A stretch of DNA of 36,438 nucleotides from an uncultured Lachnospiraceae bacterium (GTDB lineage: Bacteria > Bacillota > Clostridia > Lachnospirales > Lachnospiraceae): contig CANQRW010000034.1 of the NCBI GenBank assembly GCA_947626365.1, forward strand, positions 1-36,438, written 5' to 3'. The notes under the pieces were generated by a model that had not been told where the DNA came from, did not search any database, and worked only from the letters and a program-made list of their open reading frames with translations. Both the position numbers and the translations under genes were made by a program. This document shows, one piece after another, positions 1-36,438 of this stretch (position 1 is its first letter; each line of letters opens with the position of its first letter).

Positions 1-201
1 ATCATGTACCAGGAGAGATATGATAAGAAGAAACAGAAAATGGTGCCGACCCTGAAGTTCAGCAATGAAGACCGGATCGCTAAAGATTATAAGAAGATAC
101 AGGAGACATTTGGGACAGACTTTTATTTTGCTTACGCGAAGCAGGAAGATTTTAAACGCTTCATTCAGAGTATGAAGCTAAGGCCGCGTAGCATAACATA
201 G
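1..201 (+). CDS. Hypothetical protein, C-terminal part or small intact gene
   Basis: The frame is open from the first base of the window and ends with TAG at 199-201. An ATG lies at position 4, so this is either the 3' end of a longer gene cut by the window edge or a 65-residue protein; without upstream sequence I cannot see a ribosome binding site to decide. The visible peptide is rich in Lys, Tyr and Phe and has no membrane segment. I do not recognise a family. A good terminator follows at once, so this is the end of a transcription unit unrelated to the purine genes downstream. Confidence 0.5.
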   Translation: MMYQERYDKKKQKMVPTLKFSNEDRIAKDYKKIQETFGTDFYFAYAKQEDFKRFIQSMKLRPRSIT

Positions 202-206
202 AGAGG

Positions 207-249
207 ATCCCTGCAAGGCCTTTGTTTATGGGCAATGCAGGGATTTTTT
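207..249 (+). terminator. Rho-independent terminator
   Basis: Nine-base arms ATCCCTGCA (207-215) and TGCAGGGAT (236-244) are perfectly complementary, and the right arm runs into a T tract (244-249). It sits 5 bases after the stop codon of the first gene. Confidence 0.85.
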
Positions 250-354
250 GCCATTAAAACTGTAAAACTCGGGGCAAAAGATATTTGTAAGCCGTAGTAT
301 GTTTCATGTAATCTGATGCAGCAGCCAGGTTTGAGTCAAATCATCAAAAAGATA

Positions 355-383
355 TTGCCATTATTCCCCGGATATATTATAAT
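355..383 (+). promoter_or_regulatory. Sigma-A promoter of purC-purF
   Basis: TTGCCA (355-360), a 17-base spacer, and a consensus TATAAT (378-383). Transcription would start near 390, giving a leader of about 100 bases before purC. The leader is GC-rich with short hairpins (for example GCCCGC/GCGGGC around 441-455) but has no T tract, so no attenuator is evident. I saw no purine riboswitch core and no PurR-type box in 250-487. Confidence 0.75.
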
Positions 384-487
384 AAAGCCCTGATTGCGGA
401 GCGCGCAGGCGCTGGGCGATCGGCTTTCATCTATGGTGCTGCCCGCGGAGCGGGCGGGGAAACTCAATAAAGGACAGGTGGATACAC

Positions 488-1195
488 ATGGAGAAAAAAG
501 AACTGCTGTACGAGGGAAAGGCCAAGAAGGTCTACACAACGGAAGATCCGGATATGCTGATCGTATCCTACAAGGATGACGCGACCGCGTTTGACGGCCA
601 GAAAAAGGGAACTATCGTGGGAAAGGGAGCGATCAACAACCGCATGACCAACCACGTTTTTAAATTGTTTGAGGCGGAAGGCATCCCCACTCATTTTGTG
701 GAGGAACTGAATGACCGGGAGACCGTAGTGAAGAAGGTGGAGATCGTTCCCTTGGAGGTCATCATCCGCAATTTCTCTGCCGGAAGCTTCGCCAAGAAGC
801 TGGGCATGGAAGAGGGCATCAAGCTCCTTCAGCCCACGCTGGAGTTCAGCTACAAGAACGACGATCTGCACGATCCGTTTATCAATGATTACTATGCTCT
901 GGCCCTGGGACTGGCTACCCAGGAGGAGATTGACGATATTACAAAATACGCTTTCAAGGTCAATGAGATCATGCGGAAGTATTTTGCCGGCCTGGGAATC
1001 GAGCTGATCGATTTTAAGATTGAGTTTGGCCGCTATCACGGAAAGATCATACTGGCCGACGAGGTGTCTCCGGATACCTGCAGACTGTGGGATATGGAGA
1101 CCAGGGAGAAGCTGGACAAGGACCGTTTCCGCAGGGATCTGGGCAACGTGGAGGACGCCTATCAGGAAGTGTTCCGGCGTCTGGGAATCCAGTGA
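488..1195 (+). CDS. purC: Phosphoribosylaminoimidazole-succinocarboxamide synthase (SAICAR synthetase)
   Basis: Makes SAICAR from CAIR, aspartate and ATP in de novo purine synthesis (cytosol). The 235-residue length is normal for the short bacterial form. The N-terminus has the typical [11 protein letters not shown] strand pair that binds ATP phosphates, followed by the conserved [12 protein letters not shown] stretch, the [13 protein letters not shown] motif near residue 90 and the [12 protein letters not shown] signature near residue 192. Start: ATG at 488 with GGTGG about 6 bases upstream. purF follows after 30 bases, so the two are probably one transcript from the promoter at 355-383. Both being early purine steps supports the call. 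Confidence 0.96.
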
Positions 1196-1225
1196 TAAGG
1201 AAACGGCTGCACCGGGAGGTTTTCT

Positions 1226-2674
1226 ATGAGTACCGTTAGCTACATGGAACCGGATATTGATGGAAAGCTCCACGAGGAATGTGGAGTCTTTGGCATGTAC
1301 GATTTAGATGGTGGAGAGGTAGCCTCCACCATCTATTATGGTTTATTTGCCCTTCAGCACAGGGGGCAGGAAAGCTGCGGCATCGCGGTCAGCGATACCT
1401 ACGGCCCCAAGGGTAAGGTGAATGCTTATAAAGGAATGGGCCTGTGCAATGAGGTGTTTACGCCGGAGACACTGGAAAGCCTTCACGGCGATCTGGGCGT
1501 AGGCCATGTGCGCTATTCCACGGCGGGAAGCAGCAGCCGGGAGAACGCCCAGCCTCTGGTGCTGAACTATATTAAGGGTACACTGGCACTGGCCCACAAC
1601 GGCAACCTGGTCAACGCGCCGGAGCTTCGCCGGGAGCTGGCCTATACCGGGGCTATTTTCCAGACCACCATCGATTCCGAACTGATCGCTTATTATATTG
1701 CCCGGGAGAGGATTGGTTCCAGAAATGTGCAGGAGGCGGTGGTGCGGGCCATGAAGCGTCTGTCCGGCGCCTATTCTCTGGTGATCATGAGTCCCCGGAA
1801 ACTGATCGGAGCCAGAGATCCTTTTGGGTTTAAGCCGCTCTGTATCGGGAAAAAGGACAACGCCTACATCCTGACGTCGGAGACCTGCGCCCTGGCCACT
1901 ATCGGCGCTGAGTTCATCCGGGATGTAGAGCCGGGCGAGGTGGTCACCATTACCAGGGACGGCCTTCATTCGGACCGCAGCATGTGTTTTGCCAATCCGG
2001 AGAAGCAGGCCCGGTGCGTGTTTGAATATATTTATTTCGCCAGACCGGATACGGTGTTTGACGGAGTCAGTGTCTATCACTCCAGGATTCTGGCAGGGAG
2101 ATGTCTGGCGAAGGATTCGCCGGTGGACGCGGACCTGGTGGTAGGCGTTCCGGAATCCGGCAACGCGGCGGCCCTGGGTTACGCCCTGGAGTCCGGAATT
2201 CCCTACGGAACCGCTTTTGTGAAAAATACCTATGTGGGCCGGACCTTTATCAAGCCCAAGCAGAGCAACCGTGTCTCCTCGGTCCGGGTGAAATTAAATG
2301 TGCTGAAGGAGGCGGTGGAAGGGAAACGGGTCATTATGATCGACGATTCTATCGTCCGCGGCACCACCAGCCATCAGATCGTGCGGATGCTTCGCGAGGC
2401 AGGAGCCGCGGAGGTTCATGTGATGGTCAGCGCGCCGCCGTTCCTCCATCCCTGTTATTTCGGAACTGATATTCCCTCGGAGGATCAGCTGATCGCCCAC
2501 GATAAGACGATCGATGAGATCTGCATGCTTCTGGGAGCCGATTCCCTGTCCTATCTGCGGATGGAGCGCCTTTACGAGATGGCAGGCGGCCTGCCCATCT
2601 GTACTGCCTGCTTCAGCGGCGACTACCCCATTGCGCCCCCCACAGAAGACATCAGAGGAGACTATGCGCGTTAA
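1226..2674 (+). CDS. purF: Amidophosphoribosyltransferase (glutamine PRPP amidotransferase)
   Basis: Catalyses the committed step of purine synthesis, converting PRPP plus glutamine to phosphoribosylamine. 482 residues. The N-terminal Ntn-hydrolase glutaminase domain starts at Cys19 in HEECGVFG, preceded by an 18-residue propeptide that must be removed to free the nucleophile. The PRPP-binding motif VIMIDDSIVRGTTS lies near residue 370. Cysteines in CVFEYIYFARP, PFLHPCYFG and the ICTAC pair match the four ligands of the Bacillus-type 4Fe-4S cluster, so this is the Fe-S, propeptide-containing class. The ATG at 1226 has GGGAGG just upstream. It is the last gene before the repeat block. Confidence 0.96.
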   Translation: MSTVSYMEPDIDGKLHEECGVFGMYDLDGGEVASTIYYGLFALQHRGQESCGIAVSDTYGPKGKVNAYKGMGLCNEVFTPETLESLHGDLGVGHVRYSTAGSSSRENAQPLVLNYIKGTLALAHNGNLVNAPELRRELAYTGAIFQTTIDSELIAYYIARERIGSRNVQEAVVRAMKRLSGAYSLVIMSPRKLIGARDPFGFKPLCIGKKDNAYILTSETCALATIGAEFIRDVEPGEVVTITRDGLHSDRSMCFANPEKQARCVFEYIYFARPDTVFDGVSVYHSRILAGRCLAKDSPVDADLVVGVPESGNAAALGYALESGIPYGTAFVKNTYVGRTFIKPKQSNRVSSVRVKLNVLKEAVEGKRVIMIDDSIVRGTTSHQIVRMLREAGAAEVHVMVSAPPFLHPCYFGTDIPSEDQLIAHDKTIDEICMLLGADSLSYLRMERLYEMAGGLPICTACFSGDYPIAPPTEDIRGDYAR

Positions 2675-2687
2675 GCATGAGCAGTGC

Positions 2688-2752
2688 GAATGTGCGGACA
2701 TGGCAAGCAGCGTCGTGCTTGCACGTAAGCATCTTGCCATGTCCGCACATTC
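2688..2752. repeat. Long inverted repeat (20-bp arms)
   Basis: The arms GAATGTGCGGACATGGCAAG (2688-2707) and its exact reverse complement (2733-2752) enclose a 25-base loop that itself contains a small CGTGC/GCACG palindrome. It starts 13 bases after the purF stop codon and directly abuts the 72-bp tandem array. There is no T tract after it, so it is not a standard terminator, though the stem could stabilise or end the purF transcript. Confidence 0.9.
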
Positions 2753-2755
2753 ATA

Positions 2756-3028
2756 GGGCGAAGCCCGCGAGCGAAAAAACCGAAGGTTTTTGAGCTGCGC
2801 ACTGCGAAGAAGAGGCAGTGCCCCTGAGGGCGAAGCCCGCGAGCGAAAAAACCGAAGGTTTTTGAGCTGCGCACTGCGAAGAAAAGGCAGTGCCCCTGAG
2901 GGCGAAGCCCGCGAGCGAAAAAACCGAAGGTTTTTGAGCTGCGCACTGCGAAGAAGAGGCAGTGCCCCTGAGGGCGAAGCCCGCGAGCGAAAAAACCAAA
3001 GGTTTTTGAGCTGCGCACTGCGAAGAAG
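2756..3028. repeat. Tandem array of 72-bp units, about 3.8 copies
   Basis: Units begin at 2756, 2828, 2900 and 2972; the last is cut to 57 bases. Copies differ at very few positions (for example AGAAGAGG versus AGAAAAGG, and CCGAAGG versus CCAAAGG in the last). Each full unit can fold three hairpins: GGGC-GAA-GCCC, AAAAACC-GAA-GGTTTTT, and GCACTGC/GCAGTGC around a 9-base loop. The period is a multiple of 3, which keeps frames open, but the periodic peptides look like a by-product. Together with the preceding inverted repeat it fills the whole 439-base purF-purB gap. No spacer-like unique sequence, so not CRISPR. Confidence 0.92.
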
Positions 3029-3113
3029 TGAAATTCCCGCGCTTAGACATAGAAACCATTCGTTAGATGTAAAACGAAAAGTCATACTCTACGGAGAACA
3101 ATGGAGGTACATT

Positions 3114-4544
<1,431 letters not shown>

Positions 4545-4568
4545 TGCCGGATAATAATTTGATTGGAG

Positions 4569-4606
4569 GACCGTGTGCCGGGGCAGAGCCGGTATACGGT
4601 CTTTTT
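4569..4606 (+). terminator. Rho-independent terminator after purB
   Basis: A 13-pair stem, GACCGTGTGCCGG (4569-4581) with CCGGTATACGGTC (4589-4601), including two G-U pairs, with a 7-base loop and a T tract at 4602-4606. Confidence 0.9.
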
Positions 4607-4624
4607 GTGCCTGCTTTGCGCTTG

Positions 4625-4639
4625 CGACAAATTTTGTCG
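4625..4639. promoter_or_regulatory. Palindrome just upstream of a -35 box, possible operator
   Basis: CGACAAATTTTGTCG is a perfect palindrome with 7-base arms and a single central base. It ends 18 bases before the -35 box of the promoter at 4658-4686. A partial half-site (TCGTCG) follows at about 4648. The position suits an activator or upstream repressor site. The binding protein is unknown. Confidence 0.5.
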
Positions 4640-4657
4640 AATAATTTCGTCGCCTGG

Positions 4658-4686
4658 TTGATTTTTCATTTTCCTGTTAGTATACT
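4658..4686 (+). promoter_or_regulatory. Sigma-A promoter of the 4799 gene
   Basis: TTGATT (4658-4663), a 17-base spacer, TATACT (4681-4686). It would give a leader of about 105 bases. Confidence 0.72.
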
Positions 4687-4798
4687 TATATCAATGCGCG
4701 GATTGCCTGCCGGCGGCGGGCTTTCGGAGCGGATATGCGGATAAACAAGGAGATTGGGGACAGGGCCGGCGGTGTCGCCGGACAGCAGGAGGAACCGG

Positions 4799-5209
4799 AT
4801 GGGCGGACAGATTGAAGGCCGCAGACAGCAGGCCATCAAGCTTTTGCGGCAGGCGGTTGAGCAGGAGTGCAGCGGCGCGGATCGGGAAGAGACGAGAAGC
4901 GAGACGCTTTTGTGGAATACATTGATCTTATTTCAGGATTATCCTTTTGAGACCACCAAGAAGCTTACTTATACTTATACAATCCGTGGATATGAAATGT
5001 TCGTCAGCCGAAAGGACAAGTCCATCACCAGGGCGACGGTGGATCTGGCCTTTGGAATGGCGATAAAGCTTTTGAAAGAGGGAACGCCTATTACAGGGCC
5101 CAAGAAGCTGGGGACTTTCGGGGCCAGCTATCTGTATCCGATTTTCATTCAGATCGGAGTGATTCCCATTGAGAAGACGCGAAAAGCGAAAAAACAGGAG
5201 CAGTCATGA
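4799..5209 (+). CDS. Conserved hypothetical protein
   Basis: 136 residues. The start is set at ATG 4799 because AGGAGG (4787-4792) sits six bases upstream; the frame is open further up, but an ATG at 4754 lacks such a site. The protein has a basic N-terminal helix (RRQQAIKLLRQAVEQE), a central block LILFQDYPFETTKKLTYTYTIRG and a glycine-rich C-terminal part with GPKKLGTFGASYLYPIF. No signal peptide and no clear membrane segment. I do not recognise the family by name. It stands alone on its own promoter and its stop codon overlaps the stop of the convergent AraC-type gene by 6 bases with no terminator between them. Confidence 0.75.
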   Translation: MGGQIEGRRQQAIKLLRQAVEQECSGADREETRSETLLWNTLILFQDYPFETTKKLTYTYTIRGYEMFVSRKDKSITRATVDLAFGMAIKLLKEGTPITGPKKLGTFGASYLYPIFIQIGVIPIEKTRKAKKQEQS

Positions 5210-6166
5210 ATGGCTTTTCCTGTATTCCCTGGGGGAACAGCCGTATTTTTCCCGGAACCGCCGGTAGAAATAGCTGCTGTTGTCGTAGCCGATGGAGCAG
5301 ATGATGGAATCGATGGGCAGGGTAGTCTGGGACAGCAGCCATTGGGCCTGCTGAAGCTTTCTCTGCTGCAGCAGCTCCTTGAAATTATACTGGGTATGTT
5401 TTTTCAGCAGCCGGCTGATGTAGTAGGCCGGCTGTTTCAGTTCTTCGGACACATCGGCAAGGGAGCCGTCCCGGTAGTGGGTCTCGATGTAGCGGAGAAC
5501 GGAGAACACCAGGTTCTGTTCCTGCTGGGTGGGGCTGTCCAGGTTGATGGTTTCGGCGAACATGGACAGATTCATGAACAGCAGGCCGAAGGTGGTCTGA
5601 TTCAGGGTGTTGGTGCCGGACTTCCCGGAAAGCAGGGTCCAGACCATGTTTTCAATGAGATTCTGCACCGGAAGAATGTCCCTGGCCTGGAAATGGAGGT
5701 AGCTGGACAGGGAGGAATCCTGGGACAGAGAGGCCACAAGAAAATCCCGCAGTACATTTTCCCGCTCCATATTGGGGAGAATCCGGTCAAAAAATTCCGG
5801 AAGGATAATGAAATTGACGGCGATATCCTGTTCCCCGGCAGGAAGGATCTCCTGGGTGGCGTGCTGGTTCAGAAAGAGCAGGTCCCCTTCGCGCAGGACG
5901 ATCCGCTCCGAATCGTTGATAATATGAGTGGTGGATCCGGTACACATATAGACCATCTCTACATAGTTATGGCGATGTCTGGGGAAATGGGCAAACCGGG
6001 TATGGGGGCGTATCTGGATCAGCTGCCCCTTGGTCAGCAGTTTTCTGCTGTCGATGGTAAATCCTCTCTGTGAGGTATACAGATCTTTCTTAAGGCCGCT
6101 GCCTTCCAGAATCGCTTTTTCCTCATCAGTGATCTTCTGCAGCTGTTCCAATAATCTTTGGTTCAT
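5204..6166 (-). CDS. AraC-family transcriptional regulator with cupin sensor domain
   Basis: 320 residues from the ATG at 6166, chosen because AAGGGG lies about 6 bases upstream on the minus strand; a more distal ATG at 6187 has no ribosome site. The N-terminal half holds a cupin-like sugar/ligand domain with the typical HFPRHRHNYVEMVYMCTG strand and EGDLLFLNQHATQEI. The C-terminal ~100 residues are the two helix-turn-helix AraC DNA-binding domain, ending with the signature GYDNSSYFYRRFREKYGCSPREYR. It is divergent from the MacA/MacB-type export operon and is the obvious candidate regulator of it, although the palindrome at that promoter is more typical of dimeric repressors than of AraC half-sites. 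The ligand cannot be read. Confidence 0.9.
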   Translation of the reverse strand: MNQRLLEQLQKITDEEKAILEGSGLKKDLYTSQRGFTIDSRKLLTKGQLIQIRPHTRFAHFPRHRHNYVEMVYMCTGSTTHIINDSERIVLREGDLLFLNQHATQEILPAGEQDIAVNFIILPEFFDRILPNMERENVLRDFLVASLSQDSSLSSYLHFQARDILPVQNLIENMVWTLLSGKSGTNTLNQTTFGLLFMNLSMFAETINLDSPTQQEQNLVFSVLRYIETHYRDGSLADVSEELKQPAYYISRLLKKHTQYNFKELLQQRKLQQAQWLLSQTTLPIDSIICSIGYDNSSYFYRRFREKYGCSPREYRKSHS

Positions 6167-6264
6167 GGCAATCCCCTTATCTGTCATGCGTGTAGATTCT
6201 GAATCTGTCTTATCCTCTATCTTACCACAAAAAATCGTAAATGTAGATAAATTAAAAAAATATC

Positions 6265-6293
6265 TTGTCAAAAGCGAATAAGTGTATTAGACT
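6265..6293 (+). promoter_or_regulatory. Sigma-A promoter of the ABC export operon
   Basis: TTGTCA (6265-6270), 17-base spacer, TAGACT (6288-6293). The -10 box is overlapped by the palindrome at 6292-6314, so occupation of that site should block initiation. A TTGACA on the minus strand at 6271-6266 overlaps the -35 and could belong to the araC-type gene, but no good -10 follows it. Confidence 0.62.
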
Positions 6294-6314
6294 GTATTAA
6301 TAGAATTAATACAG
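6292..6314. promoter_or_regulatory. 23-bp palindromic operator
   Basis: Perfect 10-base arms CTGTATTAAT (6292-6301) and ATTAATACAG (6305-6314) separated by AGA. It covers the end of the -10 box through the expected start site of the export operon, a classic repressor position. The TGTATTA/TAATACA form resembles sites used by small dimeric regulators (GntR/YtrA- or TetR-like) of Firmicute ABC transporters. No such regulator gene is in this window. Confidence 0.75.
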
Positions 6315-6350
6315 TTGATACAACCCGTTTTAACGTGTGAAGCCCACGTC

Positions 6351-6410
6351 TGAATGGGCGAAGAAACAGCGCATCGCGGATGAATGGGCGAAGAAACAGC
6401 GCATCGCGGA
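6351..6410. repeat. Two perfect tandem copies of a 30-bp unit
   Basis: Copies at 6351-6380 and 6381-6410 are identical (unit begins TGAATGGGCGAAGAAACAGC). They lie in the untranslated leader of the export operon, within the 325-base gap between the araC-type start and the adaptor gene. The GGGCGAAG core also appears in the 72-bp array near purB; the remainder differs. Confidence 0.85.
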
Positions 6411-6491
6411 TGTACGGACGGAAAATGAAGACGGAAGCCGCGGTCCGTCGTTATATAGAAGAGAACAGCGGGACAGAAGGAGGAGCTGGTG

Positions 6492-7736
6492 ATGAGAGAG
6501 AAGGTTCGAAACTTATTCCGGAAGAAAAGAAGGCTTGTGCTGCCGGCTGCGGCAGTACTGCTTGCGGTCTTCGGCGTCAGCCGGGTAATGGGCGCGGGAG
6601 GAAACAGGGCGCCGCAGGTCAGCACGACTGCGCCGTCCAGAATGACGGTGCAGGAGAAACTGGCGGTCAGCGGTCCCATCTCCGGTACGGACAGCGTGGA
6701 CGTGGTGTCCAATCTCCATGCAGAGGTAGTAAAGATCCTTGTGGAAGAGGGCGGTAAGGTAGAAGCAGGCCAGGTTCTGGCTGTGCTGGACGATACGGAG
6801 GTCCGCAAGGAAGCGGCTATGGCGGAAAACGATTATAACCTGGCCATGATAACCTATGATGAAAAAACGCTGGAGGCGAAAAACGGTTACGAGAAAGCCC
6901 TGCAGGATTTCCGCACGGCCCAGAATAACTACGATCGGATGAAGGTGCTTTTTGACGGCGGCAGCATTCCTCAGGTGGACTTGGAGACAGCGGAGAACGC
7001 CCTGAATGACGCCCGCCGTCAGAAGAACTCCTATATCCTGACAGATGGGCAGGCAACGGCCCCCGATTCCTACCGGCTGCAGATTGAGAAGGCCCGGTTT
7101 GACTATGAGAAGCAGCTTGAGAAGCTGGAGGACACAGAGGTCAGAGCGCCTATTGCCGGGACAGTGATCCGCGTCAATACCAAGGTGGGCCGGTTTGCCG
7201 ACCAGACAGACGACAGCCATGAGCCCCTGTTTATCATCGAGAATCTGGATGTGCTGGAGATGGAGATTCAGGTAAGCGAGTACTCTATAGGAAAGGTGAA
7301 GGTGGGCCAGGAGGTTTTGATCAGCGCGGACATTCTGGAAGGCGAGACGGTATCCGGACAGGTGGTATCCATCTCCCCTACCGGCGAGGAGAAAAGCGGC
7401 GGCTCCACCGAGCGGGTGATTCCCACCAGGATCCGGATTGAAGATAAGAATACGAAGCTGATAGCCGGGATCACAGCCAGGGCGGAAATTGTGCTGGAAG
7501 AAGCGGAGGATGCCCTCTGCGTTCCGGCCACAGCCTTTATCGCCCGGGAAGGCGTTACATATCTGCAGGTGGTGCAGGGAGGCGTCGTCCACTGGATGCC
7601 GGTGGAGACCGGCGTAGAAGGCGACCTGATGACAGAGGTGATTCCCGGGGAAGGGGAGACCCTCGACGAGACCTCCCAGGTGATCGGAACGCCCAGTGAA
7701 GCTTACGAGGAAGGGACGGCAGTGACGGTGGTTTGA
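6492..7736 (+). CDS. Periplasmic-adaptor-like subunit of an ABC exporter (MacA/HlyD family)
   Basis: About 414 residues. In Gram-positives these anchored adaptors work with MacB-type pumps for peptides or antibiotics. Residues 14-34 form an N-terminal membrane anchor after a basic RKKRR stretch. The order is: first half of a lipoyl-like domain (around 75-95, with SNLHAEVVKILVEEGGKVEAGQ), a helical hairpin rich in Glu/Lys/Ala (about 100-205), the second lipoyl half (VRAPIAGTVIRVN), then a beta-barrel and membrane-proximal domain. Start: ATG 6492 with AGGAGG at 6478-6483; an in-frame GTG at 6489 is possible. The ATPase gene begins 1 base after its stop, so it is an operon of three. Confidence 0.9.
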   Translation: MREKVRNLFRKKRRLVLPAAAVLLAVFGVSRVMGAGGNRAPQVSTTAPSRMTVQEKLAVSGPISGTDSVDVVSNLHAEVVKILVEEGGKVEAGQVLAVLDDTEVRKEAAMAENDYNLAMITYDEKTLEAKNGYEKALQDFRTAQNNYDRMKVLFDGGSIPQVDLETAENALNDARRQKNSYILTDGQATAPDSYRLQIEKARFDYEKQLEKLEDTEVRAPIAGTVIRVNTKVGRFADQTDDSHEPLFIIENLDVLEMEIQVSEYSIGKVKVGQEVLISADILEGETVSGQVVSISPTGEEKSGGSTERVIPTRIRIEDKNTKLIAGITARAEIVLEEAEDALCVPATAFIAREGVTYLQVVQGGVVHWMPVETGVEGDLMTEVIPGEGETLDETSQVIGTPSEAYEEGTAVTVV

Positions 7737-7737
7737 T

Positions 7738-8565
7738 ATGTTTGATCAGTGGAGAAAAAAAGAGAATGAAGACAGCGTCCTTCGGCCGGAATGTGAAGAT
7801 CTGATCCGGCTGGATAACCTGGTGAAGATTTATGATACCGGCGCCGTACAGGTTACCGGCCTCGACCATATCAATCTGACGGTCAGACGGGGAGAGTTTG
7901 TGGCCATTATGGGCCATTCCGGTTCCGGAAAATCGACGCTTATGAATATTATGGGCTGTTTGGACCGTCCTACGGAGGGACATTATTTCCTGGACGGCAT
8001 CGATACGGCGGAGCTTTCTTCCGACGCGCTTTCGGCGGTGCGTAATCGGAAGATTGGCTTTGTGTTCCAGTCCTTCAATCTGATATCCCGGACCAGCGCC
8101 CTGAAGAACGTGGAGCTGCCCATGACCTATGCCAGGATTCCCAGGCAGAAGCGGGCGGACCGGGCCATGGAGCTTCTGGAACTGGTGGGGCTGAAGGAGC
8201 GGGCGGAACATATGCCCAACGAACTGTCCGGCGGTCAGCGCCAGAGGGTGGCTATCGCTAGAGCGCTGGCCAATCAGCCGCCGCTCATACTGGCCGACGA
8301 ACCGACGGGCAACCTGGATACAGCCGCATCTGTGGAAATTATGGAAATGTTTTCTGAGATTCATAAGCTGGGATCTACGGTAGTGGTGGTTACCCATGAG
8401 GAGAATATCGCGGCGTTTACGGACCGGATCGTCCGGTTTTCTGACGGCCGGATCGTCAGCGATGAGAAAAATCCCAATCCGGCAGAAGGCAGCGGCAGGA
8501 TACATGCCGGAAAGCTGTATGCCCCGCGGGAAGAATCGGAGAGAGAGGAGGAAGAAGGATGCTGA
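7738..8565 (+). CDS. ABC transporter ATP-binding protein (MacB/LolD type)
   Basis: 275 residues. Walker A GHSGSGKST near residue 60, Q-loop in VFQSFNLI, signature LSGGQRQRVAIARA near residue 163, Walker B LILADEPTGNLD and the H-loop VVVTHEEN. The DEPTGNLD form and overall length mark the MacB/LolD/FtsE-like family that energises FtsX-type permeases by mechanotransmission instead of classical transport. The C-terminal ~40 residues after DGRIVSDEKN are a charged tail of low conservation. The gene starts 1 base after the adaptor stop and overlaps the permease by 7 bases, so translation is probably coupled. Confidence 0.94.
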   Translation: MFDQWRKKENEDSVLRPECEDLIRLDNLVKIYDTGAVQVTGLDHINLTVRRGEFVAIMGHSGSGKSTLMNIMGCLDRPTEGHYFLDGIDTAELSSDALSAVRNRKIGFVFQSFNLISRTSALKNVELPMTYARIPRQKRADRAMELLELVGLKERAEHMPNELSGGQRQRVAIARALANQPPLILADEPTGNLDTAASVEIMEMFSEIHKLGSTVVVVTHEENIAAFTDRIVRFSDGRIVSDEKNPNPAEGSGRIHAGKLYAPREESEREEEEGC

Positions 8566-9770
8566 TTGAGAATATGGCCATGGCGTTTCACGCGATCCGG
8601 GCTAACAAGCTCCGGTCGTTTCTGACCATGCTCGGAATCATTATCGGTATCGGTTCAGTCATCGCGATCGTGTCCATCGGAGACACCATGCGCACCATGT
8701 TTACAGATCTGTACAAGGATATCGGGATTACCCAGGCCTACGTGTCCTACGGCTACTGGAATGACGACTGGCGGCAGAGCGATTATTTTACCCTGGATGA
8801 GCTGGAACTGATTCGGGAGGCTTTTGGCGACGAGATTGCCTATATCGACAGCAACGCATCTGTGAGTACGGAGGTTCACGCCGGCCGTATGTCCATGAAT
8901 TTCCAGTTTCAGGGAATCACGGAGAGATATATGGATGTGCAGCCGGTGAACGTGATCTACGGCCGGTATCTGAACGAAGGAGATCTTCTGGGACGGCGGA
9001 AGAACGTGGTTATGAGCGCGGAAAGCGCTGAGATGCTTTATGGGACGGAAAACGCGGTGGGCAGGACATTTCGGACGACCATCTACGGCTATACGGATGA
9101 GTATACGGTTATAGGCGTCTACAAGAAGGAGATGAGTCCCTTCCAGAGGCTGATGATGGGCGGAAGCAGCGATACGGGAGAGGCGTATATTCCTGAGACG
9201 ATCCTTACCTGGCCCAACGACACTTTCTACTACTGTCATGTGTTCGCGGCGGACAGCGCGGACATGACGGATTTCATGAACCGTCTGAAAGCTTATATTG
9301 CCAAGATCAAGGACCGGAATCCGCAGGATTACTATTCCAACACTGCCGTAGAGGAGATGGGAAGCGTGGACTCGGTCATGGGCGCCCTGTCAGCGGCGGT
9401 GGGCGGAATCGCGGCCATCTCGCTGGTAGTGGGCGGGATCGGTATCATGAACATTATGCTGGTATCGGTGACGGAGCGGACCAGGGAGATCGGCATCCGC
9501 AAGGCCCTGGGAGCCAGGACCAGAGATGTGCTGATCCAGTTCCTCACGGAATCGGCGATCCTGTCGGCCTGCGGCGGGGTCATCGGCGTGACCCTGGCCG
9601 TGACGCTGGTGACGGTTCTGGGCATGGCGCTGAGCCTTTCCGTGGTCATAAGACCGGCGGTTATCGTTCTTGCGGTATCATTTTCTGCCGTGGTAGGCCT
9701 GTTTTTCGGGATTTATCCGGCGTCTAAGGCTGCGAAAGCAGATCCCATCGATGCCCTGCGGTACGAGTAG
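8559..9770 (+). CDS. ABC transporter permease, MacB/FtsX family
   Basis: 403 residues. An N-terminal transmembrane helix (about 15-40, preceded by AIRANKLRSFLTMLGIIIG, the family start motif) is followed by a large extracellular domain (about 45-270) and three C-terminal helices with the typical VGGIGIMNIMLVSVTERTRE and REIGIRKALGAR coupling region. The ending PASKAAKADPIDALRYE is also standard. With the adaptor and ATPase it makes a complete tripartite MacAB-type exporter lacking an outer-membrane partner, as expected in a Gram-positive. The substrate is unknown; the linked AraC-type regulator with a cupin sensor suggests an inducible system. No convincing terminator follows. Confidence 0.94.
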   Translation: MLIENMAMAFHAIRANKLRSFLTMLGIIIGIGSVIAIVSIGDTMRTMFTDLYKDIGITQAYVSYGYWNDDWRQSDYFTLDELELIREAFGDEIAYIDSNASVSTEVHAGRMSMNFQFQGITERYMDVQPVNVIYGRYLNEGDLLGRRKNVVMSAESAEMLYGTENAVGRTFRTTIYGYTDEYTVIGVYKKEMSPFQRLMMGGSSDTGEAYIPETILTWPNDTFYYCHVFAADSADMTDFMNRLKAYIAKIKDRNPQDYYSNTAVEEMGSVDSVMGALSAAVGGIAAISLVVGGIGIMNIMLVSVTERTREIGIRKALGARTRDVLIQFLTESAILSACGGVIGVTLAVTLVTVLGMALSLSVVIRPAVIVLAVSFSAVVGLFFGIYPASKAAKADPIDALRYE

Positions 9771-9823
9771 GGTTCCAATTTCTTTCAAAAAGAGAAATAA
9801 TTGCGAAAAAATAAAGTACACTC

Positions 9824-9852
9824 TCGCCAAGTCTGCGATTATGTGTTATACT
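9824..9852 (+). promoter_or_regulatory. Promoter of the membrane protein-cdaA-cdaR run
   Basis: Extended -10 TGTTATACT (core TATACT 9847-9852) with a weak TCGCCA at 9824-9829, 17-base spacing. It lies 36 bases before the first gene of the cluster. Confidence 0.6.
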
Positions 9853-9888
9853 AAATTGATATGTTATGGCATGACGAGGTGAATATCT

Positions 9889-10320
9889 ATGTTGAATGAG
9901 AACAAGATCCGACTGATGACCGACATCTCCATGTTAGAGAAGGAAAGGAGCAGGGATCTGACCCTGGTTCACCGGTATTTCCGGGGGGATTATATTGGCC
10001 TGCATCTGCTCCGCTCCCTGCTGGGATATACCTTTTGCTGGTGCCTGGGCATGGTGCTTGTGGGCATGTGCAAGGTGGAGGATATTATCTCCGCGATGAG
10101 CATTACTGATCTTGCGGACTACCTTCTGGGGTATCTGACCTGGTATATCGGGGGGCTTGCGGTATATCTGATGATTACCTTCATTGTTTATTTTGTGCGG
10201 TACCGGAGAGCAGCCCGCAGCATGAAGCTTTACCTGGGCGGACTGAAGAGCCTGGAGAGGCGCTATGAACTTTCGGACAGGGATAGAGAACAACCGGGCA
10301 AGGGGGTTAGAAGATCGTGA
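9889..10320 (+). CDS. Small membrane protein of unknown function
   Basis: 143 residues with a charged N-terminal 35 residues, hydrophobic segments at about 40-60 and 82-103, and a basic C-terminal tail (RYRRAAR, then KGVRRS), so both ends are probably cytoplasmic. GAGGTGA precedes the ATG. The stop overlaps the GTG start of the next gene by 4 bases (GTGA), which implies translational coupling. Family not recognised. Its place directly ahead of another membrane protein and cdaA-cdaR suggests a role linked to envelope or c-di-AMP physiology, but this is position alone. Confidence 0.75.
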   Translation: MLNENKIRLMTDISMLEKERSRDLTLVHRYFRGDYIGLHLLRSLLGYTFCWCLGMVLVGMCKVEDIISAMSITDLADYLLGYLTWYIGGLAVYLMITFIVYFVRYRRAARSMKLYLGGLKSLERRYELSDRDREQPGKGVRRS

Positions 10321-11297
10321 TCGCATTGTTCGTATTTCGTGAAAAACTCAGGGGATTTTATGGGAAATATGATGTCTTCATTACGCCTGTTGTCCGTTTT
10401 GTCCTGGGATTTCTGGCTTTTCATCTGATTAACAGGGATTTGGGTTATATGACCAGGCTTAACAGCATTCTGGTGGAACTGGTGCTGGCGCTGGTGTGTT
10501 CGGTCCTGCCCTATGGGATCATGGCATTTCTGGCGGCCCTTATGATTTTGGCCCATATCAGCAGCGTTTCCCTGGAACTGGCGCTGATTCTGGCAATCCT
10601 CATGGTGATCGTCGGGATCCTGTATTTCGGTTTTCAGCCGGGGGATTCCTATCTGCTGGTGCTGACGCCCATTTTCTTTCACTACAATATTCCCTATGCC
10701 ATCCCTCTTCTTGTGGGACTGGCCGGGCATATGGCATCGGCGGTTCCGGTCTGCTGCGGCACGGCCATGTTTTACATTTTCCAGTATGTGAAGCAGAACG
10801 CGGGGGTCCTGTCAGGTGACACTTCCGCGGAACTGATTCAGAGATACGCCCAGATCGTCAGGAGCCTTCTGATGAATCAGGCGATGATCGTCATGATCGC
10901 GGCCTGCGGTGCCGGGGTTGTGGCTGTATATCTGGTCCGCAGACTGTCCGTCAATTATTCCTGGGCCATCGCCATCGCGGCCGGCGTGGTAGCCCAGTTG
11001 GGCATGATCTTTATGGGAGATTATGTCTTTGATGTGTCTGTACCCATGGGTTCGCTTATAACCAGTATGCTTCTGTCCGTGGTGTTTGCGCTGGTATATT
11101 ATTTTATGGCCTTTGCCGTGGATTACAGCCGGACGGAGTATCTGCAGTTTGAGGACGACGACTACTATTATTACGTGAAGGCAGTGCCGAAGATTTCAGT
11201 GTCCATGCCGGATGTCAAGGTTCAGCGGTTCAGCCGCAAGGAGCCGGAATATCTGGATGAGGATCTGCCGGATGACGATGACGAATATCTGAAATAG
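10317..11297 (+). CDS. Polytopic membrane protein with acidic C-terminal tail
   Basis: 326 residues from GTG 10317 (4-base overlap with the preceding stop; a purine-rich AAGGGGG lies upstream). I count about seven or eight hydrophobic segments between residues 20 and 265, including VLALVCSVLPYGIMAFLAALMIL and LILAILMVIVGILYFGF. The last 60 residues are soluble and strongly acidic, with a DDD-YYYYVKAVP stretch and a DEDLPDDDDEYLK end. I do not recognise a named family. It forms a coupled pair with the small membrane protein before it and is followed after 36 bases by cdaA, so all four genes may be co-transcribed. Confidence 0.78.
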   Translation: MIALFVFREKLRGFYGKYDVFITPVVRFVLGFLAFHLINRDLGYMTRLNSILVELVLALVCSVLPYGIMAFLAALMILAHISSVSLELALILAILMVIVGILYFGFQPGDSYLLVLTPIFFHYNIPYAIPLLVGLAGHMASAVPVCCGTAMFYIFQYVKQNAGVLSGDTSAELIQRYAQIVRSLLMNQAMIVMIAACGAGVVAVYLVRRLSVNYSWAIAIAAGVVAQLGMIFMGDYVFDVSVPMGSLITSMLLSVVFALVYYFMAFAVDYSRTEYLQFEDDDYYYYVKAVPKISVSMPDVKVQRFSRKEPEYLDEDLPDDDDEYLK

Positions 11298-11333
11298 GGG
11301 CGGGATACGCCCTGGTGAAAGGGAGGTGAGTAA

Positions 11334-12212
11334 GTGCCGGAGTTTGTTGAAACGCTTTATGAGTGGCTGTCATTTCTGCCGCAGATTACCAAAACCAATA
11401 TTCTGGAGATCATCATTATCGCTTTTCTGATTTATGAATTCATGGTATGGATTAAGAATACCCGCGCCTGGACTCTTCTGAGGGGAATTCTTGTGATCGT
11501 GGCTTTTGCTGCCGCTGCCTGGGCCCTCAGGCTGTATACGATCCTGTGGATCATGCAGAATGTGGCTTTTGTGGCGACTACGGCGCTTATCATTATATTC
11601 CAGCCGGAGCTGCGGCGGGCTCTGGAGCAGCTGGGAAGCCGTAATCTTCTGACGGATTTTCTGCCCTTTGAGGCGATGAAGGAGACAGATTCCCGGTTTA
11701 CGGAGGAAACGCTTAACGAACTGGTGCGGGCTTCTACGGAACTGGCCAAGGCCAGGACAGGGGCCTTGATGGTAATCGAGAGGGAGACCCCGCTTCAGGA
11801 TATCGAGCGGACAGGGATCAATATCGACGGCGTGGTGACCAGCCAGCTGCTGATCAATATATTCGAACATAATACGCCGCTCCATGACGGAGCCGTGGTT
11901 ATCCGGGGCAACCGGGTGGCGGCGGCTACCTGTTATCTGCCCTTGTCGGACAATACCAGTATCAGCAAGGAATTAGGAACCAGGCACCGGGCGGCGGTAG
12001 GCATCAGCGAGGTTACGGACAGCCTGACGATCGTGGTGTCGGAGGAGACAGGACGTATCTCTCTGGCAGAGGGAGGGCTCCTGACCAGAGTCAGTGATCC
12101 GGATACGCTCAGAAAGGCGCTGACCGTGAACCTGCAGGCAGAGGAGCAGCCGTCCAGACGGTTCAGAATTTGGAAAGGAAGACAGAAAGATGAAGAAGAT
12201 GCTGACGCATAA
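11334..12212 (+). CDS. cdaA: Diadenylate cyclase CdaA (c-di-AMP synthase)
   Basis: Condenses two ATP into cyclic di-AMP, the messenger that controls potassium and osmotic balance and wall homeostasis. 292 residues: three N-terminal membrane helices (about 25-45, 48-65, 70-90), a linker, then the DisA_N catalytic domain with the two hallmark motifs DGA at 185-187 (TPLHDGAVVI) and RHR at 217-219 (LGTRHRAAVG). Start GTG 11334 with GGAGG at 11322-11326, seven bases upstream. cdaR overlaps its 3' end by 23 bases. The last ~30 residues are charged and not conserved. The usual third partner glmM does not follow. Confidence 0.95.
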   Translation: MPEFVETLYEWLSFLPQITKTNILEIIIIAFLIYEFMVWIKNTRAWTLLRGILVIVAFAAAAWALRLYTILWIMQNVAFVATTALIIIFQPELRRALEQLGSRNLLTDFLPFEAMKETDSRFTEETLNELVRASTELAKARTGALMVIERETPLQDIERTGINIDGVVTSQLLINIFEHNTPLHDGAVVIRGNRVAAATCYLPLSDNTSISKELGTRHRAAVGISEVTDSLTIVVSEETGRISLAEGGLLTRVSDPDTLRKALTVNLQAEEQPSRRFRIWKGRQKDEEDADA

Positions 12213-13491
12213 TCTTGGACTGAAGATTCTGGCTGTCGTCCTGGCTGTGTTTACCTGGCTTATCATGGTCAATGCGTCCAATCCCCTGATGACCGATACG
12301 CAGAGCATCCCGGTGGAAGTGATCAACGAGGACGTTCTGAAGGATGCGGGACTTACCTATGAACTGGTGGGAAGAGATACGGTGACGGTCAGTTATAAGG
12401 TTCATGTCAGGGACGAACACAGGATCAGCGCAGGCGATTTCACGGCCTACGCGGATCTGGCGCAGCTGTATGATGTAACCGGGGCGGTGCCCGTGCAGGT
12501 GGAGGCCAGCCGGACGGCCAGACAGTTTCTGGCCAGCGACGTCCTTACGGTAAGTCCCATGGTGGTTCAGATTCAGACGGAGAAGATTCAGACCAAGCTT
12601 TTTGATCTGACAGCCAGGACCGAGGGCGACCTGGAAGATGACCATGCCGTTGGAGGAATATCGGTAAGTCCGTCGGTGGTCTATGTCACCGGGGCAGAGT
12701 CCGTGATCGGGCAGATCAGTTCCGCCGGTATAGAAATCAATATCGACGGGGCCAACACGGAGGTGCAGGGGCAGGCAGAGATTCATTTCTATGATGCCAA
12801 TGATAATATTCTGGATGGACTTGGAGATACGGTCAGTCTCAGCGTATCCGAGGCAAGTTATACGGTGACCGTGCTTGATGTGAAGGACCTGGTTCTTGAC
12901 TTCCAGGTGACAGGAAGCGCGGCCAACGGTTACCGGTTTACGGGAGTGACCAGCGATGTGCAGACCGTGTCTGTGGAAGGACTTCGTTCCGCCTTGGCGG
13001 AACTGACGACCCTGACGGTCTCCGGAGAGGCTCTGAACGTGGAGGGGGCTGTCCAGGATGTGACGGCCACCGTAGATCTGGCGGAATATCTGCCGCCCAA
13101 TGTGAGCCTGACAGAGGATTCGCCTGTTCAGGCTGTTGTGACGATGACGGTGGAACCGCTGGAGACAATGCCGTTTACTTATGATGTAGGACAGATTGAC
13201 ATGCTTGGACTCAGCGGCCGGTACCGCTACGTCTTTGCGGACCAGCAGATGGAACTGCGTATCCGCGGCCTGGCGGAGGATCTGGAGTCCCTCCGAGCAG
13301 CCGACATAGACGCGGCTATGGATCTGAACGGTCTCGGACCGGGAGAGCACCAGGTGACTTTGTCTGTGACCCTTCCCGATGGATTTGAGTTTATCGGGCC
13401 AGCTTCTGTAACTATAAGGATCGAGGAGGATGCCGAGGTTACCCAGCCGGCGACTCCGAGTTCGGAGGAGGAGACGACGGCCTCCGAATAG
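12190..13491 (+). CDS. cdaR: CdaR (YbbR-domain regulator of CdaA)
   Basis: 433 residues: a single N-terminal membrane anchor (about residues 9-27, LGLKILAVVLAVFTWLIMV) followed by an extracytoplasmic chain of YbbR domains. I see about four repeats, each opening with a pattern like V-VTGAESVIGQISSAGIEINI or VSVEGLRSALAELTTLTV. The C-terminal ~15 residues are a Thr/Ser/Glu-rich tail. YbbR proteins bind CdaA through the membrane helix and modulate its activity. The gene starts inside cdaA (23-base overlap), so the two products should be made together. Confidence 0.92.
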   Translation: MKKMLTHNLGLKILAVVLAVFTWLIMVNASNPLMTDTQSIPVEVINEDVLKDAGLTYELVGRDTVTVSYKVHVRDEHRISAGDFTAYADLAQLYDVTGAVPVQVEASRTARQFLASDVLTVSPMVVQIQTEKIQTKLFDLTARTEGDLEDDHAVGGISVSPSVVYVTGAESVIGQISSAGIEINIDGANTEVQGQAEIHFYDANDNILDGLGDTVSLSVSEASYTVTVLDVKDLVLDFQVTGSAANGYRFTGVTSDVQTVSVEGLRSALAELTTLTVSGEALNVEGAVQDVTATVDLAEYLPPNVSLTEDSPVQAVVTMTVEPLETMPFTYDVGQIDMLGLSGRYRYVFADQQMELRIRGLAEDLESLRAADIDAAMDLNGLGPGEHQVTLSVTLPDGFEFIGPASVTIRIEEDAEVTQPATPSSEEETTASE

Positions 13492-13520
13492 GGAAATGTC
13501 AGAAGGTAGTGTGAACGTAT

Positions 13521-13784
13521 ATGGTAAAAGCAAAAATTATGATCAGAAACCTGACCGGCCTCCATCTTCGGCCGGCCGGCGCTCTCTGCAACAAGGCGAT
13601 TCTCTATAAATCAAAGATTCAGTTCCGCAAAGGGGATAATACGGCCAATGCCAAGAGCGTTCTCAGCGTTCTTGGGGCCTGTGTGAAATGCGGGGATGAG
13701 ATTGAATTTATCTGCGAAGGAGAAGATGAGAAGGAGGCTCTCGAGGCTATGATCCGTGTGGTTGAGGACGGCCTGGGAGAGTGA
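13521..13784 (+). CDS. HPr-family phosphocarrier protein
   Basis: 87 residues, the size of HPr. The phosphorylated His15 is present in LTGLHLRPAG with the neighbouring Arg17 and Pro18, and Ser46, the HPr kinase target, is present in ANAKSVLSVLG. So both the PTS phosphotransfer site and the catabolite-regulation site are kept; Crh-like proteins lack His15. Leu16 replaces the usual Ala between His15 and Arg17. The ribosome site is weak (AGAAGG about 14 bases from the ATG). It lies 29 bases after cdaR with no PTS enzyme I nearby, so it may be a second, regulatory HPr. Confidence 0.9.
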   Translation: MVKAKIMIRNLTGLHLRPAGALCNKAILYKSKIQFRKGDNTANAKSVLSVLGACVKCGDEIEFICEGEDEKEALEAMIRVVEDGLGE

Positions 13785-13809
13785 CGGAAGGTTTTAAGGG
13801 ATAGGACGT

Positions 13810-15093
13810 ATGATAGTTTACTGTATCTGTTATGTGGTCAGTTATATGGCGGCGCGTTTCGGACACTGCTATCTGTCCGGAGCGGTGTTGCTTGCGGCTG
13901 CAGGCTGGCTGTATTACAAGGATTATCGCAAATCGGGGAACCTGATTCACCTGCGCGGCCTTTTTTCTGCTTTCTGGGTAGGGGGCCAGGGCGTCGCCTG
14001 CCTGAAATTAAGCAGTCTTCAGACGGACTGGAGCCTGACCACATGGATCTGTTTTTTCCTTGCCCAGGCAGGATTCTGGGGAACATATGAGATTCTGTCC
14101 AGGCTCAGGGGAGACGGCGGCAGTTACGGAAGGATGGGAGGACGCAGGAAGAGAGCTGCGGCGCGGCCCGTCTTCGTATGCATTCTGGCCCTGACGGCCG
14201 TATCCGCGGCAGCCTTTCTGACGGAGGCGGTCTGGCTTGGATTTGTTCCTATATTTATGCTGGGCGTGCCCCATGCGTATTCGGAGTTCCATGTCATGGG
14301 CGTTCACTATCTGACGGTATCCAGCGTCCTGGTTCCCTCCCTGACGGTCCTTTATTTTCTCCAGGGCGGGTCGAGAAGCGGGAGACGCAATCTGCTGGTA
14401 TGGATCCTGACAGGCATAAGCCTGCTGATCCCTGTTTTATGCGTGTCCAGATCCCAGCTGGTGCTGGCCCTGATGACAGCGCTGTTTACTTACATGGCCT
14501 ATACCCGCAGGACGGAGCTTCTGCCTGCCCTCCTGGCGATTGCGGTGATAATTCCGCTTTATGTGATACTGACGGTATTCAGAAGCCACAGTATTGAATA
14601 CCTGAACGGGATATTTGAGATGAAGAATCCGTCCATACCGATTTTCATCTCCCAGCCCTATATTTACATAGCAAACAACTATGAGAATTTCAACTGCCTG
14701 ACGGAGGCTCTGCCGGCGCACTCCCACGGACTGCGCATGCTGTTCCCGTTCCTGACTCTGACGGGGCTTAAGTTTTTCTTTCCCCAGCTGGTGCAGTATC
14801 CGATTTATGTTGATAAGGCGGAACTGACGACCCTGACCATATTCTATGATGCGTTCTATGATTTCGGGGCGCCGGGAGTGCTGGCGTTCGCGTGTGTCCT
14901 GGGAGCCCTGGCCTACGCGCTGACCACGCGGCTGGGACAGTTTAAGAATCCGATAGGATATCTATTTTACGCCCAGATAGGATTTTATTTTATGCTTTCG
15001 TTTTTTACTACCTGGTTCAGCAATACGACTACCTGGTTTTATCTGATCGTCACCGGCATGATGGCGTTCTACTGTTACTGGGTAGGGGAGTGA
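13810..15093 (+). CDS. Wzy-like oligosaccharide repeat-unit polymerase
   Basis: 427 residues with roughly ten to twelve hydrophobic segments throughout. The family pattern is a conserved FRSHS turn (near 257), ISQPYIYIANNYENFN with the asparagine/aromatic run near 285, and a later FYDAFYDFGAPG loop, as in O-antigen or exopolysaccharide repeat polymerases. Such enzymes join lipid-linked repeat units outside the membrane. AAGGGA lies 8 bases before the ATG. Unusual: there is no flippase, glycosyltransferase or chain-length gene nearby, so it is an orphan in this window. The 84-base gap after it is GC-rich, with no gene. Confidence 0.8.
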   Translation: MIVYCICYVVSYMAARFGHCYLSGAVLLAAAGWLYYKDYRKSGNLIHLRGLFSAFWVGGQGVACLKLSSLQTDWSLTTWICFFLAQAGFWGTYEILSRLRGDGGSYGRMGGRRKRAAARPVFVCILALTAVSAAAFLTEAVWLGFVPIFMLGVPHAYSEFHVMGVHYLTVSSVLVPSLTVLYFLQGGSRSGRRNLLVWILTGISLLIPVLCVSRSQLVLALMTALFTYMAYTRRTELLPALLAIAVIIPLYVILTVFRSHSIEYLNGIFEMKNPSIPIFISQPYIYIANNYENFNCLTEALPAHSHGLRMLFPFLTLTGLKFFFPQLVQYPIYVDKAELTTLTIFYDAFYDFGAPGVLAFACVLGALAYALTTRLGQFKNPIGYLFYAQIGFYFMLSFFTTWFSNTTTWFYLIVTGMMAFYCYWVGE

Positions 15094-15177
15094 CGCGGCG
15101 CGCCGGCGGGACGGCCGAAGGGGCGCCCGGACAGCGGAACCGGTTAGATAAAGATAATTTGTGAGGAGGAATTTGCA

Positions 15178-16368
15178 ATGATATCGGAGAGAATGAAACC
15201 GCTTGTGCAGAACAATTCTGCCATTCGCACCATGTTTGAGGAGGGCAACCGCCTGGCGAAGATTTACGGCAGGGAAAATGTCTATGATTTCAGCCTGGGC
15301 AATCCCAATGTGCCGGCGCCGGAGCAGGTGAATCAGGCGATCAAGGACGTGATCGACCAGGAGGAATCCACTTTCGTCCACGGATATATGAGCAATTCCG
15401 GCTATGAGGATGTGAGGGAGGCCATCGCCCAGTCTCTGAACAGACGGTTTGGCACCGCCTTTCACCAGGGCAACATCCTGATGACGGTAGGAGCCGCAAG
15501 CGGCATGAATATTATCCTGAAGACCCTTCTCAATCCGGGAGATCAGGTATTGACCTTCGCACCTTATTTCCTGGAGTACGGAAATTATGTGAGAAATTAC
15601 GACGGCGAGCTGAAGGTAGTTCCGCCTAACACAGTGGATTTCCAGCCGGACGTGAAGGTCTTTGAGTCCATGATCAGCGAGAAGACCAGGGCGGTGATCA
15701 TCAACACCCCCAACAATCCTACAGGTGTGGTGTATTCCGATGAGACTCTTCGCAGCATCGCGGCGGTTCTTGAGAAGAAGCAGGCCCAGTATCACACGGC
15801 GATCACGCTGATTTCTGATGAGCCTTACCGGGAACTGGCTTATGACGGCGTCGAGGTGCCCTATGTGACCGGATATTACGGCAATACAGTGGTCTGCTAT
15901 TCCTACAGCAAGTCCCTGTCCCTGCCTGGCGAGCGTATCGGTTACCTGGTGATTCCCGACGAGATGGAGGACCAGAAAGAAGTGTTTACCGCGGCCACCA
16001 TTGCCAACCGGGTGCTGGGCTGTGTCAACGCGCCGTCCCTCATGCAGCGGGTGGCCATGCGTTGTCTGGATGTCCAGGTGAATCTGGAGGCGTATAACCG
16101 GAACCGGGAACTTCTGTACAATGGCCTGCTGGATTGCGGCTTCGAGTGCATCAAGCCACAGGGAGCGTTCTATCTTTTCATGAAATCGCCTGTGGCCGAC
16201 GAGAAGCAGTTCTGTGAAGTCTGCAAGAAGTACAATATCCTGGTGGTTCCGGGAACTTCTTTTGCCTGTCCCGGGTATGTAAGGATTGCCTACTGCGTAT
16301 CCTATGAGCAGATCGAACGGTCTTTGCCGGCCTTCAAGAAAGTGGCGGAGGAGTACGGGCTGATATGA
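15178..16368 (+). CDS. Pyridoxal-phosphate aminotransferase, class I/II
   Basis: 396 residues with the fold-type I aspartate aminotransferase layout. The N-terminal YDFSLGNPNVPAP motif, the cofactor-binding GAASGMNIIL block near 105, NNPTGVVY near 180, DEPYRELAY near 220 and the Schiff-base lysine K245 in YSYSKSLSLPGERIGY are all present. The C-terminal substrate arginine is expected in CPGYVRIAYCV. A strong GAGGAGG precedes the ATG at 15178. It overlaps the hisC-like gene by 4 bases (ATGA). Substrate specificity (aspartate, aromatic or other) cannot be decided from sequence. Confidence 0.9.
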   Translation: MISERMKPLVQNNSAIRTMFEEGNRLAKIYGRENVYDFSLGNPNVPAPEQVNQAIKDVIDQEESTFVHGYMSNSGYEDVREAIAQSLNRRFGTAFHQGNILMTVGAASGMNIILKTLLNPGDQVLTFAPYFLEYGNYVRNYDGELKVVPPNTVDFQPDVKVFESMISEKTRAVIINTPNNPTGVVYSDETLRSIAAVLEKKQAQYHTAITLISDEPYRELAYDGVEVPYVTGYYGNTVVCYSYSKSLSLPGERIGYLVIPDEMEDQKEVFTAATIANRVLGCVNAPSLMQRVAMRCLDVQVNLEAYNRNRELLYNGLLDCGFECIKPQGAFYLFMKSPVADEKQFCEVCKKYNILVVPGTSFACPGYVRIAYCVSYEQIERSLPAFKKVAEEYGLI

Positions 16369-17420
16369 GACCCTGGGAGAGATATTTCCGCGGCGTGGTT
16401 CCCTATGTGCCGGGCGAACAGCCCCGGGGGAGCCGGCTGATCAAACTGAATACCAATGAGAATCCTTACCCGCCGGCGCCCGGCGTGGCGGCTGCCCTGA
16501 AGGGGATGAATGCGGAGGATTTCCGCAAGTATCCGGACCCTGCGGCGTCGGGGCTGGTCAATGTACTGGCGGATTATTACGGACTGGAGCCGGAACAGGT
16601 ATTTGTGGGAGTAGGCTCTGACGACGTGCTGGCCATGGCGTTTCTTACCTTTTTTAATTCCCCCAAGCCGGTGTTTTTCCCGGATGTGACCTATTCCTTT
16701 TATCCGGTGTGGGCGGAGCTTTTCGGAATTCCCTATGAGACGCAGGCCTTAAAGGACGATTTCACCATCAATCCCAGGGATTATGACAGGGAGAACGGGG
16801 GCGTGGTATTTCCCAATCCCAACGCGCCCACAGGCTGCCTGCTTCCTCTGGAACAGATCGAGGATATCCTGGACCATAACCAGGATGTCGTGGTAATCGT
16901 GGACGAGGCTTACATTGACTTTGGAGGCGTTTCTGCCAGAGGCCTTCTGGACAGGTATGAGAACCTGCTGGTGGTTCAGACCTTCAGCAAGTCCCGGTCC
17001 ATGGCAGGCGTGCGGATCGGTTATGCCCTCGGCGCTAAGGCCCTTATAAAAGCCATGTCGGATGTGAAATACTCCTACAATTCCTATACCATGAACATGC
17101 CGTCCATTCTTCTCGGCGTGGAAGCCGTGAAGGATGACGCTTATTTCAGGAAGACTGCGGAGAAGATTGTGGGGACCAGGGAGAGGGCGAAAGCGCGGTT
17201 TGCCAAGCTGGGCTTTGAATTTCCTGATTCCTGCGCCAATTTCCTGTTTGTCCGGCACAGAAAGGTCCCGGCCAGGCAGATTTACGAGGCGCTGAGGGAG
17301 CGCAGCATTTATGTGCGGTATTTTGACAAGCCGCGTATTTCCGACTATTTGAGGATTACCATAGGTACGGATGATGAGATGGAGGCATTGTTTTCCTTCC
17401 TGGAATCTTATCTGAAATAG
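16365..17420 (+). CDS. hisC: Histidinol-phosphate aminotransferase-like protein
   Basis: 351 residues. HisC-family features: IKLNTNENPYPPAPGV at the N-terminus, GVGSDDVLAMAF near 85, PDVTYSFYPVW, FPNPNAPTG near 150, DEAYIDF near 183, and the PLP lysine K209 in TFSKSRSMAGVRIGYALG. Length and motifs fit HisC. The RHRK and RISDYLRITIGT ends match the substrate phosphate region. It converts imidazole-acetol phosphate to histidinol phosphate, but HisC-like enzymes outside his operons sometimes act on aromatic amino acids. No other his gene is nearby; it is coupled to another aminotransferase by a 4-base overlap. Confidence 0.85.
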   Translation: MRPWERYFRGVVPYVPGEQPRGSRLIKLNTNENPYPPAPGVAAALKGMNAEDFRKYPDPAASGLVNVLADYYGLEPEQVFVGVGSDDVLAMAFLTFFNSPKPVFFPDVTYSFYPVWAELFGIPYETQALKDDFTINPRDYDRENGGVVFPNPNAPTGCLLPLEQIEDILDHNQDVVVIVDEAYIDFGGVSARGLLDRYENLLVVQTFSKSRSMAGVRIGYALGAKALIKAMSDVKYSYNSYTMNMPSILLGVEAVKDDAYFRKTAEKIVGTRERAKARFAKLGFEFPDSCANFLFVRHRKVPARQIYEALRERSIYVRYFDKPRISDYLRITIGTDDEMEALFSFLESYLK

Positions 17421-17434
17421 GCTGGTGATGCGTA

Positions 17435-18571
17435 ATGGAAGACAGAAGACGGATATGGAGGATCCTTTTGAATATACTGATCCCGCTGGCAGCCATACTT
17501 CTGGTCTGCCTGCTGGGACCGCGGCTTCTTCGGTTCTTCATGCCCTTTGTGATCGGCTGGGTGATCGCCATGATAGCCAATCCTCTGGTGCGGCTGCTGG
17601 AAAAACATCTTAAGATCGTCCGCAGACACAGCTCTGTGGTGATCGTTGTGGTGGTTCTGGCGGCGGTGATCGGAGTGCTTTATCTGGCAGTCAGCAGCCT
17701 GTTTACCGAGTCGGTTGAACTGGCAAAGGCGCTGCCGCAGATTGTGGAGAACAGCAGGACGGAGATTACACAGGCTCTGACAGGCCTGTCCCGTTTTCTG
17801 GATGTGCTGCCGGATGGTATTCAAAAAAGCCTGGGGCAGTGGTTTGCCAGGTTTGATGAGAATCTGGGAAGCGCCGCGGCTGATCTCGTTCAGGGAATCG
17901 CCTTTCCTACAGTGACGGCGGCCGGGAATGTGGCTAAAAGCATACCGGCGGCTCTGTTGTATTCCATTGTGGTGATCCTTTCGTCCTATTTCTTTATCGC
18001 GGAGAGGGAGCAGATCCTGGCCAGCCTGCGCAGGGTGATCCCTCAAAATGTGTGGGAATATATAGACTTCCTGAAAAAGGACATGCTGAGGCTGGTGGGA
18101 GGTTATTTCCTGGCACAGCTGCGCATCATGTTTGTGGTGGCGGCGATTCTGGCGGTAGGATTTCTGATTCTTGGCGTCAGCTACAGCGTGTTTCTGGCTG
18201 TGCTGATCGCGCTGCTGGATTTCCTGCCGGTGTTTGGCACGGGGACGGTGCTGTTTCCCTGGGCGTTGGTCAAGCTGCTGACCGGGGAGTGGCCCTTTGC
18301 CCTTGGGCTTGTGCTTTTGTATCTTCTGACCCAGGCGGTGCGGCAGATCATCCAGCCCAAGATCGTAGGGGATTCCCTGGGGCTTCCGCCTCTGGCTACG
18401 CTGTTTCTGCTCTATCTGGGGTTTCGGATTTCCGGAATCTCCGGAATGATACTGGCGGTTCCCGTGGGGATCATAGTTCTGAATCTGTATCACTACGGAG
18501 TCTTTGACTCCCTGATTTATAATGTGAGATTATTGGTTGAAGAAGTGGAACATTTCCGAAAAGGAGACTGA
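17435..18571 (+). CDS. AI-2E/PerM family membrane protein
   Basis: 378 residues, eight predicted membrane segments in the family arrangement: two N-terminal pairs (about 10-45 and 65-90), a soluble loop with LVQGIAFPTVTAAGN near 150, then a C-terminal group containing the YFLAQLRIMFVVAAILAVGF and FGTGTVLFPWALVKLLTGEWP regions and the QAVRQIIQPKIVGDSLGLPP signature. The family is often labelled AI-2 exporter or sodium/lithium:proton antiporter, so the name is not a function call. ATG at 17435 with GGTGA six bases upstream. It follows hisC by 14 bases and precedes the GH25-like gene by 11, so they may form one unit. Confidence 0.88.
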   Translation: MEDRRRIWRILLNILIPLAAILLVCLLGPRLLRFFMPFVIGWVIAMIANPLVRLLEKHLKIVRRHSSVVIVVVVLAAVIGVLYLAVSSLFTESVELAKALPQIVENSRTEITQALTGLSRFLDVLPDGIQKSLGQWFARFDENLGSAAADLVQGIAFPTVTAAGNVAKSIPAALLYSIVVILSSYFFIAEREQILASLRRVIPQNVWEYIDFLKKDMLRLVGGYFLAQLRIMFVVAAILAVGFLILGVSYSVFLAVLIALLDFLPVFGTGTVLFPWALVKLLTGEWPFALGLVLLYLLTQAVRQIIQPKIVGDSLGLPPLATLFLLYLGFRISGISGMILAVPVGIIVLNLYHYGVFDSLIYNVRLLVEEVEHFRKGD

Positions 18572-18582
18572 AGAGGAACGGA

Positions 18583-19455
18583 ATGAACAAAAAAGTGACG
18601 GCTCTTTGGCTGGCAGTGTCCATGGCTCTTATGACCTGTACTGTCTCTGCGGCGGCTCCTTTTGAGCCCTGGAGCAGAGTGGGAGATTACTGGATATCAG
18701 CCGACGGCAAATCGGTGATCAAGGGGGCTCTGGCGCGGGGAGTAACCATAAGTAAATATCAGAACCGGGCAGGGAATATTAACTGGAAGCAGGTGTCCCT
18801 GGATAATATCTCTTTTGTCATGGTGCGCCTGGGCTATCTCGACGATCAGGATCCGTATTTTGATACCAATATGAGAAGCGCGGACAGCGTGGGAATCAGG
18901 ACCGGAGTGCTTTTCTACGGTGAGGCGCTGACGGCGGAGGATGCCCGCAGGGAGGCGGAATACGTTCTGGACACGGTAAAGGACTACAGGGTATCCTATC
19001 CCATAGGCTACGATATCTCTTCCCAGTATCTGGACGATCAGGGCTTTACGAAGAAGCAGGTGTCCGCTCTGGTCAGCGAGTTCTGCCAGGTGATCGAGGC
19101 GGCAGGTTACAAGGCGGCTGTTTTTGGGGAACATGACTGGCTGACGAAGAACATCGACCCTGCGGCTGTGCCTTACGATATCTGGTACAGCAGATACGGC
19201 CTCGCCAACGCGTTCCAGAACAGAACCATTTGGCGCAGTACGGATTCCGGCAGGGTGAAGGGAATCCCGGGAAATGTGTGCATCGAGTTTTCTTTTGAGG
19301 ATTATCGGAAGACCTTTGAGCCGGACGGCTGGCGGAAAATCAACGGAACGACCTACTATTTCAATAATTATAAGATGCTTCGGAACGCTACGGTCCAGAT
19401 TGACGACAGATATTATTATTTTGACAAGGACGGCATCAACAGAAGCACGAGATAA
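18583..19455 (+). CDS. Secreted GH25-fold (lysozyme-like) protein with degenerate active site
   Basis: 290 residues with a signal peptide (MNKKVTALWLAVSMALM, cleavage likely after VSA at 21-23). Residues ~45-230 follow GH25 lysozymes closely: RGVTISKYQNRAGNINWKQV, a DPYFDTNMRSADSVGIRTGV block and YDIWYSRYG. The expected catalytic aspartate of GIDVS is Thr55, and the expected DxE pair is D144-I145-S146, so the catalytic acid is lost. The C-terminus has two aromatic/glycine motifs (GTTYYFNNYKML and RYYYFDKDGI) like choline-binding repeats. It may bind wall glycans instead of cutting them. AGAGGA precedes the ATG. It ends an apparent run with hisC and the AI-2E-family gene. Confidence 0.85.
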   Translation: MNKKVTALWLAVSMALMTCTVSAAAPFEPWSRVGDYWISADGKSVIKGALARGVTISKYQNRAGNINWKQVSLDNISFVMVRLGYLDDQDPYFDTNMRSADSVGIRTGVLFYGEALTAEDARREAEYVLDTVKDYRVSYPIGYDISSQYLDDQGFTKKQVSALVSEFCQVIEAAGYKAAVFGEHDWLTKNIDPAAVPYDIWYSRYGLANAFQNRTIWRSTDSGRVKGIPGNVCIEFSFEDYRKTFEPDGWRKINGTTYYFNNYKMLRNATVQIDDRYYYFDKDGINRSTR

Positions 19456-19521
19456 ACGTCAGTATGCAAGGGGCTGCTGCAGCATTCTGCAGCAGCCTAT
19501 TTGTGTTACGTCAGTATGCAA
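19456..19521. repeat. 14-bp direct repeats flanking a GC-rich hairpin
   Basis: ACGTCAGTATGCAA occurs at 19456-19469 and again at 19508-19521. Between them lie the 11-bp-arm hairpin at 19472-19497 and a short tail ending TATTTGTGTT. The insert has the same outer sequence as the MITE-like hairpin at 28981-29073 (see that entry). Confidence 0.85.
19472..19502 (+). terminator. Hairpin terminator after the GH25-like gene
   Basis: Perfect stem GGCTGCTGCAG (19472-19482) with CTGCAGCAGCC (19487-19497), loop CATT. The following TATTTG is only weakly T-rich, so the hairpin may be partly a mobile-element remnant. Confidence 0.6.
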
Positions 19522-19546
19522 AAAACGCGCCAGTGACGCGTTTTTT
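19520..19546. terminator. Bidirectional terminator
   Basis: AAAAAACGCG (19520-19529) pairs with CGCGTTTTTT (19537-19546), loop CCAGTGA. The T run on either strand suits termination of both the plus-strand GH25-like gene and the minus-strand gene ending at 19558. Confidence 0.85.
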
Positions 19547-19557
19547 GTATTAACCGC

Positions 19558-19896
19558 TTAGCGCGGCGTCTTTTGGCCGGCGGACTGCCACACGATCTCG
19601 GATTTCACCGGCTTCGGCGTGATGAAATCCGGAGGCGACATCTCAAGAGTCACCGGTTCCGGTTCCATGGGCGTCTGACTGGCGTCCTCGCCATCCATGG
19701 CGGCGGAGGAGGCGGAATCCCGCAGATAGATCCGCAGAAAAGTCTTCACGGTCTGGAGTGCCAGAAGGGCCGCGAGACCGGGCAGGATAACCGTCAGAAA
19801 CAGTTTCACTTTCAGACGGAAACTCAGCTTTTTCAGCCGCTTCTTTTGAATGTTTATGCCGGCCCGGAGGGCTTCGGCGGAAAATCCTGTCTTCAT
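19558..19896 (-). CDS. Small single-pass membrane protein, unknown function
   Basis: 112 residues. A very basic N-terminal part (INIQKKRLKKLSFRLKVK) precedes one membrane segment (about 32-50, LFLTVILPGLAALLALQTV), followed by a Ser/Ala/Pro/Glu-rich extracellular or cytoplasmic tail. AAAGGAG lies five bases before the ATG and partly overlaps the stop of the DUF4364 gene, 10 bases upstream, so the two are one operon. Family not recognised. Confidence 0.72.
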   Translation of the reverse strand: MKTGFSAEALRAGINIQKKRLKKLSFRLKVKLFLTVILPGLAALLALQTVKTFLRIYLRDSASSAAMDGEDASQTPMEPEPVTLEMSPPDFITPKPVKSEIVWQSAGQKTPR

Positions 19897-19906
19897 AGAT
19901 GCTCCT

Positions 19907-20434
19907 TTACGAATCGCTGCCGGTCAGCGTTTTCATGAGAAATGAGTATACCTCAGAGCTTTTCTTCTCCCACAGGGCGCACATGGCTTCGGCCCGCTCC
20001 CGGTCGGGGACCGACAGGCTCAGATCCAGAAGGGAGCTTTTGCCCTCCCGGATCTCCATGTGGACCACGTAGTCCTGGCCGGTGGACTTGTAGTAGTCCG
20101 CCAGGACGCCGGCCTCATTGCGGATGCGGAATCGGTTTTCCTTCAGATACTGATCCATATCGCTGATGATCGCCGGGGAAATGTTATTGCCGAAGAAGTC
20201 CAAGGTCTCTTCGCCCTCCCGGGTAATCTCATAGAGGGAGGAATTGTGGTTGGAGTGCATGCGTATCAGGCCTGCCTCCAGCAGTTCGTTCAGCACCTGC
20301 TGCAGGTTAAAGTAAGTGGTATACTCGTGGGCCAGGAAGAAATCGGTCAACTGAGCGTTGGTCAGCGGAAAGTTCACCTGTTTCAGCATGTACAGATTCA
20401 TTAACTTGAATAAAGTCTTTGGTTCAGATAACAT
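19907..20434 (-). CDS. DUF4364 family protein
   Basis: 175 residues. The N-terminal ~80 residues look like a winged helix: MLSEPKTLFKLMNLYMLKQVNFPLTNAQLTDFF, then FNLQQVLNELLEAGLI and a YEITREGEETLDFF wing. The C-terminal half (from VLADYYKSTGQDYVVHMEIREG) is the DUF4364-specific domain. The family is common in Clostridia and is predicted to bind DNA, but no target is known to me. The promoter at 20531-20503 and a 23-bp near-palindrome at 20461-20483, inside its 5' untranslated region, suggest self-regulation. GGAG precedes the ATG by 9 bases. Confidence 0.85.
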   Translation of the reverse strand: MLSEPKTLFKLMNLYMLKQVNFPLTNAQLTDFFLAHEYTTYFNLQQVLNELLEAGLIRMHSNHNSSLYEITREGEETLDFFGNNISPAIISDMDQYLKENRFRIRNEAGVLADYYKSTGQDYVVHMEIREGKSSLLDLSLSVPDRERAEAMCALWEKKSSEVYSFLMKTLTGSDS

Positions 20435-20460
20435 GGCGCCACACTCCGTAAAATACTGGT

Positions 20461-20483
20461 AACTGTTGTTCGGAACAGCAGTT
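20461..20483. promoter_or_regulatory. Near-palindromic site in the DUF4364 5' region
   Basis: AACTGTTGTTC (20461-20471) and GAACAGCAGTT (20473-20483) form an inverted repeat, 10 of 11 pairs matching, around a central G. It lies between the minus-strand -10 and the DUF4364 start codon. The divergent large gene begins 102 bases to the right, so both units could respond. Confidence 0.6.
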
Positions 20484-20502
20484 AAAGTAATATTTCTATA
20501 TT

Positions 20503-20531
20503 ATCATACCAATTTTAGGATAGTAAATCAA
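20503..20531 (-). promoter_or_regulatory. Sigma-A promoter of the DUF4364 gene
   Basis: On the minus strand, TTGATT (20531-20526), 17-base spacer, TATGAT (20508-20503). The palindrome at 20461-20483 is just downstream of the expected start site. Confidence 0.68.
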
Positions 20532-20540
20532 GGAAAAGTG

Positions 20541-20549
20541 TGGTAAAAT
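20541..20549 (+). promoter_or_regulatory. Extended -10 promoter of the DUF5717 operon
   Basis: TGGTAAAAT: TGn extension with core TAAAAT at 20544-20549. No good -35 box is 17-18 bases upstream. It lies 36 bases before the start codon. Confidence 0.5.
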
Positions 20550-20584
20550 AAAACAATAGCGCGAATGAAGCAGGTGAGAGGAAC

Positions 20585-23500
20585 ATGAGAGAACGGATTA
20601 ACCGCCTGGCAAAAGGAATCATCGATATGGAAGCTCCGGAGCTGCAGATTCAGCCGGAGGTTCTGGACGAGGAAGTCTCAGCCGGCGGGATTGAAAAAAA
20701 AGAACTGTATATCGTCAGTCTGAACGGTCTGCATATCAAGGGACTTTTGTATTCCTCCAATCCCAGAGTGAAAGTGGCGACGGCATCCTTCGGCGGACTG
20801 CGCAACCATGCGGCATATGAGGTGGACAGCGGATTTCTGGATTACGGGGATGTGATTGAGGGGTCATTCTATCTGGTTACCAATGCCGGAGAGAGGGAGA
20901 TTCCCTATCATTTCCATGTGCGGGCAGGGGTCTCGGGACAGGCCCTGAGACGGCTTCGCGATCCGAGAGATTTTGCCAATATGGCCCGGCAGGACTATGA
21001 GACGGCGGTCCGGGTGTTTGAGTTTAAGGATTTTGTGGACGTGCCGTTTATGCAGGACAGGCATATCCGCACCATCTATGACGGGCTGAAGGGTCATGGG
21101 AACCGTTACAGCCAGGTGGAGCAGTTTCTGGTGGCGCTGGGCATGAAGAAGCCGGTGGACCTGATCGTAGAAGAGCGGCTGAAGGAGTATCGGGACGTGG
21201 AGCGTGTGACCCACGACCATATCCTTCTGCGGCGCAGCGGCTGGGGTTATCTGCCGGTGACGGCTTCCATAGACGGCAGCTTTATCCAGACGTCCAGAAA
21301 GAACTATACGAATCTCGATTTTCAGGACGGAGTCCTGGAGTTCCCGTATCAGCTGAGTCCGGGAGGCCTTCACGGGGGAAGGAATTTCGGAAGCATTACG
21401 TTTGAGACTCTGGGCGGTTCCGTGTCGGTGGAGATACAGGTGACCAACGGAGGAACCGGAAGAACAGAGTCGGGCGGAACGGAACGGCTGGCCGGATATG
21501 TACAGCTGCGCCTGGACTGCATGAATGAAAAGAAAGACGATGCCGAGGCGAAGAAACAGCTGATTCGGGAGACGGAGCAGCTGCGCCTGGAGAACGGACC
21601 GTCTCCCGGCCTTTCTCTGATGGAAGCGGAGGCATATTTCCTGAATGGGGACATGGAACTGGTCCGGGAAAAACTGGAAGAATGCCGTGAACCTATTCAG
21701 CAGAACCGGACGAGGCAGCCGGGATATTACTGTCTGCATCAGTACCTCAGCCTTCAGGCGGATCCGGATGAGGAGAAGATGGCTTCCCTCGGACGCCTGG
21801 TGAAGAAATATATGGAGGAGGGAAAGGCGGACTATCTTCTGTTTTATGTGTTTACGCTCTGCGAGGAAGAATACTGTTCCGAGAATCCAGGGGAGATTCT
21901 GACCCGGATGAAGGTAATGTACGGCAATGGCTGCCGCAGCCCGTTCCTCTACGAGTATGCGGTGAAGGTTCTCAACCGGCTTCCGCAGCTGCTGTACAGC
22001 GTAGGGGCATTTGAATCCCAGGTGCTGAATTTCGGCGCCAGGAGGGGGCAGATCGGAGAGGAACTGGCAGTGAAGGCGGCCAGGCTTTCGGCGGTCAGCA
22101 GGCAGTATCAGCCGCTCCAGTGCAGGGTGCTGAAGCAGCTTTATGAGAGATATCCCAGAAAAGAGATCCTGGAATCCGTCTGCAGCCTGATGATCCGCGG
22201 ACAATGCCGGTCGGAAAGCGATTTCCCCTGGTATGAGAAGGCTCTTAAGGAACAGATCAGCCTGACCAGGCTTTATGAGTATTTCCTGTACTCTCTGCCG
22301 AAGGATTACAGCCGGCTGGTTCCCAGGGAAGTGCTTTTGTATTTTTCATATGACAATGATCTGGACAGGGCGAGCAAGGCGGTCCTGTATGCCAATATTA
22401 TCCGCTACATGGGTTCCCAGACCCAGCTTTACAGGGACTATCAGAAGGATATGGGCTCCTACGCGGCGGAGCAGATCCTCCAGAATCGGATTGACGGGAA
22501 TCTGGCTGTGATTTATGACGCCGTGATCTTCCCGGACATGATCGATGAAAATATTGCCCGGGTTCTGCCTGCGATCCTGAATTCCTGGAAGATCACCTGC
22601 GATGATCCCAGGATGCGAAGCGTCGTGGTCTGCTATGAGGAACTGACGGAGGAAGGCGTATATCCGCTTGCCAAGGGAGTGTCCTATGTCCCCGTATTTT
22701 TCGAGGGCAGCTGTATCATGTTCCAGGATGTCTACGGCAACCGCTATACGGATGTAAGCTACATTAAGACTCCGGTGCTGAATAAGCCGGAGCTGGAAGA
22801 GAGATGTTTTGAGGTATATCCGGAGCATCCCATGCTGCTTTTGGGTGCCTGCCGGAAGGCTGCGGAGAAGGAGGAGCCTGAGGAAGAGGATATCCGGATC
22901 ATTGAAAAGGGTCTGGCCAGGCTGAAGCTCCATCCGCTGTACAAGTCCAGGCTGGCGGCAGGGATGATCCGTTACTACCGGCAGCAGGCGGAGAAGGATC
23001 ATGAAGGGGAGCCTGGGGCGGATGCGGCGCCGCTGCTGGCTGTAGATAAGACGCTGTTGTCCCGGCAGCAGAAGGCGGATCTCTGCGAGACGCTGATCAG
23101 CCTGGGGTACATTCAGGAGGCCTATAAGATGATCCAGGCCTATTACTGCCAGGTGAGCGCGGACAATTTAAGGCGCCTCTGCAGCCGCATGATACTGAAC
23201 CAGCTGTTTGATCAGAACGATCTGCTGCTGAATCTTGCCTATACGGTATTTGCCCAGGGAAAGGCGGACAGCGTGATCCTGGATTATCTGTGCGAGCATT
23301 TTAACGGGCTGTCGGATCAGATGTACCGGGTGCTTCTCCAGAGCAGCTCCGAGCATGTGGAGACCTACGATTTGGAGGAGCGGCTTCTGGCCCAGATGCT
23401 GTTCTCAGATACTGCGGACCGGATAGACCGGGTATTTGACCTGTATATGAATGGCAGGAGAACCAGCGAAAGTATTGTGAAAGCTTACTTTACCATGAAA

Positions 23501-24148
23501 AGCGCCGCATACTTTTTGGAGGGAAAGCCTGCCGGCGAGCAGGTGTTCCGCTATCTGGAAGGGATGATTCACGGGGCCATCGAGAAAGAGAAGCTGTCTG
23601 CCATCTATCTGCTGGCTCTGACCAAGTACTACGGGAGCCTGGAGCACATCAGCCAGGAGCAGAAGGAATTGTGCCGGCTGGTAGTTGACATCCTTCTGGA
23701 GGAAGGGATGGTATTCCCCCATTTCAAACAGCTCGCGAAGCATATCAGAATCCCTGAGGATATTATGGATAAGGGTATCCTTCAGTATATAGGACATCGG
23801 GATTCCCAGGTGGATCTGCAGATACGTATTCTGCCTCAGGAGCAGCGGTTCCATGGGGATGAGATGAAACGGGTTTATCAGGGAATATTTATCAGACAGA
23901 AGATCCTGTTCGAGGGAGAAGTTATGGAGTACCGGATCTACGAGCACAAGGGGACAGAACAGGTACTCATGGAGGAAGGCAGTCTGACATGCGAGTACAG
24001 AGGCACGGAGTCCGGGGACAGCCGTTTCCATCTGCTGAATCAGATGTCCATGTATATGAATCTGAAGGAGGAAGCAGGACTTCAGAGGACGATGCAGGAA
24101 TATCTGAAGAGAACCGCCGCGGTGGAGCAATTATTCCGGACGCTGTAG
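20585..24148 (+). CDS. DUF5717 family protein, large alpha-solenoid-like protein
   Basis: 1187 residues, cytosolic by appearance (no signal peptide). Residues ~25-135 look like an Ig-type beta-sandwich (LYIVSLNGLHIKGLLYSSNPRVKVATASFGG and EIPYHFHVRAG), residues ~215-305 a second beta-rich section, and ~310-1060 is helical with a TPR-like repetitive character (repeated LYEYF, YEKAL, LARLKLHPLYKSR). The C-terminal 120 residues turn beta-rich again (VYQGIFIRQKILFEGEVMEYRIYEHKG). I recall this as DUF5717, found in Lachnospiraceae. AGGTGA precedes the ATG. It starts a three-gene unit with the Hsp70-like DUF5716 gene and a TPR gene; a scaffolding or adaptor role is inference only. Confidence 0.85.
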   Translation: MRERINRLAKGIIDMEAPELQIQPEVLDEEVSAGGIEKKELYIVSLNGLHIKGLLYSSNPRVKVATASFGGLRNHAAYEVDSGFLDYGDVIEGSFYLVTNAGEREIPYHFHVRAGVSGQALRRLRDPRDFANMARQDYETAVRVFEFKDFVDVPFMQDRHIRTIYDGLKGHGNRYSQVEQFLVALGMKKPVDLIVEERLKEYRDVERVTHDHILLRRSGWGYLPVTASIDGSFIQTSRKNYTNLDFQDGVLEFPYQLSPGGLHGGRNFGSITFETLGGSVSVEIQVTNGGTGRTESGGTERLAGYVQLRLDCMNEKKDDAEAKKQLIRETEQLRLENGPSPGLSLMEAEAYFLNGDMELVREKLEECREPIQQNRTRQPGYYCLHQYLSLQADPDEEKMASLGRLVKKYMEEGKADYLLFYVFTLCEEEYCSENPGEILTRMKVMYGNGCRSPFLYEYAVKVLNRLPQLLYSVGAFESQVLNFGARRGQIGEELAVKAARLSAVSRQYQPLQCRVLKQLYERYPRKEILESVCSLMIRGQCRSESDFPWYEKALKEQISLTRLYEYFLYSLPKDYSRLVPREVLLYFSYDNDLDRASKAVLYANIIRYMGSQTQLYRDYQKDMGSYAAEQILQNRIDGNLAVIYDAVIFPDMIDENIARVLPAILNSWKITCDDPRMRSVVVCYEELTEEGVYPLAKGVSYVPVFFEGSCIMFQDVYGNRYTDVSYIKTPVLNKPELEERCFEVYPEHPMLLLGACRKAAEKEEPEEEDIRIIEKGLARLKLHPLYKSRLAAGMIRYYRQQAEKDHEGEPGADAAPLLAVDKTLLSRQQKADLCETLISLGYIQEAYKMIQAYYCQVSADNLRRLCSRMILNQLFDQNDLLLNLAYTVFAQGKADSVILDYLCEHFNGLSDQMYRVLLQSSSEHVETYDLEERLLAQMLFSDTADRIDRVFDLYMNGRRTSESIVKAYFTMKSAAYFLEGKPAGEQVFRYLEGMIHGAIEKEKLSAIYLLALTKYYGSLEHISQEQKELCRLVVDILLEEGMVFPHFKQLAKHIRIPEDIMDKGILQYIGHRDSQVDLQIRILPQEQRFHGDEMKRVYQGIFIRQKILFEGEVMEYRIYEHKGTEQVLMEEGSLTCEYRGTESGDSRFHLLNQMSMYMNLKEEAGLQRTMQEYLKRTAAVEQLFRTL

Positions 24149-24218
24149 CTTGGTCAGGAGGGCAGATGGATTTGCCGTCTGATATAAGTACGACAGAAAA
24201 GGACTAGGGTAGATTCTT

Positions 24219-25658
24219 ATGGAAGAATTGATGATTGGACTTGACATCTGCGATACCTACACGCAGATGTACTGCTACGGAAATGAAAAGGTCTGGAATT
24301 TTCCGGCGATAATCTGCTATAACAAACCGGACGGCAGCTGGTGGCTGGGAGAGAACGGACGGGATGCCTACAGCTATGCCTTAGGCGACGGGGTCATCGT
24401 AGATAAGCTGCTGAATCTTCTCCAGAAGGAAGGCACCGCGACCATAGGCGGGGTAAAGTATGAGGCCAGGTTCCTTATGGCCAGGTATCTGGAGCTGGTG
24501 CTTCTGAAAGCCATGGAGGCGGCGGACGCGCAGAAAGCGGAAGCTGCCCGGGCGGCAGAGGATGCCCGGCAGACGGCCGATACCCAGGCGGCCGGCGCCC
24601 GGCAGAAGACGGCAGACATGCGGAAAGCGGGAGATCCCCAAATGGCGGCAGAGGATGCCCGGCAGACGGCCGGGCCGTCCGGAGAGGAAGCGGAGAAGGA
24701 ACCGGCAGAGGGGACTCCGGCCCCAACAGTGTATGACGGCGGCAGAATCGGCCATCTGGTTATCACGGTTCCCACCATAAACGCCAGACTGATGGATGCG
24801 CTTATGGGCAGTATCGCGGAACTGAACATCGGCAGGGGAAGAGTGCATATCGTCAGCCACACCGAAAGTTTTCTGTACTTTGTGCTGAGCCAGAAGAGGG
24901 AGATCTGGAACAACCAGGTAGGAATGTTCGATCTCTCCGAAGATTTTCTGGGATATTATGAGATGAAGGTTCAGCGGGGGATGCGCCAGGTCGCGGTGGT
25001 GGCGGACCGGGAGAAGCTGGATGAAGGCTTCAATCTGAGCATCCTGAACGAGCCTCACGGAAAGAAGCTGGCGGACAAGATTCTCTGCGCCTGCGGTGAG
25101 CGCTTTCTTCAGAAGAAGCTGTTTTCCAGCATATTCCTGACAGGGGCCGGATTCAGCCAGCTGGACTGGGCCCAGGAATTTATGAAGCTGGTCTGCACCA
25201 GGAGAAAAGTCTACGTGGAGAAGGGCCTGTTCGCCCAGGGGGCTGCCTGTAAGGCGGCGGATCTGGCGGCGGACAAGACGGCGTATCCTTACGTGTTTAT
25301 CTGTGACGGGCGGCTGGATACCACAGTATCCGTCAAGGTGTTCCGCAACGATCAGGATGGCCAGCTGGTTCTGGCGGCGGCCGGGGATAACTGGTATGAG
25401 GCCGGAAAGACGCTGGAGCTGATCCTGGATCATCAGCAGTATATTGAATTTTTGATCTCGCCTTCCGATCCTAAGCAGCGAAAGACCGTGAAGCTGACGC
25501 TGGAGGGCTTTCCCGAGAGGGATGACAAAACCCTGCGGGTGGCGATGAGGGTGAGTTTTCTGGACGATAAAACGATGGCCGTGGAAGTGAAGGATATGGG
25601 ATTCGGGGAATTCTATCCGTCTACCGGCGCGGCGATCAGACAAGAGGTGATGCTATGA
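24219..25658 (+). CDS. DUF5716 family protein, Hsp70/actin-fold (ASKHA) ATPase-like
   Basis: 479 residues with the Hsp70 order. Phosphate-1-like IGLDICDTYTQ starts near residue 6, VITVPTINARLMDAL (181-195) parallels the Hsp70 VPAYFND strand-helix, SHTESFLYFVL parallels NEPTAAALAYGL, phosphate-2-like FDLSEDF (D238) follows, then the adenosine-type LTGAGFS (307-313) and the GLFAQGAACKA end. Residues ~355-479 resemble a substrate-binding beta-sandwich (KLTLEGFPERDDKTLRV and MAVEVKDMGFGE); the helical lid is missing. Motifs are degenerate (DLSEDF for DLGGGT), so ATP hydrolysis is uncertain. An Ala/Gln/Arg-rich insert lies at ~103-165. It overlaps the TPR gene by 4 bases. Confidence 0.82.
   Translation: MEELMIGLDICDTYTQMYCYGNEKVWNFPAIICYNKPDGSWWLGENGRDAYSYALGDGVIVDKLLNLLQKEGTATIGGVKYEARFLMARYLELVLLKAMEAADAQKAEAARAAEDARQTADTQAAGARQKTADMRKAGDPQMAAEDARQTAGPSGEEAEKEPAEGTPAPTVYDGGRIGHLVITVPTINARLMDALMGSIAELNIGRGRVHIVSHTESFLYFVLSQKREIWNNQVGMFDLSEDFLGYYEMKVQRGMRQVAVVADREKLDEGFNLSILNEPHGKKLADKILCACGERFLQKKLFSSIFLTGAGFSQLDWAQEFMKLVCTRRKVYVEKGLFAQGAACKAADLAADKTAYPYVFICDGRLDTTVSVKVFRNDQDGQLVLAAAGDNWYEAGKTLELILDHQQYIEFLISPSDPKQRKTVKLTLEGFPERDDKTLRVAMRVSFLDDKTMAVEVKDMGFGEFYPSTGAAIRQEVML
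24551..24672. repeat. In-frame 29-bp direct repeats in the DUF5716 linker
   Basis: A 29-bp sequence (starting GGCGGCAGAGGATGCCCGGC) is found at 24551-24579 and identically at 24644-24672, spaced 93 bases (31 codons). Both encode AAEDARQTA. The linker between the first Hsp70-like strands and the rest of the ATPase domain could expand or shrink by recombination without breaking the frame. Confidence 0.88.
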
Positions 25659-26467
25659 GCGTCATAGTTTGCAGAAAAGAGCAGGTGAAGCATCCGTATT
25701 TTATCGATACGCTGGGAGTTTTCGTCTACACTTCTCAGGAACTTTGCTACGCCATCTACAATCATCCGATCCTGGCCATGGACGGCTTTATGAGCCGGAA
25801 TCTGATTGATTTTATCCGGGATGAGCTGGGAATGGGATTCGCCGCTCTGAAGATGGAGCGGTGGATGAAGAGCGGAGAGAACCAGGACGAGCTGATCTTT
25901 CTGTTTCTCCAGGAGGCGGAGTATTACAGCAGCGCAGAGATTAGCCGTCTGCGCCAGAAGGTAGCCGCGCTGCGGAAGCTTCATCCGCTGGAATATGCCA
26001 AGAGAAAGGCGGATTATCTGGTAGAATTCAAGCAGTACGGCCGTGCCATTGCCGGCTACGAGAAGATTCTGGAATCTCCCCTTACAGAGAAGGCGGATGA
26101 GGCATTTGTGGGAAAGGTATGGAACAATCTGGGCGTCTGCTTCGCCAGGATCTTCCAGTTTGATAAGGCGGCGGATGCCTATGATAAAGCGTATTCAAAG
26201 CTGAAAGATGTAAATATTCTGGAGCGGATTTATCATTTGACCAGGCTGAAGCCGGATATTTCGCTGAAGGAGCGGTACCAGTCGATCGTCAGCGACCAGA
26301 TGAAAGAGGCGTGGGATAAAGACTTCGAGCAGGCCCAGGATGATGCCGCCAGGTCGGAGAAGCTGGAGAAACTGAACGAGATGTTTAAGAAGGATCCGGT
26401 GAAGCGGATGGAAGGAGCCCGGCAGGTTCTGGAATCATGGAAGCAGGAGTACAGAGGGATGGCGTAA
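25655..26467 (+). CDS. TPR-like protein of the DUF5717-DUF5716 operon
   Basis: 270 residues. The first ~100 residues are a conserved N-terminal region (VKHPYFIDTLGVFVYTSQELCYAIYNHP, then LIDFIRDELGMGF) that I cannot assign. Residues ~115-205 contain TPR-type helix pairs (KADYLVEFKQYGRAIAGYEKIL and NNLGVCFARIFQFDKAADAYDKAY). The C-terminal ~70 residues are charged coiled-coil-like (FEQAQDDAARSEKLEKLNEMF). The ATG overlaps the stop of DUF5716 (ATGA) with AGAGGTGA upstream. A terminator begins inside its stop codon region, so this is the last gene of the unit. A TPR co-chaperone for the Hsp70-like partner is an attractive but untested idea. Confidence 0.85.
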   Translation: MSVIVCRKEQVKHPYFIDTLGVFVYTSQELCYAIYNHPILAMDGFMSRNLIDFIRDELGMGFAALKMERWMKSGENQDELIFLFLQEAEYYSSAEISRLRQKVAALRKLHPLEYAKRKADYLVEFKQYGRAIAGYEKILESPLTEKADEAFVGKVWNNLGVCFARIFQFDKAADAYDKAYSKLKDVNILERIYHLTRLKPDISLKERYQSIVSDQMKEAWDKDFEQAQDDAARSEKLEKLNEMFKKDPVKRMEGARQVLESWKQEYRGMA

Positions 26468-26480
26468 GCCGTCCCTTTTT
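26456..26480 (+). terminator. Terminator of the DUF5717 operon
   Basis: GGGATGGC (26456-26463) pairs with GCCGTCCC (26468-26475; one G-U), loop GTAA, then TTTTT (26476-26480). The stop codon TAA is the last three loop bases. Confidence 0.8.
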
Positions 26481-26513
26481 CGGTATGGCGGGCATGCCGA
26501 GGCGCGGCAGGAA

Positions 26514-26539
26514 ACTTTTCTTCTGATTCACATAAAGTA
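26514..26539 (+). promoter_or_regulatory. Candidate sigma-K-type sporulation promoter
   Basis: The -10-like CATAAAGTA at 26531-26539 fits the sigma-E/K consensus CATAnnnTA exactly, and the -35-like AC at 26514-26515 (in GAAAC) is 15 bases upstream of it. No sigma-A pair is evident. It lies 33 bases before the amidase start codon. Confidence 0.5.
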
Positions 26540-26571
26540 AATACATAGAGAATCAGGAAAGGTTTGAAAAT

Positions 26572-27354
26572 ATGATGTCAGAAGTGACAAGAGTGATTCT
26601 GGATGCGGGACACGGCGGCGAGGAGCCCGGAGCAGTGTATTCCGGGAGACAGGAGAAGACAGACGCGCTGAAGCTGACCATGGCAGTGGGCAGGCTGTTG
26701 TCGGATGCCGGAATTGATGTGATGTATACCAGGGTAGATGATACGTATCAGACGCCTTACGAGAAAGCGGAGATCGGCAACCGGTCGGGAGCCGATTATT
26801 TCGTCTCGATTCACAGGAATGCCATGCCGGTACCGGGAACGGCCAGCGGCGCTCAGGTGCTGATCTACAAAAACGGAGGAGCTGCCCAGGCTATGGCGGA
26901 GGACATCAATCGGAAGCTTCAGGAAGCCGGATACGCGGATCTTGGCATTATTGAACGGCCGGGACTGGTAGTGCTCCGGGAGACGGAGATGCCTGCTGTT
27001 TTGGTAGAGGCGGGGTTTATCGACAACGAGGAGGACAACCGGCTGTTTGACCAGAATTTTGACGGAATTGCCAGAGGGATTGCGGACGGTATCCTGGAGG
27101 CGGTCCGCGGCAGGCAGGAAGGGCCTGCCTATTATCAGGTTCAGACAGGGGCCTATCAAAATCCGAATCTGGCCAAACAGCAGGAAAGCCAGCTGATCTC
27201 TCAGGGATTCCCGGCATTTTTGATTTATAAGGACAATTATTACAAGGTCAGGGTAGGCGCGTTCCTCAACATGGATTACGCGGCGCAGATGGAGAAACGC
27301 CTCCGCTCGTACGGGTACAGCACCATGATGGTCAGGGAGAAGGGCGTGTATTAA
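26572..27354 (+). CDS. N-acetylmuramoyl-L-alanine amidase with SPOR domain, CwlC-like
   Basis: 260 residues. Amidase_3 domain at ~5-180: the zinc ligands are expected to be H14 (LDAGHGG), E28 (RQEK) and H81 (SIHRNA), with catalytic E146 in VLVEAGFIDN. Residues ~187-258 form a SPOR domain (YYQVQTGAYQNPNLAKQQ and YYKVRVGAFLN) that binds denuded glycan. There is no signal peptide. That architecture, size and lack of export signal match Bacillus CwlC, a mother-cell wall hydrolase made late in sporulation, and the upstream sigma-K-like promoter fits. ATG 26572 with AAAGG nine bases upstream; a second ATG three codons on is possible. Confidence 0.88.
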   Translation: MMSEVTRVILDAGHGGEEPGAVYSGRQEKTDALKLTMAVGRLLSDAGIDVMYTRVDDTYQTPYEKAEIGNRSGADYFVSIHRNAMPVPGTASGAQVLIYKNGGAAQAMAEDINRKLQEAGYADLGIIERPGLVVLRETEMPAVLVEAGFIDNEEDNRLFDQNFDGIARGIADGILEAVRGRQEGPAYYQVQTGAYQNPNLAKQQESQLISQGFPAFLIYKDNYYKVRVGAFLNMDYAAQMEKRLRSYGYSTMMVREKGVY

Positions 27355-27390
27355 AAAACAGGAAAATTGCGGAAGAACGCCGGAAAAGGA

Positions 27391-27419
27391 TTGACGTTTT
27401 GAGAGAATCTATTTAAAAT
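27391..27419 (+). promoter_or_regulatory. Sigma-A promoter of the lipoprotein gene
   Basis: TTGACG (27391-27396), 17-base spacer, TAAAAT (27414-27419). Confidence 0.8.
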
Positions 27420-27460
27420 AAAAAGGTAAACTTTTTTACAGATTATATGGAGGAATCATT

Positions 27461-28291
27461 ATGAAAAGATACGGTCTTGTAATATTGGCAGGTGTGATGA
27501 TGCTGGCAGTGGGCTGCTCTTCCGGTAACGTGACGAACAGCACTGACGCGGCGGAAACGTCTGCGGCAGCGGCGGAAAGTTCGGCGGAAGACGGTTCTGA
27601 TGAGATGAAGGAAGCGGAGGAATCCATCGCGGAGGCGGAAGAGTCGATTATGGCGGCGGAGGAATCCATCGCGGAGGCGGAGGAGTCTATCGCGGAGGCG
27701 GAGGAATCCCTGGCTGAGATAGAAGAGTCTCTGTCGGAAGCCGAAGAGGAGGCTGAGGAAGACGGCGATATCCCCTATGATGAGCTGACGAGAACCCCTG
27801 ATGACTATAAAGGGAAGAATGTAACGTATTACGGAACCGTGGTCCAGGCCGTTTCATTGAATAGCAAGACCATGCAGCTTCTTCTGGCAGTTGATGAGGA
27901 TGACAGCACGAGGCTGGTAGGCGAGTACGCTCCGTCTCTTGTGGATGAAAAGCTGGCGAAAGGGGATACGGTTACGGTCAGCGGCAAGTTTGAGGGCGTC
28001 ATGCGTTACCGCATGGGATCCGGGGAGAAGGTGAGCCTGCCTTCTGTTACGCTGGAAAGCATAGATATTGAGAGCAAGGCCGAGACGGAGGAAACTGAGG
28101 AGAGCGTGGTGCCTACGCTTCCGGCGTCATCGGATGCGGCGGTACAGACCGGCGCGGCTGAGTCTGCGGCTGTGGAGGAGACCACGGCAGCGGAGGCGGC
28201 TGCAGAGGAGACTACGGCCGCGGAGACCACGGCCGCGGAGGAAACCACGGCAGGTACGCCGGATTATTCCAAGGGACCGGGAGCATTTTAA
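27461..28291 (+). CDS. Repeat-rich lipoprotein of unknown function
   Basis: 276 residues. A signal peptide with lipobox LAVGC (Cys19) marks a lipoprotein. Residues ~30-100 are low complexity with a seven-residue repeat (EAEESIA), highly acidic and likely a helix or coiled coil. Residues ~105-205 form a compact domain (DELTRTPDDYKGKNVTYYGTVVQAV and KGDTVTVSGKFEGVMRYRM), which looks like an OB-fold-type beta barrel. The C-terminal ~60 residues are Ala/Thr/Glu-rich with ETTAAE repeats, as in wall-spanning linkers. GGAGG lies 7 bases before the ATG. The following kinase-like gene begins 29 bases after its stop, so co-transcription is possible. Confidence 0.82.
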   Translation: MKRYGLVILAGVMMLAVGCSSGNVTNSTDAAETSAAAAESSAEDGSDEMKEAEESIAEAEESIMAAEESIAEAEESIAEAEESLAEIEESLSEAEEEAEEDGDIPYDELTRTPDDYKGKNVTYYGTVVQAVSLNSKTMQLLLAVDEDDSTRLVGEYAPSLVDEKLAKGDTVTVSGKFEGVMRYRMGSGEKVSLPSVTLESIDIESKAETEETEESVVPTLPASSDAAVQTGAAESAAVEETTAAEAAAEETTAAETTAAEETTAGTPDYSKGPGAF

Positions 28292-28320
28292 CTTCAGCCG
28301 CAGATACGGGGGGATGAAAT

Positions 28321-28938
28321 ATGGGGGAGAATAGAACCATTGTTACGATCGGCAGGCAGTATGGAAGCGGCGGCCGCGAGGTCGGTGAAAAACTGGCAGA
28401 GCGGCTGGGGTTCGGTTTCTACGATAAGAACATCCTTCGTATGAATTCCGACGAGAGCGGAATCAAGGAAAGCTATTTTCATCTGGCGGACGAAAAAGCC
28501 GGCAGCCGGCTGCTGTATAAGATTATCAGTAATCTGAAGCCGGAGGCGGGACAGCCTTCTTTCAGTTCGGATCTGACATCTGCCGACAACCTGTTCCGTT
28601 TTCAGTCAGAAGTAATCCGGAAGCTGGCCCAGGAAGAATCCTGTGTGATCATCGGCCGCTGCGCGGATTACATACTGGAGGGTACGGAAGGACTTCTGAG
28701 GGTGTTTATCTACGCGGATATGGAACATCGGATTCAGAGAATCACCCGCCTTGGATATTTTGAACCGAAAGATGTGGAGAAAAATATCCGCCGGATGGAT
28801 AAGGAGCGCCGGGAGTACTACAGGTATTTTGCCGGGAGAAACTGGGAAGATATGCTGAATTACGACCTGATGATCAATACGGGGGCCGTCGGAGTAGATG
28901 GGGCCGTGGAGATGATCAGAAGTTATCTGCAGGGGTAA
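28321..28938 (+). CDS. Cytidylate kinase-like family protein
   Basis: 205 residues. The P-loop IGRQYGSGGREVG (from residue 10) is the unusual glycine-rich form found in the cytidylate-kinase-like family (PF13189 type), not the usual G-x4-GK-S/T. Later features include SCVIIGRCADYIL (a Walker B-like strand), VFIYADMEHRIQRI and the lid-like DKERREYYRYF. It is shorter than Cmk and the substrate is unknown. GGGGG precedes the ATG. Confidence 0.85.
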   Translation: MGENRTIVTIGRQYGSGGREVGEKLAERLGFGFYDKNILRMNSDESGIKESYFHLADEKAGSRLLYKIISNLKPEAGQPSFSSDLTSADNLFRFQSEVIRKLAQEESCVIIGRCADYILEGTEGLLRVFIYADMEHRIQRITRLGYFEPKDVEKNIRRMDKERREYYRYFAGRNWEDMLNYDLMINTGAVGVDGAVEMIRSYLQG

Positions 28939-28980
28939 GGATAGGCAGGAGCCGGGATAAGACGGCATAGCGTGATGAGC

Positions 28981-29073
28981 GGGGCTGTTGCAGAAATATT
29001 ACAGTGAAATTTTGGATATCCAAGTGTGTACAACGGATATCAAATATTCACTGTAGCATTCTGCAGCAGCTCC
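28981..29073. repeat. MITE-like imperfect inverted repeat
   Basis: A 93-base element with outer arms GGGGCTGTTGCAGAA (28981-28995) and TTCTGCAGCAGCTCC (29059-29073), 13 of 15 pairs matching. Complementarity continues inward through ACAGTGAA/TTCACTGT to GGATATC near the centre. The loop is about 12 bases. The right end is followed by TTTT, so it may also act as terminator for the kinase-like gene. It codes for nothing. It may be a non-autonomous transposon remnant; GCTGTTGCA-type termini are common on insertion sequences, but I cannot assign a family. Confidence 0.6.
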
Positions 29074-29154
29074 TTTTGTGATGCGCTGGGCAGCCTGCAG
29101 CGCAGGAGAAACTGCTGCGATTACTGCCGTGATTGAGCTGCAGAGGCCAGCACG

Positions 29155-29208
29155 TTATCGCAGCTCAGCAGTTCTTGAGATGGTTATCGCAATTCAGCGA
29201 TTCTTGTG
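29155..29208. repeat. Partial duplication of the end of the SleC-like gene
   Basis: TTATCGCA begins a 25-base stretch at 29155 and again at 29184, where 20 of 25 bases match; the period is 29. The right copy carries the true stop of the minus-strand gene and the left copy lies just past it, with its own stop. This looks like an old tandem duplication of the 3' end. Confidence 0.6.
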
Positions 29209-30449
29209 ATACCTACGTAAATGTGGGATACTTTGTACCATGTAGTGAAATCGGTTACTCCGGTCTGAGGAAGACCGAAGACGGACTGGAACTGCCTGAC
29301 CGCTTCTGCAGTGGCCGGCCCGTAGACGCCGTCGGCTGTAATCTGCGGGATGGCGGTGTAGACGCCGGCAATGGCGTTCAGCTGTTCCTGAAGCTGCTCC
29401 ACCTTCGGGCCGTAAGAACCTGCGGAAAGGTTTTCGCCCGGCCAGGAGGAGGGAATTCCCGCGATCTGTTCGGCGGTATTGATGTAGATGTCGGAACCAT
29501 AAAAATAGCGGAGGATCTCAATGGGACTGTACCCCTGCTCGCCAAGGGCGGCGCTTCCCCACTGCGTCATCCAGCCGGGACAGGATACACGCCTGCCATC
29601 GCAGTACTGAGTAAGAATCGGCTGTTTCACGTCCGGCCGGGATAGGTAATTGTCGAAGATTTCGTCTACGGTCAGCGAGATGCTCTCATAGATATTTCGG
29701 CCGTAGATCCATTTGTGGTCGAAGGCGGTGGAGGATGTGATAGTAAAATCATGCCCCTGGTTTCGGTACCATTCGGTGTAGACACGGTTCAGGGTGAAGG
29801 ACATGATGGCCAGGATATTGGCGGTGATCGTCGTCTGGGGCCAGGTCGCGTAGATTTCACTGGAAGCCACGTTTTTGATGTAGTCCCGGTAGGGCACATA
29901 ATAGTTTCTGGCAGAACGGTCCGTAGGCGCGCCGTCGTGGACGACGATGGTCTGCGGAACTACGACCCTGCTTAAGACAATCTCGCCGGTCTCGCCTGCA
30001 GGCTTGACTTCCTGTTCGGCGATCTTGGGCGGATAACTGCCGTACAGGGTATGGTCCGGGATGACGACAGGATTTTCCTCCGGCTGATTGTCATCCAGAG
30101 GTTCCAGAACAGCCGGCTGTATGGCGGTGGCATCCGGCAGAATCTCGGTTCCTGAGATGCGGAGAGACTTAAATCCCGGAGCCGTAACCTCAAGGTTATA
30201 TTCGGCATAAGGTTGTGCATTGCCCGGCGTCAGGCTGTATTCCAGCGGGGGAGCGGGCAGGGCAATCTGTTCTGTCTGCCCGGAATTGTCGGTGGTGACC
30301 TGTTCCAGGGTACGTTCCGGTTCTCCTGCGTAAGAGATGCGCACGGAGGCGCCGGATATGGGGAAATTATTGACGGCGGATACCACGTTCACCTGGAGAA
30401 ATCCCCTGCCGTCCCGGTCTGAAGCACATATGCGGATGTCTTTTTTCAT
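29184..30449 (-). CDS. SleC-like spore cortex-lytic enzyme
   Basis: 421 residues. Residues ~1-130 form one or two Ig-like or carboxypeptidase-regulatory-type beta domains (LQVNVVSAVNNFPISGASVRISY). The middle (about 170-325) matches the SpoIID-type catalytic part of clostridial SleC, with ANILAIMSFTLNRVYTEWYR, IYGRNIYESISLTVDEIFDNYL and LTQYCDGRRVSCPGWMTQWG. Residues ~340-410 are a peptidoglycan-binding repeat (GPKVEQLQEQLN and ITADGVYGPATAEAVRQFQ). SleC degrades cortex at germination after activation by proteolysis. No signal peptide is visible. GGAG precedes the ATG. I could not find a convincing sigma-G promoter. It lies 2 kb from the CwlC-like amidase. Confidence 0.85.
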   Translation of the reverse strand: MKKDIRICASDRDGRGFLQVNVVSAVNNFPISGASVRISYAGEPERTLEQVTTDNSGQTEQIALPAPPLEYSLTPGNAQPYAEYNLEVTAPGFKSLRISGTEILPDATAIQPAVLEPLDDNQPEENPVVIPDHTLYGSYPPKIAEQEVKPAGETGEIVLSRVVVPQTIVVHDGAPTDRSARNYYVPYRDYIKNVASSEIYATWPQTTITANILAIMSFTLNRVYTEWYRNQGHDFTITSSTAFDHKWIYGRNIYESISLTVDEIFDNYLSRPDVKQPILTQYCDGRRVSCPGWMTQWGSAALGEQGYSPIEILRYFYGSDIYINTAEQIAGIPSSWPGENLSAGSYGPKVEQLQEQLNAIAGVYTAIPQITADGVYGPATAEAVRQFQSVFGLPQTGVTDFTTWYKVSHIYVGITRIAELR

Positions 30450-30482
30450 AAAATCTCCTGATGATTAATCAGTAATAATATA

Positions 30483-30511
30483 TTGCTTTTTGCCGCCGAA
30501 AGTGATAGACT
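30483..30511 (+). promoter_or_regulatory. Sigma-A promoter of carA-carB
   Basis: TTGCTT (30483-30488), 17-base spacer, TAGACT (30506-30511). The 5' leader is about 35 bases, too short for a PyrR-type attenuator, and no terminator hairpin is seen there. Confidence 0.65.
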
Positions 30512-30553
30512 AATGCAAGGTTTGCGGAAATAAATGAAAGGATGGTGCCAACC

Positions 30554-31705
30554 ATGAAAGCGTATCTAATCCTGGAAGACGGAACGGTCTTTGAAGGTCA
30601 GAGTATCGGTTCCTCCAGAGAAGTGGTCAGCGAGATCGTCTTTAACACTTCGATGACCGGTTATCTGGAAGTCCTTACCGACCCCTCCTATGCGGGACAG
30701 GCAGTAGTGATGACGTATCCTCTGATCGGCAATTACGGCATTGCCCGTCAGGATATGGAATCAAAGAAAGCGTGGCCGGACGGCTACATTGTCCGCGAAT
30801 TATCCCGTATTCCCAGTAATTTCCGAAGTGAAGACACCATTCAGCATTTCTTATCTGAACAGGATATCCCCGGTATCTGTGGTATCGATACAAGAGCCCT
30901 CACAAAAATCCTAAGAGAAAAAGGTACCATGAACGGTATGATAACCACAACATCATACAGTGATTTAGCTGAGCCATTAAAGAGGATTAAGGAATACCGG
31001 GTGACGGGAGTGGTGAAGGCCACATCCTGCAGGGAAGCTTATGTGCTGGAGCCTGCGCCTTACGATGCGGAGCCCATTTCCATCCGCACGGCGGAAAAAC
31101 CCAGGAGTTTGAAAGAACGCAGAGGAGCCGGGAAACGGGTGGCCCTTCTGGATCTGGGGGCCAAGAAAAATATCGCCCAGTCCCTGGCGGAGCGGGGCTG
31201 CCGGGTGACCATTTACCCCAGCCATACGACGGCGGAGGAGATTCTGGCGGGACGTCCCGACGGGATCATGCTGTCCAACGGTCCGGGAGATCCCAAAGAG
31301 AACGTGGATGTCATCCGGGAGATACGGAAGCTTTATGAGTCGGACGTGCCCATTTTCGCCATCTGCCTGGGACATCAGCTTATGGCCCTGGCTACGGGGG
31401 CGGATACCTATAAACTGAAGTACGGCCACCGGGGAGGCAATCATCCGGTGAAGGATCTGGAGACTGGGAGAGTCTACATCTCCTCCCAGAATCACGGTTA
31501 CGCTGTGGATATGAAAAGTCTGGATCCAAAGGTTGCGGTTCCCGCCTTCATTAACGTAAATGACGGCACCAACGAGGGGCTGCGGTATGTGGGCAAGAAC
31601 ATTTTCACGGTACAGTACCATCCGGAGGCCTGCCCCGGCCCCCAGGATTCCAGCTATTTATTCGACCGTTTCTTAAAAATGATGGAGGTGAGCGCAGATG
31701 CCTAA
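30554..31705 (+). CDS. carA: Carbamoyl-phosphate synthase small (glutaminase) subunit
   Basis: 383 residues from ATG 30554; an upstream ATG at 30542 lacks a good ribosome site, whereas AAAGGATGG at 30537-30545 fits the 30554 start. Supplies ammonia from glutamine to CarB for carbamoyl phosphate (pyrimidine and arginine synthesis). The N-terminal domain starts MKAYLILEDGTVFEG. The C-terminal class I glutaminase triad is C271 (FAICLGHQ), H356 and E358 (QYHPEACPGP). carB begins inside its last codons (8-base overlap), so they are coupled. Confidence 0.96.
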   Translation: MKAYLILEDGTVFEGQSIGSSREVVSEIVFNTSMTGYLEVLTDPSYAGQAVVMTYPLIGNYGIARQDMESKKAWPDGYIVRELSRIPSNFRSEDTIQHFLSEQDIPGICGIDTRALTKILREKGTMNGMITTTSYSDLAEPLKRIKEYRVTGVVKATSCREAYVLEPAPYDAEPISIRTAEKPRSLKERRGAGKRVALLDLGAKKNIAQSLAERGCRVTIYPSHTTAEEILAGRPDGIMLSNGPGDPKENVDVIREIRKLYESDVPIFAICLGHQLMALATGADTYKLKYGHRGGNHPVKDLETGRVYISSQNHGYAVDMKSLDPKVAVPAFINVNDGTNEGLRYVGKNIFTVQYHPEACPGPQDSSYLFDRFLKMMEVSADA

Positions 31706-34700
31706 GAATCCGGATATCAAGAAAGTTCTCATGCTGGGTTCCGGTCCTATTGTGATCGGGCAGGCGGCGGAGTTTGACTACGCCGGCACCCAGGCCTGCC
31801 GTTCCCTGAAGGAGGAGGGCATCGAAGTGGTGCTCTTAAACTCCAACCCGGCCACCATTATGACGGACAAGGACATCGCCGACCGGGTTTACATCGAGCC
31901 TTTGACCCTGGAGGTGGTGGAGCAGCTGATCCTGAAGGAGAAGCCGGACAGCGTGCTGCCGACCCTGGGAGGCCAGGCGGGACTGAATTTGGCCATGGAG
32001 CTGGAGGAAGCGGGTTTCTTAAAGGAACATAATGTGCGCCTCATCGGCACCACAGCGGCCACCATCAAGAAGGCGGAAGACCGTCTGGAATTCAAGGAGA
32101 CCATGGAGAAGATCGGCGAGCCGGTGGCTCCCTCCCAGGTGGTGGAGACAGTGGAAGAGGGAATCGCCTTTACCAACACCATCGGTTACCCGGTGGTGCT
32201 GCGGCCGGCCTATACCCTGGGCGGCAGCGGCGGCGGTATCGCCAACAATCAGGAGCAGCTGGTGGAAATCCTGCAAAACGGCCTGCGGCTGTCCCGTGTA
32301 GGACAGGTTCTGGTGGAGCGGTGTATCGCCGGCTGGAAAGAGATTGAATATGAAGTGATGCGGGATTCCGCCGGCAACGTGATCACCGTCTGCAACATGG
32401 AAAATATTGACCCGGTAGGCGTTCATACCGGCGACAGCATCGTGGTGGCCCCCTCCCAGACTCTGGGGGACAAGGAGTACCAGATGCTTCGCACTTCTGC
32501 TTTGAATATTATCACGGAGTTAGGAATCACCGGCGGCTGCAACGTCCAGTACGCCCTGCATCCTACGACTTTTGAATACTGCGTCATCGAGGTGAATCCC
32601 CGTGTCAGCCGTTCCTCAGCCCTGGCTTCCAAGGCCACAGGATATCCCATCGCCAAGGTGGCGGCCAAGATTGCCCTGGGATATACGCTGGACGAGATCA
32701 AAAACGCGGTGACAAAGAAGACCTACGCCAGCTTCGAGCCCATGCTGGATTACTGCGTGGTGAAAATGCCCCGGCTGCCCTTTGATAAATTTATCAGCGC
32801 CAGCCGGAAGCTGGGAACCCAGATGAAAGCCACCGGCGAGGTCATGAGTATCTGCACCAATTTTGAGGGAGCCCTCATGAAGGCCATCCGCTCTCTGGAG
32901 CAGCATGTGGACTGTCTGCGGTCCTATGATTTCACCGGTCTGGACGACGATCAGCTGATGAAGCAGCTGAGCAGGGTGGACGACCGGAGAATCTGGGCCA
33001 TTGCCGAGGCCCTGCGACGGGGCGTTTCTTACGAAAGAATTCATCAGATTACCATGATCGACGAGTGGTTTATTGACAAGCTGGCGATTCTGGTGGAGAT
33101 GGAAGCCGCCCTGGAGAAGGGGCCCCTTACGGCGGAGCTTCTGAGAGAGGCCAAGCGGATGGAGTTCCCCGACAATGTGATTGCCCGCCTGACGGGCGTG
33201 CCGGAGACGGAGATTAAGGCCATGCGTCATGCAAACGGGATTCGGGCCGCCTACAAGATGGTGGATACCTGCGCCGCGGAGTTCGCGGCGGAGACTCCCT
33301 ATTATTACTCCTGCTTCGGAAGCTTTAATGAGGTGGAGGAAACTCACGACCGGAAGAAGGTTCTGGTGCTTGGCTCCGGCCCCATCCGCATCGGCCAGGG
33401 CATCGAGTTTGACTTCTGTTCCGTCCACAGCACCTGGGCCTTTTCCAAGGAAGGCTATGAGACCATCATCGTGAACAACAATCCGGAGACGGTCAGTACC
33501 GACTTCGACATTGCGGATAAATTGTATTTTGAGCCCCTGACCCCGGAAGATGTGGAATCCATTGTGGACATCGAAAAGCCTGATGGAGCAGTGGTTCAGT
33601 TCGGCGGCCAGACGGCCATTAAGCTGACGGAATCCCTTATGAAGATGGGGGTTCCAATTCTGGGAACTGCCGCCGAGGACGTGGACGCCGCCGAGGACCG
33701 GGAGCTGTTCGACCGGATTCTGGAGCAGTGTCATATTCCCAGACCGGCAGGCCATACGGTGTTTACCGCCGAGGAGGCCAAGAAGGCGGCCAATGAGCTG
33801 GGCTATCCGGTTCTGGTGCGTCCCTCCTACGTGCTGGGGGGCCAGGGCATGCAGATCTGTATCAACGACCATGATATCGATGAGTTTATCGGCATCATCA
33901 ACCAGATCGCCCAGGACCATCCCATCCTGGTGGACAAGTACATTGTGGGAAAAGAGATTGAGGTGGACGCGGTGTGCGACGGCACCGATATCCTGATTCC
34001 CGGCATCATGGAGCACATCGAGCGGACCGGCATCCATTCCGGCGACAGCATCTCCGTCTACCCGGCGCCCAGCATTACGCCTAAGGTAGAAGCCATTCTG
34101 GTGGACTATACAGAGAAGCTGGCCAGGGCCCTTCATGTAAAGGGCATGATCAATATTCAGTTTATCGTGGCGGGGGAGGATGTGTATATCATCGAGGTGA
34201 ATCCCCGGTCTTCCAGGACGGTGCCCTACATCAGCAAGGTGACGGGAATTCCCATTGTACCCCTGGCAACCCAGGTCATCTGCGGCCATAGTTTACGGGA
34301 ATTAGGTTACAAGCCGGGTCTTCAGAAGAAGGCGGATTACATCGCTATCAAGATGCCGGTATTCTCCTTCGAGAAGATTCGGGGCGCGGACATCAGCCTG
34401 GGACCGGAGATGAAATCCACCGGCGAGTGCCTGGGAATCGCCAAAACATTTAACGAGGCATTGTATAAGGCTTTCGAGGGGGCGGGCATCAAGCTGCCCA
34501 GACACAAGAACATGATCATTACCGTCCGGGACGAGGACAAGAAGGATATTGTGGACATTGCCAGAAGATTCGCGGCGGTAGGCTATAAGATTTTCGCGAC
34601 AAGAGGCACAGCCCGAGTGCTGAACGAGGGCGGAGTCAAGGCGGTGGCGGTCAACAAGATCGAGCAGGAGTCCCCCAACCTTTTGGATCTGATCCTGGGC

Positions 34701-34895
34701 CACAAGATTGATCTGGTCATCGATACGCCGCCTCAGGGAGCGGACCACAGCCACGACGGCTTTATCATCCGCCGAAACGCCATCGAGACCGGCGTCAACG
34801 TGCTGACGGCCCTGGATACGGCGGCGGCCCTGGCCACCAGCCTGGAGAACCGGGCCAGGGAGCTGACCCTGATCGATATCGCGACCGTGAAGTAG
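31698..34895 (+). CDS. carB: Carbamoyl-phosphate synthase large subunit
   Basis: 1065 residues, the normal length. Two homologous ATP-grasp halves: [22 protein letters not shown] opens the first (carboxyphosphate) half and [22 protein letters not shown] the second (carbamate) half near residue 555. Each half keeps the ATP-grasp core ([20 protein letters not shown] and [18 protein letters not shown]). The last ~125 residues form the allosteric MGS domain ([27 protein letters not shown]). Coupled to carA. No terminator follows within 100 bases; a GC-rich 12-bp repeat is found instead. Confidence 0.97.
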   Translation: [1065 protein letters not shown]

Positions 34896-34898
34896 AGC

Positions 34899-34946
34899 GG
34901 CTGTTCGGCCGGTTGTTCGGCTGGCTGTTCGACCGGCGTTCCGGCC
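34899..34946. repeat. Four imperfect 12-bp tandem units after carB
   Basis: GGCTGTTCGGCC, GGTTGTTCGGCT, GGCTGTTCGACC and GGCGTTCCGGCC follow one another from 34899. The last unit runs into the perfect 14-bp palindrome GTTCCGGCCGGAAC (34938-34951). No T tract follows, so termination is not evident. The rest of the 154-base gap before the DJ-1 gene is AT-rich with no clear promoter. Confidence 0.75.
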
Positions 34947-35049
34947 GGAACGGTTCGGCTGCCGCATAATAAATCCGTGTGATGGACGGCAGAATATTTT
35001 GGATATATAAAGATTGCAGAAAATAAAGATTGAAGAAGGAGTGAAGGGA

Positions 35050-35598
35050 ATGAATCAGTTAGCGATTTTCCTGGCAGATGGATTTGAAGAGATTGAAGGT
35101 CTGACGGTGGTGGATCTTTGCCGCCGGGCAGGTCTGGATATCATCATGGTATCCATTGGGGAATCTGTTGTTGTGAAAGGTTCTCATGGAATTTTGGTGA
35201 CAGCAGACAGGCTGTTGCCGGAAGTGGATTTTGACTCGATGGACATGCTGATCCTGCCGGGCGGAAAAGCAGGGACGGCCAATCTGGAAAAATGCGAACC
35301 TTTGATGAAGCAGATAGACGCCTTTCATCAGGCCGGAAAGTATGTGGCGGCCATCTGCGCCGCGCCCAGTATACTGGCCCATCGGGGTATCCTGAAGGGG
35401 CGCCGTGCCTGCTGTTATCCCAGCTTTGAGTCCCATCTGAACGATGCGGAACTGGTTCGCGAGCCGGCGGTTGTTTCCGACAATGTGATCACCGGCAGAG
35501 GCATGGGCTGTTCCATTCCCTTCGGACTGGCCATTATCGCCGCCTGCCGCGGGCAGGAGAAAGCAGACGCGATCGCGGAGCAGATTGTATACCGTTAA
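35050..35598 (+). CDS. DJ-1/PfpI family protein
   Basis: 182 residues from the ATG at 35050, chosen because AAGGAG (35036-35041) lies eight bases upstream; the frame is open to a distal ATG at 35014 without such a site. Contains the conserved acidic LADGFEEIEG (Glu14 would pair with the reactive cysteine) and the nucleophile elbow AAICAAPSIL with Cys103. The family includes deglycase/chaperone-like and thiamine-related proteins, and the specific activity cannot be called. It is followed by a terminator. It appears to be a single-gene unit. Confidence 0.9.
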   Translation: MNQLAIFLADGFEEIEGLTVVDLCRRAGLDIIMVSIGESVVVKGSHGILVTADRLLPEVDFDSMDMLILPGGKAGTANLEKCEPLMKQIDAFHQAGKYVAAICAAPSILAHRGILKGRRACCYPSFESHLNDAELVREPAVVSDNVITGRGMGCSIPFGLAIIAACRGQEKADAIAEQIVYR

Positions 35599-35635
35599 TA
35601 TTACGAAGGAAATGTCATAAGTCCGATATAATTCA

Positions 35636-35663
35636 CGCCCTCCGATCTGGAGGGCGATTTTTT
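35636..35663 (+). terminator. Rho-independent terminator after the DJ-1 gene
   Basis: CGCCCTCC (35636-35643) pairs with GGAGGGCG (35649-35656), loop GATCT, followed by A and six T (35658-35663). Confidence 0.92.
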
Positions 35664-35714
35664 GTGGAGCTGTGGCCTATTATGAGCAGAGATACAAGGT
35701 TTCTATTTTGGCGC

Positions 35715-35743
35715 TTGCGAATCATAAAAGAATTTGATATAAT
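35715..35743 (+). promoter_or_regulatory. Strong sigma-A promoter with adjacent LexA box
   Basis: TTGCGA (35715-35720), 17-base spacer, consensus TATAAT (35738-35743). The expected start site is at about 35750, inside the palindrome at 35748-35765, so a bound repressor there would block transcription. Confidence 0.82.
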
Positions 35744-35747
35744 AAAA

Positions 35748-35765
35748 ATAGAACATATGTTCTAT
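35748..35765. promoter_or_regulatory. LexA-type SOS box
   Basis: ATAGAACATATGTTCTAT is a perfect 18-bp palindrome with the GAAC-N4-GTTC core of Firmicute LexA (DinR) operators. It starts 4 bases after the -10 box of the promoter, a standard SOS repression position. No lexA, recA or polymerase gene is in the window. Confidence 0.78.
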
Positions 35766-35877
35766 ATGCTTACAGCTGAAGGGATGGCAGAATAGATCAG
35801 TATACAATTAAGGTAGATTCAAAACAGAATTAAATAATTGACAAATTGAGAGGTTATATACAGAAGGAGTAACTAGC

Positions 35878-36315
35878 ATGGATTGGAAAGTTGTTGAAGA
35901 TTGTCTGAAAGAATATATCGGTCAGTATGCGGAAATTACGGAAACGTTGGATATAGTATACATAGGAACGGATTTTCCGGACGAATTTGCCCACTCTAAA
36001 GATACGAAAGAACTAAGAGGTGCTAACATGTATGCAAAGGCTAATTCTTCAGGTATTATCAAAGAGATGGTTGAAATTGCCACAAATAAAACCTTTGCGG
36101 AAAATTATACACAAAAGCATAATACAGATGCAAAATACGGCTGGTACAGATATGACACGCGTTTTGCAATACCAGTATATGATGCTATGGGAGAACTGGT
36201 GAGGTACAATGTGTTTAAGTCAAGGATACTGGTACGACATGCAAAAGATGGGAAGCTGTATCTGTATGATGTTTTAAGGACAAAAAAAGAAACGAGCAAG
36301 CCGCTTGAGCAATAG
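35878..36315 (+). CDS. Hypothetical protein under an SOS box, possibly nuclease-toxin-like
   Basis: 145 residues. A good AGAAGGAG lies 7 bases before the ATG. The gene is clearly AT-richer than the rest of the window, which suggests transfer. The N-terminal part (DIVYIGTDFPDEFAHSKDTKELRGANMYAKANSSGIIKEMVEIA) and the C-terminal RYDTRFAIPVYDAMGELVRYNVFKSRILVRHAKDGKLYLYDV remind me of the phage- and mobile-element-associated BECR-fold (barnase/EndoU/colicin E5/RelE-like) nuclease-toxin domains, but I cannot confirm a family. No signal peptide. The leader from the SOS-box promoter is about 128 bases. No immunity or antitoxin gene is visible before the window ends. Confidence 0.6.
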   Translation: MDWKVVEDCLKEYIGQYAEITETLDIVYIGTDFPDEFAHSKDTKELRGANMYAKANSSGIIKEMVEIATNKTFAENYTQKHNTDAKYGWYRYDTRFAIPVYDAMGELVRYNVFKSRILVRHAKDGKLYLYDVLRTKKETSKPLEQ

Positions 36316-36402
36316 CTGTACGGTCGAAAAACTCATTTCTTTTATGCTTTGTATTATAAATATATATGACGGTTTTGTCAAGAATAAAAAATGGAGCTTC
36401 CA

Positions 36403-36428
36403 GATTCATCTCACTGATTCATCTCACT
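36403..36428. repeat. Two tandem 13-bp copies near the right edge
   Basis: GATTCATCTCACT is repeated exactly at 36403-36415 and 36416-36428 in the AT-rich tail after the last gene. No gene is seen in 36316-36438. Confidence 0.75.
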
Positions 36429-36438
36429 TGAAAAGGTA

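Follow-up and report, generated by a model that had tools for sequence, protein, structure and literature searches.

We analysed a 36,438-nt stretch of DNA (hereafter the window) from an uncultured Lachnospiraceae bacterium (GCA_947626365.1, contig CANQRW010000034.1) and identified three consecutive genes, encoding a DUF5717 protein, a DUF5716 protein, and a TPR-like protein (Table 1). The ORF coordinates and translations reproduced the three ORFs and every peptide quoted in a first-pass annotation of this DNA. The DUF names given there were correct: the window proteins are members of PF18984 and PF18983 (DUF5717; E = 1e-259 and 6e-86) and PF18980 (DUF5716_C; 2e-99), whose printed Pfam descriptions state no function. 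ORFs 2 and 3 overlap in an ATGA at 25655-25658, consistent with the proposed translational coupling. The operon had also been described as lying under one promoter and one terminator. A hairpin followed by a T run supports the terminator, the segment 26446-26486 folding at -19.8 kcal/mol (z = -4.4); the hairpin at 26453-26478 was absent from the output of a consensus terminator/promoter scan. The same scan found no promoter-like site on the + strand, and the single promoter is therefore not demonstrated.

Table 1. Genes and predicted features of the DUF5717-DUF5716-TPR locus (window coordinates).
Feature	Position	Strand	Description
ORF1, DUF5717 protein, 1187 aa	20585..24148	+	predicted N-terminal pair of PapD/MSP-like beta-sandwiches, long alpha-solenoid with beta insertion, C-terminal beta-sandwich
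DUF5717 beta-sandwich 1, residues 20-113	20642..20923	+	predicted strand elements
DUF5717 beta-sandwich 2, residues 192-288	21158..21448	+	structure prediction
DUF5717 alpha-solenoid, residues 297-1061, interrupted by beta element 667-730	21473..23767	+	
DUF5717 C-terminal beta-sandwich, residues 1063-1135	23771..23989	+	structure prediction
ORF2, DUF5716 protein, 479 aa	24219..25658	+	degenerate lidless Hsp70 (putative pseudo-Hsp70) without most of NBD subdomain IIB
Phosphate-1-like IGLDICDTYTQ, residues 6-16	24234..24266	+	Asp kept, TTN lost
Ala/Glu-rich low-complexity NBD insert, about residues 97-172	24507..24734	+	largely unfilled in genus-diverse set
Phosphate-2-like FDLSEDF, residues 237-243	24927..24947	+	GGGT lost
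Adenosine-motif-like LTGAGFS, residues 307-313	25137..25157	+	GxGF common to most larger-operon pseudo-Hsp70s
SBDbeta-like beta-sandwich, residues 368-479	25320..25655	+	model strands; structural alignment to residue 479; protein ends, no lid
ORF3, TPR-like protein, 270 aa	25655..26467	+	start and DUF5716 stop share 4 bp
Intrinsic-terminator-like hairpin, then T run	26453..26478	+	spans TPR stop codon

The three-gene neighborhood, whose absence from relatives would have refuted the first-pass reading, was found in related genomes at all 54 loci compared (L001-L054), at most 51 of which are independent, because L025 is the window itself, L033 is a likely repeat of L019, and L045 scores exactly like L004. 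Three of them (L014, L021, L022) carry a taxonomic label looser than Lachnospiraceae, and thirty (L024 and L026-L054) are the best-scoring matches of a genome survey, which favors conserved members. DUF5716 was detected in 244 of 250 sampled Lachnospiraceae genomes, and the unit is mostly single-copy. At L134 (G378), the DUF5716 gene seen in the survey is unlabelled in the locus map, apparently displaced by a longer opposite ORF. The gene downstream of the unit in many Lachnospiraceae encodes a predicted membrane protein that combines a coiled coil with a hydrophobic hairpin, which suggests action at the cytoplasmic membrane; the genome from which the window comes showed no such protein.

In sister families, we observed a larger operon headed by DUF5717, followed by H1 (Hsp70), a GrpE-domain protein, a DUF5716-like pseudo-Hsp70 (D16), H2 (Hsp70), H3 (Hsp70-VWA), and a TPR protein. 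It was complete in 13 of the 20 genomes inspected. Seven were counted as incomplete. In G515 and G557, the 2-4 kb retrieved show DUF5717 without an adjoining H1; in G477, neither H3 nor TPR could be recognised across the 3.2 kb retrieved; and in G450, G451, G454, and G457, the locus is cut by a contig end. Of the complete operons, that of G449 carries H3, and it seems the TPR gene as well, as split ORFs, while an additional ORF without a label lies between operon genes in G463 and G530. Pfam detected the GrpE domain in three of four proteins scanned at that position; the L080 protein gave no GrpE match at E <= 1. The alignment shows the main catalytic residues retained in H1-H3. Not every site checked is DnaK-like in these proteins: another residue takes the place of the adenosine-motif Arg (label R345) in all rows (H1, 17/17; H2, 13/13; H3, 11/11). 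The lid is absent in the H1 and H2 rows checked, and H3 carries a VWA domain in its place in the loci scanned (by Pfam for L075, L100, and L109 only; the remaining H3 proteins by similarity). Against the NCBIfam models for DnaK and HscA, the three L107 proteins (H1, H2, and H3) fall far short of the cut-offs; H1-H3 proteins also match Pfam MreB_Mbl. No paper on the H1/H2/H3-GrpE-VWA-TPR operon, DUF5716, or DUF5717 was found in the open-access PMC literature, which includes few subscription papers or preprints; the one paper listed for the DUF names concerned curcuma and mismatch repair.

The description of ORF1 as a helical-repeat protein with beta-sandwich ends agrees with the structure prediction. 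The assignment of ORF3 as a TPR protein is supported through its relatives: the window protein has a single weak TPR (1.4e-4) under the Pfam cut-off, while the larger-operon homologues exceed that cut-off in all three scanned. The ORF3 profile matches the TPR proteins ending the larger operon at 72-109 bits.

The structure check of DUF5716, set beforehand as a possible refutation of the Hsp70 reading, gave an Hsp70-like model, with an actin-fold NBD followed by an SBDbeta that aligns structurally to that of DnaK, though without subdomain IIB. This model was built on 24 fairly close sequences; residues 221-330 reach a pLDDT of only 60-71, and the Ala/Glu-rich insert falls below 50 at 138-168 (mean top frequency 0.06; 31 rows). 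The lid is missing, as had been proposed: the model ends in SBDbeta, and the lid columns are gapped in the six Lachnospiraceae rows printed. MreB and FtsA were absent among the 50 structure matches listed, an absence that excludes nothing.

The DUF5716 family profile matches DnaK at 2.8e-9, with decoys at 0.9 or worse, and does not pick up the MreB of its own genome. Its matches to H1 (0.002-0.6) and H3 (0.0003-6.5) extend into the range of the decoys, and aligning A1 with Hsp70s in hhalign gave a weak result (31% probability, E 5e-4). No Hsp70 came back when the PDB was searched by sequence, whether the query was the window DUF5716, the corresponding 24-row profile, or the G449 relative. The D16 of L107 matches DnaK in the PDB by sequence, and PF00012 was detected in two of four D16 proteins scanned (L080 and L107; not L075 and L079). 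The link to Hsp70, which the window protein on its own does not reveal in a direct search, thus comes through the intermediates D16 and H2 together with the fold. Judged by profile searches, trees, and predicted fold, DUF5716 is an Hsp70 descendant and belongs to the superfamily by descent, in line with the NBD-then-beta-sandwich order read from the motifs.

We compared the ATPase motifs in an alignment of 56 Lachnospiraceae rows (including the window twice and the likely repeats L019/L033 and L004/L045), using E. coli DnaK residue numbers. The equivalents of TTN, GGGT, T199, and D201 are gone. The phosphate-1 Asp is retained in 53/56 rows and the Phe of GxGF in 56/56. The aligned columns alone also suggested loss of E171 and K70. 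We dropped both as unsafe once a 2-residue shift was allowed, Glu lying within two residues in 53/56 rows and Lys in 36/56, and claim loss just for GGGT, T199, and D201. With the nearby Glu and Lys and the retained Asp, DUF5716 may still bind nucleotide. In D16, the first Gly of GGGT is kept in 10 of 14 rows. The span of subdomain IIB measures 71 residues (60-78) versus 143 in all 55 rows measured, so that about 72 residues, most of the subdomain, are missing. GrpE contacts this subdomain, according to PMC10825016. Conservation is not clearly higher in the SBDbeta (mean entropy 2.03) than in the NBD (1.70-2.26; 31 rows), which lends no special support to a peptide-binding role. Judged from the alignment and the predicted model, DUF5716 is not an intact chaperone, and it probably lacks ATPase activity.

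Trees placed DUF5716 within the Hsp70 tree as sister to H2, with the Lachnospiraceae proteins nested inside the pseudo-Hsp70 branch (AU p = 1e-6; 24 of the 56 Lachnospiraceae rows in the first tree and 17 in the careful one). This nesting implies that Lachnospiraceae lost the GrpE protein along with the active-type Hsp70s and kept the inactive Hsp70. The polarity, like the homology, fold prediction, losses, and gene order, is a computed result. From these sequence comparisons, the three-gene operon is a reduced form of the larger operon with three Hsp70s and a GrpE-domain gene. The first-pass annotation had rightly seen a three-gene operon with two repeat proteins, and its origin by reduction was not visible from the window.

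The first-pass annotation had read DUF5716 as a working ATP-dependent lidless Hsp70, with DUF5717 and the TPR protein as co-chaperones for client folding or assembly. The Hsp70 fold with SBDbeta in the predicted model and the retained Asp, Phe, and nearby Glu fit this reading, but the degenerate ATP site and the loss of most of IIB argue against an active machine, as do the lack of a second GrpE in 13 of 15 Lachnospiraceae genomes counted and of any J-domain match among those operon proteins that were run against Pfam; we regard it as improbable. We see a somewhat better, though still low, chance that the pseudo-Hsp70 serves the housekeeping DnaK as an allosteric co-chaperone, as RAC serves Ssb, which would make the unit a DnaK cofactor and not a stand-alone scaffold. 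Ssz1 offers a precedent (PMC7083937), and the ancestral operon co-encoded three Hsp70s that retain the main catalytic residues; that no J-domain turned up among the scanned operon proteins speaks against it. That DUF5716 is instead an MreB/FtsA-type actin homologue, forming filaments or bound to the membrane, is very hard to reconcile with an SBDbeta aligned to that of DnaK, the position as sister to H2 in the Hsp70 tree, and a profile that selects DnaK over MreB, despite the common actin fold of the NBD and the MreB_Mbl matches of H1-H3.

A defence or biological-conflict role akin to the GAP1-N2 GTPase systems (Kaur et al. 2020, PMC7159879) draws on components that overlap those of the larger operon (Hsp70, GrpE, beta-sandwich/TPR protein). 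L107 H2 and H3 also match part of the candidate defence model PDC-M61B (8.8e-11 and 2.7e-7), and the L107 TPR protein weakly matches repeat-bearing models. Against this, window DUF5717 and DUF5716 have no PADLOC match at E <= 0.01, the TPR protein has just PbeC (0.0018), and a single copy in nearly all Lachnospiraceae genomes is unlike patchy defence loci. We consider such a role unlikely, to about the degree of the working-Hsp70 reading. Membership in a GAP1-N2 system is rejected, PF20013 being absent from 13 of 14 genomes tested and off the operon contig in the other.

We favor, with reasonable though limited confidence, DUF5716 as a non-cycling pseudo-Hsp70, the surviving member of the ancestral operon, forming an Ssz1-like scaffold with DUF5717 and the TPR protein. 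The ancestral operon would have encoded H1, H2, H3-VWA, the GrpE-domain protein, the pseudo-Hsp70, the DUF5717 scaffold, and the TPR protein; loss of the active-type Hsp70s and GrpE in Lachnospiraceae would have left DUF5717-DUF5716-TPR as a nearly universal, mostly single-copy unit. DUF5716 would most likely not cycle; its SBDbeta would hold a peptide or a segment of a partner at low affinity and with rapid exchange, on a platform formed by the TPR protein and by DUF5717 with its solenoid and PapD-like modules. Any ATP-driven step would be supplied by the housekeeping DnaK/GrpE, or be gone, and the membrane coiled-coil neighbour would place the unit at the cytoplasmic membrane. Complex formation, peptide binding, DnaK hand-over, the membrane site, and any client are thus presumed parts of this scaffold proposal.

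The chances seem evenly balanced that a multi-Hsp70 machine was dismantled, losing its exchange factor and the three paralogues with catalytic residues, while the inactive paralogue became a permanent energy-free peptide-binding scaffold, and that the larger operon represents a fourth bacterial Hsp70 kind. If so, it would combine lidless Hsp70s, one VWA-fused and one a pseudo-Hsp70, with a dedicated GrpE-domain protein. The analysis gives an evolutionary identity to an uncharacterised Pfam family near-universal in a main gut-bacterial family and points to the Hsp70/GrpE/VWA/TPR operon in sister families. Active-type Hsp70s, the pseudo-Hsp70 with IIB, and the pseudo-Hsp70 without it form a natural series that allows the disappearance of the exchange-factor lobe to be compared with that of the exchange factor.

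The proposed analogue Ssz1, which belongs to the ribosome-associated complex of yeast, is eukaryotic, has a J-protein partner, and acts on the ribosome, whereas DUF5716 is missing the bulk of IIB and its operon yielded no J-protein. The Hsp70 theme of GAP1-N2 systems (PMC7159879) comprises Hsp70, GrpE, a second Hsp70 without peptide-binding domain, and an FNIII-TPR protein, with vWA in another theme. The larger operon resembles it in combining Hsp70, GrpE, and beta-sandwich/TPR proteins and differs in having three Hsp70s and one pseudo-Hsp70; no GTPase was found among the operon proteins scanned (flanking genes in part). The three prokaryotic Hsp70 types DnaK, HscA, and HscC, as described in PMC8215388, all have the lid and keep most ATPase residues. 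DUF5716 has neither, yet shares with them a common ancestry and the same NBD-SBDbeta order.

The operon of the window comprises three genes, described in the first-pass annotation as an uncharacterised Hsp70-like chaperone system. Every one of 54 loci kept the order DUF5717-DUF5716-TPR, confirming the operon as conserved; one of the 54 certainly, and probably three, duplicate other loci or the window. ORF2 and ORF3 share an ATGA at their junction, and the TPR stop codon lies inside a strong hairpin that is followed by a run of T's; a consensus scan for + strand promoter-like sites detected none. DUF5716 was present in 244 of the 250 Lachnospiraceae genomes sampled, and in 2/199 genomes phylum-wide, both Lachnospiraceae. 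DUF5717 is more widespread, occurring in 75/146 genomes of the order, including 60 that are not Lachnospiraceae (one of these scoring below the cut-off); in a class sample, the nine of 245 genomes above the cut-off were all Lachnospiraceae.

Operon genes and other features discussed (window positions unless a locus, L, is named)
Feature	Location	Strand	Description
ORF1, DUF5717 protein	within 20585-26467	+	1187 aa; DUF5717 match almost full length (Pfam)
ORF2, DUF5716 protein	within 20585-26467	+	479 aa; DUF5716_C match at residues 179-479 (Pfam)
ORF3, TPR protein	within 20585-26467	+	270 aa
Insert in DUF5716 NBD	24507-24734		Ala/Glu-rich, low complexity
DUF4364 protein	19907-20434	-	weak winged-helix match below cut-off
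H3 Hsp70-VWA fusions	L100:1500-3587, L109:15146-17215		main catalytic residues kept; VWA replaces lid
Coiled-coil-like protein	L097:10102-11238, L099:12695-13852, L104:1528-2628, L105:5229-6443		about 370-400 aa

The surroundings of DUF5717 were retrieved for 20 of the 60 non-Lachnospiraceae genomes. In 13 of them, DUF5717 is followed, on one strand and in this order, by an Hsp70 (H1), a GrpE-domain protein, a DUF5716-like pseudo-Hsp70 (D16), another Hsp70 (H2), an Hsp70 carrying a VWA domain at the lid position (H3; VWA confirmed by Pfam in three), and a TPR protein picked up by the window's TPR profile. The other seven comprised four loci truncated at contig ends, one without H3 or TPR seen, and two without H1 seen. 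H1 matched PF00012 at E 4e-65 to 7e-70 in three proteins scanned. The GrpE domain, at the C-terminal end of its protein, was matched by Pfam in three of four scanned; the L080 protein at this position gave no such match. Small unlabelled ORFs lie between operon genes in genomes G463 and G530, and H3, apparently also TPR, occurs as split ORFs in G449. A second GrpE match was found in 57/60 DUF5717-bearing genomes outside Lachnospiraceae versus 6/71 without DUF5717 (Fisher p 5e-26, a statistic that ignores shared ancestry), and in 2/15 Lachnospiraceae genomes. In the window genome, a single DnaK and a single GrpE score above cut-offs, within an hrcA-grpE-dnaK-dnaJ cluster.

The window DUF5716 matched no HSP70 in Pfam at E <= 1 and, by sequence, no Hsp70 in the PDB at E <= 10. 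A profile of 56 Lachnospiraceae DUF5716 rows, including some repeats, matched both DnaKs (2.8e-9 and 5.3e-7), D16 (14/14), and H2 (13/13), with decoys at 0.9 or worse; H1 and H3 scores overlapped the decoy range, and MreB was not matched. The earlier assignment of DUF5716 as an Hsp70 relative was correct. In an 81-row tree with a DnaK outgroup, D16 and Lachnospiraceae DUF5716 together formed the sister group of H2. With H2 as the root, a carefully built tree of 44 rows placed Lachnospiraceae DUF5716 as a single clade (100/100) nested in D16, nearest to the G449 member of sister family f102 (100/99). None of 200 bootstrap trees (0%) recovered D16 as a single clade (AU p 9.9e-7), and the figure was still 0% after the two longest rows were removed. 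This nesting indicates that the larger operon is the older state and that H1, the GrpE protein, H2, and H3 were lost in Lachnospiraceae. The window operon is a degenerate remnant of a richer one, which the first-pass annotation, made from sequence alone, could not have known.

Residues are labelled after E. coli DnaK. D8, T11, T12, K70, E171, D194, GGG, T199, and D201 occur in every row of H1 (17), H2 (13), and H3 (11); one H2 row departs at N13, and all 41 rows have another residue in place of the adenosine-motif Arg. The phosphate-1 Asp persists in 13/14 D16 rows and in 53/56 rows of Lachnospiraceae DUF5716. Both groups mostly share the adenosine-motif GxGF (F in 11/14 and 56/56); T199, D201, and GGGT as a motif are missing from both. 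Possible equivalents of K70 and E171 in Lachnospiraceae DUF5716 are a Lys lying no more than two residues away in 36/56 rows and a Glu doing so in 53/56. Phosphate-2 and the adenosine motif are 143 residues apart in DnaK, 145 (133-152) in D16, and 71 (60-78; 55 rows) in Lachnospiraceae DUF5716, the absent stretch aligning with most of subdomain IIB. Since GrpE contacts IIB in an account of E. coli DnaK (PMC10825016), a lobe gripped by the exchange factor is absent in the lineage where the operon's GrpE protein is also absent. The columns of the tabulated insert are largely empty in a 31-row genus-diverse alignment, and no tandem DNA repeat was detected there.

A coiled-coil-like protein, with no Pfam family above cut-off, directly follows TPR in 10/22 loci compared; four sister-family loci with the gene after TPR are tabulated. 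By hydropathy, the 14 different proteins profiled have two adjoining, membrane-hairpin-like hydrophobic stretches. It occurs in 94/146 genomes of the order, some without DUF5717, and was not found in the window's genome; it is therefore at most an optional partner. A divergent class-I aminotransferase gene lies upstream of DUF5717 in 13/20 Lachnospiraceae loci (L115-L134; 12 adjoining) and in eight sister-family loci (L076-L080, L084, L087, L107). The DUF4364 gene, which is oriented divergently to the operon in four of the compared loci, counting the window, could encode a regulator.

Lacking GGGT, T199, D201, the lid, and most of IIB, DUF5716 cannot be expected to cycle. Ssz1, a characterised Hsp70 that is likewise lidless, is described as binding ATP without hydrolysing it, and its SBDbeta is proposed to hand on nascent chains (PMC7083937). 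By analogy in principle, the SBDbeta of DUF5716 would probably hold a segment loosely, with DUF5717 and TPR fixing DUF5716 in place; this SBDbeta is not markedly more conserved than the remainder of the protein. Alternatively, the unit may serve as a DnaK cofactor or be a chaperone that is still active. We disfavor a conflict system: in L107, H2 and H3 match a portion of a single candidate defence model, but the operon is near-universal in Lachnospiraceae and GAP1-N2 occurs in only 1/14 genomes.

No publication on DUF5716 or DUF5717 function was found in the open-access library searched. One review recognises DnaK, HscA, and HscC as the three types of prokaryotic Hsp70 (PMC8215388); H1, H2, and H3 of L107 fall far short of the NCBIfam thresholds set for DnaK and for HscA. 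A GAP1-N2 protein is encoded at L139 (G530 C9), in a genome that also carries the larger Hsp70 operon on a different contig. Of the published gene sets found, the Hsp70 theme of GAP1-N2 systems (PMC7159879) comes closest, and is set apart by its GTPase core.
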